From: Streptomyces sp. 846.5
Lineage (GTDB): Bacteria; Actinomycetota; Actinomycetes; Streptomycetales; Streptomycetaceae
Reading direction: 5' to 3'
Length of the DNA: 64,000 nucleotides
Assembly (NCBI RefSeq): GCF_004365705.1
Contig: NZ_SOBN01000004.1
Location: forward strand, 62,001 to 126,000
The notes under the pieces are model-generated. The model worked only from the letters and a program-made list of their open reading frames with translations. It did no database searches and was not told where the DNA came from. A program made the translations under genes and the position numbers. Shown here piece after piece: positions 1-64,000 of this stretch. Position 1 is the first letter of the stretch. Every line of letters begins with the position of its first letter.

Positions 1-1085
1 TCACGGCAGCGCTGACGCAGCGTGGCCACGGCGAGTCGTGCCTCGGCGAGAGCGGACGCGAGCTGCGCGTCCGGCCGCATCACCAGGCCGGTTCCGTGCT
101 CCCGGACGGCCTGGCTGACCGAGGAGCCGGGCCACGCGAGGACCGGAAGGCCGGCGGCGAGCGCCTCCGGGTAGACCAGCGGGGCTCCTTCGAAACAACG
201 ACTCGGAAAGACCAGGCCCGCCCAGGAGGGCAGTCTCCGGCGTACCTCGTGTCGTTCGAGTGCGCCCAGGAAGCGCACCGAGGACGGAGCGGCTTGCCGG
301 CACGCCTGCAGGAGGTCGCCTTCGCCGACCACATCGAGCGGTTCGCTCCGTGGCCAGTTGCTCAGGAGTTCCAGGATGCCCTTCTCCGGACTGAGCCGCC
401 CTACGTAGACCCATCTGGTGCGATCCTCCGCGGTGTGATCGCACGCGCCGGGGGAGGAGACGAAGTTGGGCACCAGTGCCAGCCGGTCAGCAGGCAGTCC
501 CGCGCGGGCGTACAGCTCTCTGCTCTGGTGGGAGAGTACGACCACCCGGTCGGCGCGCCGCAGCAGCGGGTCCGCGGCCGCTCCTTGCCGGCCGGCCAGG
601 GCGAGCGGCAGCGTGGCGAGACTCGAGCCCCGGTAGCAGCTGTGCCGCACTCCGGCCCAGCGATCGCCGTCCGGGCAACGGGTGCACACCGCGCCCTCGC
701 GGTAGAGCGTGGCGGCGGCACACAGGGGTCGGTAGTTGTGCACTGTGGCCACGAGCGGGCCGTCCCACGAACTCGCCCAGGAACGGCCGAAGTTGGGGAA
801 GAGGTTGTGGACATGGACGACGTCCGGACGAAGACGCCGCAGCACCGCGGCAGGGGAGCGCCCCCGGCCGGTGGCCACGCTGAGGCCGGTGCGCGCGGTA
901 TACAGGAGCCGGTCCTGCTGGCCGTCCGTGTGCGCCTCCACCATGGACACGATGTGTCCTGCCCGTCGCAGGGCACGCACACTGTCGAGGACTGCCTGGT
1001 TCTCCCCGCTGGGGCTGGCAGAGCCGTAGAAGCTGTGCACGAGTGCTACGCGCAGACGGCGGGATGGAGTCACAGCAAGGGCCAT
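1..1085 (-). CDS. Glycosyltransferase family 4, 3' end cut by window edge
   Basis: The reading frame is open from an ATG at 1085 to the window edge, about 361 codons, so the C-terminus is missing. The N-terminus reads RLRVALVHSFYG, followed by VVHVHNLFPNFG and ATVHNYRPLC, which are typical of the GT-B donor/acceptor cleft. A cysteine cluster (CTRCPDG) lies near the middle, as in many actinobacterial GT4 enzymes. The family signature SPEKGILELL and the acidic motif FEGAPLVYPEALAAG follow. A GGAG sequence lies just upstream of the ATG. The likely role is cytoplasmic transfer of a sugar from a nucleotide donor during surface glycan synthesis. It is about 9 kb from the main glycan cluster, so a shared pathway is only possible. 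The overlapping plus-strand frame at 96-1205 is a shadow. Confidence 0.88.
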   Translation of the reverse strand, partial: MALAVTPSRRLRVALVHSFYGSASPSGENQAVLDSVRALRRAGHIVSMVEAHTDGQQDRLLYTARTGLSVATGRGRSPAAVLRRLRPDVVHVHNLFPNFGRSWASSWDGPLVATVHNYRPLCAAATLYREGAVCTRCPDGDRWAGVRHSCYRGSSLATLPLALAGRQGAAADPLLRRADRVVVLSHQSRELYARAGLPADRLALVPNFVSSPGACDHTAEDRTRWVYVGRLSPEKGILELLSNWPRSEPLDVVGEGDLLQACRQAAPSSVRFLGALERHEVRRRLPSWAGLVFPSRCFEGAPLVYPEALAAGLPVLAWPGSSVSQAVREHGTGLVMRPDAQLASALAEARLAVATLRQRCR

Positions 1086-1661
1086 GTCTCCAGTGTGATG
1101 ATTTTTCGGACATCCCGATGTCGCCCCGCCCGCGCGCATCGGCGATCGCGAAATTCCCCACCTGCGATTGGGCCCGCCATTGTTCCGCCCTCTCGGAATA
1201 TGTGACAGGCGGGTGTCATTCTGTATTTCGACGTCCGGAGCGCTCGGTGAAATTCATCACCGCAGAGCACCGGAGAGTGGTTTTTGAGGAGCACAATCAG
1301 TGCCGGAGAGCATGCTAAGCTTCCGGTCGAATTGTGGCGCTCGGCCAAAATCCGGAGTCCAATGCAGAGAGAAAGCCCTAGCTGAAATGGCCGCTATTAT
1401 GATTTTTCGACTACTGGGTCCAGGGATGGCATGTGGCGTCGGAGCACGGCCATGACGGTCTCCGACCTGCTGGCCGGGAGGACTTCACCGTACGGCACCT
1501 TGCTCGTCGCCGTTGGTGTGTCGGCCGCGATTGCAAGGCTGGCAAACCCGTGTATGCGGCCGCCCCGTAATCCAGCTGCCGGCAGGCCTGCATTGTCGCT
1601 GCGCGTCGCCCTGCAGAAGCTCCGCGTCTTGGGTCGTAGAAATTCGGGAAATTGAACTGAC
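1086..1661. other. Intergenic region with AT-rich stretches, no gene seen
   Basis: No convincing coding frame lies here. The stretch between about 1090 and 1420 is more AT-rich than its surroundings and holds two copies of TGATTTTTCG, at 1099-1108 and 1400-1409. It lies upstream of the leftward glycosyltransferase, so it probably carries that gene's promoter. No exact -35/-10 pair can be assigned. Confidence 0.5.
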
Positions 1662-2024
1662 ATGGAAACCTGTATCTCAGTCCACGAAGCGACGCGTCGC
1701 AAGGCGGTTGGAATGACGCGGGAGCAAGTTGCCAGGGCCGTCGAAGTGGCCCGGATTCACGAGCGCCTACGCTCCTGGTCCAGCGGCACCCCGCAGGATC
1801 AGGCCGTCATTCGCGGTCTCGAACAGGCCCACGAGGAATGGCTGCGCATCGCCTACGTGATGTGCGTGGAAAAGATGACCACCTATCAACTCGACCAGGA
1901 CCCCGCCGTTCATTTCTGGTTCCGCGATGACGGCCCGGAAGGTTGTGGACCAGGCCTCAGTCCGGGATCGGGCAGCGGCCAAGAGTGCCTCTGCCTCGAC
2001 TGTGCGCCGGTCCGGAGCGCCTGA
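1662..2024 (+). CDS. Small hypothetical protein
   Basis: This 120-residue frame has moderately good actinomycete codon bias and a plausible helical, charged middle section (MTREQVARAVEVARIH, then GLEQAHEEWLRIAYVM). No domain is recognised. The start is uncertain: ATG 1662 has only a weak upstream purine stretch, and an internal ATG at 1713 would give 103 residues beginning MTREQV. The last ~35 residues are Gly/Ser/Pro-rich and look less protein-like. The frame stands alone between the partial glycosyltransferase and the surface-protein locus. It could be a real orphan gene or a chance frame. Confidence 0.42.
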   Translation: METCISVHEATRRKAVGMTREQVARAVEVARIHERLRSWSSGTPQDQAVIRGLEQAHEEWLRIAYVMCVEKMTTYQLDQDPAVHFWFRDDGPEGCGPGLSPGSGSGQECLCLDCAPVRSA

Positions 2025-2148
2025 CGCAGCACTGGGGGATACCGGACAGGCTCGGAGGCGGACGTATGAACCGGGTCACTGGCGTCACCTCGCGCGGCAA
2101 TGCCTATCCAGTATGGGCTATTTGATACGGTTCTGATTCATACTGCGG

Positions 2149-3576
2149 ATGGTGGACGTGACCGCGAGGCTCGCCGTTGGAATCTCAGGCATCGCGCGGG
2201 CGGGCGGTGGCCGACGCAGTCGGGGGTCGACCGGGCGCCGACGGTGCCACCTGTCACGCGAGGTCTGTGCCGTGGTCCTTGCGCTGGTGTCCGTGCTGAC
2301 CTGGGTCGTTGTCGGTCCGTCCGGCACCGCCCGGGCCGCGACCGCGTGTGCGGCGAGCCTGTGCGTCCTGGACCCGAGTGCCGCGGACGCTCTGTACGTC
2401 CACCCCGGCAGCCTTCAGGTCACCGGCAACATCCTGGTCAACTCGACGAACAGTCAGGCCGCACTCGTCAGCGGCACCACCACGGTCACCGCGACCGGGG
2501 GCACCATCGGCGGCCCGGCGGCGCCGGCCGGCTTCGCCACGTCGAGCGGCGGCGCCTACAGCCCGGCTCCGACCAGCCAGCCCGCCGGCACCGACCCGTA
2601 TGCCGCCCTGGCCCAGTGCCCGGCCGCGTCGGCCTGTCCTACGACACCGAGCCCGCCGTTCCCCAGTATCAGCCATACCTCCGGGAGCCAGACGATCAAT
2701 CCGGGGGTGTACACCAGCATTTCGTCCCTGTCCGGCACGCTCACGCTCAACCCCGGCACGTACGTCGTCACCACAGGCATGACGATCTCCGGTGGAAAGC
2801 TGGCCGGCTCCGGGGTGACGATCTATCTCGCCTGCCCGACCTACCCGACGGCCTGCGCGACATCCATCAGCGGCGCGTTCTTTCTCGACCAGAGCGGAGG
2901 TAAGTCCACCCTCAGCGCAGCGACCGCAGGGGCGTTCACCGGGCTGACGTTCATCGCCGACCGCAACAACACCGCGGCGGTCACGGTCTCGGGAAACGGC
3001 TCGTCGCTCACCGGCGGGGGCGCGGTCTACACCGCCTCGGGAAAGCTGGCGGCCGGGTCCGGAGGCAAGGCCAGCTTCACCCGAGCGGTCGTGGACACCG
3101 TCGAGACCAGCGGCGGCAACAGCTCCCAGCTCAGCGTCATTCCGACCACGGGCACGCTGTCGATCAGCCTGCCGGCAAGCGCGGTCCTGGGCAGCGCGGC
3201 ACCCAAGGGCACCGTCAGCGCGGCCCTCGGCTCGGTGGTCGTCTCGGACCAGCGAGGGCTGACCACCAGCACGTGGACCGCGACGGCGACCGCCTCGAAC
3301 TTCACCACCGGCGGCGGCACGGCCGCCGAGACGGTCACCACCGCGAACGTCTTCTACTGGTCCGGGCCTGTGACGAACACGAACGGGACCGTGACGGCGA
3401 CGCCGGGCCAGAGCGACGCCTCGACCGAGCAGGCTCTCAGCAGTTCGAGAACCGCCGTCACCTCCACCGGCAACGGAAACAACTCCACCGGCTGGACTCC
3501 CACGGTAGTGATCACGATCCCCGCCTCCGCGGTGGTCGGGACCTACACGGGCACCATCACCCACTCCGTCGCCTGA
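2149..3576 (+). CDS. Secreted long WxL-like surface protein
   Basis: This 475-residue protein probably sits on the cell surface. A long basic N-terminal region precedes a hydrophobic segment (VCAVVLALVSVLTWVVVG) and an AxA-type cleavage site near residue 64. Residues ~65-330 are Ser/Thr/Gly-rich with beta-type text such as TLTLNPGTYVVTTGMTISGG, resembling polymer-forming or pilus-associated repeats. The last ~140 residues form a WxL-like domain: SVVVSDQRG, STWTATATASNF, FYWSGP, and a tail ending TGTITHSVA. The same domain makes up almost all of the short protein at 4750-5286. The first motif is W-T-A rather than the Firmicute W-x-L. It is convergent with the WxL-interacting protein gene, 47 bp away. 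Known WxL domains bind peptidoglycan noncovalently; that role here is inferred. The ATG at 2149 was chosen because it leaves a full signal segment. Confidence 0.72.
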   Translation: MVDVTARLAVGISGIARAGGGRRSRGSTGRRRCHLSREVCAVVLALVSVLTWVVVGPSGTARAATACAASLCVLDPSAADALYVHPGSLQVTGNILVNSTNSQAALVSGTTTVTATGGTIGGPAAPAGFATSSGGAYSPAPTSQPAGTDPYAALAQCPAASACPTTPSPPFPSISHTSGSQTINPGVYTSISSLSGTLTLNPGTYVVTTGMTISGGKLAGSGVTIYLACPTYPTACATSISGAFFLDQSGGKSTLSAATAGAFTGLTFIADRNNTAAVTVSGNGSSLTGGGAVYTASGKLAAGSGGKASFTRAVVDTVETSGGNSSQLSVIPTTGTLSISLPASAVLGSAAPKGTVSAALGSVVVSDQRGLTTSTWTATATASNFTTGGGTAAETVTTANVFYWSGPVTNTNGTVTATPGQSDASTEQALSSSRTAVTSTGNGNNSTGWTPTVVITIPASAVVGTYTGTITHSVA

Positions 3577-3623
3577 TCGCGTGATCCCCCCACCGGCGAA
3601 GCCTTTGCGGGCCCGAGTCGGGT

Positions 3624-4718
3624 TCAGCCGACCCGGCTGCGGCGAATCATCCCGTAGCCGCAGGCGGCCAGGAGGACGACCGCTGCCACGCCCGCGGTGA
3701 GGCCCGTCACCAGCGAAACGGAGTCCGGCGCATTCGGTGTGACCGGTGCGCCGATCCGCGAGCCGCTGGGGAAGGTGATGGTTGCCGTGACACTGTGGTG
3801 GATCAGACCGCTGGCCAGGGTGAGGCTGACCTTCCAGGGGCCGTTGGGAAGCCGCCGGTCCAGGGGAACGGTTACCGGCTCGGTGTCGCCGATGCCGAGT
3901 GTGGTGCCGAGGTCCGCCGTGAAGGGCCCGGCGCTGAGCGATCCCGGCCCGTCGGTCAGCGACATGGACCCGGTCAGGTCCAGGGCACGCCTGCCGGTGT
4001 TGTGGACCTTGGCCACCACATTCGGGGTGCCGTCGGGCGCGCGGGCAGGCGTCAACTCCTCGATCCGGAAGTCGGACGGCGGCTCGCCTCCAGGGCCGAC
4101 ATCGAGATAGATCCGCACTCCCACCCGGTTGACCAAGCGGACGTTCGCAGCCGGGCTGGTCGGGCCGGAGACCTGTGCCCACAGGACTGCGTACTGCTCG
4201 CCGGCGGACGCGTTCGGCGGCACCCGGACGGTGACCCGGACCACGGCCGTACCGTGCGCCGGGATGTCGCGCACGGTGTCGGCCGGCCCTGCGGACGGCG
4301 AGGTGGACGGCGAGGTGGACGGGCGGGTGGCCCCTTCCGACTGCTGCGTGCCGCAGTCCGTCGCCCTGCTGGACACATTCGCGTCCGAGACGCAGTCGTC
4401 CACCGAGACCCAGGCCGTGAGCTCGTTCGGGGTGCGGTCGGCATCGAAGGTGAACGTGCCGTCGTTGACCGCGGCGGATCCCGGGTACAGGTCGACGCGC
4501 TGGTCGACGTCGGAGGTATTCGTCACCTGCACCCGGCGGTGGATGACGCTGCCTGGCGCGAGGTGGTCCACGATGTACATGTGCGCGCGCGGGTCGGCTT
4601 CACGATCCAGCGGCGCGTCGAGCAGCTTGAGGCCGATGCGGCCCTCGCCGGCGGAGGGCGGCGTCTCGCCCTGTGCGCCGGCCGCAGGGGTGCTCGCGCC
4701 GAAGACCAGCGCGAGCAC
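3624..4718 (-). CDS. DUF916-type WxL-interacting membrane protein
   Basis: The architecture matches the Firmicute WxL-interacting proteins. It has a signal segment, a DUF916-like beta domain (IGLKLLDAPL, then VIHRRVQVTNTSDVDQRVDLY and ITPHGTAVV-like text), and a second immunoglobulin-like domain (NVVAKVHNTGRRALDLTG, then GPWKVSLTLASGL). It ends with one transmembrane helix (residues ~335-358) and a basic tail RRSRVG. Such proteins anchor WxL proteins at the wall. The start is odd. The annotated GTG at 4718 leaves a signal peptide without a basic n-region. The frame is open further upstream to a TGA at about 4775, and HSPTRLLCTTAGVLALVFG would make an ideal signal, but no ATG, GTG or TTG lies there. 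Initiation at CTG or ATT by coupling to the upstream gene is possible. It lies 31 bp downstream of the short WxL-like gene and is probably co-transcribed with it. Confidence 0.8.
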   Translation of the reverse strand: MLALVFGASTPAAGAQGETPPSAGEGRIGLKLLDAPLDREADPRAHMYIVDHLAPGSVIHRRVQVTNTSDVDQRVDLYPGSAAVNDGTFTFDADRTPNELTAWVSVDDCVSDANVSSRATDCGTQQSEGATRPSTSPSTSPSAGPADTVRDIPAHGTAVVRVTVRVPPNASAGEQYAVLWAQVSGPTSPAANVRLVNRVGVRIYLDVGPGGEPPSDFRIEELTPARAPDGTPNVVAKVHNTGRRALDLTGSMSLTDGPGSLSAGPFTADLGTTLGIGDTEPVTVPLDRRLPNGPWKVSLTLASGLIHHSVTATITFPSGSRIGAPVTPNAPDSVSLVTGLTAGVAAVVLLAACGYGMIRRSRVG

Positions 4719-4749
4719 CCCTGCGGTCGTGCACAGCAGGCGGGTCGGG

Positions 4750-5286
4750 CTATGCGATCGAATGTGTCACCGTCCCGGTGTAGGCGCCGTTCACCGCGCC
4801 TGCGGGGATCGCGATGACGAGGGTGGGATTCCACGTTGCGGAGTTGTTGCCGGTACCTGCGGCGAGGCTGTATGCGGTGCGACTGCTGTCGACGCTCTGT
4901 GCCTGGCCTGCTGTGGCCTGGCCGGGCGTGAAGGTGCCCAGGCCGCTCGTGGCGGTCGCGGTTCCCGACCAGTAGGAGACCGCGCTGGCGGGGATCGTCT
5001 CCGCGGTCGTGCCGCTGCCGGTCTTGAAGCTGGTGGAGATTACCGACGCGGTCCAGGCCGCCGTGAGCAGGGCACGGGAGTCGGTGACCGTGACACCGCC
5101 CAGCTGTCCGCTGACGGTGTTTCCGGGCAGCCCGCTGCCCATGCCCGCCGAGCTCGGAACGGAGATCCCCAACGAGCCACCCGAGACGGAGAACGTGACA
5201 GTCGTGTCGCCGGGCGCGGCGCGGGCCACTCCGGCGACAGCGACAACCATCGCGGCTCCAACGGCCAGGGAATATCGGACACGCAT
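4750..5286 (-). CDS. Short WxL-like secreted protein
   Basis: This 178-residue protein has a clear Sec signal (MRVRYSLAVGAAMVVAVAG, cleavage after ARA) and a single WxL-like domain. Conserved points shared with the C-terminus of the 2149-3576 protein are GVTVTDSRA, AAWTASVISTSF, SYWSGT, FTPGQA, SSRTA, GNNS, and the terminal TGTVTHSIA. The ATG at 5286 has a strong AAGGAGAG ribosome site; an in-frame extension to 5649 lacks one and crosses the regulatory region. It is the first gene of a leftward pair with the DUF916-type protein. It is probably secreted and held on the wall by that partner. Function beyond surface association is unknown. Confidence 0.78.
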   Translation of the reverse strand: MRVRYSLAVGAAMVVAVAGVARAAPGDTTVTFSVSGGSLGISVPSSAGMGSGLPGNTVSGQLGGVTVTDSRALLTAAWTASVISTSFKTGSGTTAETIPASAVSYWSGTATATSGLGTFTPGQATAGQAQSVDSSRTAYSLAAGTGNNSATWNPTLVIAIPAGAVNGAYTGTVTHSIA

Positions 5287-5305
5287 GGGGCTCTCCTTGT
5301 CGTCC

Positions 5306-5333
5306 AGGTCTGGAACGGAAACGATCCAGACCT
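5306..5333 (-). promoter_or_regulatory. Hairpin in 5' leader of short WxL-like gene
   Basis: AGGTCTGGA (5306-5314) and its exact reverse complement TCCAGACCT (5325-5333) enclose a 10-nt loop, in which an inner CG/CG pair could extend the stem around GAAA. It ends 19 nt upstream of the start codon, just before the ribosome site. It could be an operator or an mRNA hairpin that controls access to that site. No gene ends here, so a terminator role is less likely. Confidence 0.5.
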
Positions 5334-5529
5334 CAGTGGCGACCCACACGATTATCCGTGCACGCACAGAAAGTTTCCGGTCGTGTACTCCGCGGGTCAG
5401 GTGTTCTGGAACTCCTAGGCGAACTGTCACGCCCGGGGTCGGGCCGCCCTGTGCGGAGTTCGGTGCGCTGGACCAGACATCCAGGTGATCTCCGGTAGGA
5501 CAGAAGCTCCGGCAGGTTCCGAGGGTTAC

Positions 5530-5692
5530 CCCTTCGCCCAAGACCAGGGTTCTCCGCACGCACTCTCGGCAACACCGGGCATAGGCTGTTTGACGCACAT
5601 ATTCACTGGGCCGGGTATCGCCATGGAGAGGCTCATTGAAATTGCCCACCCCTTGCCCTGAGTTGAAGGAAATCCGCCTGGATCGCCGTCGT
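5530..5692 (-). repeat. Upstream repeat copy A, shared with 7270-7431
   Basis: This ~160-bp non-coding segment aligns along its whole length with 7270-7431 at roughly two-thirds identity by eye. Landmarks in both are CCAGGGTTCTCC / CCAGGATTCTCC, GCATAGGCTGTTTGACGC / GCGTAGGCCATTTGGCGC, TTCACTGGGCCGGG / TTCACCGTGCCGGG and GAAATTGCCC / CAAATTCCCC. Copy A lies 244-406 bp upstream of the short WxL-like gene. It is probably a conserved promoter or regulator-binding region. The rest of 5287-5921 holds no gene I can support. Confidence 0.66.
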
Positions 5693-5921
5693 CACACGAG
5701 GTGAAGCCCGGTGCCACGACGGCGATTTCACGCGCCCGCGAGCGCAGGCTTCGAGGTGGGCCAACGAACACACTGGCCAGGGCAGCTGCGTCCCACAGCG
5801 AGCACTGCGGGCCCCGGCCATGAGCCGGCGGCCGGGGCTCGCAGTCGTCACAAGGACCACTCACACGTTCATCCCGCATCGCTGGCGGCTCTTGACGTCG
5901 AGAAGTCCAGCTGGGGCACGG

Positions 5922-7127
5922 CTAGGACGTCACCAACTTCGCGACCTGGTCCGTGGCGTACTCGGTGAGCCACAGGTTCCCGTCGGGGCCGACGGCGAAC
6001 TCCGTCGGAGCGTTGTAGGTGTCCGGCAGGGAGGTCATGGTGACCGTGCCGTCGACGGTGACGTCGCCGACCGAGTTGCTGTTCAGTCCTGCGAACCACA
6101 GGTTGCCGTCCGGGCCCGTGGTGATGCCCCACAGCCCGGTCTCGTCGTCCCCGGCGGGGTACTGGCTGAACGTGTCCGCAAGGGGGGTCATCGAGTCGAC
6201 CTGATCGGTGCCCTCGTCGGTGAACCACAGGTTGCCGTCAGGACCGGTGGTGATGCCGATCGGCACCGACAGTCCGCTGCTTCCGGTGGGAGCGGCGGTT
6301 TCGGTGATCGTGCCGTCGGTGTCGATCCGTCCGATGGCCCCGGCGAACGGCTCGGTGAACCACAGGGCACCGTCGGGGCCCGGGGCAATGGTCAAGGGGA
6401 AGGCGCCCGAGGTGGGCAGCGCGTACTCGGTGACCGTACCGGAGGTGGTGATCTTGCCGATCGCGTTGCCGTCGGTCTCGGTGAACCACAGGTTGCCGTC
6501 CGAGCCGGCCGCGATCCCCCAGGGGTGGGCGCCCGAGGTGGGCAGCGCGTACTCGGTGACCGACCCAGAGGTAGTGATCTTGGCGATCTTGTCGGTGCCG
6601 TGCTCGACGGCCCACAGGTTGCCGTCCGAGCCGACCGTGATGTCCGCTGGATTGGCACCGCTGGTGGGCAGCGCGTACTCGGTCATGGAGCCGTCCGTGG
6701 CCACCCTGCCGACCTGGTCGATGTTGTTCTCGGTGAACCACGTGGCGCCGTCCGGGCCGGCGGTGATGCCGGAGGGAGCAGACCCGCTGGTGGGCGTCGC
6801 GTACTCGGTGATCGACGAGTATTGGCGCTTCGACGGCTTGTGCCTCAGCGGCAGCGTCGCGACCTGGCCCGTCGGCTTCACCGGGCACATGCCTGGCGGC
6901 AGTGTGCGCTTGGGAGTCGGGCAGGAACAGGGGTGGCCGTGCTTGTGTACCTTGAGGAATTCGCAGATCGTCAGCGCCGGAAGAGGCAGCCTGCCATGGT
7001 GATGGCTCGGTGGTGCCGGCGATCCGGCCGCGCTGGTGGCGGCGGTGGCGCTGGCGGGCACGCCGAGCGTGGCGGACACCACGGTGACCACCAGCAGGCG
7101 GGTGAGACGGGACACAGGGTGACGCAT
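5922..7127 (-). CDS. Secreted beta-propeller of the virginiamycin B lyase (Vgb) type
   Basis: This 401-residue protein starts with a Sec signal (SRLTRLLVVTVVSATLG, cleavage near ASATAA). A basic linker with Cys and Pro follows (CSCPTPKRTLPPGMCPVK). Residues ~110-400 carry about seven repeats of GITxGPDGNLWFTE followed by IGKITTSGTVTEYALPTSG. This is the NHL/Vgb-like propeller pattern. True virginiamycin B lyase cleaves streptogramin B antibiotics by elimination. The catalytic His/Glu set cannot be confirmed here, because the repeats are near-uniform and a long secreted linker is not typical of Vgb. A structural or binding role on the surface is at least as likely. Its upstream region (7270-7431) resembles that of the short WxL-like gene, which suggests shared control. 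Confidence 0.82.
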   Translation of the reverse strand: MRHPVSRLTRLLVVTVVSATLGVPASATAATSAAGSPAPPSHHHGRLPLPALTICEFLKVHKHGHPCSCPTPKRTLPPGMCPVKPTGQVATLPLRHKPSKRQYSSITEYATPTSGSAPSGITAGPDGATWFTENNIDQVGRVATDGSMTEYALPTSGANPADITVGSDGNLWAVEHGTDKIAKITTSGSVTEYALPTSGAHPWGIAAGSDGNLWFTETDGNAIGKITTSGTVTEYALPTSGAFPLTIAPGPDGALWFTEPFAGAIGRIDTDGTITETAAPTGSSGLSVPIGITTGPDGNLWFTDEGTDQVDSMTPLADTFSQYPAGDDETGLWGITTGPDGNLWFAGLNSNSVGDVTVDGTVTMTSLPDTYNAPTEFAVGPDGNLWLTEYATDQVAKLVTS

Positions 7128-7269
7128 GAAGATGCCTTCCGGGTTGGCAGGGAACGGGAGTCAGGTCAGCGGCAGATACCCTCGTGCCGCCGGCCCTCCT
7201 GCGCAGTGCTGGACTCGGCCTGCCGTCCTCGCGGCAGCCGTTGCATCGGCCACCGCCCCGACAGAGTTG

Positions 7270-7431
7270 CCTCGCCGAGCACCAGGATTCTCCCCGCACC
7301 CCGGTGTCGACGCCGCGCGTAGGCCATTTGGCGCGCAGGTTCACCGTGCCGGGCCCCCGAGGCTGTTCCGCTCGTTCAAATTCCCCATCTATCGGCCGGA
7401 GTTGAGGCCAACTTCATCGATCGCCTCGGTC
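7270..7431 (-). repeat. Upstream repeat copy B, ahead of the Vgb-like gene
   Basis: This is the partner of the segment at 5530-5692, in the same orientation. It lies about 143-304 bp upstream of the propeller start at 7127. The aligned blocks are given under copy A. Coding shadows in this stretch show no protein-like character. The remaining part of 7128-7632 has no recognisable gene. Confidence 0.64.
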
Positions 7432-7632
7432 CCCGCGCTCCGATTCGCTGCAGAACGCCGGAACTCCACGGCAAGAGGTCAGTGATTGACGGTCGGGTCA
7501 TCATTCGCCCCAGTCCGTTTCCGCAGCTCCAGACTGTCATTCGGGCGAGCGCTGCCCACGGGCGCACGGCCCGACTTCTCGCTGGAGGAGGAAAAGGACG
7601 GTGCAAACCGCCGGAAACCATCGGACGCGGCA

Positions 7633-8043
7633 TTAGATGATGCCGACGATCTCCACCGGGATCTCACCGATCGTCTTCTGCTCCATCGGGAGTGCGTCCA
7701 GCCACTCGGCAGGGTGGCTGTTCCCTGAGGAGAACTCGTCCGGCATCGTCTGGTCGGTCAACATGGCGTACAGCACCCGATGGTGGAACAGTGCGGCCCG
7801 CACGGACGGGTCCAGCTGGTGTTGGCGCTCCAGAAGTGGCATCCCGAGAACCCGCATCTCCTGGATACGCCCCTCGGGCGTGAGCCTCAGGTAGGAATGG
7901 GGCAGCAGACCGGGAAAACTGCTCTGCGCGGTCCGTAGCTCCTGGAACACCTCTACCTGTTCGACCAGCAGGACAGCGCGCACGTCGCCGTTCTCGAAGC
8001 CGATCGGATACAGGTGAGGGACGGAATGGCTCGTGGGGGTCAT
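7633..8043 (-). CDS. Conserved-looking hypothetical protein, 136 aa
   Basis: The frame has good codon bias and a globular-looking composition (GFENGDVRAVLLVEQVEVFQ, then LPHSYLRLTPEGRIQEMRVL). There is no signal peptide or membrane segment. No family is recognised; alternating hydrophobic strands and an amphipathic helix suggest a small alpha/beta fold. ATG 8043 is the first start in frame and lacks a strong ribosome site. It lies downstream of the two LuxR regulators and upstream of the repeat-B promoter region, transcribed leftward. A function cannot be assigned. Confidence 0.6.
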   Translation of the reverse strand: MTPTSHSVPHLYPIGFENGDVRAVLLVEQVEVFQELRTAQSSFPGLLPHSYLRLTPEGRIQEMRVLGMPLLERQHQLDPSVRAALFHHRVLYAMLTDQTMPDEFSSGNSHPAEWLDALPMEQKTIGEIPVEIVGII

Positions 8044-8281
8044 GTCCGAAACGATGACGCCCGGGATCCTCGACGTCTATCACCGACACCAGCCGGACGG
8101 GTACGGTGGCCCAACGCGACCCACACGATGCGCCGAACCCGGAGATCGGGGACGACTTCGCGGCGGGGCGCGCCCTGTTGGACCTGGGGCGCCAGCTCCT
8201 GCGGGCGGGAACAGTTGACTCCTCGGCTGCGGAGGAGCGCCCCAGAGGCTGGTGAATGAGCTGCCACCGCCGAGGTACGCC

Positions 8282-8974
8282 TCATGCCCTGCGGCTGTCC
8301 GTGTCGGGCACCTCCTGATCCGGGAAGGCTCCGACCACGCGGTTGGCCAGAGCCACGGCGGCCACCGACGAGTGCACATCGAGTTTGATCATCAAGTTCT
8401 GGACATGTGTACGCACCGTGTTGGTGGAGAGGAACAGGCGCCGTCCGATCTCAGGGCGGCTGAGCCCGGCGCAGAGCAGGCCCAGGACCTCGCGCTCGCG
8501 ATCGGTCAGGGTCGCCAGCAGCTCTGCGCCCTGCTCCTGGTCCTCACGCAGGGTCATCAACTCGGCGAGCACCTGGGTGAGAAGAGGCGGCGGGATCCAG
8601 GTCTCGCCCCGCAGCACGCCTCCGATCACGGTGAGCAGGTGCTGGAGCGGGCTGTTCTTGGGCACCCATCCCCTGACGCCGGCCCGCACGGCGACGCAGG
8701 CCAGGTCGTCGCTCCGGCTGCCTTCGCTGAGCACGATGACGGGGACCCCGAGCTCCCGTACCCAGGGAAGGCCCACCGGGGGACGGCTTTCGGCGGTGAG
8801 CAGCCCGATGTCCGTGACGACCACGTGGCCCCGGCCGGCCGTGACGAGTCTGCGCGCCTCCGAGAGGCCGGTGACCGACTCGCTGGCCATCCCGCTCTGC
8901 TGCAGGCCCCTTGCGAGTACCTCGGCCACGGTGCGGCGCCGGTCGACCACCAGGATCTGGACTGTTCCCGACAT
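8282..8974 (-). CDS. LuxR-type regulator with atypical receiver
   Basis: This 230-residue protein has the NarL/FixJ layout: an N-terminal receiver-like domain (~1-120) and a C-terminal LuxR helix-turn-helix (LTDREREVLGLLCAGLSRPE, then LFLSTNTVRTHVQNLMIKLD). The receiver departs from the canonical form. The usual acidic pair after strand 1 is replaced by VVDRRR, although an aspartate (VVTDIGLL) and a lysine (WVPKN) remain. It may therefore act without phosphorylation. The ATG at 8974 was chosen because the longer frame upstream runs into the divergent gene. It is divergent from a second LuxR gene at 9086, sharing 111 bp of promoter region. No sensor kinase is adjacent. Confidence 0.84.
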   Translation of the reverse strand: MSGTVQILVVDRRRTVAEVLARGLQQSGMASESVTGLSEARRLVTAGRGHVVVTDIGLLTAESRPPVGLPWVRELGVPVIVLSEGSRSDDLACVAVRAGVRGWVPKNSPLQHLLTVIGGVLRGETWIPPPLLTQVLAELMTLREDQEQGAELLATLTDREREVLGLLCAGLSRPEIGRRLFLSTNTVRTHVQNLMIKLDVHSSVAAVALANRVVGAFPDQEVPDTDSRRA

Positions 8975-9085
8975 GGTTCCGACACTGCCACGAGGCCCGT
9001 ACGGCCGCCACTGGTCGCCGAGCGGGGACTGTTCTGCTTCGCTGGATGGACCGCAGTGACGCAGTGACCGGTGGGAGGTTCTGTC

Positions 9086-9748
9086 GTGAAAACTCGATCC
9101 GGTGCACCGGAGTTGATCGTCGCTGAGGCCAATCGTCTGTTCGTGGACGCGCTGGCGCTGGCCCTGGTCGACTGCGGTTACCGGGTCAGGGCCACCGCCA
9201 CCACCCGCGCCGAGTTGCTCCGGGCGGTCCTCCACCACCGGCCGGACGTGTGCGTCCTCGACCTGTACCTGCTGGACGGGCGGGCCGTGGACGTCATCGC
9301 GCTGATGCACAGGTACGCGCCGGAGGTCGGAGTCCTCGCGCTGTCCCGCGATCCGGATCCCATGCTGGTGACTGCGGCCATGGAGGCCGGATCGGTCGGC
9401 TATCTGAGCAAGGACCAGGGGATCGACGAACTGGACAAGGCTCTCGGACGGGTACTGGCGGGGGAGTTGTTCATCGAGCCGGCGCTGGCCCTGGAGACCA
9501 TTCGCCATGCGCGTAGTCGGCGCGACGGCCCGAGTGAGCCGTTCCGCTGGCTCACCCCCCGGGAGCTGGAGGTACTGCGGCGGCTCACCGAGGGCGACGG
9601 CACGGTCGAGATCGCCCACGCGCTGGGAATGACCACGAACACCGCGCGCACCCATGTGCAGAGCGTCCTGGACAAGCTCGGAGTCCACTCCCGGTTGGAG
9701 GCTGTCGCCCTGGCGAACCGCCTGCGCGTGGAGTTGCGGGCCGGTTAG
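9086..9748 (+). CDS. LuxR-type response regulator
   Basis: This 220-residue protein has a receiver-like N-terminus (ELIVAEANRLFVDALALALV), the phosphoacceptor region VCVLDLYLLDG, and a LuxR helix-turn-helix (LTPRELEVLRRLTEGDG, then LGMTTNTARTHVQSVLDKLG). The first acidic pair reads AEAN, so the metal site is incomplete as in its neighbour. GTG 9086 follows GGGAGG at good spacing; an earlier in-frame GTG at 9071 has none. It may regulate the adjacent glycan genes or the divergent gene, but no target can be shown. The tandem GCAGTGAC GCAGTGAC in the shared promoter region is a possible operator. Confidence 0.85.
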   Translation: MKTRSGAPELIVAEANRLFVDALALALVDCGYRVRATATTRAELLRAVLHHRPDVCVLDLYLLDGRAVDVIALMHRYAPEVGVLALSRDPDPMLVTAAMEAGSVGYLSKDQGIDELDKALGRVLAGELFIEPALALETIRHARSRRDGPSEPFRWLTPRELEVLRRLTEGDGTVEIAHALGMTTNTARTHVQSVLDKLGVHSRLEAVALANRLRVELRAG

Positions 9749-9766
9749 CGGACCGACCCCGGTCCG
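9749..9766. terminator. Short hairpin between convergent genes
   Basis: CGGACC (9749-9754) and GGTCCG (9761-9766) form a 6-bp GC stem immediately after the LuxR stop codon and 14 bp before the end of the convergent LCP gene. The position suits a bidirectional terminator, although the stem is short and no T tract follows. Confidence 0.45.
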
Positions 9767-9779
9767 GCGGACGGAGGTG

Positions 9780-10826
9780 TCAGCGGACGGTGGCCGGCAG
9801 CAGGGTGCCGGTTCCGTACCGCTTGGTCCAGGCCGGCAGCTGATCGGTGCTGACGGCCTTCCAGAGCGCGGGCGTGCTGTTCGGGTTCAGCGTCAGCGCG
9901 TCCTGTCCGTCGACGGTCACGAACCGCCCGAGCGGCGCGCTCAGGTAGGTCACGTTGCCGGAGCCCAGGTCGTTCAGGCCCAGGGCGAGATCACGCAGTG
10001 CGCTGTTGGACAGCTGGTCGTCGACACTGACCGCCTTGCTCACTGCGTCCAGTATCCTGCCGAGCCCGAGCGGATTGGTCAGGGAGATCCGGCCCGACGT
10101 TTTGGCCATGAGTGCCCGCAGGAAGTTCTGCTGCCGTGCGATCCGGTCCAGGTCGCCGTTGGGCAGGCCGTAGCGCTGCCGTACGTAGGCGAGAGCTGTG
10201 GCGCCGTTCATCGTGTAAGTGCCGGTCGTCCAGTGGTGGTTCAGCTCGGGGTCGTAGGAGTTGTTCGGGATGGTGATCGTGACCCCGCCGACGGCGTCGG
10301 TGAGCGACCGGAAGCCGCTCCAGTCGATTGCGCCGAAGTGGTCGATCCTGATGCCGGTGAACTTCTCCACGGTCTCGATGAGCAGCGGCGGGCCGCCCCA
10401 GGAGAATGCCGCGTTGATCTTCGCCGAGCCGTGGCCGGGGATCGCCACCCAGGTGTCGCGTGGTATCGAGACCACATAGGTGTTCTTCATGTCAGTGGTC
10501 AGGTGCAGCAGCATGATGGTGTCGGTGCGCTGCGCCCCGTACACCCAGAGCCGCGCCTTGGCCGCTTTGCCGGTGGTCGGCAGATCCGACCGTGAGTCCA
10601 GCCCGACCAGGAGGAAGGTCATGGACTTCGTCTCCCCGGGCGGCTTTGCCGGGCGCTGTGAGGCAGGGAGGGTCGGCAGGGCGCCCGCGATGCGCGGCAC
10701 TTGGCCGGCGTAGTGGTTGGTGCCCCACCACAGGCCGCCCGCGCCCAGTACGAGCAGGCCGACCAGCGCGGCGAGCAGGGACAGGAAGATGCGTCGGCGG
10801 CGGTGCTGGGTGCGGTGGCGGAACAT
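9780..10826 (-). CDS. LCP-family glycopolymer-peptidoglycan ligase
   Basis: This 348-residue type II membrane protein has a basic start (RHRTQHRRRR), one membrane helix at ~13-35, and an extracytoplasmic LytR-CpsA-Psr domain. Family residues are visible: QRTDTIML (R100, D102), VVSIPRDTWV (R123) and YVRQRYGLPNGDLDRIARQQ. LCP proteins move lipid-linked polymers onto peptidoglycan outside the membrane. The start overlaps the stop of the dehydratase gene (TGATG), so it is the third gene of the operon 13623-9780. It is the best candidate for wall attachment of the polymer made by this cluster. Confidence 0.93.
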   Translation of the reverse strand: MFRHRTQHRRRRIFLSLLAALVGLLVLGAGGLWWGTNHYAGQVPRIAGALPTLPASQRPAKPPGETKSMTFLLVGLDSRSDLPTTGKAAKARLWVYGAQRTDTIMLLHLTTDMKNTYVVSIPRDTWVAIPGHGSAKINAAFSWGGPPLLIETVEKFTGIRIDHFGAIDWSGFRSLTDAVGGVTITIPNNSYDPELNHHWTTGTYTMNGATALAYVRQRYGLPNGDLDRIARQQNFLRALMAKTSGRISLTNPLGLGRILDAVSKAVSVDDQLSNSALRDLALGLNDLGSGNVTYLSAPLGRFVTVDGQDALTLNPNSTPALWKAVSTDQLPAWTKRYGTGTLLPATVR

Positions 10827-12379
10827 CAGAAGTCGTCCGGGTACGGGGCCGTCGGCACCAGGGGCGGGGCGGTGGTCGTGGATTTCGGGCTCAGGCCCGG
10901 GGCCTGGGCGGGGAAGCCCGGCAGCAGCCGGGCGAGCCTGCTGCGCACCTCGCGTGCGTCGTTGCGCTCTGCTGCGGCGTACAGGCCGGGGAGGCCGAGC
11001 GGCACATAGGACATGCTGTGCCGGTCGCCATGGGTGGCAGCGTGGATCCTGGAGTGCGGCGTGGGTCGGCGCTGCTCCCGCTCGGAGAAGAGCGACTCGT
11101 TCAGCTTCTCGCCCGGCCGAAGACCGGTGAACCGGATGGCCGGCTGCTCCACGTTCATCTGCTCGGCGAAGGCACGGACCAGATCCAGGATCCGCACCGG
11201 CTTGCCCATGTCCAGGACGAAGACCTCCCCGCCGGTGGCCATCCGGGAGGCCTCCAGCACCAGCCCGGCGGCCTCCTCGATGGTCATGAAGAACCGTGTC
11301 ATGTCCGGGTGGGTGACGGTCACCGGCTCCCCGGACCTCAGCTGCTGCGCCAGCACGTCGAGCAGTGAGCCCCGGCTGCCCAGCACATTGCCGAAGCGGA
11401 CGGCGGCGAAGACCGTCGGCGCCGAGTGCGGTGCCTGCACGATCACTTCGGCCAGCCGCTTGGTCGCCCCGAGGATCGAGATGGGGTCGGCTGCCTTGTC
11501 CGTGGAGATGAGGATGAACTTCTTGACGCCGGTCTTCATGGCGACTTGGGCCAGCTGGTCGGTACCGAGGACGTTGGACTTCACTCCCTCGCAGGGGTGG
11601 TGCTCCAGCATGGGGAGGTGTTTGTGGGCCGCCGCGTGGAAGACCACCTCGGGCCGCAGGTCCCGGAAAACCTGTTCGAGTCGGGCCCGGTCGCGGATGT
11701 CGGAGATCACGACGTCGTCGTCGTTCACGGCGGAGCCGTACAGCTCCAATTGCAGGCGGTGAAGGTTGGACTCGTCGTGGTCGAGCAGGAACAGTCGACT
11801 CGGACCGAAGCCGTAGACCTGACGGCACAGCTCGCTGCCGATCGACCCGCCGGCGCCGGTCACCAGGACCCGTCGTCCGGCGATGGTCCGCCGGGCCTCC
11901 GCGCTGACCACGTGCACCTCCTGGCGCCCGATCAGTCGGTTGACGTCCAGCGCGCGCAGGTCGCCGCCGACCACCTCACGGCGCAATGCCGCGATGAACG
12001 ACGGCAGGTAGCGGACGCTGGCCCCCGCCGCCGCACCGGCGGCTGCGACCTGCCGGAAGCGTTCGGCGGACAGGTCGGGGATCGCCACGACCACCGCCTC
12101 GACCCCGCGGGCGGAGACCACCGATTCGGTCTGTGCCAGTTCGCCCAGCAGTGGCAGCATGCTGTTGCCGGACTTGGACGGGTCGTCGTCGAGGAAGCCG
12201 ATCGGGGCCAGCCCGAATTCCGGCACGCGCAGCAGGTCGCGGGCGAGGGCCCAGCCGGCCTCGCCGGCTCCGACGATGAGCGTGCGCAGACCGACGCACG
12301 GCTGAGGCCGCGGCTTCGGCTTCGGCACGGGCCGTGCAGGCTGTGCAGGCTGTGCGGGCGTGGCCGGGTAGGTGGTCAT
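10826..12379 (-). CDS. CapD/FlaA1-like nucleotide-sugar 4,6-dehydratase
   Basis: This 517-residue protein has a Pro-rich head, a first Rossmann-like region (TLIVGAGEAGWALARDLL, a nucleotide-sensing CoA-binding-like fold), then the catalytic SDR domain with VTGAGGSIGSELCRQ. The active-site stretch is ISTDKAADPISILGATKR, the CapD variant in which the usual Tyr is replaced. The four N-terminal membrane helices of classical CapD/WbpM proteins are absent, so this is a soluble form. Expected chemistry is UDP-HexNAc 4,6-dehydration to a 4-keto-6-deoxy sugar. It overlaps the aminotransferase gene by 4 bp and feeds it directly. ATG 12379 was chosen as the only start consistent with the overlap. Confidence 0.9.
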   Translation of the reverse strand: MTTYPATPAQPAQPARPVPKPKPRPQPCVGLRTLIVGAGEAGWALARDLLRVPEFGLAPIGFLDDDPSKSGNSMLPLLGELAQTESVVSARGVEAVVVAIPDLSAERFRQVAAAGAAAGASVRYLPSFIAALRREVVGGDLRALDVNRLIGRQEVHVVSAEARRTIAGRRVLVTGAGGSIGSELCRQVYGFGPSRLFLLDHDESNLHRLQLELYGSAVNDDDVVISDIRDRARLEQVFRDLRPEVVFHAAAHKHLPMLEHHPCEGVKSNVLGTDQLAQVAMKTGVKKFILISTDKAADPISILGATKRLAEVIVQAPHSAPTVFAAVRFGNVLGSRGSLLDVLAQQLRSGEPVTVTHPDMTRFFMTIEEAAGLVLEASRMATGGEVFVLDMGKPVRILDLVRAFAEQMNVEQPAIRFTGLRPGEKLNESLFSEREQRRPTPHSRIHAATHGDRHSMSYVPLGLPGLYAAAERNDAREVRSRLARLLPGFPAQAPGLSPKSTTTAPPLVPTAPYPDDF

Positions 12380-13623
12380 GAGGAGTCCGCCTCCATTCGC
12401 GGTGCCGCTGCGGCACCGGCCTCCGCGCCTCGGGAGAGCCCCGCGAGCGCGTCGCAGACCCGGTCGACCTGGGCCTCGGTGAGCCCGGGGTGCAGCGGGA
12501 GCGAGAGCAGTTGTGGGAAGAGTTCGTCGGCTCCGGGCAGCCCGCTCGGCGGGCGCAGCGCGGTGCGCCGGAAATACCAGAGCTGGTGCAGCGGGATGAA
12601 GTGCACGGACGCGCCGATGCCCAGCTGGGACAGCCGTTCCAGCAGTTCGTCCCGGTGCAGCCCGTAGCCGTCCAGGACCCGGACCGCGTAGAGGTGCCAG
12701 GCGTGGCGGCCTTCGCCGTCGGCAGGAGTCGACGGCAGCACCAGACCCGGCACGGCCCGCAGCCGGGCCGTGTAGCGGGCGGCCAGAACCTCGCGCCGTT
12801 GCTGCCATTCGCTGAGGTGGCGCAGCTGTGCGCGCCCGATCGTCGCCTGAAGGTCGGTCATGTTGGCCTTGAGACCGGCGTCGTCGACCGTGTACTGCCA
12901 GCTGCCGCCGGGAAGGTGGCGTCGCCAGGCGTCCGCCGACATCCCGTGCAGTCTGGCCCGGCGGACCCAATCGGCGAGATCGTCGTCGTCGGTGGTCACC
13001 ATGCCGCCTTCGCCGATCGGCAGGTTCTTGGTGGCGTAGAAGCTGAAGCAGGAGGCCCGTGAGAGCGCCCCCACCGGGCGGTTGCCCAGGTAGGTGCCGA
13101 GAGCATGGGCGGCGTCCTCGACGACGCGGGTCAGCGGCAGGCCTGCGGCCTCGGCCAGCTCGTCGAGCGGCGCGGGGGCCCCGCCGTAGTGCATCACCAT
13201 CATCGCCCCCGGCGGCCCGCAGTCCTGGACCGCGCGACTGACCGTGGCCGCCGAGGGCATCCCCGTAGTCGGCTCGACATCGACCAGCAGCGGGCGCAGC
13301 CCCGCGTGCACCACTGCCTGGGCGGCGCCGCAGAACGTCAGCGTCGGGACCATGACGACGCTGCGCGGCGGCAGCCGCAGTGCCCGTAGCGCGAGTTCGA
13401 TGGCGGCGGTGCAGGAACTCACCGCCACCGCGTGCCGGGCCTCGACCCGGTCGGCGAACTCGCGCTCGAACAGCCCGGTCTGCGGACCGGCACTGACCCA
13501 ACCCGACTCCATCACCTGCAGCGCGGCCTCGCGGGCTTCCAGGCAGATCTCCGTGCGCGCGAACGGAACGGGGGCCTCGTCGGCCTCCGGTGACACCGGC
13601 TGGTGGAATGGCGTCCTGCGCAT
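12376..13623 (-). CDS. DegT/DnrJ/EryC1/StrS sugar aminotransferase
   Basis: This 415-residue PLP enzyme carries the family signature. SSCTAAIELALRAL binds the cofactor phosphate, VVEDAAHALG supplies the ring-binding Asp170, and SFYATKNLPIGEGG contains the Schiff-base Lys199. It would transfer an amino group to the 4-keto (or 3-keto) sugar made by the adjacent dehydratase. It is the first gene of the operon with the dehydratase and LCP protein, and is preceded by a GAGGAGG-type ribosome site. Its product is a natural substrate for the N-formyltransferase at 16108-17133. It is divergent from the lipoprotein gene, with ~225 bp between their starts. Confidence 0.92.
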   Translation of the reverse strand: MRRTPFHQPVSPEADEAPVPFARTEICLEAREAALQVMESGWVSAGPQTGLFEREFADRVEARHAVAVSSCTAAIELALRALRLPPRSVVMVPTLTFCGAAQAVVHAGLRPLLVDVEPTTGMPSAATVSRAVQDCGPPGAMMVMHYGGAPAPLDELAEAAGLPLTRVVEDAAHALGTYLGNRPVGALSRASCFSFYATKNLPIGEGGMVTTDDDDLADWVRRARLHGMSADAWRRHLPGGSWQYTVDDAGLKANMTDLQATIGRAQLRHLSEWQQRREVLAARYTARLRAVPGLVLPSTPADGEGRHAWHLYAVRVLDGYGLHRDELLERLSQLGIGASVHFIPLHQLWYFRRTALRPPSGLPGADELFPQLLSLPLHPGLTEAQVDRVCDALAGLSRGAEAGAAAAPRMEADSS

Positions 13624-13778
13624 CGGAAACCTCCTCGTTCCTGGCGTGCTCCTGTATGCAACCTAGGCAAGCCCCGGGCCCGCGGGATCTGGTGGCAGGA
13701 CGACTTCTGGTACGTCATCTGTTGATCACTGCGGACCGGTCGCGATGCCGCGGGGTACGTTTCCAACACAGGTTGGAG

Positions 13779-13872
13779 GATCGGCTTGCCCAGCCCCCTC
13801 CGACCTGGCGTCAAAGAGCCGAGCACACAGTTCAGGAGGTGGTTCCGGGTGCGAGCTCTCGTGACCGGTGCG
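13779..13872 (+). promoter_or_regulatory. Duplicated leader, copy 1 (promoter/RBS/first codons)
   Basis: This segment is nearly identical to 26077-26165. Shared blocks are GACCTGGCGTCAAAG (one mismatch with GACCTAGCGTCAAAG) and a ~40-nt run starting at AGGAGGTGG, containing the GTG start and the first eight codons, with one mismatch. Between these blocks the copies differ. The conservation covers a ribosome site and coding start, and probably the promoter. Both copies drive rightward units of the glycan cluster. Confidence 0.78.
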
Positions 13873-14757
13873 TACCTCCGCAGGGTCGCCGTTCTGGCGG
13901 CGCTGGTGCTTCCCTTCGTCTCGGCCTGCGGCGATCCGCCCACGGCGGGCCTGCATCTGGCCGCCAACCAGAACTTCAGCCCCGGCGGCGACTTCCTGCC
14001 GGGCGAGCTGGGCTTCACCATGGCGGACGTGACCGGCCCGTCGGATCTCGTCCACCTGCCTGACGGGGTGCGGGCCCTGGTCTGGGTGGGCCGGTGCGAC
14101 GGCGTCACACCCGGGTTCACCGACGCGGTCCAGCCGTACCTGGATTCGTCGAAGGTGTTCGGGTACTACCTGATCGACGAACCGGACCCGACAGGCCGGT
14201 GGAGGCCCCTCTGCTCTCCGGCGAAGCTCGCCGCCGAGAGCGACTACCTGCATCAGCATTCCGTCGGGCGGAAGACATTCATGATCATGATGAATCTGGG
14301 CAGCCCTACCAGCCCCACCTACACCGACCGCGGCGCAAGCTACACCCCGGCCAACACGCACGTCGACCTGGTGGGTCTGGATCCCTACCCGTGCCGCAGC
14401 GAGCTGAACGGCTGCGACTACGCCGGCATCGGCCGTTACCTGCGAGCAGCTGAGGCGGGTGGGTGGGGAGTGGCATCCATTGTTCCGGTCTTCCAGGCCT
14501 TCGGGGGCGGCAACTGGGTGGACGCGGGAGGCGGGCGCTGGCAGCTACCCACCGCGGGCCAGGCCGCCACGATCCTGTCCACCTGGAACCGGCTGGTACC
14601 GAATCCGGTGTTCGACTATGCGTACAGCTGGGGCAGCCAGATGAACGACACAGCCCTGTCCGCTGCCCCGGCGTCACTGCGGCAGGTGTTCGCCGAGCAC
14701 AACCGTCAGCGCACCGGCCGGCAGACCGGCGCTGCCGCCTCGCCGAGCGCTCACTGA
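13849..14757 (+). CDS. Secreted lipoprotein, possible glycoside-hydrolase-like fold
   Basis: From the GTG at 13849 (AGGAGG nine bases upstream) this gives 302 residues with a lipobox: VLAALVLPFVSAC, lipidated Cys27. The mature protein has short beta/alpha-barrel-like text (GYYLIDEPDP, HVDLVGLDPYPC, DYAYSWGSQ) reminiscent of glycosidase-like barrels. DEP resembles a catalytic acid region, but no family is certain. The first eight codons (MRALVTGA) match those of the epimerase at 26142 and are not typical of a lipoprotein, so the signal looks chimeric. An alternative ATG at 13786 would place a 21-residue extension over the duplicated leader. It overlaps the sugar transferase gene tail to tail by 7 bp. 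A role in processing or binding the exported glycan is an inference. Confidence 0.75.
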   Translation: MRALVTGAYLRRVAVLAALVLPFVSACGDPPTAGLHLAANQNFSPGGDFLPGELGFTMADVTGPSDLVHLPDGVRALVWVGRCDGVTPGFTDAVQPYLDSSKVFGYYLIDEPDPTGRWRPLCSPAKLAAESDYLHQHSVGRKTFMIMMNLGSPTSPTYTDRGASYTPANTHVDLVGLDPYPCRSELNGCDYAGIGRYLRAAEAGGWGVASIVPVFQAFGGGNWVDAGGGRWQLPTAGQAATILSTWNRLVPNPVFDYAYSWGSQMNDTALSAAPASLRQVFAEHNRQRTGRQTGAAASPSAH

Positions 14758-15446
14758 TCTCCCGGACGGCCAGCGGGCCGGCCCAGGACGACGCCCGCGG
14801 CCCGGGCCAGCAGGCGCAGATCGGTGCCCAGCCTACGGTCCGCCAGATAGGCCCGATCCAGCGCCAACTTCGGGTGCAGCAGGCGCGCGGCGTAGTAGGC
14901 GTCCGGATCGGGCGCGCTGTCCAGTTCCGCGCTCTGCTCCGCGGCGAACAGCAGGGCGCCGGGCCCGAGAATGCCCGGGCGGACCCGGAGCATCTCCCGT
15001 TCCCGCGGCGTGTAGTACCGGAGGAAGCGTTCCACCTCGGGACGCGGTCCGATCAGCGTCATCTCGCCGCGGAGCAGGTTGACCAGCTGGGGCAGCTCGT
15101 CGAGCCGGGTCAGGCGCAGCAACCGACCCACGGTGGTGATCCGGGGATCGCCGGTTCCGCCCACGGCCGCGCCGATCCGGTCGGCGTCCACCACCATGGT
15201 GCGGAACTTCCAGATGGAGAACGGCTGTCCGTAGCGTCCGACGCGACGCTGCCGGTAGATCGCGGGACCACGGCAGGTGCACCGGACGGCCAGCGCCAGC
15301 AGGACCAGCAGCGGCAGCAGAGTCGGCAGCAGCAGCGCCGCGACGACGAGGTCCACGGCCCGCCGCAGCGTGGTGTCGGCACGCACCGTGTCCCCGGCCG
15401 GACTGTTCCGGGCCGGTTCGTGGACGATCGTCCAGGGGTCGGCCAT
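14751..15446 (-). CDS. Initiating sugar phosphotransferase (PF02397 type)
   Basis: This 231-residue membrane protein has one hydrophobic helix (LVVAALLLPTLLPLLVLLAL, residues ~33-52) followed by the cytoplasmic catalytic core. The core shows GPAIYRQRRVG, FSIWKFRTM, LRLTRLDELPQLVNLLRG and EMTLIGPRPE. It is the short form without the four-helix N-terminal domain of WbaP. It would transfer a sugar-1-phosphate to undecaprenyl phosphate and so start repeat-unit assembly. It is the last gene of the ten-gene operon, sharing one base with the deacetylase gene upstream. Confidence 0.93.
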   Translation of the reverse strand: MADPWTIVHEPARNSPAGDTVRADTTLRRAVDLVVAALLLPTLLPLLVLLALAVRCTCRGPAIYRQRRVGRYGQPFSIWKFRTMVVDADRIGAAVGGTGDPRITTVGRLLRLTRLDELPQLVNLLRGEMTLIGPRPEVERFLRYYTPREREMLRVRPGILGPGALLFAAEQSAELDSAPDPDAYYAARLLHPKLALDRAYLADRRLGTDLRLLARAAGVVLGRPAGRPGDQ

Positions 15447-16111
15447 CACCGCACCTCCCGTAGCAGTTGGAAGGGTTCCGCGGCGGCCCGGCCGATGCAG
15501 CTGCCCCAGTAGGCCGCGCGTTCGCGCAACGCGCGCAGCGACCGGGGGTGCGGGTACTCGCGCAGCTCGCTCTCGTAGCAGGCCATGGCCTCGATCTTGT
15601 CGTCCAGTGTGCCGGTGACGTCCACGAACTGCGTGGGCGTGAACGTGCCGCCGTTCAGCGGCCAGCCCCACTCGGTCGAGGAGGGCGTCTCGAAGACGGC
15701 GAAGCGGTGCAGGCCGGGCAGTGCGTAAGGTCGGCACGCCGTCCAGACCGCGCGCGCCGCCACCGCGTGGTCGGCGTTCGCGTCGCCCGGGAAGTGGGTG
15801 TAGACGATCTGCGGGCGCAGCATGTCCACCACCGCTTCCACCCGCGCCGTCACCTCGATCAGCGGCAGGGCGTCCAGCCGCTGATCCGGCAGTGAGAGCA
15901 GCTGGACCGAGGCCAGGCCGAGCACCTCGGCGGCCCGGTGCGCGCACTTGGCCAGCACCTCGGCCATGCCCTCCGCGTACCGGCTTGTCGCTCCGTCAGC
16001 CAGGATCACCGCGTGCACCTCGTCCCCGGAACGCGCGTGCCGGGCCAGCGTGGCGCCGGCGCCGAGCAGCTCGTCGTCCGGGTGCGCGGCTACCACCAGG
16101 ACGGTGTTCAT
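15446..16111 (-). CDS. PIG-L/LmbE-type deacetylase
   Basis: This 221-residue protein begins MNTVLVVAAHPDDELLGAG, with the zinc-binding AHPDDE motif at residues 9-14. The second metal site is THFPGDANADHAVAARA. Family members de-N-acetylate GlcNAc-type sugars, including nucleotide-linked or lipid-linked ones. Here it probably removes an N-acetyl group before or after sugar formylation. Its start overlaps the formyltransferase stop by 4 bp. Confidence 0.9.
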   Translation of the reverse strand: MNTVLVVAAHPDDELLGAGATLARHARSGDEVHAVILADGATSRYAEGMAEVLAKCAHRAAEVLGLASVQLLSLPDQRLDALPLIEVTARVEAVVDMLRPQIVYTHFPGDANADHAVAARAVWTACRPYALPGLHRFAVFETPSSTEWGWPLNGGTFTPTQFVDVTGTLDDKIEAMACYESELREYPHPRSLRALRERAAYWGSCIGRAAAEPFQLLREVR

Positions 16112-17133
16112 GCAGCCACCACCTCTGGCCTCGGTCCCTCGCCCCGCGCCCAGCGCGCGACCTCCGGGGGCACGGCGGCGAACCGGGCACCGGGTCCGAT
16201 CCCGGCGCGGCGGGACCAGGGCGCCGCCGGCTGCGGCGCTTCGCCGGGTGCGGACATGCTGGTGACGACGACGCTGCCGGAGTTCGCGGCAACGCGGAGA
16301 CCGGCCGGTTCGATCGCGAGCACCGAACCGGCGGGGCCGCAGGGCCCTGTGTCCGTCGGCACCAGAGTGTGCCAGATCATCAGCTGCCGGCCGTCGAGGT
16401 CGGTGAACGCGCCCGGGTAGGGCGTGGTGAGCGCGCGCACCCAGTCGTGCACCTGGCGGGCGGTCCGGGTCCAGTCCAAGACGCCCATCTCCGGGGTGCG
16501 ACGCAGCAGCGAATCACCCTGGCCGGGATCCTGCCGTCGGCGCGGTGCGGTGCCGTCCAGCAGCGCCGGCAGGTGCTCGACGAGCATCTCCGCGCCTGTC
16601 TCGGCGATCCGTTCGTAAACTGTGCCGCAGGTGTCCTCGGGACCGATGACCACCGATCGCTGGTCGACGATGCTCCCTGTGTCCACGCCGGGATCGAGAA
16701 GCATCATGGTGTCGCCGGTGAGCGTCTCGCCGCGCAGAATGGCCCAGTTGACGGGGGCGCGACCGCGATGGCGCGGCAGCAGCGAGGCGTGGAAGCCGAC
16801 GCAGCCGTGCCGGGGCACGGCCAGCAGCGCCTCGCCGATCAGCCGGGTCCAGCCGACCACGACGAGCAGGTCCGGTTCCAGCCCGCGGATCGTCGCCACC
16901 ATGGCGGGGGCGTTGACATCGCCGGAGCGCAGCACCGGCACCCCGGCGGCATCGGCGAGCGACGCAAGATCGGTCAGTCCCGAGAGGCGCCCGGCCTGGT
17001 CTTCCGATGGCGTGACGACTGCGGCGACGGTCACCTGATCGCAGCTCAGCAGCGCGGCCAGTGCGGGACGCGCCTCATGGACGGCGCCGATGAAGACGAC
17101 CCGGCCCACCGGAGCGGTGTGCAGTGCGGACAT
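16108..17133 (-). CDS. Formyltransferase-family protein, likely sugar N-formyltransferase
   Basis: This 341-residue protein resembles methionyl-tRNA formyltransferase and ArnA-type sugar formyltransferases. The core GFHASLLPRHRGRAPVNWAI contains catalytic His115, and the catalytic Asp151 is in GVDTGSI. The Asn that normally precedes the His by two residues is replaced by Gly113 (GFH for N-x-H). A C-terminal OB-like domain follows (residues ~210-300). Its place beside a dehydratase/aminotransferase pathway and a deacetylase points to N10-formyl-THF-dependent formylation of an amino sugar rather than of tRNA. It lies 10 bp downstream of the flippase gene. Confidence 0.86.
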   Translation of the reverse strand: MSALHTAPVGRVVFIGAVHEARPALAALLSCDQVTVAAVVTPSEDQAGRLSGLTDLASLADAAGVPVLRSGDVNAPAMVATIRGLEPDLLVVVGWTRLIGEALLAVPRHGCVGFHASLLPRHRGRAPVNWAILRGETLTGDTMMLLDPGVDTGSIVDQRSVVIGPEDTCGTVYERIAETGAEMLVEHLPALLDGTAPRRRQDPGQGDSLLRRTPEMGVLDWTRTARQVHDWVRALTTPYPGAFTDLDGRQLMIWHTLVPTDTGPCGPAGSVLAIEPAGLRVAANSGSVVVTSMSAPGEAPQPAAPWSRRAGIGPGARFAAVPPEVARWARGEGPRPEVVAA

Positions 17134-17143
17134 GGGTTACTCC

Positions 17144-18472
17144 TTAGCGTTCGGGCGTGCACGGGGCGGGGACCGCCGTCCCCGGAAGGACCGCCTGGCG
17201 GGCCAGGTTCCGGCTGATGGCGGTCAGCAGCCCGGTCGTGACCAGGTAGGCCGCGCTGGAGGCGACAGCCGCGCCGACCGCGCCGTGCCTGGGGATGAGC
17301 AGAATGTCCAGGACCACGGTGACGACCACTCCGGTGCCCATGCCCAAGGAGTTCGCGCCGGGTCGGCCGATCCCGCACAGATGCGCGGAGGAGACGGCGG
17401 CGGCGCCCTCCACCGCGAGGCCGACCAGCAGGATGCACGCGGGCAGCACCGCGGGTCGGAACGCGCTCCCGTACAGCACCGGCAGGCCGATCACCGAGGC
17501 GATGGCCACCAGCGGCGTCAGAGCGATGGTGCCGGCCAGGGCCCGGGGCCGCAGTCGGCGAGCGTCACGGCCGGCCTCGCCCGGCTGCTGCCGGGCGAAG
17601 CGCGGGTTCAGCACGTAGTTCAGCGCACTGGCCGGCAAGCGCATCAGTTCGGCGAACTTCGAGGCGACCGCGTAGACACCGAGGACGGCCGGGCCGGCCA
17701 GCACGCCGAGGATCACGAAGTCCAGCCGCAGGTTGATCAGCATGAGCAGGTTGCCGAGCTGGCCTCGGACCCCGTACTTCATCACGTCCGAGGCGATCGC
17801 GCCGGACGGACGGCCCCGGTCGCGGGCGAAGCCGGTGGCCGCCAGCCGCGCCAGGGCGGTGAGCGCCGCAGCCACCCCGCCACCGATCATGCCGGCCACC
17901 ACCGCGTCGATGCCGCGCAGACCGAGGCAGAGCGCCAACCCGTAGGCGGGCAGGAAGAGCAGCTCCTCGCAGACGATCACAAGGTTGGCGCCGCGCATGT
18001 CGGCCGCACCCTGGCAGCACGCCTTGCCCCAGACGGTGATCAGCTGGGTGGCGGCGGTGATCCCGATCAGTGCGACGACCCGCGAGGGAACGGCGGTGAA
18101 CAGCATCCGGTGCAGCAACGGAGTCCCCGCGAACCACAGGGCGGGACCGAGGACCGCTCCGCCGACGGCCATCAGCGCGAGGGTGGGCCGCAGCCGCCGA
18201 TCGCTGCCCCTGGAGGCCAGGAAGTACGCCGAGGAGACCGGCAGGCCACAGCTCACCACTGCGCCGAGAAGCCAGGGCAGGACCCGCGCCAGCGCGTACT
18301 CGCCCAGCACGGCGGCCCCGGACAGGCGGGCCACCAGCAGACTCGCCACCGACACGATCAGCAGCGCGGACCCCTGAGCCACCAGGTTGCCCACCACACT
18401 GCGGCGCCCGAGCACGGGGGCGTCGGCGCGTCCCTGCCCCTGAGGTGCGGCTCGGTAGCCGGTGGCGGTCAT
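17144..18472 (-). CDS. Wzx-like polysaccharide flippase
   Basis: This 442-residue protein has about twelve hydrophobic segments of the MATE/MVF type, starting VVGNLVAQGSALLIVSVASL. Internal features such as KYGVRGQLGNLLMLINLRLD are seen in O-antigen and teichuronic flippases. It should move undecaprenyl-PP-linked repeat units across the membrane. The ATG at 18472 overlaps the stop of the polymerase gene by 4 bp, which fixes the start; longer frames run into that gene. Confidence 0.92.
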   Translation of the reverse strand: MTATGYRAAPQGQGRADAPVLGRRSVVGNLVAQGSALLIVSVASLLVARLSGAAVLGEYALARVLPWLLGAVVSCGLPVSSAYFLASRGSDRRLRPTLALMAVGGAVLGPALWFAGTPLLHRMLFTAVPSRVVALIGITAATQLITVWGKACCQGAADMRGANLVIVCEELLFLPAYGLALCLGLRGIDAVVAGMIGGGVAAALTALARLAATGFARDRGRPSGAIASDVMKYGVRGQLGNLLMLINLRLDFVILGVLAGPAVLGVYAVASKFAELMRLPASALNYVLNPRFARQQPGEAGRDARRLRPRALAGTIALTPLVAIASVIGLPVLYGSAFRPAVLPACILLVGLAVEGAAAVSSAHLCGIGRPGANSLGMGTGVVVTVVLDILLIPRHGAVGAAVASSAAYLVTTGLLTAISRNLARQAVLPGTAVPAPCTPER

Positions 18473-19824
18473 GGCTGCGGCGCTTCCCCGCCGTCGCCCG
18501 GCGGGCGGACGGCGTCGGGGTGGTCCGGGTCCGGGACGGAGGCCAGCACCGCGACGAAGGCCAGCAGGATCCAGACGAAGCGAAAGTGCAGGACCTGGTA
18601 GTAGGCGCCGGCCACGCCCATCGCCAGCAGTGCCGCGACCAGCCCGGCGGGCCTGGGGACCTGCGCGGCGAAACCCTGGCCGGGCGGCGCCCGCAGCACC
18701 CGGCCGGACCGCAGGGCGGCGGTCAGCACCAGGGCCACGATACCGAGCACCCCGAGCGGGCCGCGTTCGGTGAGGGCCGCCAGATAGTCGTCGTGGGATT
18801 CCTTGGCGTACGGGTACTGCCGGTCGTACAGCAGCTGTTTGGTGGTGCGCGGTCCGCTGCCGAGCAGACCGTCGGAGTAGTACATCTGGAGCGACTCGTG
18901 GACGAGCGCGGACCGCTGGGACGTGCTGTTGTCGCTGCGGCCGAGAGAGTTGACCAGCAGCGGCTGTCCCGACTGCACGGCCCAGTGCTGGACCGTGCCG
19001 AACGACACCGTCTGCATCGCCGTCCCCGTGACCGTCCCGGTCACCAGTACGAATGCCAGGGCCGCGACCATCCCGTTCCTGCGCCAGATCGCCACGGCGG
19101 CGATGAAGGCCAGTCCGACCGCCAGTTCCAGCAGACCGCCGTTGGATTCGGAGAGTGCGAAAGCCCACAGCAACATCGCGTAGCCGAACCACCGCACCGG
19201 CGCGCGCCGTGGTCGCTTGGTGGCGAAGACCAGGAACAGCGAGACCACCCAGTAGGCGGCGGCATAGTTGGGATCGCCGAGGGTGAACAGCAGCCGGTTG
19301 CCCTCGGCGGCGGAGATCCCCTCGATGACGGAGATGTGAGCCAGCGAGGCGAGCACCAGCAAGGCCGCCCAGCCGATCGCCGAGCAGGCGAAGGTCGTGG
19401 TCAGCATGCGCAACACGTTCGGGCGGCGGGCGATGTTGTACAGCGCGACCGTCCAGGCGATCAGTGCCAGGTCCTGGACGAGCTGGAGCAGCGAGATGCC
19501 CGGCAGCGGGCCCACCAGCCCGGCGGCTGCGCCCCCGAGGATCAGCAGACCCATCGGCAGCACGTACGGGGCGCCGAGCCTCCGGCCGCTGGTGGCGGCC
19601 CATACCGCCACCAGTGCCAGCGTGCCCACGGTGAACAGGTCCACCGGCGAGGTATGGCCCGGACCGGTCGGCTGGAGGATCGGCTGGAAGGCCATCCCCA
19701 GACAGGCGACCCAGGCGGCGGTGCGCTCGGCGGTGCCCCGCCAGGCTCGCCTGCCGCTCGCGGCATCGGTCGCCGTGGGCGCCGGCCGGGCGACGGCGGG
19801 TCGCACGGTACCTGTGGCGATCAC
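18469..19824 (-). CDS. Wzy/O-antigen-ligase-like polymerase
   Basis: This 451-residue integral membrane protein has about twelve helices and one large external loop (residues ~270-340, containing SQRSALVHESLQMYYSDGLLG and AKESHDDYLAAL). The SHDDYL-type loop motif is characteristic of Wzy/WaaL-fold polymerases, which join repeat units outside the membrane. GTG 19824 overlaps the upstream kinase-like gene's stop (GTGA). The upstream in-frame extension to 19941 would overlap that gene further and is less likely. Confidence 0.88.
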   Translation of the reverse strand: MIATGTVRPAVARPAPTATDAASGRRAWRGTAERTAAWVACLGMAFQPILQPTGPGHTSPVDLFTVGTLALVAVWAATSGRRLGAPYVLPMGLLILGGAAAGLVGPLPGISLLQLVQDLALIAWTVALYNIARRPNVLRMLTTTFACSAIGWAALLVLASLAHISVIEGISAAEGNRLLFTLGDPNYAAAYWVVSLFLVFATKRPRRAPVRWFGYAMLLWAFALSESNGGLLELAVGLAFIAAVAIWRRNGMVAALAFVLVTGTVTGTAMQTVSFGTVQHWAVQSGQPLLVNSLGRSDNSTSQRSALVHESLQMYYSDGLLGSGPRTTKQLLYDRQYPYAKESHDDYLAALTERGPLGVLGIVALVLTAALRSGRVLRAPPGQGFAAQVPRPAGLVAALLAMGVAGAYYQVLHFRFVWILLAFVAVLASVPDPDHPDAVRPPGDGGEAPQP

Positions 19825-21101
19825 GGGGTCACCGCCGTGGAGAGCTGGTCGAAGACCCGGAGTTGTCGCTGGCGGAAGCCTTCGTCCGTGGCCTCCGCGG
19901 CGAGCGCGGCGACCTCGGCGAGGACGGCGTCGCGTCCGCATTCGGGGGGAAGGCCGAGGCGTGCCAGCCCGCGCCCGAGGTACTCCCGGACCAGGTCCGG
20001 GTACCAGCCGGCGCCGTCCAGCGCATAGGAGACCAGGGCGGCCGGATCACCGGCGACCAGTCCGGGATGACCCCGCACCCGATGCCCTGGCCGGGTGTGC
20101 CGGTCCAGGTAGTGCGAGTAGCTGAGTACGAAGCGGGCCAGGTCACGGGTCGGACTGCCGGCCCGCTCCGACCGTTCCCAGTCCACCACCCCACTGACGG
20201 CGCCCTGGCGGACCAGCACGTTGCCCGGCCAGAAGTCGCCGTGCACCGCGGTGCGCGGGGCGGTGTACCGGCCCAGCCTGTGCCGCAGCGCGATCAGCCG
20301 CGCGAGCAGGCCGGTTCCTCCGTCGGGCTCGGCAACGAGCCGGCGGGCGAAGGTGTCCACCAGCCCGGGAGCCAGGTCCAGCGGTGCCGTCCCGTCGGTC
20401 GTCGCGGACTGGAAGGCCGCGAGCCAGGCCTGTGCGGAGGAGAGATCGGCGCGTACCGTCGCCGCCCGCGCGGTGTGCCCGTGGCGGTGGTAGGCGACCA
20501 GCATCGGAGTGCCCGGTTGCGCGGTGGTCACCAGGGTGGGCAGCCCGGCGTGGACCATCAGCTCGACGACCTCCGGGACGGTCTTGCGCAGCACCCCGAG
20601 GGGCAGAGCGCCGACCCTGCGCAGCCGCTCGGCCTCGGCCAGCACCCGGGTGGCCGCGCCCGGTCCGGACGGCAGTTTCACCGCCAGGGTCGGCCATGGC
20701 TCGATGGGGCCGAACAACAGCAACAGCGTCCGGGCGTCCGGGTCGTGACTGTGCCGCAGGACCAGCAGCCGGGTGCCGTGGGCAGCGAGGAGATCGGTGA
20801 GCCGGCTCTCGTCCGGCCGCCGACGGTGCGCGGCCAGGAGCAGGTGCGGCATCAACCCCCACAGCGGGCGGACCCGGAGGATCTCCCGGGCGGCGGTGTA
20901 CGCCCAGTCCGGCACGGCACTGTGGGGCTGCGCCGCGAGCAGCGCGGTGCGTACATAGCGCAGCACCGGCGCCTCCGTGGCGGCGACCACCAGGGGCCGG
21001 CTGCGCGACGGCAGCGCCACGAAGCGCTGGTCCGTCGGCAGCAGGCCGCGCCACCGCTCCAGGTCGGATTCGACGTCGGATTCGACTGCACGGGAGGTCA
21101 T
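19821..21101 (-). CDS. APH/choline-kinase-like phosphotransferase
   Basis: This 426-residue protein has an N-terminal ~130-residue region of unknown fold followed by an APH-type kinase domain. AVKL (Lys142) would be the ATP lysine, EAER a candidate helix-C Glu, HGDFWPGNVLV (287-297) the catalytic loop, and GVVDWERSE the metal-binding Asp307. It is probably an active small-molecule or sugar kinase. In this operon it may phosphorylate a sugar, a repeat unit or a choline-like decoration; the substrate is unknown. It overlaps its neighbours on both sides by 4 bp. Confidence 0.8.
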   Translation of the reverse strand: MTSRAVESDVESDLERWRGLLPTDQRFVALPSRSRPLVVAATEAPVLRYVRTALLAAQPHSAVPDWAYTAAREILRVRPLWGLMPHLLLAAHRRRPDESRLTDLLAAHGTRLLVLRHSHDPDARTLLLLFGPIEPWPTLAVKLPSGPGAATRVLAEAERLRRVGALPLGVLRKTVPEVVELMVHAGLPTLVTTAQPGTPMLVAYHRHGHTARAATVRADLSSAQAWLAAFQSATTDGTAPLDLAPGLVDTFARRLVAEPDGGTGLLARLIALRHRLGRYTAPRTAVHGDFWPGNVLVRQGAVSGVVDWERSERAGSPTRDLARFVLSYSHYLDRHTRPGHRVRGHPGLVAGDPAALVSYALDGAGWYPDLVREYLGRGLARLGLPPECGRDAVLAEVAALAAEATDEGFRQRQLRVFDQLSTAVTP

Positions 21102-22543
21102 GTCAGCACCGCGAAGGGACGTAGCCGGGCGACCGGCCGGACCAGGCCGTTGCCGACCAGGATGGCCAGGGCCGCGTCGACCCCTCGGTCATCGAGCTGT
21201 GGGATCTCCTGCGGCGCGGCGTCGGTGTAGCCGTACCGCCGAGTGTGCCGCCGGTACGGGTCGTGGCCGGAGCGGCCGTCCCGGGCGAAGGCGCTGATGA
21301 TGCTGCCGGTGCCGTGGCAGGCGGTGTACAGGCTGCGGTGTGCCTGCGGCGCCGGTACGCACAGGAAGGACGAGGTGCGGTTGGTGCCGGGCACCAGCAG
21401 CGGTTGACCGGTCTCGGCGAAGGCGGGGTGACCGGCCATCAGCTCCGGGGTCCAGGCGCGTGCGGCGTTGTGCCGGTGCACATAGGCGGGCCCACCGTCG
21501 ACGGTCTCCTGGTACACCGAGTTGTGCGGCGAGTCGACCACCAGCCGCAGCCGCGCCCCGAGCGACTCGGACGCGTAGCCGCACAGCGAGGCGTAGGTGG
21601 CCAGCCGGTAGGCGAAGCCGTAGTTCATCGAAAGCCGCTGCGCCAGCACCATCCGGCGGCCTTCGTCCGAGTCGATCGGTACCGAGGGGCAGCCGGCCGT
21701 GAAGTACGCCTGGTACCGCTGCCGTGCCCGGGCCGGAGAGCGGGCGGCGAGGTGCGAGAGCGGCTTCTGCACCGCCATCTCCGCGCGGAGCAGGCGGGAG
21801 GCCGACTTGCGGCGTGCGTACAGCTCGCCGATCTGGCTGGTGAGCACGCCACCGCCGTTGTGGAACTGCAGGGTCACCTGGCCCTGGAACACCCCGAGCC
21901 GGCCGGCGATCTCCGGCTCGAACACCTCCTCCACCTCCTGGAGCTCCAGGAAGTGGGTGCTCGGTCCGATCGAGCCGAAGCGCAGCCGGGCCAGCTGCAC
22001 GCAGATCCAGGGCAGTTCGCGGCGCGCCCGGTGCGCCCCGCCGAACTCCTCCACCGGCAGCCGGCCGAACTCCTCGACCCGGTCCAGGTCGTGACGTTCC
22101 AGGCCGTACCGTTCGGCGGCGAAGTCGGCGCCCAGGACGGCGGCGCGCAGCACCTCGTCACGGCTGAGTTCGAACTTCCACCCGGGTGGGTTCGGGTAGC
22201 GTTCCCGGACCCGGCGGTAGAAGTCGGCGACTGCGGCGGCGCCGGGGCGTGCCGTGTCCAGCGTGGCCAGCGCCATACCACAGTTGAGCGCGGAGTCGGT
22301 GAGGGCGGGGCGGATCGCGTCCCGGGTCGCCACCGCGATGCTCGACGGCATCTCGGACTTCTCCTTGTGGCAGAAGTCCGGCAGCACGACCGGGGGCGCG
22401 GCGAGATCCAGGGTCGCGGTGCCGTCGCGAAGCCGGTCCAGCAGCGCCGGATCGGCGCGGGCGTCGGCGCTGTCGAACACGCTGAGGTCCGTCACCGCGT
22501 CGTCGGGCCGGTCTGCGGGGTGAGTGAACACGTCTATGCGCAT
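21098..22543 (-). CDS. Divergent RtcB-family protein inside a glycan operon
   Basis: This 481-residue protein aligns with the 3'-phosphate RNA ligase RtcB. LPDFCHKEKSEMPSSIAVAT matches the N-terminal PDvHxGxG region, and NCGM holds Cys88. THFLELQ holds His197 and Glu200, LQFHNGGG holds His228, SPHNSVYQE holds His340 and YVHRHNAARA the following strand. ACHGTGS holds His410, at the position that is guanylylated in RtcB. The Mn-binding set is therefore largely kept. The DIGCGM aspartate is Ala, the NHF asparagine is Thr, and the HRKG lysine is His. It overlaps both neighbouring genes, so it is translated as part of the glycan operon. No archease gene is nearby. Either an RNA repair enzyme has been recruited here or the fold has a new nucleotidyl-transfer role. 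Confidence 0.78.
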   Translation of the reverse strand: MRIDVFTHPADRPDDAVTDLSVFDSADARADPALLDRLRDGTATLDLAAPPVVLPDFCHKEKSEMPSSIAVATRDAIRPALTDSALNCGMALATLDTARPGAAAVADFYRRVRERYPNPPGWKFELSRDEVLRAAVLGADFAAERYGLERHDLDRVEEFGRLPVEEFGGAHRARRELPWICVQLARLRFGSIGPSTHFLELQEVEEVFEPEIAGRLGVFQGQVTLQFHNGGGVLTSQIGELYARRKSASRLLRAEMAVQKPLSHLAARSPARARQRYQAYFTAGCPSVPIDSDEGRRMVLAQRLSMNYGFAYRLATYASLCGYASESLGARLRLVVDSPHNSVYQETVDGGPAYVHRHNAARAWTPELMAGHPAFAETGQPLLVPGTNRTSSFLCVPAPQAHRSLYTACHGTGSIISAFARDGRSGHDPYRRHTRRYGYTDAAPQEIPQLDDRGVDAALAILVGNGLVRPVARLRPFAVLT

Positions 22544-23712
22544 GTCAGGTCCTCGTGATCGGCCTGCCGCCGGTCCGCCCGGACGGGCGCAGGGGCGTAG
22601 GCGGCCAGCAGGGTGTCGGCCAGTGCGCGCTCGGTGTAGCGGTCGTCGATCCGGGCGCGCGCGGCCGCTGCCATCCGGGCGGCCTCGTCCGGCCGGTCGA
22701 GCAGGTACCCGATCGCGGCCGCGAACAGGTCGGGGCGTTCCGGCGGCACCAGCAGCCCGGACTCACCCGGGCACACCACGTCCGGCACCGAGTTGACGGC
22801 GCTCGCCACCACCGGAATGCCGCAGACCATCGCTTCGACGATCGCCACCGGCAGCCCCTCGTAACGGCTCGGCAGCGCGAAGACGTCGAACGCCGGAAGC
22901 AGTTCCGGTACGTCCGGCCGCTCGCCCACCAGCAGCACGCGGGCCGTCGGCAGCGCGCGCTGCGCCTGCTCGCGTACCGCGGCCGCCAGCTCACCGCCGC
23001 CCACCCAGACACCGGTGACCTCGGGCCGGTCCAGCGCGGCCAGCGCGGCGACGAAGTGTTCCGGGGCCTTCTGGTAGGAGAGCCGGCCGACCGCGCCGAC
23101 CACGGACGCGGAGTCCGGCAGCCCCAGCATCCGCCGCGCGTGAGCCCGGGTCTGCTGCGATCGGGCCGTCGCGCCGGTGTGCACCGGAACGCCGATGGTG
23201 CGCACCCGCTCGGGCCTGATCAGTCCGCGCCGGACGGCCTCGACCGACACCGCCGTGCCGACGCACAGCGCCACGTCGGTGATGCGGCCGAGGCCACGTT
23301 CGATGCGTACGTAGGCCTCGCGGCGCAGCGGCGACTGGAACTCGTGGAACGGGAAGCCGTGGTAGGTGTGCACGATGCGCGGCACACCGGTGCGGTGCGC
23401 CGCCGTTCGCCCCACCGCGCCTGCCTTGGTGCTGTGGGTGTGCACGACGTCGAAGCTGCGGCGCTCGAACAGCGCGGTGAGACGGCGCAGCGCCCGCGCA
23501 TCGTCCAGGGGCGCGATGGGAGAGCGCAGCGAGGGCTCCAGCACCACCTCCAGGCCCGCGTCGGCGGCCTGGTCCAGGAGCCGGTCGCCGCTGCCTGCGA
23601 TGATCGTCACCTGGTAGATTTCCGGATCCAGCGCGCGGGCCCCACGCAGGGCCACCACCCCGGCCCCGGCCTGCATCCGGGTGATCACCGTGGCCACGCG
23701 CACCCGGGTCAT
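22534..23712 (-). CDS. Glycosyltransferase family 4
   Basis: This 392-residue GT-B enzyme has the N-terminal RVRVATVITRMQAGAG, the acceptor-side motif VVHTHSTKAGAVGRTAA, HTYHGFPFHEFQSPLRRE, then VGRLSYQKAPEHFVAAL and the donor-site SRYEGLPVAIVEAM. It is clearly paralogous to the GT4 at 27122-28369. It probably adds one residue of the repeat unit on the cytoplasmic face. It overlaps the RtcB-like gene by 10 bp and the HprK-like gene by 4 bp. Confidence 0.93.
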   Translation of the reverse strand: MTRVRVATVITRMQAGAGVVALRGARALDPEIYQVTIIAGSGDRLLDQAADAGLEVVLEPSLRSPIAPLDDARALRRLTALFERRSFDVVHTHSTKAGAVGRTAAHRTGVPRIVHTYHGFPFHEFQSPLRREAYVRIERGLGRITDVALCVGTAVSVEAVRRGLIRPERVRTIGVPVHTGATARSQQTRAHARRMLGLPDSASVVGAVGRLSYQKAPEHFVAALAALDRPEVTGVWVGGGELAAAVREQAQRALPTARVLLVGERPDVPELLPAFDVFALPSRYEGLPVAIVEAMVCGIPVVASAVNSVPDVVCPGESGLLVPPERPDLFAAAIGYLLDRPDEAARMAAAARARIDDRYTERALADTLLAAYAPAPVRADRRQADHEDLTCA

Positions 23713-24701
23713 GGGGTCACCGCCAGGGAGCATGCGAGCAGTTCGGCCAGACCGGCGCCGGGCGTGGCGCCGAGGACGATCTCGTAGGCGGGCAGCCGCT
23801 CGGCCAGGGTCTCGGCGATCGCGGCGACCGGTGGGTGGCTCGGGCCGATCCCGGTGCCCAGCGCGAGTGTGGCCGCGTACGGCCAGTACCGGCGCAGCTC
23901 GCCCGCCATATAGGTGCCGGTGGTCAGCGCGCGTGCCGCCGTGGCCGGGTCCAGCGGCGCGATCACGGGATGGTCCTGGTTCCCCCGGCGCAGCACGACC
24001 AGCCGGTCGGGGCACAGCGCATCGACCCGGCCGGGCAGCGACCGTTCGCTGCGGCCGTACGCCATCCGGCGTCCACCGCCGCCCTCCACCCGCACCGGCT
24101 CGACCAGGCCGTGTGCCCAGATCCCTTCACTGGCACAGAGGTTGTCCGAGCAGGCCACCTCGCCGGCGGCCACCGCCCGGAGCAGCAGCGTGGACCGGCC
24201 GATGCCGCCGGGTCCAGCCAGCAGGCAGGTCGCATCTCCCACCGTGACCGCCGCGGCGTGCAGCGGCACCCGGCCCCGGAGGCCGGCCCACCACAGCGCG
24301 GGGTACTGCACCAGCACCGCGCGCGCCAGCAGGTGGAAGCGGGAGGGCAGCGCCCGCGAGGCGAGCCGTTCCCGGACCGGCGGGCGCCAGCGGGCCTCCA
24401 CGCTCAGCCGCTCGCCGTCGGTGCGGAGACACAGGTCGAAGCCGCTGCCGGCGGCGTTGGTCAGCAGCACCGCGCCGCGTCGGAGGTAGGCGCCTCTGGT
24501 CAGCGGCTCCGCCCCGGACAGGTCGAAGCCGGTGCGGTCCGCGGAGACGACCACCTCGACGTCCGGCGGCTCGGCCCCGACCGGGTGCCAGGCGCCCGGG
24601 CACGCCTCGGCGAGCAGGCGCGCCAACCAGGGCTCCGAGCAGGACACCACCAGCACCTGCCCGGCCTGGAGCAGGGCCGCGCGCATCAGAACGGCGGTCA
24701 C
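23709..24701 (-). CDS. HprK-like kinase domain protein
   Basis: This 330-residue protein has an N-terminal ~140-residue domain of mixed strands and a C-terminal P-loop domain. VPLHAAAVTVGD leads into Walker A GPGGIGRST (163-171), and ACSDN follows as in HPr kinase/phosphorylase-related proteins. Short HprK-like kinases occur in several exopolysaccharide and peptide-modifying clusters, where substrates are mostly unknown. Here the partner could be a sugar, a lipid-linked intermediate or a neighbouring protein. It overlaps genes on both sides by 4 bp, so it belongs to the operon. Confidence 0.75.
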   Translation of the reverse strand: MTAVLMRAALLQAGQVLVVSCSEPWLARLLAEACPGAWHPVGAEPPDVEVVVSADRTGFDLSGAEPLTRGAYLRRGAVLLTNAAGSGFDLCLRTDGERLSVEARWRPPVRERLASRALPSRFHLLARAVLVQYPALWWAGLRGRVPLHAAAVTVGDATCLLAGPGGIGRSTLLLRAVAAGEVACSDNLCASEGIWAHGLVEPVRVEGGGGRRMAYGRSERSLPGRVDALCPDRLVVLRRGNQDHPVIAPLDPATAARALTTGTYMAGELRRYWPYAATLALGTGIGPSHPPVAAIAETLAERLPAYEIVLGATPGAGLAELLACSLAVTP

Positions 24702-25864
24702 GGCAGTCTCGATTCCTCGTAATGGACGCGCCTGCGGCTCCGGGAGGTACCGAGCACACCGATCGCGGGCCAGCCGGTAGCGGCGGTCAGATGGCGGATC
24801 CGTCTCGCCTCGCTGTCACGGGCCAGATCGGGGACGAGCACGAGCAGGCCGTGCCGGCACGAGTCGGTGACGTCGTCCACGTCGGACAGGGCGAGAACCC
24901 GGAGCGGACGCGGCAGGCCGGGATCGGCTGCCTTCAGGGCCGACAGCGCCTCCAGGGTCTGCGCCTGGCCGACCGGGGCCGGGCCGTGGGAGCCCCCCAC
25001 GGAGACGGGCACAATCGGACCACCGCCGGACGGACCTTTGCCGTTCCAGGTCGGCTGCTCCATCACTTCGGCCATCGGAGAGGAGCCGGACGTCAGGTGA
25101 TTCTCCAATTGGAGTGCAATGAGCGGTAGTTGACCGTTGAGGTCGGGACCTGTCAGGACGACGGTCTCGATTCTGCCGTGGGCGACGGCGCGCTTGGCAA
25201 CGACCAGCGTCTCGAGTGGAATCGAGAGCCGTGGCTGCTTCTTCCCACCCTGGAGCACGAGATGGCCGAGGAGCGGCGCGCCGATCTCGCGGCCGAAGGC
25301 GCCGGCGTCGGCGACCCGCGGCCGCACGACCTCCAGCACGGTGGCGACCAGCAGGCCGGCGACAAGGCCGAGCAGCGCACCCAGGCCGAGGTCGGTGCCC
25401 AACGACGCCCGCGCGGACTGCGCCCCGGACGGGAGCGAGACCACGGTCGCCGAGCCGTTGAGGAGGCTCACCAGATGGGGTGCGAGCGCGCTGTCGGTGG
25501 CGGTGGCCACCCGCGGATCGCGGTCGGTGACCGTGACGTTCAGCATCGCGGAGGCGCCGATCCGGGTGACGTCCACCTCGTGCACCATCTCGGCCACGGA
25601 CCTGTTCGTGATCTGGGCCTGCTGCAGTGCCTCCTGGACCGCAGTGGTGCTGGTCGCGAATCCCTGGGCCCGGTTGAGCACGGCATCCGCTTCGGTGGTC
25701 GTGCTCGGCGGCGTGCTCGATGCCTGGACGCGGGCGCTGGCGGTGTAGCCGGGTTTGCCGTTGACCTGCAGTGCACCGATGATCAGTACCGGCAGCAGGG
25801 TGAACAGCAGCAGCAGCCGCCAGTGACCGGTCACGATCCGGCGCAAGGCTTCATTGAGTTCCAT
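24698..25864 (-). CDS. Wzz-like chain-length/polysaccharide co-polymerase
   Basis: This 388-residue protein begins MELNEALRRIVTGHWRLLLL. It has a first helix at ~17-33, an extracytoplasmic alpha/beta domain (residues ~35-160), and a second helix LGLGALLGLVAGLLVATVLE near 170. A cytoplasmic domain of ~200 residues follows that resembles a BY-kinase-like fold, but no Walker A is visible, so it is probably not a tyrosine kinase. It likely sets polymer length with Wzy. The ATG at 25864 with GAGG upstream was preferred over a longer frame to 25897. It is the first gene of the ten-gene operon. Confidence 0.82.
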   Translation of the reverse strand: MELNEALRRIVTGHWRLLLLFTLLPVLIIGALQVNGKPGYTASARVQASSTPPSTTTEADAVLNRAQGFATSTTAVQEALQQAQITNRSVAEMVHEVDVTRIGASAMLNVTVTDRDPRVATATDSALAPHLVSLLNGSATVVSLPSGAQSARASLGTDLGLGALLGLVAGLLVATVLEVVRPRVADAGAFGREIGAPLLGHLVLQGGKKQPRLSIPLETLVVAKRAVAHGRIETVVLTGPDLNGQLPLIALQLENHLTSGSSPMAEVMEQPTWNGKGPSGGGPIVPVSVGGSHGPAPVGQAQTLEALSALKAADPGLPRPLRVLALSDVDDVTDSCRHGLLVLVPDLARDSEARRIRHLTAATGWPAIGVLGTSRSRRRVHYEESRLP

Positions 25865-26076
25865 CCGATGACCTCGAATCGGGGGCACGCCCCACACGCT
25901 TTCGCCGCTTCGCGACGAGCCTGCGGCGCGCAGGCGAGGAAGTTGTCAGCCATGCTCGCAGCGTGGTGCGGTGCTGTGCTCATACCGCGAGGCGAGATCC
26001 GACTAGTACATTTGCGTGAGCCCGGCGGACCTTCGGCTGTCCCGTGGATGACGTAGCCGATCTCGTGCTGCGACGG

Positions 26077-26165
26077 GATCTTGCCCGGCATCTCCTGACC
26101 TAGCGTCAAAGGATCGGGCAGAATCCAGGAGGTGGTTCCGGGTGCGAGCTGTCGTGACCGGTGCG
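26077..26165 (+). promoter_or_regulatory. Duplicated leader, copy 2 (epimerase promoter/RBS/start)
   Basis: This segment matches 13779-13872 as described there. In this copy the shared first codons (MRAVVTGA) are the native N-terminus of a Rossmann-fold epimerase. Copy 2 is therefore probably the original and copy 1 the derived one. The region between 25865 and 26076 holds the divergent promoters for the ten-gene operon and this unit. Confidence 0.76.
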
Positions 26166-27125
26166 GCCGGATTCATCGGATCCCACCTGTGCGAGCACCT
26201 GCTCGTCTGCGGGGACCAGGTCGTCGGTCTCGACGCGATGACGGACTACTACGATCCTCTGTGCAAGGAACGCAACCTCGTACCGCTGCTGGGCCGGGAG
26301 CGGTTCACGTTCAGACGTGGTGACCTGCTCGCGCTGCCGCTCGACGACCTGTTCGCCGACGCGGAGACGGTCTACCACCTGGCCGGTCAGCCGGGGGTCC
26401 GCGCGTCCTGGGGCCGGCAGTTCGCGCTCTACCTGGAGCGCAACGTCCAGACGACGCAGTGCGTTCTGGAAGCCGCCCGGGGGGCGCACCTGCACAGGCT
26501 GGTCTATGCGTCGAGCTCGTCGGTCTACGGCGACGCCGAGACGTACCCCACCAGCGAGACCCTCTGTCCCAGGCCGGTGTCTCCGTACGGGGTGACCAAG
26601 CTCGCTGCCGAGCACCTGTGCGAGCTCTACCGGACCTCCTTCCAGGTCCCGACGGTCTCGCTTCGCCTGTTCACCGTCTACGGACCGCGTCAGCGGCCCG
26701 ACATGGCCTTCGCCCGGCTGATCCGGGCCGCGTTGACGGGCGAGCCCTTCCCGCTGCACGGGGACGGTGAGCAGACCCGGGACTTCACCTACGTACGGGA
26801 CGTGGTGACCGCGATGCGGCAGGCCGCGACCTCCCCGTGGACCGGCGTCGCCAACGTGGGCGGCGGTGAGCGCATGACGATGAATCAGATCATCGAGACA
26901 GTCTCCGAGTTGGCTGCGCCCGTGCGGCTGCTGAGAACCCCGGCGCAGGACGGCGACGTCCGTCACACCGCGGCCGACACCTCACTGGCCCAGCGGTCCT
27001 TCGGCTATCAGCCGACCATGGGCATCCGTGAGGGACTCGCGGCCATGGTGCGGGCCGAGCGCGAGGAACGGTGGCCCGTGGCGGCGGCCGCTCTCGCGGC
27101 GCATACTTCGGCGCTGCCGGTATGA
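26142..27125 (+). CDS. NAD-dependent nucleotide-sugar epimerase/dehydratase
   Basis: This 327-residue extended SDR has the NAD site VVTGAAGFIGSHLCEHL. The catalytic residues are SSSSVYGDAE (Ser) and PYGVTKLAAEHL (Tyr-x3-Lys), and LRLFTVYGPRQRPDMAF is the substrate loop of UDP-glucose/UDP-glucuronate 4-epimerase-like enzymes. GTG 26142 follows AGGAGG. It would supply an epimerised sugar for the polymer. It is coupled to the downstream GT4 by ATGA. Confidence 0.92.
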   Translation: MRAVVTGAAGFIGSHLCEHLLVCGDQVVGLDAMTDYYDPLCKERNLVPLLGRERFTFRRGDLLALPLDDLFADAETVYHLAGQPGVRASWGRQFALYLERNVQTTQCVLEAARGAHLHRLVYASSSSVYGDAETYPTSETLCPRPVSPYGVTKLAAEHLCELYRTSFQVPTVSLRLFTVYGPRQRPDMAFARLIRAALTGEPFPLHGDGEQTRDFTYVRDVVTAMRQAATSPWTGVANVGGGERMTMNQIIETVSELAAPVRLLRTPAQDGDVRHTAADTSLAQRSFGYQPTMGIREGLAAMVRAEREERWPVAAAALAAHTSALPV

Positions 27126-28369
27126 CGAACTGGCCCGTCGCGCCCGCTCCGGTGACGCCCGCCGACCTGCTCCCGCCGCAGCCGGCGCCCCCACGGGTCA
27201 AGGTGCTGCACGTGATCACCCGGTTCTGGGCCGGGGCCGGGGGCAACACGCTGCTGACCGCCACCGGCATGGATCCGGGCCGCTACGAGGTGTGGGTGGC
27301 CGGAGTGCCCGGAGGCGACCTGTGGGGACAGGCCAGGGCAGCCGGCGTGCGAACCGTCGAGATCCAGGGGTTCCGTGAAGTGCTGGCGCCCGCGGACCTG
27401 CTCGTACTGATCCGGCTGATCCGGCTGATCCGGCGTGAGCGATTCACGGTCGTGCACACGCACTCGGCCAAGGGCGGCTTCCTCGGCCGGCTCGCCGCAC
27501 GGCTGTGCCGGACACCTGTGGTGGTGCACACGTTCCACGGGATCAGTTTCCACGACCGGATGCCGCGCCATCGCCGGGCCGCGTACCGTCGCCTGGAGCG
27601 ACTGCCGCGTGGCTGCACTGACGCGTTTCTCGCGGTGGCACCCCAACTGGCCAGAGAGGTCGTGGAGCAGCGGCTGGCTCCGCCCGGCACGGTCGAGGTC
27701 GTGCCTTCGGCAGTGGACCTGCGCGGGATCCCGGACGACTTCGACAGCGCCGCCCGCCGGGACCTGGGTGTGCCGCCCGGAGTCCCGCTGGTCGGTACGG
27801 TGTGCCGGATCGACCGTCAGAAGGCGCCGCTGGACTTTGTGCGGATGGCAGCCGCAGTGCGGGCGGACCACCCGGACGTCGCGTTCGTGATGGTGGGTGA
27901 CGGCCCGTTGGAGCAGGACGTGCGGCGGTTGGCGGCCGAGCTGGGCGTGGATCTCCGCCTGACCGGCTACCGACCGGATGCGGCCAGGCTGGTCGCGGGT
28001 CTCGACATCTTCGTGATCTCCTCCCTGTACGAGGGGTTGGGACGGGCTCTCACCGAGGCTCTGGCCGCTGCCCGTCCGGTGGTGGCCACCTGCGTGAACG
28101 GCGTCCCCGATCTCATCGAGCCCGGTGCCACCGGCCTGCTCGTGGAGCCCTCGGATCCGGTGGCACTGGCCCGCGCCGTCGGCTGGTTCCTGGACCATCC
28201 GGTCGAAGCCGCCGCGATGGGGCAGCAGGGCCGGGCCCGGGTCCGGACGACGTTCGCCCCGGCCGACATGTGCTCGGCGGTCGACGCCTGCTACCGGCGG
28301 CTGCTCGGACTGGGCGAGCCCGAATGGCCGCACCGCCCGAGCGTCCCGGGTCCGGCGCTGATCCACTGA
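27122..28369 (+). CDS. Glycosyltransferase family 4
   Basis: This 415-residue GT-B enzyme has VKVLHVITRFWAGAGGN, VVHTHSAKGGFLGRLAARL, HTFHGISFHDRMPRHRR, VCRIDRQKAPLDFVRMA and SSLYEGLGRALTEALAA. It parallels the GT4 at 22534-23712 along its length, indicating an old duplication within the cluster. A short in-frame DNA tandem (GATCCGGCT repeated) gives LIRLIRLIRR near residue 100. It shares ATGA with the epimerase gene. It probably adds a second sugar of the repeat unit. Confidence 0.93.
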   Translation: MTNWPVAPAPVTPADLLPPQPAPPRVKVLHVITRFWAGAGGNTLLTATGMDPGRYEVWVAGVPGGDLWGQARAAGVRTVEIQGFREVLAPADLLVLIRLIRLIRRERFTVVHTHSAKGGFLGRLAARLCRTPVVVHTFHGISFHDRMPRHRRAAYRRLERLPRGCTDAFLAVAPQLAREVVEQRLAPPGTVEVVPSAVDLRGIPDDFDSAARRDLGVPPGVPLVGTVCRIDRQKAPLDFVRMAAAVRADHPDVAFVMVGDGPLEQDVRRLAAELGVDLRLTGYRPDAARLVAGLDIFVISSLYEGLGRALTEALAAARPVVATCVNGVPDLIEPGATGLLVEPSDPVALARAVGWFLDHPVEAAAMGQQGRARVRTTFAPADMCSAVDACYRRLLGLGEPEWPHRPSVPGPALIH

Positions 28370-28417
28370 GAACAGCCACGACCACGGTCACAGCACTCAA
28401 ACGAAAGCGGGTCCACC

Positions 28418-28714
28418 ATGGCGATCATCACGGTCTTCGACATCCCCGGCGGAACACAGGCCCAGTACGAGCAGGTCACCAATGAGATGACCGGCGGGCA
28501 CGGCGTGGTCCGCAACCGAAAGGACTGGCCGGTCCCCGGCCTGGTCTCCCACGTCGCCGGACCCAGCCCCACGGGATGGTTCGTGACGGACGTCTGGGAG
28601 TCCGAAGAGGCGTTCCGGCAGTTCGGGGAGAAGCTCGCGCCGCTGATGCAGGCGGCCGGGATGCCCATGGGTGAACCGACCGTCTACCAGGCGTTCAACG
28701 TGGTGACCGACTAG
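28418..28714 (+). CDS. Small ABM-like (dimeric alpha/beta barrel) protein
   Basis: This 98-residue protein has the pattern of small monooxygenase-like ferredoxin folds: strand MAIITVFDI, a helix, GLVSHVAGPSPTGWFVTDVW, then a helix EEAFRQFGEKLAPLM. No catalytic residues can be named. The ribosome site is weak (AAAGCGGG). It lies 48 bp after the GT4 and may be read through from that unit, although its function looks unrelated. Confidence 0.7.
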   Translation: MAIITVFDIPGGTQAQYEQVTNEMTGGHGVVRNRKDWPVPGLVSHVAGPSPTGWFVTDVWESEEAFRQFGEKLAPLMQAAGMPMGEPTVYQAFNVVTD

Positions 28715-28804
28715 CCAGTAGGACCGCCGCCCCGGGCCGGCACGGCGTGGGTGGAGGAGAGCCCGCAGGGCAGGACGAGATCGACTCCGCCTTGAGGCGG
28801 CGGC

Positions 28805-29017
28805 TCAGTCCGCGGTGGGGGCCCAGCCGCTCCTGTCCGCGTTCGCCATGGCCTGGCCGATGGATTGCAGGCAGGGCTCGCAGTAGTGCGTGACGGCATC
28901 ATGGCCCGGCGATCCCGCGAAGGCGGGCAGATGGCGGCCGCACACGGTCATGTCGGAGGCGTGATCGTCCATGACGTGCCACATGTGCTCCCCGTGGTGG
29001 GCGCGGATCTGGTGCAT
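28805..29017 (-). CDS. Small Cys/His-containing protein
   Basis: This 70-residue protein starts MHQIRAHHGEHMWHVMDDH and contains TVCGRHLPAF and HYCEPCLQSIG. The arrangement of His and CxxC-type residues suggests a zinc-binding fold. The ATG at 29017 is the natural start; the frame extends further upstream without support. Similar short proteins of unknown role occur in Streptomyces. It could be a regulator or a structural zinc protein. Confidence 0.6.
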   Translation of the reverse strand: MHQIRAHHGEHMWHVMDDHASDMTVCGRHLPAFAGSPGHDAVTHYCEPCLQSIGQAMANADRSGWAPTAD

Positions 29018-29274
29018 GAGGTGACCTTCCCGAACGCAGCTCGGTGTCCGGGCTGCTCGTGCGTGGTTCCAGACAATCACCGCCGGTCGGGCCATGCCAC
29101 TGGGTTCCGAGCGTGCCGGGGCGCCTGCGGGCGGAGTGTAGGCCGGACGGGTGGACCGCACGCTGCACGGTGGGTTCGCTGCGGCCCGTATCGCGCCGCT
29201 GCCCTGCGAGATGGCTGTCGCCGGCAAGCGTGGCTTGTCGCAGCACCGGTGCCCACAGTGCCCTGGAGCCGGAA

Positions 29275-29913
29275 CTACCCACCGATCAACCGCACTTCGC
29301 GTCGCCAGTCGTGGCCCACCGGTAGGCCACGCCGAACGTCACCACGGCTGTGGCTGGTGGCGACACTCAACGAGACAGCACCATGCGCGTCTTGAGCGAT
29401 GTGCTGCTGCTTCTGCCGTCCGGACGCGGCCTCGGGATCGTCGCAGGGATGGCAGGCGGGCTGGGCGGGCACACCGGTGGAGGAAGGCACCGTGCTCCTC
29501 AGGGCCGCCTTGAGTGCTTCGGGGTCGTTGAGGGTTCCCCGGCCGTCGGGGGGACAGAGCCACTGAATGCCGCGGACAGGACGACCAGGCAGGGGCACCA
29601 CGATCCACGTCCCTGGGCCGGCGAGACGACTGCCGGCGTTCGTCCACCGCCCCATCACGCGTGGAGGGACGAAGAACCCCACCTGATCACTGACGAAGTC
29701 GGCCAGGGCCGGACCCGGCTTGCGAGCACCGCGCAGCAGGGTTCCCAGGACCAGCAGCCCCGGCTGGAGGGGGAGCATGAGCACGTCCCAGAGCCGTCCC
29801 GCGGGCAGCAACTGCGTTCCCAGTTCGTCCTGCCGCCAGCGCCACTCGCACACGCGGGGATCGAATGCTGCCGCCGACAACCACTCCAGCGCTGTCCTGT
29901 TCCGCTGATCCAT
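29275..29913 (-). CDS. Conserved actinomycete hypothetical protein with extra C-terminal tail
   Basis: Residues 1-140 have a well-conserved look: ALEWLSAAAFDPRVCEWRW, QLLPAGRLWDVLMLPLQPG, GFFVPPRVMGRW, GPGTWIVVPLPG. This resembles short Streptomyces proteins of unknown role that have a bifunctional-primase-like pattern. The last ~70 residues (Gln/His/Arg-rich) look unlike a fold. They may be an extension created by loss of the original stop. The start ATG at 29913 lies just after AGGAGGAC. No neighbour suggests a function. Confidence 0.65.
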   Translation of the reverse strand: MDQRNRTALEWLSAAAFDPRVCEWRWRQDELGTQLLPAGRLWDVLMLPLQPGLLVLGTLLRGARKPGPALADFVSDQVGFFVPPRVMGRWTNAGSRLAGPGTWIVVPLPGRPVRGIQWLCPPDGRGTLNDPEALKAALRSTVPSSTGVPAQPACHPCDDPEAASGRQKQQHIAQDAHGAVSLSVATSHSRGDVRRGLPVGHDWRREVRLIGG

Positions 29914-30238
29914 GGTGTCCTCCTGTCAAGTCGCCGGGCGGACACATATGTTCTACGAATGACCGTCTGTCATGTGCCAGGACGTGAATCAATGCTAGAG
30001 AACCCGCAAGCGGCAGGAAGGGGTGGCGCGCCCTGGCGAATGGCCGCGTTTCAGGTGCCACCGCAGCGCTGTTCCTCGGGTCGCTCACCCATGCGATCGA
30101 GGCGCCACCCGATGGGCGTACCGGGGAGGCGTCGGTTCGTTGCCCGGACACTGGCTGGGGACCTTGCTGGACAGCGTGGCCCGGTGTTGGCCGCCTCGGT
30201 GCCTGCGCCTTCTTGGGGCGTACGTCGGCGGGGGAGTG
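29914..30238. other. Gene-free stretch
   Basis: No supportable gene is seen. The leftmost ~80 bases are comparatively AT-rich and probably carry the promoter of the leftward gene ending its start at 29913. Frames crossing the rest are shadows with no protein-like composition. Confidence 0.4.
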
Positions 30239-30502
30239 TCAGGTGGGGTCGGTGACTCGGCGCCCGGTGCCGGTCAGGCGGGCGATCCAGCGTCGGCCCT
30301 TGCGGTCGCGTTCGGCGTGCTCGGTGATGGTGAGCAGGCCGCAGGCCTGAAGCGGCTTGAGGGTGGCCAGGTGCAGGCCGCCGATCTGGCGGGCCGCGGT
30401 CAGGCCCTGGTCCTCCAGTCGGCGGATCTGCCCGAGGGCGTCCCATTGCCGGTTGCTGAGCATGCCGGGATCGAACCCGCGCGGCTCGTCCTGCTCGGTC
30501 AC
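30239..30502 (-). CDS. Small winged-helix-like protein
   Basis: From GTG 30502, preceded by GGGAGGAACC, this gives 87 residues: MLSNRQWDALGQIRRLEDQG, then QIGGLHLATLKPLQACGLLT and WIARLTGTGRRV. The pattern suggests a MarR/ArsR-like winged helix in which the first helix set, a recognition-type helix and a beta wing are compressed. It may bind DNA. The longer frame to 30715 is rejected because the ribosome site supports the internal GTG. Confidence 0.6.
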   Translation of the reverse strand: MTEQDEPRGFDPGMLSNRQWDALGQIRRLEDQGLTAARQIGGLHLATLKPLQACGLLTITEHAERDRKGRRWIARLTGTGRRVTDPT

Positions 30503-30656
30503 GGTTCCTCCCGATTCAGCATCCAGTGATCGTAGTGTCCTCGCTGCCTCGGGGGACAGCTGCCCTGCCCGTGGCGGGACGGTCGCAGGTCGGCTGATCA
30601 GGGAAACGGGACGGTCGCCGCCCACCGGTGCCGGGTCCGAGCGGGCCCTGCGACCG

Positions 30657-31028
30657 CTATCGGTACCAGGTGCGAATAGCCTCGGCGCACTGGCGCACAT
30701 CCGCTGCGCCGTCACGGATCCGCAGGGCCAGGTCGGCCGCCACCTTGGCCTCAGCGGTCACGACCTCCCCCGAGGCGGTGAGGTAGGCAGCCGCCACGAC
30801 AGCGGCGAACTGCTCGTTGGCGAACTCCAGCGCGGGCACGCGCACCAGCTGGTGCATGAGCGCGGCCGCCCGGTGATGGCTCTCCGCGTACACCGGCACG
30901 TCCATCACCGTGTCCGCGTGCCGGGCCACCGCCGCGGCGAGCGTGCCGAAATCGGTGACGTCCGGGTCCCCGGGCAGAAACTGGTGCGCGAGGTCGAGCA
31001 GCCAGCCGCGGTCCACATGGAGGATCAC
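30657..31028 (-). CDS. Fic/Doc-like toxin component with degenerate motif
   Basis: This 123-residue protein follows the Doc fold pattern: DFGTLAAAVARHADTVMDVP, HHRAAALMHQLVRVP, then ANEQFAAVVAAAYLTASGEV. The catalytic Fic motif HxFxDGNKR is replaced by PALEFANEQF, so the AMP/phosphate-transfer His and the nucleotide loop are missing. A family of such Fic-like toxins without the motif is common in Streptomyces, so this form may be functional in another way. GTG 31028 overlaps the antitoxin stop (GTGA), the usual antitoxin-first arrangement. Confidence 0.74.
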   Translation of the reverse strand: MILHVDRGWLLDLAHQFLPGDPDVTDFGTLAAAVARHADTVMDVPVYAESHHRAAALMHQLVRVPALEFANEQFAAVVAAAYLTASGEVVTAEAKVAADLALRIRDGAADVRQCAEAIRTWYR

Positions 31029-31264
31029 GCGGCGCTCCGCCCGTCCTTCTCCCGATCCGGGTAGGGACCAAACGCCGCCTCGAAGGCCGGCCCCCATTCC
31101 TGGGAGAAGTGCGCGGCCGCGGTCAGGAACCGGGCCCGCTGCTCGTCCGCGTCCTCGGTCAGGATCCGGCGCGCGTACTCGGGCAAGGTCATCCCGGCCG
31201 CTGCGGCCCGCTGCTCCAGGCCGACGGCGACCTCGTCGTCAAGACGTACGTTCAGCTGCTTCAT
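31025..31264 (-). CDS. Ribbon-helix-helix antitoxin
   Basis: This 79-residue protein begins MKQLNVRLDDEVAVGLEQRA and continues with GMTLPEYARRILTE, a clear RHH DNA-binding N-terminus. The C-terminal half is acidic and probably binds the toxin. It is translationally coupled to the Fic-like gene. It should repress its own operon; the inverted repeat at 31383-31400 lies ~120 bp upstream and is a possible operator. Confidence 0.76.
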   Translation of the reverse strand: MKQLNVRLDDEVAVGLEQRAAAAGMTLPEYARRILTEDADEQRARFLTAAAHFSQEWGPAFEAAFGPYPDREKDGRSAA

Positions 31265-31382
31265 TCCCTCACTGTAGCGAGGTGTACGGAACGCTACAAG
31301 CGATCTGCGACCCCGCGCGGTCGCCCATTCAACTGTCGCCAGTGCGCCCGGAATCCGACCACGCGAGGAATTCATTGCCCAG

Positions 31383-31400
31383 AGTGACGTATTCGTCACT
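31383..31400. promoter_or_regulatory. Inverted repeat between divergent genes
   Basis: AGTGACG (31383-31389) and CGTCACT (31394-31400) are perfect 7-bp arms around TATT. The site lies between the leftward toxin-antitoxin operon and the rightward DUF1918 gene. The sequence just to its right, CTGTCTGATTAGGTTGGGTA, looks promoter-like. It may be the operator for the RHH antitoxin or another dimeric regulator. Confidence 0.5.
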
Positions 31401-31486
31401 GTCTGATTAGGTTGGGTACGCAACACTGCCCAGCAGCCGAATCCGGCACTGGGCTCCCGGTCCCACCTGAAGAGGAGCCAGCTGAT

Positions 31487-31684
31487 ATGCACGCACGTGT
31501 GGGCGACCGCATTTTGGTTCACGGTCGCACAGTCGGTCAGCAGGACCGACAGGCCGAGGTGATCGAGGTTCTGGGCCCGGACGGAACGCCGCCCTTCAGG
31601 GTGCGCTTCGACGACGGCCACGAGACGCTCATGTCGCCCGGCCCCGACACAGTCGTCCGTCACATCACGGAGGAGGGGCGCTGA
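31487..31684 (+). CDS. DUF1918 protein
   Basis: This 65-residue protein, MHARVGDRILVHGRTVGQQ followed by AEVIEVLGPDGTPPFRVRF and HETLMSPGPD, is a full-length DUF1918 domain, an SH3-like fold common in actinomycetes. The ATG has a strong GAGGAG site. The role is not known; such genes often accompany stress genes. A perfect terminator follows two bases after the stop. Confidence 0.9.
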   Translation: MHARVGDRILVHGRTVGQQDRQAEVIEVLGPDGTPPFRVRFDDGHETLMSPGPDTVVRHITEEGR

Positions 31685-31686
31685 CT

Positions 31687-31718
31687 TCCCGTCCCCGCCC
31701 TGAAGGGCGGGGACGGGA
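31687..31718. terminator. Strong hairpin terminator after DUF1918 gene
   Basis: TCCCGTCCCCGCCC and its exact complement GGGCGGGGACGGGA form a 14-bp stem with a TGAA loop. It sits between the DUF1918 stop and the convergent His-rich gene, so it could stop transcription from both sides. Similar palindromes also mark ends of IS200/IS605-type elements, but no such transposase is present here. Confidence 0.8.
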
Positions 31719-31760
31719 CAACTTCGCCCTGGCCTGCGGGGTGCGGGTGTTGGATGCGAT

Positions 31761-32144
31761 CTACGGTCGCGGCGCCACCGCCCAGTAGTAGTCGCTTACC
31801 TCGCCGTCGGTGATGTGGACGGTGCCGTGGCTGGTGTCGTCACGCTGCCACACGGTGTAGCGGCCGGCGGGGACAGGGGTGATGACGGCGGCGTAGACGG
31901 TGCGGTCGGACAGGTGGCGCGGGCGGACGGCGGCGTGGGTGCGCTGGTGGGGGTGGTCCTCGGGGCTGATGTGGATCTCCAGCCCGTCATCGTCCGCGGT
32001 GGCGTGGATGACCAGGGCGCCGGTGCCGGCACCGATGTCGAGGACGACGCTGCCCTGGTGGGACGGGGCCGGCAGGAGCGGATGCTCGTGCAGGTGGTGC
32101 TCGTGTCCGTGGTGGTCCCGGGGGTCCGGGCGGGGGTGGGTCAT
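31761..32144 (-). CDS. His-rich small protein, possible metal binding
   Basis: This 127-residue protein begins with a His-rich segment (DHHGHEHHLHEHP) and continues into a beta-rich domain: GSVVLDIGAGTGALVIHA, LEIHISPEDHP, THAAVRPRHL, AAVITPVPAGRYTVWQ. Despite the VLDIGAGTG string it is not a methyltransferase, since the rest of that fold is absent. Related actinomycete proteins of unknown role have the same beta domain. The His tract suggests metal binding. It is the last of three leftward genes with the DUF4331 protein and the Tat-exported protein. Confidence 0.7.
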   Translation of the reverse strand: MTHPRPDPRDHHGHEHHLHEHPLLPAPSHQGSVVLDIGAGTGALVIHATADDDGLEIHISPEDHPHQRTHAAVRPRHLSDRTVYAAVITPVPAGRYTVWQRDDTSHGTVHITDGEVSDYYWAVAPRP

Positions 32145-32230
32145 GACCAGCTCCTCTGAGGCTGGTTGGGGCTCCGGTGCCCCTGCGCGGGAGGCACGGC
32201 CTCGGTCAGGGGCACCGGGAGCGGGCCGGC

Positions 32231-33676
32231 TCAGGAAGCGGGGTGGTGGTAGCCGTCGTAGGGGACGCCGAGGTACGGGAAGGTGTCCAGGTAGGGGTTC
32301 TCCGGTGCGGTGTTGTCCAGGCCGTCGGTGATCTGGCCGGCGGCGGCGTCGGGGGTGAAGGTCTTGTCGACGAGCGGGTAGGTCAGGCCCGCGATGGCTC
32401 GCAGTTCGACGGTGACGACGTCGTCGAAGACCCGGCGCCCGTTGGGGAAGCCGGCCGCGTCGCCGGCTACCAGACCCAGGATGTTCGGCTTTCCCGTCGG
32501 CGGGACCGCGACGTTGAGGCGCAGCATGTCGGCCTCGACGGTTCCGGTGAAGTTCTGGAATCCGGGGACGATGCCCTTGGGGATGCCGGTGAGCAGGATC
32601 GCGAGCAGGTCCGCGCGGGGCTTGCCGGACGTGTCCAGCGCCTCCAGGTTCGGGAACACCCCCGGGTAGAGCACCGGGAGCAGCCCGGCGAGTTCCGGCT
32701 TGGCGACGTAGCCGGCGAACTTCTTGTCGTCAGCGGGGGGCACGGCGTTCCACTCGTCCTTGCGGGCCATCGGCACGATGACCTCGTTGAAGAGCGGGTT
32801 CCCCAGCCGGGAGACCTGAACGAACGGACCGGACTGGGCATCGATGCCGCGGCCATGCTCGATGACGCGGGCGGCGCGGCGGCTCGCGGAGGTCCACACA
32901 CCGATGACGGCGCGCGGGTCGTCCACGTCCGTGCCGCCCCAGCGGCCGCGGGTCAGTTCGTCGATCGGGACCTGCAGGGCGAGGCTGTGGACGTTCAGCT
33001 CCTTGGTGGAGTCCACCCCGGGAGCGCTCTGGAAGTGCATCGCCTTCGCGAACACCTGGAGCTCCTGGAACGGGCGCAGGTTGCCGAGGTCGAAGATCGA
33101 GCCGAGGTCGACGTAGAAGCCCTCGGCGCGCTGTCCGGCGAACACCTTCCGTTCCTCGCCCAGAGTGTGGACGGCCGCCTTGGCGAGGGAGGGGTAGTCG
33201 GGGGTGGACAGCGGGCCGATGTTGCACGGCGGACAGGTCAGGTCCTTGCCGAGGACCGTCGTGCGCCCGCCCGCCTCGACACGGGTGACCGTGTAGGTCT
33301 GGAAGCGATTCCAGTTCGGCGAGTTCAGGGAGGTGATCGGGCCGGTGTTGTACAGGAACGTGTTGTGATTTCGCAGGTGGGTGGTGAAGCGGAACTGGTA
33401 GGTGATGTCCGCCCGGCCGTCTCCGTCGTTGTCGATGTGGATCTCGTAGAGCACGTCGTCGCCGAACTCGTAGAAGTTCGGGCCGCCCGCGGGACTCTGG
33501 AGCGGGATGTAGTTGGCGATCAGCGTGACCGTGTCGCAGGCGTCGGGGCTGACGAACGCATACAGGTCGGTACTGTCGGCGACCGGGTCCTTGGCGATCT
33601 CGGGGGCTTCACGGTGGGAGGACAAGGCGAACCTCACAGACGGGGGCAGGGACAGGTACGGTCCGGCCGGGGCCAC
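32231..33676 (-). CDS. DUF4331 protein
   Basis: This 481-residue protein has the DUF4331 hallmarks: SSHREAPEIAKDPVADSTD, LYAFVSP, then FYEFGDDVLYEIHIDNDGDG, RFQTYTVTR and GFPNGRRVFDDVV near the C-terminus. The DNDGDG segment could bind calcium. No signal peptide is visible, unlike many family members. The start is uncertain between GTG 33676 and a GTG about 39 bp downstream (VRFALSSHREAP); neither has a strong ribosome site. The molecular role of the family is not established. It lies 46 bp after the Tat-exported protein gene. Confidence 0.86.
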   Translation of the reverse strand: MAPAGPYLSLPPSVRFALSSHREAPEIAKDPVADSTDLYAFVSPDACDTVTLIANYIPLQSPAGGPNFYEFGDDVLYEIHIDNDGDGRADITYQFRFTTHLRNHNTFLYNTGPITSLNSPNWNRFQTYTVTRVEAGGRTTVLGKDLTCPPCNIGPLSTPDYPSLAKAAVHTLGEERKVFAGQRAEGFYVDLGSIFDLGNLRPFQELQVFAKAMHFQSAPGVDSTKELNVHSLALQVPIDELTRGRWGGTDVDDPRAVIGVWTSASRRAARVIEHGRGIDAQSGPFVQVSRLGNPLFNEVIVPMARKDEWNAVPPADDKKFAGYVAKPELAGLLPVLYPGVFPNLEALDTSGKPRADLLAILLTGIPKGIVPGFQNFTGTVEADMLRLNVAVPPTGKPNILGLVAGDAAGFPNGRRVFDDVVTVELRAIAGLTYPLVDKTFTPDAAAGQITDGLDNTAPENPYLDTFPYLGVPYDGYHHPAS

Positions 33677-33722
33677 GCGGAATACGGGCCCCGGCCGGGG
33701 ATTCCGGAGGAGAACGCGGGAG

Positions 33723-34043
33723 TCAGCGGGCCGCGCGCAGGAGCTCGGCGACGAGCTTCCGGTCGCGGACGCGGTGGTGGCGGTGGCCCTGGAAGATGTC
33801 GAGCTCGCCGGTGCGGACGTCGACGACGCGGACCACCAACGGCTCGTCAGAGATCTTCGGCTTCGGGCGCCTGGGCGCCACGGTCGTGCCGCCGACCGCC
33901 GCGGCGGTACCGGCCAGGCCGGTGTTCAGGACGAACCCCGCGGCGACGGTCGCGGTGCCGGCCACCGCGGCGTGCTTGATCAGGCCACGACGTGACAGGG
34001 GTGATGCTGCGTCAGGTCCGGCAGGGTCGAGGGTTTCTGGCAT
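33723..34043 (-). CDS. Tat-exported small protein
   Basis: This 106-residue protein has a twin-arginine signal (SPLSRRGLIKHAAVAGTA, then GFVLNTGLAGTAAA) and a ~55-residue mature part, including PLVVRVVDVRTGELDIFQG and a basic HRHHRVRDRK stretch. GGAGGACTGCCC precedes the ATG at 34043. It heads a leftward group with the DUF4331 and His-rich proteins. Tat export suggests folding or metal loading in the cytoplasm, which fits the His-rich tail. The function is unknown. Confidence 0.76.
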   Translation of the reverse strand: MPETLDPAGPDAASPLSRRGLIKHAAVAGTATVAAGFVLNTGLAGTAAAVGGTTVAPRRPKPKISDEPLVVRVVDVRTGELDIFQGHRHHRVRDRKLVAELLRAAR

Positions 34044-34485
34044 GGGCAGTCCTCCGAGGTGGCGCGAGGTGGGGATGCCGCGATCGTCGGGCTCCGCGCC
34101 GACCCGTCGGCACAAAGGCCGACCGGCCCCCGTAGGAGAGGGCAGGCCGGAGTGAGTGAGGAGAAGAATCCGGACGAGACGGCGACGGTCGCTCGCAGTC
34201 AAGCCCCGGCCGTCACATTCAGTCAAGTACCGATCACATGGGGCAACCTTGTCAAGGGCGTGGGGGCGCGGTGAAACCGCAGCTCACGGCTGCACGTCGC
34301 GACTGAAAGGGTGAACCTGGCAGCGCGCTGACGCGTTGACACATCCGCGGCGTGAGCTGGGCCGGACCGCTGACGAGGCTCCCTGGAACTCCCCACCCCA
34401 CGCTAGGAGATGGGACAGACCTGCTCTCCCTCGCGATCGAGCATCTGACGATCGCTACGCGGGCAAGGTGCGCCGCGTCTGCCCG
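34044..34485. other. Gene-free stretch
   Basis: No supportable gene is seen. It lies between the start of the Tat-exported gene and the end of the methyltransferase gene. The right part shows mixed frames with stop codons and lower third-position GC than the flanks. The left ~200 bases probably hold the promoter of the three-gene group. Confidence 0.4.
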
Positions 34486-35322
34486 TCACTGCCTCTGGGC
34501 GACGATGCAGACCGCAGACGGACGCAGTTTCTGCCAGAGACTGTCCGCGTGGTACCGGTAGTTCCAGGCGGTGCCCACCGCCAGGGCACGGTCGACGGCA
34601 GCGCCCCACCTCGTTCCGTACAGGTTGCGCCGGAGTACTCGGCCGATCCTGGGCGTCAGCGTCGCCGCGCAGAACACACTTGACCGGATCGAGAAACCTG
34701 CGTCGCGCACCGCCGCTTCGAGCAGCCGCCGCGGGATCCCGCGCTCCCTCTTCGTCAGTCCCGGGTGCTGTCGCGAGCGCCAGTCACCCATGGAGATGAC
34801 CGGTTCCCGGATGACGGCCCATCCGCCCGGGGCGACCACCCGCCCCATCTCCCGGACCACCTTGGTGACGTTGGGGATGTGGTGGAGCACCCCGAGACAC
34901 ACGGCCAGCTCGAAGGTGTCCGTCCCGAAGGGCATGTCGCCCGCCGGCGAGGGGTCGACGTAGCGCAACGGGACGCCTCGCAGGTCCGTCGAGCGCAGCC
35001 TTGATGACGGTTCCAGGATCGTGATCTCGTCGATCCGGTCGAGGAGCGGGAGGAACTCGCCGCCGAAGGCGCTCCCCACGCCCAGGGCGTGGGCGAAGTG
35101 ACGGTCCGGGAGACGGCGGTAGCCGGATTGCAGGTTCAGTCCGTGGTAGCCGTAGGCCTCCGCGGAGGAGGATGCGGATCCCAGGTCCGCGTACGCTTCG
35201 CGTTCGTCGGCGAACCACTCCTCGATCTGTTGCGGAGTGAAATCGTCTCCCCAGAGTGCATCTCCGGACAGATAGCGTGCGGCAAAGGTGTCCATAGCGG
35301 TCATATCGCGCACCATAGCCAC
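34486..35322 (-). CDS. SAM-dependent class I methyltransferase
   Basis: This protein is up to 278 residues. The Rossmann methyltransferase core includes a degenerate motif I region, ITILEPSSRLR as the acidic ribose-binding loop, VCLGVLHHIPNVTKVVREM and VVAPGGWAVIREP. The first ~75 residues (WGDDFTPQQIEEWFADE, then YGYHGLNLQSGYRRLP) look like a substrate-specific cap. Several starts are possible: GTG 35322 and ATGs at 35316, 35304 and 35295. No strong ribosome site decides between them. The substrate is unknown. It stands alone, so no pathway can be inferred. Confidence 0.82.
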   Translation of the reverse strand: MAMVRDMTAMDTFAARYLSGDALWGDDFTPQQIEEWFADEREAYADLGSASSSAEAYGYHGLNLQSGYRRLPDRHFAHALGVGSAFGGEFLPLLDRIDEITILEPSSRLRSTDLRGVPLRYVDPSPAGDMPFGTDTFELAVCLGVLHHIPNVTKVVREMGRVVAPGGWAVIREPVISMGDWRSRQHPGLTKRERGIPRRLLEAAVRDAGFSIRSSVFCAATLTPRIGRVLRRNLYGTRWGAAVDRALAVGTAWNYRYHADSLWQKLRPSAVCIVAQRQ

Positions 35323-35601
35323 CCGCCGTCTGCCCGCCTGACTGACTCACTCTGCCGCCACCTCGTTCTCACCCTGACGATCCACCGCGGATGAGCGCGC
35401 ATGAGCGAAGGGGTGGTGAGTTTCAAGGAGCGTCATCAGGATGCCCGGCTTTCCCACATGAGTTGAGACGATCGCCCTGGTCGGCCGGGTGGGCCGTCCG
35501 GGGGACGGTTCTTGCTACAGGGTGGTGCTGACGCCAGTCTGGGTGGTGCGCCTGTGTCCGAAAGCCGGGCGCACCGGCCGGTCACTGTCTGCCGGCACGC
35601 C

Positions 35602-35630
35602 GGGGGTCCCTGTTCTGTGGCAGGGGCCCC
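35602..35630 (-). terminator. Hairpin after sensor kinase gene
   Basis: GGGGGTCCCTG and CAGGGGCCCC pair around TTCTGTGG, with one mismatched position, immediately downstream of the leftward histidine kinase gene. It is well placed as the operon terminator. The rest of 35323-35601 contains no gene. Confidence 0.6.
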
Positions 35631-37732
35631 TATGCGTCTCCTGACGGCTCCTCGGCCAGGAGGGGGAAGTGGGAGGTGATGGTGGTGCCGCGGTCCTCCT
35701 CGGAGTCAACCTCAAGTCGACCTTGATGGTTCGTCACGATGCCGCGCACGATGGCGAGTCCGAGTCCGGTCCCGGGGATGGCGCGGTCGGTCGCGTTGGA
35801 GGCTCGGAAGAAGCGGCTGAAGAGTTGTCCACGGTCGGAGGCGGGGATGCCGATGCCCGTGTCGCTGACGCTCAGGACCGCCTCGCCGTCCTGTCGGGAG
35901 GCGAGAACCGTGATCCTGCCGCCTCCGGGGGTGAACTTGACCGCATTGGAGAGCAGGTTCATCAGCACCCGGTCCAGTTGGTCGGAGTCGCCCAGGATGA
36001 GCAGCGGACGTGCGGGGCAGCGCTGTTCCAGCTCGATGGCACCGGCAGAGGCTGCGGGTCGGATCGCCTCCATCGCCGAGTTCACCAGCTGGGCCAGGTC
36101 GACCGGGCCCATTTCGGAGGTGAAGTTCCCCGCCTCGATGCGCGAGAGGGTCAGCAGGTCCTCGATGAGCGAGCGCAGCCTGGTGGCGTTGCGGTCCACC
36201 ACATCGAGCATGTGCTGCTGTGTCTCGGAGAGCGGGCCCGAGTCGTTGGCCAGCAGTTCGACGTAGCCGACGATACTGGTCAGTGGAGTCCGGAGTTCGT
36301 GCGAGACCGTGGAAAGGAAGTCGTTCTTGGCCTTGTCCAACGCGCGCAACTTCCCCACCAGCCGGGTCTCCTGGCGGAAGGCCCGGGACTGCTGCAGGGC
36401 CCGGCCGAGCCCGGCGACGATCGGCTCGACGGCCTCGATCTCCCTCGGCAGCCAATGGTCTCCCGGCCGGCACCGGATCAGGACGACGGCACCCAGGGCT
36501 TCCTTGCCCGCCACGAACGGGACCGCCAGCACCGCCGTCGCGCCCAGTGCGACCAGCGCCGCGCGGATCTGTGCGGGCAACCCTGTGCCGCCGAAGGAGC
36601 CGGGGGCGCCGCTCGGCGGCCGGGCTCCGGCGAGGTACCCGCTGATGTCGTCGAAGTGCGGGCTCTTGCCCTTGGAGACGTACGCGCGAACCTCCTCGGC
36701 CGGGAGTCGCGGCAGCCCACGCACCTCCGATTCCGGCCGGGTGCCGCGCTCCGCGCTCCAGGCCCGGACCACCGGAACGGTCGGGCCGTCCTCCTCCGCC
36801 ATCAGGATCAGGATCTGGTCCGCCCGGAGCGCGCTGCCGATGCCGGTCGCAGCCTCGTCGAGCACCCCGTCCACGTCGGAGGCGGAGCGGATGCCGATGC
36901 CCGCATGCCGTGCGGCCGCTGCGAGTCGAACGCGCTCGTTCTCCTCCTGCCGCAGGCGGTCGTTCTCGTCCGCCAGGGCGTTGACCGACCGCGCGACCGC
37001 CCGGATCTCGGCCGGTCCGCGCTCCTCGGCGCGGGTGGCGTGCTCGCCCTGGGCGAGCCGGCCGAGCACGGCCTCGACATCGGCGAGCGGGCCGGTGATG
37101 GCGCCGGTCGCGCGCACCGTCGCGATCAGCGCGCTCGCCACGGCGAGCAGGAACAGAGCACCTGCGGCCACCGTCATCGTCGAGATGATGAGGGAGATCC
37201 GGTCGTGCAACTGGTCCGCCTGGTTGCTCAGGAGATCGTCCAGGGCGCTGTTCGCCGACTCGAAGCGGCCGTACGGGGCGTCCGCGGCGGCTGTGAGCCG
37301 AGCCGCGGCCAGGCTCCGGGGCACAGCCGCTTCCTGCAGGTCGGCGATCCGCAGGTAGCCGGTGATCTCCTGCTGCTGGGTCGTCAGGTACTGCTGGGCG
37401 TCCGGGGCTGCCTGTGTGCGGGCGTCGGCGAGCGCCACCTGGTAGGTGTTGCGGGAGCGACGGAACCTCGCGACCTGCGCGGGGTCGCCCGTCAGCAGGT
37501 ACTCGCGGATCTGCCGGGAGGCGTTCGCAAGTTCGATGTGCACGTGCAGGTTCGCCTCCCTGGTCGGCAGTACGTGCGAGGAGAGCGCGTCGATCACCCT
37601 GACCTCGTACAGGGTCCCCACCACTGCCGCGCCGCTCACGAGCACGATCAGCCCGATCAGCAGCCCGAAAGCCCGTTTCAGCCGTCGTCCGACAGACAGG
37701 GAGTCGTCCTCGGCACGCCACGGGAGTCTCAC
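35630..37732 (-). CDS. Membrane sensor histidine kinase (HAMP-GAF-HisKA-HATPase)
   Basis: From GTG 37732 this is 700 residues. A first helix lies at ~22-42, with an extracytoplasmic helical bundle (residues ~43-190), a second helix near 195-220, and HAMP-like text (GPLADVEAVLGRLAQGEHAT). A GAF domain (~290-450) and the kinase core complete it. The phosphoacceptor is His478 in SHELRTPLTSIVGY. NLLSNAVKFTPGGG, DTGIGIP and GTGLGLAIV are the N, G1 and G2 boxes. It overlaps the glycosyltransferase gene (GTGA). It should phosphorylate the response regulator that opens the operon and so couples sensing to polymer synthesis. Confidence 0.92.
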   Translation of the reverse strand: MRLPWRAEDDSLSVGRRLKRAFGLLIGLIVLVSGAAVVGTLYEVRVIDALSSHVLPTREANLHVHIELANASRQIREYLLTGDPAQVARFRRSRNTYQVALADARTQAAPDAQQYLTTQQQEITGYLRIADLQEAAVPRSLAAARLTAAADAPYGRFESANSALDDLLSNQADQLHDRISLIISTMTVAAGALFLLAVASALIATVRATGAITGPLADVEAVLGRLAQGEHATRAEERGPAEIRAVARSVNALADENDRLRQEENERVRLAAAARHAGIGIRSASDVDGVLDEAATGIGSALRADQILILMAEEDGPTVPVVRAWSAERGTRPESEVRGLPRLPAEEVRAYVSKGKSPHFDDISGYLAGARPPSGAPGSFGGTGLPAQIRAALVALGATAVLAVPFVAGKEALGAVVLIRCRPGDHWLPREIEAVEPIVAGLGRALQQSRAFRQETRLVGKLRALDKAKNDFLSTVSHELRTPLTSIVGYVELLANDSGPLSETQQHMLDVVDRNATRLRSLIEDLLTLSRIEAGNFTSEMGPVDLAQLVNSAMEAIRPAASAGAIELEQRCPARPLLILGDSDQLDRVLMNLLSNAVKFTPGGGRITVLASRQDGEAVLSVSDTGIGIPASDRGQLFSRFFRASNATDRAIPGTGLGLAIVRGIVTNHQGRLEVDSEEDRGTTITSHFPLLAEEPSGDA

Positions 37733-39213
37733 AGTGTGCCGTTCTCGGTCGTCCCGTCCGTCCCGTCTGCCCCGGTGAAGCCCCGGCGGCCCATGGCGCC
37801 CCAGACCTGTGGCGCGCCGCGCACCGCGTCCCACAGGCCGCAGATCCGCCACCAGGCCGTGAGCTGGCGGTAGCCGACGTTCTCGGCGCCCGCGCCGAGC
37901 AGCGCCGCGCCACTGTCGCGCCACCGCGCGAAGCGGTGGAAAGCGAGCTCCTCAGCGACCAGCGAGAGCAGGCTGACCACCATCGCGTAGCCGTAGGCGA
38001 CGAGCAGGAACCGCCACAGGAACTGCAGGTCGACGGCGCCGACCAGCAGGCCCAGCGGGACCAGGACCAGGCCGGCGAGCTCGACGACCGGTGCGAGCAG
38101 CTCGAACAGGACATAGAACGGCAGGGCCACCAGCCCGACGCGGCCGTAGCGAGGGTTCCCGACCATGCGCCGGTGTTTGATCAGGATCTCGCTGAGGCCG
38201 CGGTGCCAGCGTCGGCGCTGGCGTCCGAGAACGCCTGGCGTCACCGGGGCCTCGCTCCAGGAGATCGGCTCGCCCACGAAGACGATCCGGTAGTCGCGCC
38301 CCTGTTCGCGCAGGTAGCGGTGCAGGCGAACCACCAGCTCCGCGTCCTCGCCGATGCAGTCCGGGTCCAGCCCGCCGACGGCGACCACGATGTCCCGCCG
38401 GAACAGCCCGAAAGCCCCGGCGATCACCAGCAGCCCGCCGATTCTGGACCATCCGGTACGGCCGAGCAGGAAGGCGCGCAGGTACTCGACGGTCTGGATC
38501 CGCGCGAGCATCTGCCGCGGCATCCGCACCCGGGTCACGCGCCCGGCGACGACGGTGCAGCCGTTCGCGATGCCGATCACTCCGCCGGCCGCCACCACCC
38601 GCTGCGGGTCGTCGGAGAAGGGCTTGGAGATGGAGAGCAGGGCCTGCGAGTCGAGGATCGAGTCGGCGTCCACCATGCAGAGCAGGGGATACCGGGCCAG
38701 GTCGATGCCGAGGTTGAGGGCGTCCGCCTTCCCGCCGTTCCGCTTGCGGGCCACCACCAGCGGCACCGCGCAGGACCTGGACAGGTGGACCGACTCGACA
38801 GCGCCGCGCACCGGCACCTCGTCGGAGACCACGTACTCCACCTCCACCAGGTCGAAGGCCTCGCGCAGCCGGTCCAGCGTGGCATCGGTGGACCCGTCGT
38901 CCACGACGACCACCTCGAAGCAGGGATGACGCAGCAGCAGCATGGCCCGCACCGCCTCCACGATGCTGGCCTCCTCGTTGTACGCGGGCACGATGACGGA
39001 CACCGGGAGGGTGAACGGGCTCGCCGACGCGTCGTCGAAGCCTGTGAAGGACGCTCTGCGCAGGTTCCGCACGAAGTCGCCGACGGCGAGCGAGATCAGT
39101 AGCAGGTAGCCCGTGTTGATGGCGAGGAAGTACACGATGATCGCGGTGTTGCAGACGACGATCAGCTGGAGCAGGCCCGCTTGCGCACCGGCGGCCAGCA
39201 GGACGCCGCTCAC
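37729..39213 (-). CDS. Processive GT2, poly-GlcNAc/cellulose-synthase-like
   Basis: This 494-residue membrane enzyme has an N-terminal helix pair, the GT-A core, and C-terminal helices. The core shows SVIVPAYNEEASI, VVVDDGSTD, ARKRNGGKADALNLG, CMVDADSI, and the processive motif RQRRRWHRGL. Family members such as PgaC and NodC polymerise GlcNAc; cellulose synthases use glucose. The substrate here is not determined. No partner deacetylase or c-di-GMP PilZ domain is nearby. It overlaps the HEAT gene and the kinase gene by 4 bp each, so it is the synthase of a sensor-controlled unit. Confidence 0.9.
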   Translation of the reverse strand: MSGVLLAAGAQAGLLQLIVVCNTAIIVYFLAINTGYLLLISLAVGDFVRNLRRASFTGFDDASASPFTLPVSVIVPAYNEEASIVEAVRAMLLLRHPCFEVVVVDDGSTDATLDRLREAFDLVEVEYVVSDEVPVRGAVESVHLSRSCAVPLVVARKRNGGKADALNLGIDLARYPLLCMVDADSILDSQALLSISKPFSDDPQRVVAAGGVIGIANGCTVVAGRVTRVRMPRQMLARIQTVEYLRAFLLGRTGWSRIGGLLVIAGAFGLFRRDIVVAVGGLDPDCIGEDAELVVRLHRYLREQGRDYRIVFVGEPISWSEAPVTPGVLGRQRRRWHRGLSEILIKHRRMVGNPRYGRVGLVALPFYVLFELLAPVVELAGLVLVPLGLLVGAVDLQFLWRFLLVAYGYAMVVSLLSLVAEELAFHRFARWRDSGAALLGAGAENVGYRQLTAWWRICGLWDAVRGAPQVWGAMGRRGFTGADGTDGTTENGTL

Positions 39214-40313
39214 GGTCCCACCGCCACGGACCAGTTGGGGACGGGACCGCTTCCCTCCCGGAGGGCGGCCTGTGCGAGGGCGGCCCGTGCCTGGGCCGCG
39301 GCCCTGTCGCCGAGAGCGCCGGCGGCGGCTTCGCCCAGGGCAGCCCGCCCGTCCGGACCGAGCTGCAGCAACGCGCCTGCCGCTGTCGTGGCCAGGTGAT
39401 GCGACGGATCGCCGAGCAGTGACTGGAGCCGGGAGGCAGCACTGACATCCCCGAGTCGGCCCAGCGCCCGGGCGGCCACGGTGCGCAGAGCAACCGGACG
39501 TCCCGGCTCCACGGCGCTGAGGAGCGGGGCGACGCCGCTCGGCATGCCGAGCGTGCCGAGGGCGCGCGCGGCCCGGATCTGTACCTCGGGGTCAGGGTCC
39601 TGGAGCAGCGCGACCGCGATCGGGTGTGCCCAGGCCACCGCTCCCGTCGCGCCGAGGGCCTCGATCGCCATGGCTCGTACGAGCGGATCCGGGTCGCTCA
39701 GGCCCGCGCCGATCGGTGTCTGCCCTTCGGGACCGAATCCTGTCAGCGCGCGGAGCACCACGGACTGCGGCACGGGGCGCAGACCGTGCAGGCAGTCCAG
39801 CAGGTCCGGGACGGCGGAAGCGTCCCCGATCCGGCCCAGAGCGCGGCCGGCCACCACCCGCACCTCCGGATCACGGTGGCACAGCAGACGGCACAGGGCC
39901 CGGACCGACGGGCGATACCGCAGCAGGCCCAGGACCTCCGCCGCTCGGGCCCGCCGTACAGTCCCTCGCCGGCCGAGGTCCGCCAATGCCCGGACCGCCA
40001 CGCCGCGCTGCTCGAACAGCTCGACGAGCGAGTCCCTGGCCTGCCCGCTGACCTTCGCCAGCATGGCCCGCGCAGTGGGCTCCAAAGCTGTCCAGGCCCG
40101 GTCGTCGAGGCGAGCGAGCACACTCAGTGCCCCGGCTTCGCCTTCCCCCTCCGCACACAGGAGTTCCAACAGCAGTCCGCGCAGGGGCTCCAGAGCGTGC
40201 TCGCGGCGGCGGTGGCGGACCCAGCGGGTGGCGCGCAGGGCGGCCAGCAGCACCAGCAGTACCAGCACGAAGGCCGAGAGCAGTCGCAGGAACCCGTCCA
40301 GGAACCCGCTCAT
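39210..40313 (-). CDS. Membrane-anchored HEAT-repeat protein
   Basis: This 367-residue protein has one N-terminal helix (LLSAFVLVLLVLLAALRA) and then about seven HEAT/PBS-type repeats, for example DPEVRVVAGRALGRIGDASA, DPLVRAMAIEALGATG and DPEVQIRAARALGTLGMPSG. It is a protein-protein interaction scaffold facing the cytoplasm. Its position between the response regulator and the synthase, with 4-bp overlaps, suggests it assembles or regulates the synthase complex. Confidence 0.88.
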   Translation of the reverse strand: MSGFLDGFLRLLSAFVLVLLVLLAALRATRWVRHRRREHALEPLRGLLLELLCAEGEGEAGALSVLARLDDRAWTALEPTARAMLAKVSGQARDSLVELFEQRGVAVRALADLGRRGTVRRARAAEVLGLLRYRPSVRALCRLLCHRDPEVRVVAGRALGRIGDASAVPDLLDCLHGLRPVPQSVVLRALTGFGPEGQTPIGAGLSDPDPLVRAMAIEALGATGAVAWAHPIAVALLQDPDPEVQIRAARALGTLGMPSGVAPLLSAVEPGRPVALRTVAARALGRLGDVSAASRLQSLLGDPSHHLATTAAGALLQLGPDGRAALGEAAAGALGDRAAAQARAALAQAALREGSGPVPNWSVAVGP

Positions 40314-40684
40314 CGCCTGGCCCTCGCCAGCGCTGCCTCTACCCGGCTGCTCAGTTCACGCGGGCTGAAGGGTTTGATGATGTAGTCGTCCGCGCCGGCC
40401 GCGAAACCTGTCTCGACGTCGCCCTCCTGCGAGCGGGCGGTGAGCAGGATCACCGGGAGCGTCTCCGTCTCGGGCGCGGCCCGCAGTTCGCGGCAGACGT
40501 CCAGGCCCGACATCCCCGGCATGCGGATGTCCAGCAGGGCCAACTCCACGCTGCCGTCGCGGACTGCGTCGAGCGCGGCCAAGCCGTCCTCGACCACGGT
40601 GACCTGATGGCCGCCCTGGGCCAGCTTGTAGGCCACCAGTTCGCGGATGTCGCCGTCGTCGTCGGCTACCAAGACGAATGCCAT
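40310..40684 (-). CDS. Single-domain response regulator
   Basis: This 124-residue receiver domain is canonical: VLVADDDGD (Asp8-10), LALLDIRMPGMSG (phosphoacceptor Asp52), TARS and IIKPFSPREL (Lys104). It has no output domain, so it acts by protein contact, perhaps on the HEAT protein or the synthase. GGAGGGACG precedes ATG 40684. It is the first gene of the four-gene operon. Confidence 0.9.
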   Translation of the reverse strand: MAFVLVADDDGDIRELVAYKLAQGGHQVTVVEDGLAALDAVRDGSVELALLDIRMPGMSGLDVCRELRAAPETETLPVILLTARSQEGDVETGFAAGADDYIIKPFSPRELSSRVEAALARARR

Positions 40685-41350
40685 CGTCCCTCCTCGGTTC
40701 GGCGCCGGGTACGCGTCGAAAGAAACCAGCCCTCGCTCGATCATTCATCCAAGGAGAATCGGAAGGTCTCCGGTTCAGGCTAGATTTGAGGGGCCAGATC
40801 CGCGCCATCTGATCGCCCGAACGATGGCAGCGCGCGCCGAACCCGGGCCGCGTCCGCCTGATCCCATGATGGTCCAGCGACTCGAGCGACTGTCGCAACG
40901 ACATGACGGACGTTCAGCGACCCCACCGCGCGCTGGAGCCCTGCTCCAGCAGTCCCCGAACAGCGCGGTACACCAGCGAAGCGACACGATCGTCACTACA
41001 GCATTGCGGGAAATCGACGAGCGTCGCCAGGACCCACGCGGCGCACGCCACCCTGAGCCGGGGCTCCGCGGGGCCGGCGACCGAGTCGTCAGGACTGTCA
41101 CCGAGATACGTCGGGGCCGACCCCGCTGGACAGCACCCTCCTGAGTACCCGCGCCGCAGCGGAGGGGAGTTGGACGCTGCGGATCGCCGAGGCCGCCGCC
41201 GGCTTCCCAGCTGCTCAGGACGCAGGCTGCGGGTCTCCGGGGCCGTGAGACCACCCCGGAGCCCCGCACGGAGCCAGCGGCCCGTGCCGCTCGTGGCGTG
41301 ACTGCCTGCGTTGCCGAGCCCGTTTTCCGCGATCGCCATCTCTACGGGGT
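40685..41350. other. Region without a recognisable gene
   Basis: No frame with convincing codon bias spans this stretch. One leftward frame near 40914-41100 reads like protein (RLRVACAAWVLATLVDF, then RVASLVYRAVRGLLEQ), but no start or upstream continuation can be defended. It could be a decayed gene. The segment nearest 40700 must hold the promoter of the four-gene polysaccharide operon. Confidence 0.4.
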
Positions 41351-41968
41351 TCAGGGCATTTCGGGCATCGTCATGAAGGCCAGTTCGAACTCCTCCACGC
41401 TCCGCAGGGTGAAGCGTGCCTTGGTGATGGCCTCGCCGCGGACCGCCGCCTGGGCGGCTCGGGATGCGGCCAGGGCCTTGCGGTCGGTGTAGAGCACGCC
41501 CACGGTTGCCCGACCTCTCGCGCGGTCGATGAACAGCGATGTCCCCTCGAACCCGGGGATGGCCTGGAACTTGGGTACGACCATGTTCCTGAACGTCTCC
41601 ACCAGCAGGTCGCCGTCGGAGGGTTCGAACTCCAGCCGGCCCATCCGGAAGCCCGCACCGGGCGCGAGCGGTCGCGACGGGCGGGTGAAGACGGCCGCTT
41701 CCCAGTTCTCGGTGGCCAGGGTGGTCACGTACGGGGCGAGCATGGCTGTGCGCTGCTCGCGCAGGTGCGCGTCGCTGGCGTCGCGGGACTGCTCGTCCTG
41801 CCACCAGGTGCTCACCGCGACCTTCCCCAACTCGCGGTCGACGAAGACCCCGAGGCCGCGGAAGCCGGGCTGGTCGGCGAGCAGTTTGCGGCCGGCGGTG
41901 CTGAGCACTTCGACGGCCCCGTCCGTCTTGGCGGGGTCACCGGTTGCGTAGAGCGTGCGTGTGTACAT
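41351..41968 (-). CDS. Protein with two ABM-like domains
   Basis: This 205-residue protein has two similar ferredoxin-like halves. The first contains GFRGLGVFVDRELGKVAVST and the second GFEGTSLFIDRARGRATVGV, followed by similar helices and TRPSRPLAPG as linker. This tandem is typical of antibiotic-biosynthesis-monooxygenase-like proteins of unknown substrate. GGAAAGGGTG precedes ATG 41968. No pathway gene is adjacent. Confidence 0.8.
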   Translation of the reverse strand: MYTRTLYATGDPAKTDGAVEVLSTAGRKLLADQPGFRGLGVFVDRELGKVAVSTWWQDEQSRDASDAHLREQRTAMLAPYVTTLATENWEAAVFTRPSRPLAPGAGFRMGRLEFEPSDGDLLVETFRNMVVPKFQAIPGFEGTSLFIDRARGRATVGVLYTDRKALAASRAAQAAVRGEAITKARFTLRSVEEFELAFMTMPEMP

Positions 41969-42299
41969 GGCACCCTTTCCTGCGATCGGGCGAGTCCCGG
42001 ACAGGCCTCGCGACCTGTACCCCATGCGATGGCCCGAGTGAGGCGCGGGCAAGGCGATCGGGGCGTTCGGGTGACGGCCGCTGCCGACTGCACGACCCCA
42101 GCCGGACAGCACCAGCCGTGCTCAGACCGCTGCCAGTGACCGCACCACCACTCTCGTCCGGACCGTCTGCCAGGCCTCGGGCTTCAGAAGCCGTTGTCTT
42201 ACCGAACTTGATCGGCGTGTTTCCGCAGCTCAGGAATAGTGTGGGAGCTGGCGTGGCAGGCTCGGGCTGTCGGGTTTTCTCGTGGGTGGAGGTGCCGAG
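41969..42299. other. Divergent intergenic region
   Basis: This 331-bp stretch separates the leftward ABM gene from the rightward gene at 42300 and presumably contains both promoters. No gene is seen and no clear -35/-10 pair can be chosen. Its right end carries the GGAGGTGCCGAG ribosome site of the next gene. Confidence 0.4.
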
Positions 42300-42803
42300 A
42301 TGGCGTCGGTCGTGGGTCTTCTGGAGGGCCGGGAGTTGGCCGCGCGGGAGCGTGTGGAGGGGCTGCGGGAGGAGGCGGACCGGATTCTGGCCGAGCTCGC
42401 AGACGCGGAGAGGGACTGGCGGGAGTGGTTGATCGCGCGTCAGCGCGTGGGCGAGGTCTTGTCCGTGCCGCAGCCGGAGCTCGTCGCGGACGCGTGCGCC
42501 GGGCTGCCAACAGCACGGGCCGCGCGTTCTGGCTCGATCGTCCCGGTGTGGCGGCCGGCGCTGGGCGCGGACGTGCTGGCCGTGGACTACCAGCGCATCC
42601 TGGCCGTGCTGGTAGAGCTCGGTGCGGGCGGTGGCGGGGCGATGACGTGCCAGGAGATCGCGGCCGCGCTCGGGCTGCCGCCGGTCCCGGCCGCCGTGGA
42701 GGGGGTCCGGTCGAAGATGAAGCGGCTGGCGGACCGGGGCTGGGCGGCCGAGCCTGCGCCTGGACGCTTCACCCTGTCCGCTTCGCCAGTCGCCGGGTCA
42801 TGA
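42300..42803 (+). CDS. Hypothetical protein, 3' end probably altered by IS insertion
   Basis: This frame encodes 167 residues: MASVVGLLEGRELAARERVE, EEADRILAELADAERDWRE as a coiled coil, a middle linker, and a C-terminal winged-helix-like part (MTCQEIAAALGLPPVPAAVE, then RSKMKRLADRGWA). Similar proteins of unknown role are common in Streptomyces and often lie near insertion sequences. The last residues (after GRFTL) overlap the end of the convergent transposase gene and may derive from it. The original C-terminus could be lost. ATG 42300 follows GGAGGTG. Confidence 0.68.
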   Translation: MASVVGLLEGRELAARERVEGLREEADRILAELADAERDWREWLIARQRVGEVLSVPQPELVADACAGLPTARAARSGSIVPVWRPALGADVLAVDYQRILAVLVELGAGGGGAMTCQEIAAALGLPPVPAAVEGVRSKMKRLADRGWAAEPAPGRFTLSASPVAGS

Positions 42804-43551
42804 GCCGGGTCATCGACCACAGCACCATGGCCTCGTGGGCTTCGGGCAGGGACTCGTAGTCGCGCACCAGGCGACGCGAGCGCATCAGCCAGCCCAGGGT
42901 TCGCTCTACCACCCACCGCCTTGGCAGCACCACGAACCCTGATACGTCGTCACTGCGCTTGACGATCTCCAGTGTCAGCCGCAGCGTCTCTCTCGCCCAG
43001 GAGACCAGGCGGCCGGTGTAGCCGCCGTCGGCCCAGACCAGGGTGATCCTGCGGAAGCGGGACCGTACCTGTGCCAGCAGCGGCATCGCCGCATCGCGAT
43101 CGGTGACGCTCGCGGCGGTGACCATGACAGCCAGCAGCAGGCCCAGGCAGTCCACCACGACGTGCCGCTTGCGACCGTTGATCTTCTTGCCCCCGTCGTA
43201 GCCGCGACTGGCGGCCGGCACCATGGCATCGGCCTTGACCGACTGCGAGTCGATGATCGCGGCAGTCGGCTCCGGGTCGCGTCCGGCCTCCTCGCGCACC
43301 ATGCCGCGCAGCCGGTCGTGCAGTTCGGCCAGCAGGCCCTTCACCCGCCAGCGCTTGGCGAAGGCGTAGACGCGGTCCCAGCGGGGGAGGTCTGCGGGCA
43401 TCGACCTCCAGGTGATGCCGCCGGTGACCAGGTAGCGCACCGCGTCGATCATCTGCCGGTGGCAGTAGCCCTCCGGCTGCCCGCCCCTGCCCTCCAGCCA
43501 GGGCGGCACCGGCATCGCGTCACGCACCACCGCCCACTCCGCGTCTGTCAT
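42769..43551 (-). CDS. IS5-type DDE transposase
   Basis: From ATG 43551 this is 260 residues: MTDAEWAVVRDAMPVPPWLE, then IIDSQSVKADAMVPAAS (first catalytic Asp), RGYDGGKKINGRKRHVVVD, LVWADGGYTG (second Asp) and PRRWVVERTLGWLMRSRR (Glu). All three catalytic residues are present and the C-terminus is complete. The frame is open further upstream (to 43791), and PYRRPRYPSD just before the Met is typical of the family. The real start is therefore probably somewhat upstream. The gene overlaps the hypothetical gene at 42300 tail to tail. Confidence 0.88.
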   Translation of the reverse strand: MTDAEWAVVRDAMPVPPWLEGRGGQPEGYCHRQMIDAVRYLVTGGITWRSMPADLPRWDRVYAFAKRWRVKGLLAELHDRLRGMVREEAGRDPEPTAAIIDSQSVKADAMVPAASRGYDGGKKINGRKRHVVVDCLGLLLAVMVTAASVTDRDAAMPLLAQVRSRFRRITLVWADGGYTGRLVSWARETLRLTLEIVKRSDDVSGFVVLPRRWVVERTLGWLMRSRRLVRDYESLPEAHEAMVLWSMTRLMTRRLAKRTG

Positions 43552-43740
43552 GTCCGAGGGATACCTCGGCCGCCTGTACGGCTGGTCCCCGGCGTTCCCG
43601 AACCGGTGCGCGAGGCAGTCACACTCACGCGCGGCCGACTTGGAACCAACCCCGGCGAGGGCGTAGAACTGCGACAACAGGGCCTCCTGGCGATCTCGTT
43701 GGTCTTCGCAAACCCGAGCTTCACCAGGGGCCCTGTCTTC
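42769..43740 (-). mobile_element. IS5-family insertion sequence, ends not resolved
   Basis: The span is an estimate based on the transposase gene and its upstream open frame. Terminal inverted repeats could not be matched by eye: the candidate right-end sequence around CAGGGGCCCTGTCTTC has no clear partner near 42770. No target-site duplication was found. The element may therefore be degenerate at one end. Confidence 0.5.
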
Positions 43741-43935
43741 ATGCGCGCCCCGACCGAGGATCACCCCACCGAGTGCAGCCACTCGAACCAATGCTCACCA
43801 AGATCGATAGAGCAACGGCTTCTCAGCCTGCCCGGGTCATCGCGCCGGCCCTGCGCGCCGACGATCTGCGCCGCAACGACACTTCCGCCAGCACTTCGGG
43901 CTCGCGCAGCGGACGGCTGGTCGGGCTCGGGAGGA

Positions 43936-45648
43936 TCAAGGCCGGAAGGTTGCGGCGAGCGCGTACCAGTCACCGCTGGTGGCCAGCGTGAACCGGCCGT
44001 TCTGTGCACCGGGAGCGCTGGAGAGGATACCCGCGATGTCGGTGGACCGGCTCCCGTTGAATACCTGCATGGTGAACGGTACGCCCTGGCTGCTGCCCGG
44101 CGTGACGGTCAGCGGCTGACCACCGGTGATGAGGCCGCCGACGACCAGTTCTCCGCCGGGGGCGGGAGCGGTCGGTCCCGAGTCGGCGACCGTTCCGACC
44201 CCCTCACCAACCGCTGTCTGGTCGAGCGAGTTGGTCGCGGCCACGTCGGAGTACTCCGCGAGTGCGCCCGGCAGGTAGGTCGGGGCTGAGGAGCTGATGG
44301 TGACAGTCAGCGACGGTGCCGCCGTGGTGTTCTGCACGTAGTACATGGCGATGTCGCCGCCACCGTTGGTGAAGTGCTCGGAGACAGGACTCCTGGTCCA
44401 CGCTCCGTTGACGTTGTCCGATACCTGCACCTGCCCGGGTGCGTCGTACTGTGCGAACCAACCGACCAGGAGGTGCCCGGCCGCAACGGGGGATGTGAGC
44501 GTCAACGTGGCCGTGGTCGCCCTGGTGCCGGGCGAGTTCCCGGCACCCTGGACGAAGGCCGGCGAGGCGGTGGGAGTGGTCACCTGGACCGGAGAGGACA
44601 GTGCCGAGTGGTTCCCGGCGCCGTCGAAGGCGTCCACGGTATAGCTGTACGTGCTCCCGTTCGCCACGGTCTGGTCGGTGAACGACGTGGTGCTCGGAGC
44701 CGTGGTAGCCAGCGTCGCGCCGTCGCGGTAGACGGTGTAGCCGGTGACGGCAACGTTGTCCGTGGAAGGGGACCAGGAGAGGCTGACGCTCGTCGCCGCG
44801 ACGCTGGTGGTCTGCAAGTTGGCCGGCACCGTCGGCGGCTGGGTGTCGGTACCCGAGGCCGGGCGGAAGGTGGCGACCACGGCGTACCAGTCGGTGGACG
44901 TGCCGAGCGTCGCCGTTCCGTCCTGCGCGCCTGCCGCACCCGAGGCGATGTCCTGCTCGAAGGCAGACCCGGAGTTTGTGTGGTTCCGTGGGGTGTACGC
45001 GAGGCCCTGGCTCGAACCGCGGGTGACGCCGTTCGGGTTCCCTCCGGTTACCAGAGCGGAGTAGACCAGCTCACCGGGTGGCACGGAACTGGTCGGGCCG
45101 GTGTCGACGGCAGTGCCGACGCTCCGGCTGGAGACGATTTGGTCGAGCGGGCCGGCGATGGCGACGCCCCCGTACTCGGCCGCCGTGCCTTGGAAGTACG
45201 CCGGAGCGCTCGCCTTCATTGTGATCGTCAGCCCGCCCGGAGCCGCTTTGGCGTTCGCCAGGTAGTAAAGGGCGATGTCTCCGGTGTCGTTCTGGAACGC
45301 AGTCGAACCCGGAGCCCGGGTCCAGGCCCCGTTGACATTGTCGGAGACCTGGACCTGTCCGCTGGCGTTGTACTCCGCGAACCAGCCGACCAGCAGATCC
45401 CCTGAGCGGACCGCACCGGACAGGCTGGCAGCCAGTGACGTCACCCGGCTTGAGGTCGTGAAGGCTGTGCCCTGGACGTACGACGGTGCGGCCTCGGCTG
45501 CGGTCGGTGCCACGCCGACCCCGAGAAGGGCGAGTGCCGCCACCAGGCACCACCGCAGCAGCGCCCAGTCTCGCTCGCGGCGGCGCGGGCGGAAGCTCCC
45601 GGCCGGGCCGCTCGGCCAGAGTCTCCCGCTTCCCAGCTGTCTGGCCAT
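43936..45648 (-). CDS. Secreted protein: two homologous domains flanking FN3
   Basis: This 570-residue protein has a Sec signal (WCLVAALALLGVGVAPTAAE, cleavage near AEA) and three parts. Domain A (~54-262) and domain B (~360-570) are homologous: each has GDLLVGWFAEY or HLLVGWFAQY, VQVSDNVNGAWTR, a DQIVSSRS or DQTAVGEG step, GSSQG, and ends WYAVVATFRP or WYALAATFRP. Between them is a fibronectin type III domain (SVSLSWSPSTDNVAVTGYTV). It is probably an extracellular binding or wall-associated protein, and the paired domain may be a carbohydrate-binding beta sandwich. GGGTGGATCG precedes the ATG. Confidence 0.85.
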   Translation of the reverse strand: MARQLGSGRLWPSGPAGSFRPRRRERDWALLRWCLVAALALLGVGVAPTAAEAAPSYVQGTAFTTSSRVTSLAASLSGAVRSGDLLVGWFAEYNASGQVQVSDNVNGAWTRAPGSTAFQNDTGDIALYYLANAKAAPGGLTITMKASAPAYFQGTAAEYGGVAIAGPLDQIVSSRSVGTAVDTGPTSSVPPGELVYSALVTGGNPNGVTRGSSQGLAYTPRNHTNSGSAFEQDIASGAAGAQDGTATLGTSTDWYAVVATFRPASGTDTQPPTVPANLQTTSVAATSVSLSWSPSTDNVAVTGYTVYRDGATLATTAPSTTSFTDQTVANGSTYSYTVDAFDGAGNHSALSSPVQVTTPTASPAFVQGAGNSPGTRATTATLTLTSPVAAGHLLVGWFAQYDAPGQVQVSDNVNGAWTRSPVSEHFTNGGGDIAMYYVQNTTAAPSLTVTISSSAPTYLPGALAEYSDVAATNSLDQTAVGEGVGTVADSGPTAPAPGGELVVGGLITGGQPLTVTPGSSQGVPFTMQVFNGSRSTDIAGILSSAPGAQNGRFTLATSGDWYALAATFRP

Positions 45649-46005
45649 CGATCCACCCTTTCCACAGGAACAGAGCCATCAGTACACGTCGGGCGCGCTC
45701 CGTAAACATTCAGTCGATCGCTTGGGTGATGTGTCAGGCGTGGGGCGGCAGCCGGTGACGGAGCTGCGGTGTGACTCCCGAGCAGGGAGGAGCTCGGCAA
45801 CGAACCCCAAACGGTTCACTCACCGGTGTCGGCCCACCGTCGGCCGGGCAGATCCCCAGGTGGGTTTCCTCATTCGGTGCGGTGTCACTGCAAACGAGGG
45901 ATTGGGGCAGGACACTCGCGCAGGTCGTCATCGGTGACGGTCCCATGGTCTTTCCTGGGGCAAACGCCCGGGCAATCGGCCCAGGTACCTGAACCGGGAG
46001 GAAAC
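45649..46005. other. Divergent promoter region of two secreted-protein genes
   Basis: No gene is seen in these 357 bp between the leftward FN3 gene and the rightward AOC-like gene. Both need promoters here. Apart from the GGGAGG ribosome site at its right end, no defined element was recognised. Confidence 0.4.
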
Positions 46006-46530
46006 GTGGTCCACGTTCTGACGTCGAAGAAGGCCTGGGTCCTGGCAGCGGTCACGGTGATCGCGCTGAGCCCGCCCGCCTCCGCCTCGTCCGCCGCCCC
46101 CGTGGTTGCGCGCCAAGAACCGCCTCGTGGCCTCCACCTCGACTTCTCCGGCGATCCAGAGGGGTTCGGCGGGGTCGGCAGAGTCACCCGGGGATCTGGC
46201 GCCTTGGTCGGGTCGGTGTACGACCTGTGCAATTCGGAATCGATTCCTCTGAGAACGGATCTGATCTTCTGCGAAGGCGTCATTCGGCTGATCGCGGGCA
46301 AGAAGGGGGACATCTCCTTCGAAGCCGCTGCACCCCGTCCGGGCGTCGTTGTCCGCTACCCGGTCAAGTTCGAGGGGGCGGTCACCGGTGGAACGGGGGG
46401 CTTCAAGGGGATCAGGGGTCAGGTGAACTTCACTCAGACCGGGCCGACCGCATACGTCATCTCCTTTGATCTGGCCGGCCTCGAGTACGGACAACATCGT
46501 CACGAACGTCGGCCTTGCCACCACCGATGA
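46006..46530 (+). CDS. Secreted allene-oxide-cyclase-like barrel protein
   Basis: From GTG 46006, with an excellent GGGAGGAAAC site, this is 174 residues. A Sec signal (KAWVLAAVTVIALSPPASA) precedes a beta-barrel domain: GVGRVTRGSGALVGSVYDLC, then CEGVIRLIAGKKGDISFEAA, VVRYPVKFEGAVTGGTGGF and KGIRGQVNFTQ. The GGTGGFxGxxG signature is shared with allene oxide cyclase-like and dirigent-type barrels, seen in many secreted Streptomyces proteins of unknown role. An upstream in-frame extension to 45826 lacks a ribosome site. Confidence 0.82.
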   Translation: MVHVLTSKKAWVLAAVTVIALSPPASASSAAPVVARQEPPRGLHLDFSGDPEGFGGVGRVTRGSGALVGSVYDLCNSESIPLRTDLIFCEGVIRLIAGKKGDISFEAAAPRPGVVVRYPVKFEGAVTGGTGGFKGIRGQVNFTQTGPTAYVISFDLAGLEYGQHRHERRPCHHR

Positions 46531-46539
46531 AAAAAGCGG

Positions 46540-46565
46540 GCTGCGGCGCTGACATCCCCCGCAGC
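46540..46565 (+). terminator. Hairpin after AOC-like gene
   Basis: GCTGCGG (46540-46546) and CCGCAGC (46559-46565) form a 7-bp stem with a 12-nt loop, starting 10 bp after the stop codon and preceded by an A-tract. It is plausibly the gene's terminator. Confidence 0.5.
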
Positions 46566-46784
46566 GATTCGCCTGCCCTGACAAGCCTCCGCCAGATGCA
46601 CGGCCGCGCCGGCTTCGACCTCCTACCGCCACCGCATCCTGCTCCAGTGACACAACGTCACCACCGATGACGGGGTAGGGCCGTTAAGTTGACACACTCG
46701 GGCAGCGCACCACGGCACGGCCTTCAGCGGCCCGCGAAGGGCCGGCTCGACCCACGTCGACCACCGCCCCTCCGAAGACCGGAG

Positions 46785-47474
46785 TCAGGGGATGCGTCCG
46801 TACCAGACAGCGGTGGTCCAGATCCGGTCCAGGCGCACATGCGTTCCAGGGTGCGGTGCGCTCCAGATCATGCCGTGCCCGGCATAGATGCCGACGTGGT
46901 ACACGAGACGACCATGGTGGAAGAAGACCAGGTCGCCGGGATGGCGGATGCGTGCGGGGATGTGGCGGACCCGCTCGTACTGGCTCGCCACGGTGCGCGG
47001 CAGGCGATGTCCGGCTTCGCGGAAGGCATAGAACATCAGCCCCGAGCAGTCGAAGCGGTCAGGACCCGCGGCGCCCCACCGGTAGGGGTCGCCGGCCTTG
47101 GAAGCGACGACGGCCAGCGCCCTGGCCCCGACCGTGGTGGCGGCCGCAGGGGACCCGAGCCCGGACACCATGGTGGCTCCCAGGAGCGTGGCCGTCATCA
47201 GCACGGTCAGCGCGGTGCGGCGAGGCCCTGCCCCCGCAGGCTCACCAGGCCCCCGGGGCTCGCACGTGCCCGCCACCGGCCGGCTCCCGGACCGGTTCCA
47301 CTGCTTGGCAGGCGCGAGGGGCCGGGCCGTGCCCGACTGCGCACGTGCGGCCGGCTGGCACGGGCCGCAGCCCGTGGGGACGGGGCGAGGGGTATGCCAG
47401 GCGAGAGCCGCCCCGGCGGTGCGCCGTAGGCGACCCCCGTTGTGAAACAAATGGGGCCCACGGGACATTGTCAT
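46785..47474 (-). CDS. NlpC/P60 peptidoglycan hydrolase
   Basis: This 229-residue protein has an unusual Pro/Arg-rich N-terminal stretch of ~85 residues, a membrane or signal segment (LTVLMTATLLGATMVSG), and an NlpC/P60 domain. The catalytic Cys is in FDCSGLMFYAF, and the His in YHVGIYAGHG. PGDLVFFHHG is the usual strand before it. It would cleave the gamma-D-Glu-meso-DAP bond in wall peptides. The ATG at 47474 was chosen because AAGGAG is seven bases upstream; a GTG at 47477 is next to it. The long N-terminal region before the signal is odd and may indicate a type II anchor. Confidence 0.88.
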   Translation of the reverse strand: MTMSRGPHLFHNGGRLRRTAGAALAWHTPRPVPTGCGPCQPAARAQSGTARPLAPAKQWNRSGSRPVAGTCEPRGPGEPAGAGPRRTALTVLMTATLLGATMVSGLGSPAAATTVGARALAVVASKAGDPYRWGAAGPDRFDCSGLMFYAFREAGHRLPRTVASQYERVRHIPARIRHPGDLVFFHHGRLVYHVGIYAGHGMIWSAPHPGTHVRLDRIWTTAVWYGRIP

Positions 47475-47700
47475 CACGAATCTCCTTCTTGCCTCGTTTG
47501 GACCCTAGCCAGCGAGTCCGCCGGCCACGACCGCGCGCTCCTGGCGCATCGGGACCCGACCACCTCCAAGGCCACGGGCGGCCAGGGCCACGGACGCGGG
47601 GTGACGTCCCGTCATGCCACTGCGGTACGTGCGCTCCTGGGACCGGGGACCCGACGCGAAAGCGGAGCAGGTCCCCCGCCTCGGGCACACCCGCCAGCGA

Positions 47701-47738
47701 ACCGCATGCAGCCAGCCGAACCGCATGCAGCCAGCCGA
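47701..47738. repeat. Two tandem 19-bp repeats
   Basis: ACCGCATGCAGCCAGCCGA occurs twice in a row without mismatch (47701-47719 and 47720-47738); a partial third copy may precede it. Each holds the palindrome GCATGC. The repeats lie in the gene-free stretch 47475-48060. They could be regulator sites or simple slippage. Confidence 0.6.
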
Positions 47739-47935
47739 ACGGGTGACCGACCCAACGTTCGACGCGCACGAAAACGCGATATCCCATCGGCTCGCGCCGG
47801 TCAGCGATCGCACAGCACGGCGTCGGCCTGCGCACGGCGCTGATTCGGGGCCTCGAAGACCACCTCCGTCGTCCAGGACGGCACGTCCCGATCTCAATCG
47901 CGGACCGAGTCGTAGGAGTTCCCGTCCGTTTCGCA

Positions 47936-47973
47936 CAGTTCCCCGCGCCCCTGGACACGGGCGCGGGGAACTG
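47936..47973. terminator. Streptomyces-type GC-rich hairpin
   Basis: CAGTTCCCCGCGCCC and GGGCGCGGGGAACTG form a perfect 15-bp stem around CTGGACAC. The sequence is like the terminator-type hairpin that recurs in Streptomyces genomes. It lies between two divergent genes rather than after either of them. It may therefore be left over from a lost gene or insulate the kinase promoter. The rest of 47475-48060 has no recognisable gene. Confidence 0.62.
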
Positions 47974-48060
47974 CGCGAAGAACAACCCCCATAATGGATC
48001 ACTGCTGTCCCACCCCCTACTGTGTCCCACAGCATCGGCACAGTGACCACGGGGGAACGC

Positions 48061-50370
48061 ATGCAACCGCTCGAAAGTGACGATCCGGCAGCCATCGGCG
48101 CCTACCGGCTGATAGCCCGGCTGGGCGCCGGGGGGATGGGGCGGGTGTACCTCGCCCGCTCCGCCGGAGGACGGACGGTCGCCGTCAAGGTGGTTCGTCC
48201 GGAACTCGCGGAGAGCGCCGACTTCAGAAGCAGGTTCCGGCGCGAGGTCGAGGCCGCGCAGTCGGTCTCCGGCGCCTACACCGCACCGGTCGTGGATTTC
48301 GACCACGACGCGGCGACCCCCTGGCTGGCCACCGCCTACGTACTGGGCCCCTCCCTCGCGGAGGCGGTGGAGGCCCACGGGCCGTTGCCCGAACGCTCGG
48401 TGGCCGTGCTGGGTGCGGTCCTCGCCGAGGCCCTGCAGGCGATCCACGGCGCCGGCCTGGTGCACCGCGACCTCAAGCCGTCGAACGTGCTCCTGTCCGC
48501 GGACGGCCCGCGCGTGATCGACTTCGGGATCGCCCGCGCCCTCGACGGCGGGGAGCTGACCAGCACCGGCGTGGTGGTCGGCTCGCCGGGCTTCATGTCT
48601 CCCGAGCAGGCGTCGGGCAAGGCCGTCGGCCCGGCCAGCGACCTGTTCTCGCTCGGCTCGGTACTGGCCTTCGCCGCCACCGGGCACGGCCCCTTCGGCG
48701 CCGACTCGGTCGCCTCGCTGCTCTACCGGGTCGTCCATGAGGCACCTGACCTCGGCGATCTGCCGGCATCGCTGCGCGAGCCGGTGAGCGCCTGCCTCAC
48801 CAAGACCCCGGAGGACCGGATCACCCCGGCGGCGCTGTCCGGGCTGCTCGCCCCGGAGGGCACCCCTGCCCTGCTGCGCACCGCCTGGCTGCCCGCCGAG
48901 GTGGCCTCGGACATCGCCTCGCACGCGGCGCGGGTGATGGACATGGAGGCCCCCGGGGCCGGCCCCGGAGACGGCGGGACGGTCGTCCTGGGCCCGGCCA
49001 CCGGCGCCGCCCCGACCCCTGTCCCGGCCACCGTCCCGCTCCCCGCCCCGACCACCGCCGTGCTCCGCCGCACCCCGGCCCCCGCCCCGGCCCACCCGGC
49101 CGAACCCGGCCGGCGCAGGGTGCTCGTCGGCGCGCTCTCGGTCGGCGCGGTAGCGGTCGTCGGCGGCGGGGTGGCGCTGGCCGTGGACCACGGCTCGGGC
49201 GGGAACGGCCCGAGCCCCGACCACCCCACCGGTACGACCGCTCCCAGCACTTCGACCAGTGCGAGCCCGAGCCCGGCCGCCCCCACCTACGCCACCCACG
49301 CCCCCGGCGTGGCGCCGTCCCCGGTCTGGGTCTACAAGGGCAGCAGCCTGGCCGAGGTGCCGGTGGTCCCGTACCACGGCACCCTGCTGGTCAGCGAGGC
49401 CAACCTGACGGCGATCGACGCCCGCAGCGGCAAGCAGCAGTGGCAGGGGCCGGAGCTGAGGTCCGCCTTCGCCACGCCGGCGATCGGCATCGGCGCCGGC
49501 CTGGTCGTCTCGGTGGGCTACACCGCCGGCAACGTACCGGCCCTGCTCGCCACCGACCCGGTCACCGGTGCGGAGCGCTGGCACCTGCTGGAGCCAGACG
49601 CCCTGGCCTTCACCTCGGTGCTGGCGGTGGACGACGAGCGCGCCTACCTGCTCGGCAGCAAGTACCCGCTGGACGCCAACGGCAAGGCGGTGATCAAGTT
49701 CGGCGACCAGACCACCAAGGCGGTGATCGCCGTCGACCTGCGCACCAGGAAGGTCGACTGGACCCAGATGCGCAAGGCCTCGGCCAGCGACCAGGTCACC
49801 GGATCGGTCGCCGGGAAGTACCTCGTCTACACCAACGACCAGAACAACATCGTGGTCAGGGACACCACGACCGGCACCCAGCTCTGGTCCAAGGACTTCG
49901 GCCTGAAGAACTACCAGGTCCAGGTGAACCCCCTGATCAACGACGGGAACCTGTATGTCGGCGGCCCGCAGCTGCTGGGCTTCACCGTGGCCGAAGGCAA
50001 CCAGGTGCTCTCCGCCAAGGACTCCAGTGGCGGCTCCTTCGACGTCCCCGCCATCGCCGACGGCGTCCTGTACGCCGCCGACGGCCGGGGGCGGCGGATC
50101 GTCGCGCTGAACGCGGCCACCGGGACCCAGCAGTGGGAGTGCGTGGTCCCGGACGCCCCGTTCTCCTCCACCCTGGTGGTGGTCGGGCCGACCCTGTTCA
50201 CCGGCTCGTTCGTGGGCAGCAACGGGGTCTACGCGATCGACCGGAAGAACGGCAGGATCCTCTGGAACTACCGCACCACCGCGAACGACAAGGACTGGTG
50301 GCTGGCCACCGACGGCGCCCTGCTCTACGGGGTCGTCGGTGACGAGGTGCACGCCCTGCCGCCGGTGTGA
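48061..50370 (+). CDS. Ser/Thr protein kinase with PQQ-like beta-propeller
   Basis: This 769-residue receptor-type kinase has an N-terminal catalytic domain (residues ~14-270). LGAGGMGRVYLARS is the glycine loop, VAVKVV holds Lys43, HRDLKPSNVLL (135-145) is the catalytic loop, DFGIARA holds Asp154, and SPEQASG follows the activation loop. A Pro/Ala-rich linker and one helix (VGALSVGAVAVVGGGVALAV, ~358-378) lead to an extracytoplasmic PQQ/WD-like propeller with repeats such as LTAIDARSGKQQW and AVDLRTRKVDWTQ. It probably senses an external ligand or wall state. ATG 48061 with GGGGGA was preferred to the upstream GTG at 48022. The 1105-codon minus-strand frame opposite it is a shadow. Confidence 0.95.
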   Translation: MQPLESDDPAAIGAYRLIARLGAGGMGRVYLARSAGGRTVAVKVVRPELAESADFRSRFRREVEAAQSVSGAYTAPVVDFDHDAATPWLATAYVLGPSLAEAVEAHGPLPERSVAVLGAVLAEALQAIHGAGLVHRDLKPSNVLLSADGPRVIDFGIARALDGGELTSTGVVVGSPGFMSPEQASGKAVGPASDLFSLGSVLAFAATGHGPFGADSVASLLYRVVHEAPDLGDLPASLREPVSACLTKTPEDRITPAALSGLLAPEGTPALLRTAWLPAEVASDIASHAARVMDMEAPGAGPGDGGTVVLGPATGAAPTPVPATVPLPAPTTAVLRRTPAPAPAHPAEPGRRRVLVGALSVGAVAVVGGGVALAVDHGSGGNGPSPDHPTGTTAPSTSTSASPSPAAPTYATHAPGVAPSPVWVYKGSSLAEVPVVPYHGTLLVSEANLTAIDARSGKQQWQGPELRSAFATPAIGIGAGLVVSVGYTAGNVPALLATDPVTGAERWHLLEPDALAFTSVLAVDDERAYLLGSKYPLDANGKAVIKFGDQTTKAVIAVDLRTRKVDWTQMRKASASDQVTGSVAGKYLVYTNDQNNIVVRDTTTGTQLWSKDFGLKNYQVQVNPLINDGNLYVGGPQLLGFTVAEGNQVLSAKDSSGGSFDVPAIADGVLYAADGRGRRIVALNAATGTQQWECVVPDAPFSSTLVVVGPTLFTGSFVGSNGVYAIDRKNGRILWNYRTTANDKDWWLATDGALLYGVVGDEVHALPPV

Positions 50371-50766
50371 CCACTCCCCTAACCGAAGAAGACGTCGAAC
50401 TCGGAGTACAGCGCGGGTTCGACGGTCTTGATCCGGGGCCGGTGAGGTCCGCCCGGGCCGGACGGCGCGGGGCGATGATCTCGGGCGCGGCCGGCGGTGT
50501 CGGCAGGTACGGCCATGGCGGGTAGGGCCGGGGCGGCCAGTAGTTCCGGGCCAGTGCACGACTGGACAGCAAGACGTGCGCGGGCGGCAAGCCCGGTGCC
50601 GGTTGTGCCCGCTACACCGCCACGGCAGCGGCCGCGCGGCACCTGCAGACCGCGATCAGCGTGAGCGGCGCTTTCCCGCAGTTACCCGCAACTTCTGCGG
50701 TTGGCGCAGACCTGACCCTGTCGCGCGGCTCACCCACGTGGATCTGGGCCGTGACCGTTGGGCTGC

Positions 50767-50810
50767 AACTACGGTGAATGCTGGCGGGAACTACGGTGAT
50801 AGCTGGTGGG
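50767..50810. repeat. Two tandem 22-bp repeats
   Basis: AACTACGGTGAATGCTGGCGGG is followed directly by AACTACGGTGATAGCTGGTGGG, with three mismatches. They lie ~400 bp downstream of the kinase gene in gene-poor DNA. Tandem direct repeats of this length can be regulator sites or iterons, but no replication gene is near. Confidence 0.6.
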
Positions 50811-52150
50811 GGAGTGACCCAGTCCGGGGATACGTTTGTCTCGTCACCTTCTGATGACGGCTTCAGCGGTAGCTACGCGGTGGCCGTCGGATCGGATGGT
50901 ACGTGGACAGCATCGCAACAGTGATCAGGTCGTGGCTCGGGTGATGCGGCGCAGGTGGCATGCCCGAGCGCGCAGAGTGAGTTGACGTATCCCAGTGCAT
51001 CACCTACGGCTAGCGGCGTTGATCTTCGGATCAGGACAGTGGCAGTGATCGGGGCTGACAGCTGGGGGCTCACGGAACTCCGCGTCGAACTTCCGCCTCT
51101 TGACTGCCATGAATATCAACTTCCCCTGCAGCCAAGGCACTTACACTACGAGGGGGTGCGAACGAGCAGCGAGGCCATCTGGGGGTTGCCTGATGTTCCT
51201 TGTGCCGGCGGGCCGGTTCCCCGCCGGGGATGAGGGCGGGTCGCTGATCTTGCCAGCTTCTGAGGGGCTTGCAACTACGAGATCACCTGGCGCTTTGGAC
51301 CGGGCGTCGGAGGACAACCGGTGGGTGAGTCAGTAGCGCCGTTTGACGGCTGTTCACCGTCGCTACCTACCAACCGCTCGGGGGTGCTCGGCGCCACAGG
51401 CGGCTGACGCGTTGTTCAGGTACTTGGTCGACGGCGGCGTCGTCCACCAAGGCCGTCAGCCTCTGCGGCGCTACTACGTGCCGGCGTCGACGTTCTTCGT
51501 GCACCGACGCGGTCTCGATGCTGCGGCACGTGGACGCGAACGAGCATCTGAGCGCGAAGCCCGCCTTTCCCTGGACGCGCCAGTCCGCGCTGCGGATCGG
51601 CGACGCCGGCGTCGGCCTGCTGGCGGCCGAGCTCGCGCGGCACAGCGGGGCACCGGCGGCGCAGTTTGACGCCTACGTGCTCGCACATCGCCTGGTCCTT
51701 CACTCCGATGGTCGTTGTCGCCCGCGGGATCCGCCGGTCGTTGCGCCTGCGGTTGGTGCCTGGTGTCGTGAGGTCTGTCCTGGTGGCGTGGGCTAAATGC
51801 ATTCCAGTGAGGCCCGGAGTGATCCGCGCGAGGTGCGCAGGGCCAGGGTGAGGGCGGGTTTCGAGGCGAGCATCGGCCAGATGGTCACGCTCCCGCCGGA
51901 CATCCTGGATCCGGCCCTGGACGGCCTCGGCGAACGGGTCGTCAGCGCGGTCGAACAGCTGCCGGCACCGGAGTGCGCCGTGCGGCCGCCGTCCGCACCA
52001 GCTCAGCCCTGACCGGTGCGGGGGGGAAGCCGCCGACCGGAGCCCGGTCCAGCCCGTTGCCGACCGTGACTTCGCGTATCGGCGGTCGCCTGCTGGAGCC
52101 GGAAGACAGCTGCGGCACGCGAGGACGCCGAGTGATCACTATCGCAAATA

Positions 52151-52162
52151 AAGTGCGCACTT
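52151..52162. promoter_or_regulatory. Perfect 12-bp palindrome
   Basis: AAGTGCGCACTT is a perfect palindrome just after an AT-rich run (ATCGCAAATAA). The setting resembles an operator over a -10 region, but no clear gene starts within 200 bp. It may be the remains of a promoter of a lost gene. Confidence 0.4.
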
Positions 52163-52369
52163 GGCACATAGGGGTGAGCGGCCGTCTCGTACCGGGGGCT
52201 ACTGAGCTCGGCGCTTCGATGGCAAGGGCCGTCGCAGGAGACCTGAGGCGGTGACCAGCCGTTCGCGCCGCTCCTTACCGCCGGGTCACTGGGGTGGTCA
52301 CTGTGGGCGAATCGGCTACCTCGTGAGCGTGCGAATGCCCACAGCAGCCGGGCGCGCCGAGTCGGGGGC

Positions 52370-52468
52370 GTGGGCGTGAAGGCGGAGGTGAAGGTCGAGG
52401 GCGAGATCAAGGTCAAGGGCAAGGGCAAGGGCACGGTCACGGTCAAGGTCAACGGCGGAAAACCGTGA
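52370..52468 (+). CDS. Possible 32-residue Lys/Val/Gly repeat peptide
   Basis: The frame from GTG 52370 (or GTG 52376) encodes KAEVKVEGEIKVKGKGKG then TVTVKVNGGKP and ends four bases before a large hairpin. The alternating pattern would form an amphipathic beta strand. The frame has no ribosome site and remains open upstream to a TGA near 52246 without a usable start. It may be the tail of a frameshifted gene or a real micro-protein. Proximity to a perfect terminator favours past or present transcription. Confidence 0.35.
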   Translation: MGVKAEVKVEGEIKVKGKGKGTVTVKVNGGKP

Positions 52469-52471
52469 AGG

Positions 52472-52505
52472 GCGGGCCTCCGGCGGCGCGCCGCCGGAGG
52501 CCCGC
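52472..52505. terminator. Perfect 17-bp stem hairpin
   Basis: GCGGGCCTCCGGCGGCG and its reverse complement CGCCGCCGGAGGCCCGC are directly adjacent, giving a 34-bp perfect palindrome (loop closed by the central bases). It lies 100 bp beyond the end of the leftward AraC gene and just after the small plus-strand frame, so it may terminate from both sides. Confidence 0.72.
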
Positions 52506-52604
52506 TGCTTGAAAACCGCAGCCCTACCAGCCACGACCCAGGGCACAAACGACACCCCCCACCCCACTCATCTCCCACCCCACCCCGACATCAAACTGCG
52601 GCCC

Positions 52605-53639
52605 TCAGTAAACCCTTGATGCGCCGGCGGGCAGCAGGAGCGCCTGAGGCCCACGCGCTGTGGAGTTTCGCCACTCGGCGGGGGAAATTCCGTAGACGGC
52701 TCGGAACACCCGGCTGAAGTGGGCGGCGCTTGTGAAACCCCACTGGTGGGCCACTGCGGCGATGGTCCGGTTTGCCGCCTGCCTGCGGGCCAGCTCGCGG
52801 CGGCACTCCTCCAACCGGCGGCGCTGGATCCACCGGCTGACGGTGGTGTCCTCGGTCTGGAACAGCTTGTGCAGGTAGCGCACGGAGATCTGATTGGCAC
52901 GGGCTATGGCCTCCGGCGTCAGGTCCGGATCGGCGAGATGCCGGTCGATGAACGCCTTGATCCGCATGAGCAGTACCCGGGTGGCGCTCGGCGTGTCGCC
53001 CGCCTCGCGGTGGAGTCGGTCGTCGGCTAGGACGGTGAGAAGATCGACGACGTTGCGGGCAAGTGCCTCACCGATGTATAGCGGGTGCATCGGCGCGGTG
53101 TCCACGAGCCTGGTAAGGAAAGGCGAGAGCAGCGAGCCCAATGCGGTGTCGGGGCGGATGGGCGTTGCCGTGATCCGCTGTAGATCGGACTCTTTCAGAC
53201 CCAACAGCCGCCGCGGCAGGACGAGGGACTTCGTCTGGAATGGATCGGGGAACTCCATCTGTATCGGACGAGCCATGTCACAGAAGGTGATCTCCCCTGG
53301 GCGTAGGTACACCTCGCGGCCGTCCTGCTCGATCCTGGCAGCACCTCTGCCCAAGAGGTTGATGACCACGTGGTCGTCATTACTCTGTGCGACCAACCGC
53401 GGGCTCCGCCGTGCACGCATGGGATCGCCGTCCGCCGCGGCGACCAGAAGATGGCCCAGCGGCGACGTTCGGATGGTTCCAGAACAGGCCTCGTCGGGCA
53501 CGGCCATGTCAGTCGCGGCGAACGTCAGGGACAGGGCTTCGCGCCAGTACGCCCGTCTCTGGCTGGCTGGTACCGAGTCGGTGGCGTAGACGGTACCTGG
53601 GAGCTGTGAGGGCTCCGGTATCGACGAATCCGGCGACAT
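52605..53639 (-). CDS. AraC-family transcription regulator
   Basis: This 344-residue protein has an N-terminal AraC-binding-like domain (residues ~20-200; HVVINLLGRGAARIEQDGRE, YLRPGEITFCDMARP) and a C-terminal double helix-turn-helix. The latter reads DPDLTPEAIARANQISVRYL, then TIAAVAHQWGFTSAAHFSRV and YGISPAEWR. ATG 53639 has GGTGGAGATC upstream and was preferred to 53702. A truncated homologue of its C-terminus lies at 54866-55102 on the other strand. Targets are unknown; the decayed genes next to it may once have been its regulon. Confidence 0.92.
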   Translation of the reverse strand: MSPDSSIPEPSQLPGTVYATDSVPASQRRAYWREALSLTFAATDMAVPDEACSGTIRTSPLGHLLVAAADGDPMRARRSPRLVAQSNDDHVVINLLGRGAARIEQDGREVYLRPGEITFCDMARPIQMEFPDPFQTKSLVLPRRLLGLKESDLQRITATPIRPDTALGSLLSPFLTRLVDTAPMHPLYIGEALARNVVDLLTVLADDRLHREAGDTPSATRVLLMRIKAFIDRHLADPDLTPEAIARANQISVRYLHKLFQTEDTTVSRWIQRRRLEECRRELARRQAANRTIAAVAHQWGFTSAAHFSRVFRAVYGISPAEWRNSTARGPQALLLPAGASRVY

Positions 53640-53744
53640 GATCTCCACCCTTCGGCCGGTGTGCTTTCCAGACACCGTGCCAGCAGGAGCAGTTTGACAC
53701 ATCGCGTGAATCCGCTAGATCAGGGCATGCGAGACGCTCATTGG

Positions 53745-53948
53745 TCAGACCGCGCTGGTGGTTTCCGGCTCGGTGGATCCCGACGCGGTGTCGAAGGCGT
53801 GGGTGACCTCCGGCCGTGTACCAGGGAGCAGGAGGTCTCGGGCTTGCTCTGCGAAGCGGCGGTCGCTGGCGGTGAGGCGGGTGTGGTGCCGGGCAGCCGG
53901 CCAGGCCGCGACCAAGGCGCCGAGGGACATGCACGGATCGGCGTTCAT
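53745..53948 (-). pseudogene. Fragment of MFS exporter C-terminus
   Basis: This 67-codon frame contains ARHHTRLTASDRRFAEQARD and LLLPGTRPEVTHAFDTASGS. These match the tail of the MFS gene at the right edge (QHHSRLTGTDRRYEEQARR, LLVPGTAPEVTHAFDAASGP). All transmembrane helices are missing. Its ATG overlaps the stop of the frameshifted MaoC-like gene, so it might still be translated, but it can hardly be a transporter. It is best read as a relic of a second copy. Confidence 0.72.
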
Positions 53949-54611
53949 GCCGAACTCGGGCGGCGCAGCAGGTACTTGTGCTGTCCGGAAAGGACCAGCT
54001 CTCCGCGTTGGTTGTGGATGGTGGCGGCCGTGGCGACCACGCCGCTGCCGTCCTGCGGAATGAGGTCCGTGATGGTCAGGGCGTGCACCACCGGCGCTGT
54101 ATGGCCGTGCCTGCGCGCCCAGACGGAGTCGTAGTGCACGGGGTGGTTGTCCGCCGAGACCGTTTGGAACGCCGCGGCGTGCGCCTCGGTCAGTGTGCGG
54201 CTGGGGGCGCGGAACGTGTCTCCGACTGAGCGTTCGCTGTCGATCGGACGCACGCTGAGATCCCAGGTCACCTGGACCTTGCTGCGTCCGGCGGGGGTGA
54301 AGACGTCCGAGACGGACACCATCCGGCAGTGGTGTGGCTCGGTGATCTCACCGACGTAGTGCTGGATCATGAGAGCGGTACCGATCATCTCCACGTTGAT
54401 CGACATCCGCCGCCCGTCGTCGGTGGTCGTGGAACCGGCCGCGATGTGGTCCGGCGGAGCGCACCGCTGGTATTCGGCTTCGGGAAGGGAAGAGCCAGCT
54501 CGCGATGTCGATCTTGTCGATGGGCGCCCGGATGGTGTGGCTGTAGGACGAGCTGGACAGGACGAGGTCCGACGAGACTTCCAGTGCGGGTTCGGATGTT
54601 GTCTCGGGCAT
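53945..54611 (-). pseudogene. Frameshifted MaoC-like gene
   Basis: Translation from ATG 54611 (GGGAGACCGAA upstream) gives SSSYSHTIRAPIDKIDIASW, then leaves frame near 54493. The downstream part continues in the next frame as LPEAEYQRCAPPDHIAAGST, VEMIGTALMIQHYVGEITEP, and a MaoC-type hot-dog end (RTLTEAHAAAFQTVSADNHP, VHYDSVWARRHG). One extra base in the CCCTTCCC run would explain the break. The protein also looks like a join of an unknown N-terminal domain and a MaoC domain. It is probably inactive, unless the frameshift is a sequencing error. Confidence 0.7.
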
Positions 54612-54865
54612 TTCGGTCTCCCAACCGCTCGGCGCCGCGCTACCGGAACGAGGCTAGGAGCAGTCCCGGCGGGCGTGTTGTCCGGGAGCGCATGCGGAGC
54701 TGTCCAGTCGTGCACGACGGGTCGACCGTGTGTGCCAAGGCCTGGCTGGACGCCGGGTTCAAGGGCAACGCGAGGATGCCGAGGCAGGGCGCTTTCGGTT
54801 AAGCTCCCCTGCACGCACAGGCATGATGACCCTGCGAAAGGCGCCTAGATTTCCGGCATCCGTAA

Positions 54866-55102
54866 CGTCGCCGCCGGCTGCAGGAGTGCCGACGTGCGTT
54901 TGCCCGCCGGGAGGCGGCAGGCCGGACCATCGCCGCAGTGGCTCGTCGGTGGGGTTTCACAAGCGCCGCCCACTTCAGCCGGGTATTCCGGGACGCATTC
55001 GGGTTGTCCCCCGCCGAGTGGCGGGACTCTGCGGCGCGAGCGCCTCGCGTGGCTCCGTTGCCGAGTGGCGTGTCAAGGGTGCCGGAGTCCGAAATGCTCT
55101 GA
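54866..55102 (+). pseudogene. Fragment of AraC regulator C-terminus
   Basis: After a TAA at 54863, 78 codons are open and encode RRRRLQECRRAFARREAAGR, TIAAVARRWGFTSAAHFSRV and FGLSPAEWRDSAARAPR before a TGA. This is the second helix-turn-helix of an AraC protein and matches the end of the regulator at 52605-53639 nearly residue for residue. No start codon or N-terminal domain exists upstream. It is an inverted, truncated duplicate or the remains of a paralogue. Confidence 0.82.
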
Positions 55103-55463
55103 GCGAGGAAGTATCCGGCCCAGATCGTCATCCTGCTGAACACACAGCCCGGTACGGACACTCCCTCCGAGGCGTTCCGCATCGATCCCTGAAACGACGT
55201 CCAGTCCGGCTTCGGCAACGGTGCCCGCAACGTCATCCCGCCCAGCCATGCCAGGGCTCCCAACAGCGGTGTGGCCGTCTCACTCTATGTACCGAATTGT
55301 GCACTGAGGTGCCGCTCTTGCCATAGTGGACCTTCGGGCCGTCGTCGGCACCTGCCCGGAGCCTCTTCCGGCACCGGCAGCCGACGCCGAAGGGGCGGAG
55401 GCACCCGTCGGCATAGGACGAGCCTGGCTCCGGCCGGCGAGTGCGGAGTGGGGAGGGGCGCGA
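55103..55463. other. Gene-free stretch with possible decayed coding text
   Basis: No intact gene is seen. One plus-strand frame near 55110-55290 reads YPAQIVILLNTQPGTD and, beyond a TGA, DVQSGFGNGARNVIPP, which may be another relic. The right part precedes the LAL regulator and must contain its promoter. Confidence 0.4.
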
Positions 55464-58211
55464 GTGGCGAAGTCAGACGGATCGCTGTCCCGAAGCGGTC
55501 TGCGCGGCCGGGAGGTCCAGCTCGAAGAGCTGCAGACACTGATCGCCTCGGTTGCCCGCACCGGAAGCGGCGCGCTGACCCTGATCCGGGGCGAACCGGG
55601 CATCGGCAAGAGCACGCTACTCGCCGAGGCCGTCGCCAGGGCCAGGGCAGCGGGATTCTCAGTCGGCCTCGGCAAGGCCGATGAGCTGCATCACCTCGTG
55701 CCGCTCTCGTCGTTGGCGGCCTGCGTCCTGCACGGCGATGAGCCGCTGTTGTCCGGCGACACCTGCGCCGATCTCGCGCGCTATCACGATCAGCGGATCT
55801 GGCTGGTGGAGCGCCTCGCGGAGGCGATCGAAGCCAGAGCCGGCAGTGTGCCGGCGCTGATCGCCCTGGACGATGTGCAGTGGGCCGACCCTCTGAGCCA
55901 GTTCGCCCTGAAGCAGCTTCCGACCCGCTTGCGGACCTCGCCGGTGCTGTGGATGCTGACGGGGCGACAGGGCCAGCCTGGGCCGGCGGAGGAGATCGTC
56001 GCGGCTGCGCAGGACGAACTCCCCACGGTCACCGTGTCCTTGGGCCCGCTGTCCGGCGCGGCCATCGGCCAACTGGCCGGCGACACACTGGGGGCAGCCG
56101 TCGACGAGCGGGTACGGGATCTGCTCGACGGAGCCGGCGGGAACCCGTTTCTGGCGGTCGAGATGCTCGCCGGGCTACGGACCGCCGACGGCTCGGGTGA
56201 GTCCGTGCCTCAAGGGCTCGTGGTGGGTGTGCGCGGCAGGCTCGGGTCCCTTCGGCCGGGCACACTGCGCTTCCTCCAGATGGGGGCTGTGCTGGGACGC
56301 AGGTTCGGCTTCCACGATGCCGCCGCGCTCTGCGGTCAACCCTCGGCCACGTTGGTCGACGCGCTCGATGAGGTGGTGCGCGCCGGACTCCTGGACGACG
56401 ACGGCGACCATCTGGTCTTCCGGCATGATCTGCTGCGCCAGGCGGTCTACGTGGACATTCCGCCGTCAGCGCGGAAGGCTCTACACCGGGAGGCTGCCAA
56501 CCATCTTGCGGCCGCGGGCCACCAGCCGATCGACGCGGTATCGCACATCCTCAGGGGCGCCCTGCCCGGAGACGAGGAAGCGGTGGCGCTGTTGCGGCGG
56601 GCCGCTGACGACGTACTGCCGGTCACGCCGGGCCTTGCGGCCGACCTCATGACGCGCGCCCTGGAATTGGTGCCGGCCCCGCGGCCGTTGAGGTTCGACG
56701 TGGGGGAGCAGGCGATCGTCTGCCTGACTCGGGCCGGCAGGAATCGAGACGCGCTGGCGACCGGCGACCAGCTGCTGGTCGGCCGGCCGCCCCTGGAGGT
56801 GTTCGGCCGATTGCAGGCCGCCCTCGGCGGGACGCTGTGGAACCTGGATCTCGCCGACGAGTTGTGCCGCCGGGCCGAAACGGCCCTCGCGGTCGGGGGC
56901 GCCGCCCCGGAGGTCGAGGCGCGGCTGGCCGCCCTGCGCGCACTGGCCCTGTCCCGGAGTCAGGATCTGGTCGCTGCCCGTGAGGCCGGCGAGAACGCGT
57001 TGTGTGCCGCCATCGCGATCGGTGACCGGGAGGCGCACGTCCTTTCCCTGTCCGGGCTCGGCGAGATCGCGCTCAACGCGGGTGAGAACGCCACCGCGCT
57101 GGAGCGCTTCACCGCGCTCAGCGTGGTCGATTCCGCTTTCCTTCCCGAGGAGATCGTCGCGTACCAGCACTTGGACGACTTCGAGTCCGGCGAACGGCTG
57201 CTTCTCCGGGCAGCACATGATGCCAGGTCGCCCCGTGAGGCGATGCTGCTGTGGGCGCAGGGCCAGCAGCATCTGGGGCTGGGCAGGCTCGACGACGCCG
57301 AAGCCGACTTCGTGACCATGGAGCGCCTGGAAGACGAGGTACAGGTACCCGTCCAGCAGGTGAACGCTCGCGTGATCCGCTCCCGAATCGCCTTTCTGCG
57401 CGGCGACCGGGCAGCGGCGCGGCAGAACCTGGCCGCAGCGCAGGAAAGACTGGCGATCAAACCGAACCCGGGCAACACGGCCGCTGTCCGCTTCCTGGAA
57501 GCGGTCCTCGCCGAGGACGACGGGGACATCGGGTCTGCCATCGACAAGATTCGGCAGGTGCAGCAGGAAGGTGTCTTCATGCGCTGGCGGTTGCTGCGCA
57601 CCTGGGTCGCTTCCGCGATCCGCATGGCCCTGCGAGGCGCGGACCACGGGCTCGCCGAGGACCTGGCCGCACAGGCCGAAGCCCACGCCACACGCAACCC
57701 AGCCGTACCCACCGCCACGGGTATCGCGGCGCAGGCCCTCGGGCTCGTGAAGAACGATCTCGCCCTGCTGGAACGCTCCGTCGCCCTGCTCAAGGCGAGC
57801 CCTCGCCCGCTGGTCCGGGCCGCCGCCTGCGCCGACTTCGGGCAGGCACTCCTCGCAGCGGGCCGGAAGCCTCAAGCAGTGGCCACCCTGACCGATGCCC
57901 ATGCCATGTTCGCCTCGTCGGGCGCGCACGCTGCAGCAGCACGCATACAGCGCGATCTGAATGGTGAAGGGGGTGGGAGCCGCAGGGCAGCGAGCAGGCA
58001 GCGCCCTGTCCAGGGGTGGGAGGCGCTGACGACCTCGGAGAAGAAGGTCGCGCGCCTCATCGCCGAGGGCCACACCAACCGGTCGGCCGCCGACCTGCTC
58101 GTCGTCTCCCCGCATACGGTCAACACTCACCTGACGTCCGCCTTCCGGAAGCTGTCGGTCAACTCCCGCGTGCAGCTTGCCCACATGGTGATGGCCTTGC
58201 GCGACGATTGA
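55464..58211 (+). CDS. LAL-type LuxR regulator (AAA ATPase)
   Basis: From GTG 55464 (GGGGAGGGG upstream) this is 915 residues. An N-terminal ATPase has Walker A GEPGIGKST (43-51) and Walker B LIALDDVQWAD (~132-142). A long helical TPR-like middle follows, then a C-terminal LuxR helix-turn-helix (TSEKKVARLIAEGHTNRSAA, SPHTVNTHLTSAFRKL). Large regulators of this type switch on carbohydrate or secondary-metabolism genes after ligand binding. The two nearest downstream units are the hydrolase-like gene and the sugar ABC importer, which are possible targets. An in-frame start at 55326 would add 46 disordered residues. Confidence 0.93.
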   Translation: MAKSDGSLSRSGLRGREVQLEELQTLIASVARTGSGALTLIRGEPGIGKSTLLAEAVARARAAGFSVGLGKADELHHLVPLSSLAACVLHGDEPLLSGDTCADLARYHDQRIWLVERLAEAIEARAGSVPALIALDDVQWADPLSQFALKQLPTRLRTSPVLWMLTGRQGQPGPAEEIVAAAQDELPTVTVSLGPLSGAAIGQLAGDTLGAAVDERVRDLLDGAGGNPFLAVEMLAGLRTADGSGESVPQGLVVGVRGRLGSLRPGTLRFLQMGAVLGRRFGFHDAAALCGQPSATLVDALDEVVRAGLLDDDGDHLVFRHDLLRQAVYVDIPPSARKALHREAANHLAAAGHQPIDAVSHILRGALPGDEEAVALLRRAADDVLPVTPGLAADLMTRALELVPAPRPLRFDVGEQAIVCLTRAGRNRDALATGDQLLVGRPPLEVFGRLQAALGGTLWNLDLADELCRRAETALAVGGAAPEVEARLAALRALALSRSQDLVAAREAGENALCAAIAIGDREAHVLSLSGLGEIALNAGENATALERFTALSVVDSAFLPEEIVAYQHLDDFESGERLLLRAAHDARSPREAMLLWAQGQQHLGLGRLDDAEADFVTMERLEDEVQVPVQQVNARVIRSRIAFLRGDRAAARQNLAAAQERLAIKPNPGNTAAVRFLEAVLAEDDGDIGSAIDKIRQVQQEGVFMRWRLLRTWVASAIRMALRGADHGLAEDLAAQAEAHATRNPAVPTATGIAAQALGLVKNDLALLERSVALLKASPRPLVRAAACADFGQALLAAGRKPQAVATLTDAHAMFASSGAHAAAARIQRDLNGEGGGSRRAASRQRPVQGWEALTTSEKKVARLIAEGHTNRSAADLLVVSPHTVNTHLTSAFRKLSVNSRVQLAHMVMALRDD

Positions 58212-58251
58212 GCGGACTTGTTGGTACGTTCACGCGATGCGAGTGGTACCG

Positions 58252-58283
58252 GAGTGAGCTTGGCTTGGGGACCGAGCTCACTC
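58252..58283. promoter_or_regulatory. Inverted repeat in leader of hydrolase-like gene
   Basis: GAGTGAGCT (58252-58260) and AGCTCACTC (58275-58283) are perfect 9-bp arms, separated by 14 bp. The right arm ends just before the GGAGG ribosome site of the gene starting at 58294. It could be an operator for the upstream LAL regulator or an mRNA hairpin over the ribosome site. Confidence 0.55.
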
Positions 58284-58293
58284 GGAGGCCCCC

Positions 58294-59061
58294 ATGCATG
58301 GACCCACCCCCCCCGTACCGCCGGTGATCGTGCTCGTCCACGGAGCGTTCACCGGAGCCTCGTCCTGGGCGGGGGCCATCAGCCTCCTTCACGCCGCCGG
58401 ACTGAGGGTGTGCGCCCCGGCGAACCCGTTGCGCGGCCTGGCCCACGACGCCGCCTACATTCGGAGCGTCGTGCGCCACATCGAGGCCCCGGTAGTGCTG
58501 GTCGGTCACGGCTACGGTGGCGCGGTCATCACCCATGCCGCCACCGCCGCCGACAATATCGTGGCGTTGTGCTACGTCGCGGCGTTCGGCCTGGACGCCG
58601 GAGAGTGCGTCCTGGACATCACGAGCCGCTTCGCCCCCATGCCGGTGACCGACGCGACCTTGACCGCCGCTTTCCCCACCCGGATTTCCGCCGGCCCGGA
58701 TGGCGAGCTGTACATCCGTAGGGAACGGTTCCCAGAGGTGTTCGCCGCGGACCTGCCGCCGCACGTCAACCATGTGCTGGCTGTGCAGCAGCGCCCGATC
58801 GCCCAGAGCGCGCTGACCGGTAGATCGGGCCCGCCGGCATGGGCCTCCAAGCCGTCCTGGTACGCCATCGCGGCGGCCGATCGGATGCTCAACCCCACCG
58901 CTCAGCGCTTCATGGCACAACGCATGGCGGCCACCGAATACTTACTGGACGGTTCGCACGCCGTGGTTCTGTCACAGCCCGGCGCCGTGGTGGAGATGAT
59001 CCGGGAAGCCGCCGGACAGTGCTCCGGCGGCGGCGACGGCGGACTTCGACATACATTCTGA
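58294..59061 (+). CDS. Alpha/beta-hydrolase-fold protein lacking the nucleophile serine
   Basis: This 255-residue protein has the fold's main points: VIVLVHGAFTGASSW as the oxyanion strand-loop, PVVLVGHGYGGAVITHA as the elbow, AAADRMLNP holding the acid-position Asp, and GSHAVVLSQP with the catalytic His. At the elbow the usual GHSYGG is GHGYGG, so position 73 is Gly (codon GGC, one step from AGC). As written it cannot act as a serine hydrolase. It may be a binding protein, an enzyme with another mechanism, or a recent loss-of-function allele. CGGAGG precedes the ATG. Confidence 0.85.
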   Translation: MHGPTPPVPPVIVLVHGAFTGASSWAGAISLLHAAGLRVCAPANPLRGLAHDAAYIRSVVRHIEAPVVLVGHGYGGAVITHAATAADNIVALCYVAAFGLDAGECVLDITSRFAPMPVTDATLTAAFPTRISAGPDGELYIRRERFPEVFAADLPPHVNHVLAVQQRPIAQSALTGRSGPPAWASKPSWYAIAAADRMLNPTAQRFMAQRMAATEYLLDGSHAVVLSQPGAVVEMIREAAGQCSGGGDGGLRHTF

Positions 59062-59243
59062 GTAAGTCCATGGGGTAATATCCCCGCTCAACTGGGAAAA
59101 CGCCGGCATGGACCGCCTCCTCGGCGACCCTGACGTCTGACCTCAGCCCGCAGGCTCACGCTGATCGAGTCGCCATGGGACGCCTTGGGTCACCTCCCGA
59201 GAGCGACACTCCGGCCGCAGATATCGCTCGGGAAGGCACCACC

Positions 59244-60494
59244 ATGACGTCATTGGCCAGACCGTCGACGCGGCGGATCACCGCCCTCTTCGGAACCGTC
59301 GCCCTGACGCTGGTTGCCACCGGGTGCGGAACCGGAACCGGAGCCGGATCCCCCACAGGCAAGGTGACCTCCATCACCGCGCTGGACTACTACACCGACA
59401 CATCCGAACACGCCCAATGGGGTGAGCGGCTCACCGCCTGCGGCAAGACTGCCGGGGTAACGGTCGAGCAGAGAAGCGTTCCCGGGGCGTCCCTCATACC
59501 CCAGGTCCTGCAGCAGGCATCGTCGCGAACCCTTCCTGACCTGTTGATGCTGGACAACCCCGACGTGCAGCAGATCGCACAGACCGGCGCACTGACCCCG
59601 CTGGACCAGTACGGGATCGACTCCAGCGGCTTTGCCAAGGGCATCCTGTCGGCCGGCACCTACGAGGGGAAGGTGTACGGACTGGCACCCACCGTCAGCA
59701 CGATCGCCCTCATCTACAACAAGGACATGCTCGCCGAGGCCGGTGTCGCCGTGCCGAAGACCTGGGAGGAGCTGAAAGCGGCGGCGGCCAAGCTGAGCAG
59801 CCCGGGGCGCTACGGCATGGCGGTCGACGCAAACTCCACGTTCGAGGGCACCTGGCAGTTCCTGCCGTTCCTGTGGTCCAACGGCGGGGACGAGAAGCAG
59901 CTGGACACCCCGCAGGCCACGCAGGCACTCCAGCTGTGGGTCGACCTGGTCAAGAGCGGATCCATGTCGAAGTCGGTACTGAACTGGACCCAGGCCGATG
60001 TCCACGACCAGTTCGTCGCCGGCAAGGCAGCCATGATGATCAACGGCCCCTGGCGGATCTCCGACCTGAACAGAGTCAAGAACCTGCACTGGGGTGTGGC
60101 CCCCCTCCCGGTCCGCCAGCAGCGGCAGACCCTTGTCACACCCCTCGGCGGTGAGGTGTGGACGGTCCCGCAGACCGCTTCCAAGGCCAGGCAGGAGAAG
60201 GCCGCCCAGGTACTCGCCTGCCTGAACGACTCCACGAACATGCTCGCCGTGGCCAAGCAGTACTTCACCGTGCCCTCCCGCTCTGCGGTGGCGTCCCGGT
60301 ATGCCGAGCAGGTCCCCTCGATGGCTGCCTTTGTCAAAGGCGTTGAGAGTGCCCGAGCACGTACCGGCGAACTCGGCGTCAGGTGGCCCAAAGCGGCGAC
60401 CGGGATATACACCGCCATCCAGGCCGCGCTGACGGGCGAGCAGACACCGGAGGAAGCACTCAAGCATGCGCAGCAGATTGCGACCGGTTCCTGA
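59244..60494 (+). CDS. Sugar ABC transporter substrate-binding lipoprotein
   Basis: This 416-residue family-1 binding protein has a lipobox (LFGTVALTLVATGC, Cys28). Family motifs include PDLLMLDNPDVQQIA, LAPTVSTIALIYNKDMLAEA, PKTWEELKAAAAKL and AAMMINGPWRISDL. ATG 59244 follows GGGAAGG; an upstream in-frame start at 59175 is not supported. It should bind an oligo- or monosaccharide outside the membrane and deliver it to the two permeases. The first permease gene overlaps its 3' end by 29 bp. Confidence 0.93.
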   Translation: MTSLARPSTRRITALFGTVALTLVATGCGTGTGAGSPTGKVTSITALDYYTDTSEHAQWGERLTACGKTAGVTVEQRSVPGASLIPQVLQQASSRTLPDLLMLDNPDVQQIAQTGALTPLDQYGIDSSGFAKGILSAGTYEGKVYGLAPTVSTIALIYNKDMLAEAGVAVPKTWEELKAAAAKLSSPGRYGMAVDANSTFEGTWQFLPFLWSNGGDEKQLDTPQATQALQLWVDLVKSGSMSKSVLNWTQADVHDQFVAGKAAMMINGPWRISDLNRVKNLHWGVAPLPVRQQRQTLVTPLGGEVWTVPQTASKARQEKAAQVLACLNDSTNMLAVAKQYFTVPSRSAVASRYAEQVPSMAAFVKGVESARARTGELGVRWPKAATGIYTAIQAALTGEQTPEEALKHAQQIATGS

Positions 60495-61509
60495 CCGGTC
60501 CCCGATCCCCCGGATCAGCACCGGACAAGAAGACGGTGCCGTCGCCGCAGGGACATCCGCAACCGGTGCGGTGCAGAAGGACGAGGACGAGGCTGCTCAC
60601 AGCAGGGCCCGGGTCGTTGCCCGGGCCCGCTTCTGGGAGCCGATCGCCCAGTGGATGTTCCTCGTGCCCGCCATGGCATACCTGCTGCTGTTCTTCGGCT
60701 ACCCGATCGTCAAGAACGTCGTGATGAGCTTCCAGCAGTACACGACCACGACCTTCTACACCGGTGCCGCGCCGTTCGTGGGGCTGCAGAACTACGCGAA
60801 GATCCTGTCGTCGGACCTGTTCTCCAAGGCCTTGCTGACGACGGTCCTGTTCACCGCCGGCTCGATAGTCGGGCAGTTCGTGCTCGGCCTGGCCTTCGCC
60901 CTTTTCTTCCAGCGCCGCTTTCCGCTCGGCGGCCTTCTGCGGTCGCTCCTGCTGCTGCCGTGGCTGCTGCCGCTGGTCGTCTCCGCGACGACGTGGAGGT
61001 GGATGCTCGACACCGACACCGGAGTCGTCAATGGCGCGCTGCGCGACGTCCACGTGCTGTCGTCCGGCATTCCCTGGCTCACCGGCACCTCAGAGGCGCT
61101 CGTGTCGGTGATCCTCATCAACATCTGGGTGGGCATTCCCTTCAACACCACGATCCTGTACGCCGGTCTGCAGGACATCCCGACACATCTGTACGAGGCG
61201 GCGAAGCTGGACGGCGCCGGTCCGGTGGCCTCGTTCCGCCATGTCACCTGGCCACTGCTGCGTCCAGTGGTGAACGTGGTGCTGGTGCTGGGCGTGGTCT
61301 ACACGGTCAAAGTACTGGACCTCATCCTCGTAGTGACGGGCGGAGGACCGGCCAACGCCACCGAGACCATCGCCACCCAGTCCTACGAGCTGTCCTTCCA
61401 GCAGTTCGAGTTCGGGCGCGGCGCCGCGATGAGCAACATACTCGTCGCCATCTCGCTCGCTTTCGCCTTCATCTATCTGCGCGCCCACCGGCGCGCCCAG
61501 CACACCTGA
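60466..61509 (+). CDS. Sugar ABC transporter permease (MalF type)
   Basis: This 347-residue protein has six helices, starting WMFLVPAMAYLLLFFGYPI, and the EAA loop EAAKLDGAGPVASFRHVTWP that docks the ATPase. The N-terminal ~50 residues are hydrophilic. ATG 60466 is used because it overlaps the binding-protein gene, but a GTG at 60571 would give a more usual N-terminus. It pairs with the downstream MalG-type permease. Confidence 0.92.
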   Translation: MRSRLRPVPDRSPIPRISTGQEDGAVAAGTSATGAVQKDEDEAAHSRARVVARARFWEPIAQWMFLVPAMAYLLLFFGYPIVKNVVMSFQQYTTTTFYTGAAPFVGLQNYAKILSSDLFSKALLTTVLFTAGSIVGQFVLGLAFALFFQRRFPLGGLLRSLLLLPWLLPLVVSATTWRWMLDTDTGVVNGALRDVHVLSSGIPWLTGTSEALVSVILINIWVGIPFNTTILYAGLQDIPTHLYEAAKLDGAGPVASFRHVTWPLLRPVVNVVLVLGVVYTVKVLDLILVVTGGGPANATETIATQSYELSFQQFEFGRGAAMSNILVAISLAFAFIYLRAHRRAQHT

Positions 61510-61520
61510 GAGGGGATCCC

Positions 61521-62336
61521 GTGAAGCACGCTGCGCACCGCGGTCGGCTGTCCACGATCGTGGGGATCGTCCTGCTCGCGGCGATGCTGTTTCCCGTCTA
61601 CTGGATGGTGAATGCCTCCCTCCAGCCGGCGGGCAACACACTGCGGGGAGGCTGGTTCCCCTTCCACCCGGACTTCAGCGGTTACGCCACGGCACTGCGC
61701 GATCAGGGACGCAACCTCGTCACCAGTCTCGTCGTGGCCCTCGGCAGCGTTGCCCTCAGCCTCGGGCTCGCCGCGCCGGCGGCCTACGCGCTGGCCCACC
61801 TCCCCGTCCGAGGAATCAACCTCGTCCTCTTCGGCGTCCTGATCACACAGATGGTGCCGGGCATTGCCGTGGCCAACGCGCTCTACAGCGCCTACAACGA
61901 CCTGGGACTCCTGAACTCCTACCTCGGGCTGATCCTCGCCGACTCCACCGCCGGGGTCCCCTTCGCCATCATCATCCTGCGTTCGTTCATGCAGGGCATT
62001 CCCAGGGAGATCATCGAGGCCGCGCGCGTGGACGGCGCCGGGAGACTGCGGACCTTCCGCTCCGTGGTGCTCCCGGTGAGCGCGAACTCGTTGATCACTG
62101 CCGCCCTCTTCACCTTCCTCTTCACCTGGAGCGACTTCCTCTTCGCCCTCACGCTGACCACCACTGAGACCGTCCGGCCGATCACCCTGAGCATCTACGA
62201 ATACATCGGCGCCCACACGAACCAGTGGAACGCCGTCATGGCCACCGCGGTTCTGGCGTCCGCCCCGGCGGCTGTGCTGATTGTCGTTGCGCAGCGCTAC
62301 GTCGCCGCCGGGGCCACCAACGGCGCCATCAAGTGA
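61521..62336 (+). CDS. Sugar ABC transporter permease (MalG type)
   Basis: From GTG 61521 (GAGAGGGG upstream) this is 271 residues with six helices (IVGIVLLAAMLFPVYWMVNA first). The EAA loop is EAARVDGAGRLRTFRSVVLP. It forms the second half of the channel. No ATPase gene follows; in Streptomyces such importers commonly share MsiK encoded elsewhere, so that is the expected partner. Confidence 0.93.
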   Translation: MKHAAHRGRLSTIVGIVLLAAMLFPVYWMVNASLQPAGNTLRGGWFPFHPDFSGYATALRDQGRNLVTSLVVALGSVALSLGLAAPAAYALAHLPVRGINLVLFGVLITQMVPGIAVANALYSAYNDLGLLNSYLGLILADSTAGVPFAIIILRSFMQGIPREIIEAARVDGAGRLRTFRSVVLPVSANSLITAALFTFLFTWSDFLFALTLTTTETVRPITLSIYEYIGAHTNQWNAVMATAVLASAPAAVLIVVAQRYVAAGATNGAIK

Positions 62337-62485
62337 AGGGCGGCCCGGCCTTCGTCGGCCCGGCTCACTGTGTCAGTTCCGGGGCTACGGGGGCAGGCGC
62401 ATTGCTTCTCCCGGTGAGGGGAACGCGTGCCCGTCACGTCGAGACTCGGACGCGCCGGGCACACCCCTCGATCGTGGAATGCCGC

Positions 62486-63061
62486 TCAGGTGCGGACCAG
62501 GGGAGTGTCCACCAGGTGTTCGGCCAGGAACCAGGCTTGCAGCTCGCCGGTACGGATCACCTGTGAGACCAGGAGGTCGTTGGTGCCGTCGTCGCCCAGC
62601 TCGGCGGTCCGGGAAGCCGCGTCATGGGCCTGCGTCAGGATGGTCTCGTGGGCCTCGAGCAACCGCGAGAGCATGGCCGGGACTTCCTCCACGCCGTCCG
62701 GCGGGCGCGGAATCGACGTGATCTCCGCGACGTGCCGGGAATCCCCCAGGGCGACCCCACCCAGGGTCTGGACCCGCTCGGCGATCGTGTCGACGAGTTC
62801 CAGCTGTTCTCCCGCGTGCTTGTCCAGGAGGAGATGCAGTTGGTAGAAGGTCGCGCCACGCAGGAGCCAGTGGTGCTTCTTGTACAGGCCGTAGAGGATC
62901 TGGGTGTCCGCGAGGACCTTGTTCAGGCGCTGGCAGGAGTACATGCGCGCGTCGTGCGACAGCCCGAGCGGGAACTGCTTGACGGTCCCGAACTCCTGGA
63001 TGACCGCGCCCTTTTGATGCAGCCACGGCTGGCTGCTGATGGGCTTGGAACTGGTGGTCAT
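62486..63061 (-). CDS. Dps-family DNA-protection/ferritin-like protein
   Basis: This 191-residue protein has the Dps four-helix pattern. HHWLLRGATFYQLHLLLDKH carries the His and aspartate/glutamate of the inter-subunit ferroxidase site, and LVDTIAERVQTLGG completes it. The N-terminal extension of ~45 residues, SQPWLHQKGAVIQEFGTVKQ and following, is typical of actinomycete Dps. AGGAGG precedes the ATG. It probably stores iron and protects DNA under stress. Confidence 0.92.
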   Translation of the reverse strand: MTTSSKPISSQPWLHQKGAVIQEFGTVKQFPLGLSHDARMYSCQRLNKVLADTQILYGLYKKHHWLLRGATFYQLHLLLDKHAGEQLELVDTIAERVQTLGGVALGDSRHVAEITSIPRPPDGVEEVPAMLSRLLEAHETILTQAHDAASRTAELGDDGTNDLLVSQVIRTGELQAWFLAEHLVDTPLVRT

Positions 63062-63462
63062 GGCGCGCCTCCTGGGGTGCTGTGCGTACGCCGACGACGC
63101 TAGGCGTCGGAGCCGGGGGCGAGTTGCCCAGCAGCGCATGCGGTGGTGCCCGTGAGCGCACCCGTCGCACGGTCCGTCCCCAGGTGTTCCCTTTCGGGCG
63201 TACAGCCGTGCGCTGAGGGATTCGGGACGCCGTCCCACAGTGTGCGTGCCCAGCAAGATGATGATCCGGGCTGGGAATCTGCTGGCCGAGGCGCGGCGCG
63301 TGCCCGCCCTCGCGGGACAGGCGGACGTGACTCCGGGCTGGACGCGGGTCGCCGGACGCATCGGCGGGGAAGCCACCGCGACTGGAACGACCAGGTGGCG
63401 GCCGACCGCCTCGCGGCCTAGCCCATGGCAGGTATGGGCATCGTCGGATCGCGACTCGCGAG
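63062..63462. other. Gene-free stretch
   Basis: No supportable gene is seen. It separates the start of the Dps gene from the end of the MFS gene and should hold the Dps promoter near 63070-63200. Short frames there are shadows. Confidence 0.4.
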
Positions 63463-64000
63463 TCACCGATGCAGCTGTTGCCGGCTACCGTCACCCGTAT
63501 CCGGTACGACGGGTCCCGACGCGGCGTCGAAGGCATGGGTCACCTCCGGTGCGGTGCCTGGGACGAGGAGTCGGCGAGCCTGCTCCTCGTAGCGGCGGTC
63601 GGTGCCGGTAAGCCGGCTGTGGTGCTGGGCGAGATGCTCCGACCAGGACGCGACCAGGTAGTTCTCGATGAACTGTTCCGGATCGTTGCCATCCTGGTAG
63701 AGACCCCAGGTGAAGGCTCCTGTGCGCCGTCGTGAACGGGCGACCTGGTCCATGCGCTGAGTGAAAGCGGCGTGGTTCTCGGGGGCGACCCGGTAGGCGA
63801 CGGAGACCAGCACGGGGCCGTCGGCCGGTCCGGGCACGAACACCAGAGGGGGAACGGGCCAGTGGTCGGACGGCGACGGGTCGATGTGGGCGGCGTCATG
63901 CAGCGGCCAGCGGCGCACGCTGACCGCACTGACCAGCATCAGGACGCTGCCGACCAGGAGGGAGGCGGTAAGCCCCAGCCAGTCGGCCAGGGCGCCCCAC
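63463..64000 (-). CDS. MFS_3-type exporter, 5' part beyond the window
   Basis: The frame is open to the right edge, giving the last ~179 residues. The final transmembrane helix (LTASLLVGSVLMLVSAVSV) is followed by a cytoplasmic domain: VLVSVAYRVAPENHAAFTQR, FTWGLYQDGNDPEQFIENYL, ASWSEHLAQHHSRLTGTDRR and PEVTHAFDAASG. This tail, with an ABM-like pattern, is typical of the enterobactin-exporter-like MFS_3 group in actinomycetes. The substrate is unknown. Its last ~40 residues are duplicated in the fragment at 53745-53948. Confidence 0.85.
   Translation of the reverse strand, partial: WGALADWLGLTASLLVGSVLMLVSAVSVRRWPLHDAAHIDPSPSDHWPVPPLVFVPGPADGPVLVSVAYRVAPENHAAFTQRMDQVARSRRRTGAFTWGLYQDGNDPEQFIENYLVASWSEHLAQHHSRLTGTDRRYEEQARRLLVPGTAPEVTHAFDAASGPVVPDTGDGSRQQLHR

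Follow-up and report, generated by a model that had tools for sequence, protein, structure and literature searches.

Proteins of the RtcB family are treated as ligases of RNA only, and automatic annotation gives the name RtcB also to a group of proteins encoded among glycan genes. One of these lies in the 64,000-nucleotide stretch of Streptomyces sp. 846.5 DNA that was analyzed (the window), and the locus raises the question of what an RtcB-like protein does in a polysaccharide operon. The preliminary description of the locus had the gene overlapping both of its neighbors, and it does so, by 10 nt with the GT4 glycosyltransferase gene and by 4 nt with the APH gene (Table 1); the ORF starts with ATG and its extent is exactly as described. 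The Pfam profile PF01139 matched residues 52-480 of the protein with 138.7 bits (curated cut-off 27), and the top PDB sequence matches were the RtcBs of Pyrococcus horikoshii and T. thermophilus. An AF2 model had a pLDDT of 88.9, and all 16 significant Foldseek matches of this model in the PDB were RtcBs, with E values from 3.6e-30 (4dwq) to 6e-23 and a TM of about 0.7. By profile and predicted fold the protein is a member of the RtcB family. It resembles canonical RtcBs (PF01139; P. horikoshii 1uc2 and 4dwq, human RTCB 7p3b) in fold over nearly the full length, at about 20% identity.

Table 1. Genes of the polysaccharide cluster in the window.
Product	Position	Strand	Evidence
LytR-CpsA-Psr (LCP) wall-glycopolymer transferase	9780..10826	-	PF03816 2.2e-46
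PglF/CapD-type UDP-sugar 4,6-dehydratase, start approximate	10826..12499	-	PF02719 4e-103
DegT/PglE-type sugar aminotransferase	12376..13623	-	PF01041 1.7e-100
Initiating sugar-1-phosphate transferase (Bac_transf)	14751..15449	-	PF02397 4.9e-49
PIG-L deacetylase	15446..16111	-	PF02585 9e-28
Formyltransferase, probably for amino-sugar	16108..17133	-	PF00551, PF02911
Wzx-type flippase	17144..18529	-	PF13440 1.3e-7
Wzy/O-antigen ligase-type polymerase	18469..19941	-	PF04932 1.1e-9
APH-fold kinase with N-terminal extension	19821..21101	-	PF01636 6.4e-16
RtcB-fold glycan-cluster protein, 481 aa (main subject)	21098..22543	-	PF01139 4.2e-40, AF2 model, residue table
GT4 glycosyltransferase	22534..23739	-	PF00534, PF13692; in 37/37 flanked clade loci
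HprK/PEPCK-superfamily P-loop kinase-like protein	23709..24701	-	AF2 and Foldseek; weak TIGR04249
Wzz-like chain-length protein	24698..25897	-	PF02706 E 0.0015, under curated cut-off; homologue in 36/37 flanked loci

The presence of the PglF, DegT, formyltransferase and PIG-L families suggests that the sugar made by the cluster is an N-formylated or deacetylated 4-amino-4,6-dideoxy sugar. For the formyltransferase, the NCBIfam PRK06988 and ArnA models outscored the methionyl-tRNA formyltransferase model, all of them staying under cut-off. Facing the operon, at 13786-14757 of the plus strand, lies a gene for a secreted, lipoprotein-like protein with no Pfam match; homologues were seen in about a dozen related clusters. 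The LCP gene at the end of the cluster suggests a polymer anchored to the cell wall, although such a gene was found in just five of 57 clade loci (the window, L020, L024, L026 and L027). A role of the RtcB-like protein as the wall-attachment ligase was considered and set aside, since in the window the LCP transferase makes it less needed; the rarity of LCP genes in the other loci limits this argument.

Known Wzx/Wzy clusters with PglF/PglE amino-dideoxy sugar genes share with this one the Bac_transf, GT4, flippase, polymerase, Wzz-like, 4,6-dehydratase and DegT genes. Unlike them, it has RtcB-like, HprK/PEPCK-like and APH-type genes added as constant parts. No paper placing RtcB in polysaccharide clusters was found in the open-licence literature searched.

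The RtcB-like protein belongs to a clade that is sharply separated from other RtcBs. In 297 genomes from across the phylum, the clade profile scored members at 687-812 bits and the next RtcB at no more than 105 bits, with nothing between. A maximum-likelihood tree of 49 rows split the clade off by a branch with 100/100 support and a stem length of 3.3, so that it falls outside the canonical RtcBs. In the same tree the canonical RtcB of the window's own genome formed a long branch of uncertain placement, which left the clade unaffected. A pattern scan in which each species was represented by a single genome found 52 orthologous loci of about 51-88% identity. The hosts include Streptomycetaceae, Pseudonocardiaceae, Kribbellaceae, Nocardioidaceae, Intrasporangiaceae, Micromonosporaceae, Streptosporangiaceae and other actinobacterial families, as well as MAGs labeled Chloroflexi, Dormibacterota, Thermoleophilia and, in one case, Acidobacteria. 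The window genome is related to Streptacidiphilus, with same-genus matches up to 93%, and clade loci are present in S. carbonis and S. jiangxiensis. An origin from a phage or mobile element was rejected: viral contigs contained no clade relatives, and the phage and plasmid matches were distant RtcBs of 24-29% identity. A defence system was rejected too, as PADLOC gave no match for the RtcB-like, APH, HprK-like, GT4 or Wzz-like proteins.

The linkage to glycan genes was analyzed with profiles built from the window neighbors, which were applied to 37 clade loci with 8.5 kb or more of sequence on either side (flanked loci) and, as controls, to 20 loci around canonical RtcBs. The GT4 gene was found in all 37 flanked loci, the HprK-like, APH kinase, PglF-type dehydratase and Wzz-like genes in 36 each, DegT in 35, Wzy in 32, Wzx in 27 and Bac_transf in 25. 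The controls yielded one weak GT4 match only. Because the seed profiles derive from the same loci, this contrast outweighs the absolute counts. The neighborhoods are not random; the Wzy and HprK-like genes on which the preliminary description had asked for a survey are present in 32 and 36 of them. Gene order differs among clusters: the gene before the RtcB-like one may be GT4, HprK-like, PglF or DegT. In every case it lies close by and on the same strand, which indicates that the linkage survives rearrangement.

Co-occurrence in genome samples gave a similar picture. Four genomes of the phylum sample had the RtcB-like gene, and the same four, with no others, gave a strong APH match. HprK-like genes were confined to these four; the two lacking one are incomplete MAGs. 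Only G362, in the class sample, had HprK-like and APH genes with no RtcB-like gene. Its contig of 5.5 kb ends before the expected RtcB position, and it is thus uninformative as an RtcB-less cluster. Another genome of that sample, G441, had the RtcB-like gene alone, on a 4.8-kb fragment. Overall, the separate clade and the constant glycan linkage agree with the earlier view that the protein is dedicated to a glycan operon and differs from the canonical RtcBs of RNA repair. Neither of the outcomes that the preliminary description had named as refuting it, placement among canonical RtcBs or random neighborhoods, was observed.

It is known that paralogous RtcB subfamilies can have a fixed neighbor, RtcB2-PrfH (TIGR03073, PRK09588) being another such case. 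The RtcB-like protein scored 40.9 bits with TIGR03073 and 63.8 bits with PRK09588, well below their cut-offs of 271.8 and 407, and no PrfH was present among its annotated neighbors.

To compare active sites, a residue table was made of 56 clade members and 39 other RtcBs in P. horikoshii numbering, with residue roles taken from PMC8668186, PMC10630183 and PMC10944509. Cys88, His197, His228, His340 and His410, all claimed earlier to be retained, aligned with P. horikoshii C98, H203, H234, H329 and H404. The metal-A ligands C98, H234 and H329, and also H203, are kept in every clade member covered at the position. The guanine contacts E206 and S385 (E200 and S392 in the window protein) and the guanylylated H404 are present in 55/55 covered members.

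Other positions have been replaced. The metal-B residue Asp95 is Ala or Ser in 55/55 covered members (Ala85 in the window protein), and the two-metal site D95/C98/H203/H234/H329 is thereby incomplete, with the Asp gone and the other four ligands kept. Lys351 is His in all covered members apart from two with Tyr (His358 in the window protein), and the HRKG motif reads HRHN, or HRYK in two members. Thus, of the three losses claimed in the preliminary description, those of the DIGCGM Asp and the HRKG Lys extend to the whole clade. The loss of the NHF Asn is confined to one subclade, to which the window protein (Thr196) belongs: position 202 is Asn in 40/55 covered members and Thr in 15/55. Three further clade-wide losses were found. 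Arg238 is replaced throughout the covered members (GSRG to GGG), Arg408 is T, S or A in all of them (CHGAGR to CHGxG followed by T, S or A), and the C-terminal Lys480 is H, T, N or S in 55/55, so that the guanine-contact set is incomplete as well. These five replacements, together with the glycan-cluster neighbors and the long separate branch, set the clade apart from canonical RtcBs.

The clade has also gained near-invariant residues of its own (H59, K60, E64, H264, H358 and N359), which argues that the function has changed and is not decaying. The dN/dS values of 0.11-0.32 obtained for the gene in four comparisons demonstrate purifying selection; with the invariant residues, they rule out a decaying pseudogene. 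The divergent members L136 and L137 (genomes G122 and G110) carry HRYK, SHG for CHG and QE for HK; all the old catalytic residues are kept in them and several of the new positions deviate. The HprK-like gene was not found on their short contigs.

These data make it very improbable that the protein is an RNA ligase merely located in a glycan cluster. It has the fold of the canonical enzymes and the His that is nucleotidylated in them, but conserved canonical residues are replaced in all covered members, and ligation by human RTCB needs all of the metal ligands (PMC10944509). Glycan genes constantly accompany the clade, and the window genome has a separate, second RtcB of canonical type that scores 410 bits with PF01139. 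Nor was an RNA substrate seen nearby: there are no tRNA genes in the window and no Rfam families in or near the cluster (8-30 kb). The protein is probably a relative within a known fold family that has taken a new role, and the data suggest that the RNA-repair fold has been reused to build surface sugars.

The known chemistry indicates what this role could be. RtcB forms His-GMP and transfers the GMP onto a 3'-phosphate, which thereby carries a pyrophosphate-linked G; it then joins a 5'-OH with loss of GMP (PMC8668186). In RTCB the alpha-phosphate is contacted by metal A (PMC10630183), while the counterparts of Asp95, Asn330 and Lys351 in the human enzyme bind the phosphate that originates from the leaving group (PMC10944509). 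Judged from the alignment, the half-site kept by the clade is the one predicted to bind the alpha-phosphate and carry the nucleotide, and the rebuilt part is the leaving-group side together with some of the contacts to base and RNA. The first two RtcB steps require no RNA as such, only a nucleotide and a phosphate monoester, and the clade could apply them to a glycan.

We therefore tentatively propose, with a probability of about 0.4, that the protein is a neofunctionalized metalloenzyme of the Wzx/Wzy pathway, one that forms a His-nucleotidyl intermediate with the help of a metal and has a phosphorylated sugar or a lipid-linked glycan as its substrate. Cys88, His228 and His340 would hold a divalent metal that positions the alpha-phosphate of the nucleotide, and His410 would accept the nucleotidyl group. 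The group would then be passed to the phosphate of the sugar or lipid-linked glycan, for which the APH-type kinase would be the likely phosphate source, to give a pyrophosphate-linked nucleotide. The product could be a nucleotide-sugar; it could equally be an activated glycan-ppN, with the same bond order as RNA-3'pp5'G, that is attacked by a hydroxyl to form a glycan phosphodiester, and the sequence fits either. Such a non-RNA RtcB enzyme, activating phosphorylated sugars or glycans through its His-nucleotidyl intermediate, would operate in a polysaccharide system conserved in Actinomycetota, Chloroflexota and Dormibacterota. GalT-type enzymes carry a covalent His-UMP, and NDP-sugar pyrophosphorylases make nucleotide-sugars. 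With these the proposed enzyme would share chemistry only, by functional analogy, as the folds are unrelated. If the proposal is true, the clade, which several phyla have fixed in a glycan pathway and whose active site is systematically rebuilt, is an RtcB fold with a non-RNA substrate. It would then show what the half-site of metal A and His is capable of by itself, and would indicate a step in the assembly of surface polysaccharides that is as yet undescribed.

Several observations count against this nucleotidyl model or restrict it. Every covered member lacks Asp95 and Lys480, which disfavors unchanged GTP chemistry, and the loss of Lys480 in particular weakens the case for guanine and leaves the nucleobase open. 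Human RTCB requires all five metal ligands, its D119A variant showing weak guanylylation and no RNA ligation (PMC10944509). The D119A result, from a change that mimics the loss of Asp95, is consistent with the nucleotidyl model, yet warns that activity may be low without compensation. The APH kinase matched no sugar-1-kinase in the PDB, and at one locus, L017, no APH gene was detected near the RtcB-like gene. For wall attachment, the window already encodes the LCP transferase.

Two other readings are serious rivals. The loss of Asp95, Lys351 and Lys480 in all covered members, and the two kinase-like genes as constant partners, would also suit a catalytically silent or sensory protein that binds nucleotide and metal and acts as a regulator or scaffold, either for one of the kinase-like partners (HprK/PEPCK-like or APH-type) or for the Wzx/Wzy machinery; as described in PMC9650030, E. 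coli RtcAB bind the CARF domain of RtcR independently of catalysis. We consider this unlikely, because seven catalytic residues never vary among members from several phyla that share about 50% identity, where pseudoenzymes usually lose some, and because new near-invariant polar residues have appeared at the site. A metal-dependent phosphohydrolase or phosphodiesterase with no nucleotidyl intermediate, for example one that removes a phosphate or a cyclic phosphate group carried by a glycan or nucleotide-sugar, is likewise doubtful. It would accord with invariant metal-A ligands and H197 next to changed leaving-group and nucleobase residues, and with the 2',3'-cyclic phosphodiesterase activity ascribed to E. 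coli RtcB (cited through PMC10630183). However, a plain hydrolase would need none of His410, E200 and S392, which are invariant in 55/55 covered members.

Of the two kinase-like partners, the APH protein keeps the invariant kinase residues K142, E156, H287-G-D289, N294 and D307, and its gene is often the next recognized one downstream of the RtcB-like gene. Its PDB matches were antibiotic hydroxyl kinases (O-phosphotransferases), with no sugar-1-kinase among them. In many loci a separate ORF of 137-145 aa with no Pfam match precedes the APH gene (L029 10949-11362, L045 15145-15582, L064 11399-11818, L035 11389-11817); by eye, it resembles the N-terminal extension of the window APH protein. The HprK-like model had a pLDDT of 91.5 (AF2), with Foldseek E values of 9e-8 for PEPCK and 7e-5 for HprK. 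In the window protein the Walker-A Lys is replaced by Arg (GPGGIGRST), as it is in the close relatives L021, L022, L026 and L048; most others keep GKS or GKT.

Additional genes were seen in some clusters. In one arrangement a large protein with PKD and right-handed beta-helix regions is encoded between the RtcB-like and Wzz-like genes (L057 11371-15597), and it occupies similar positions in other Kribbella and Nocardioides loci. In a cluster of 12 loci, a metallo-beta-lactamase-fold and Rieske protein with an SCP2-like domain (L064 17220-19052) adjoins the glycan genes.
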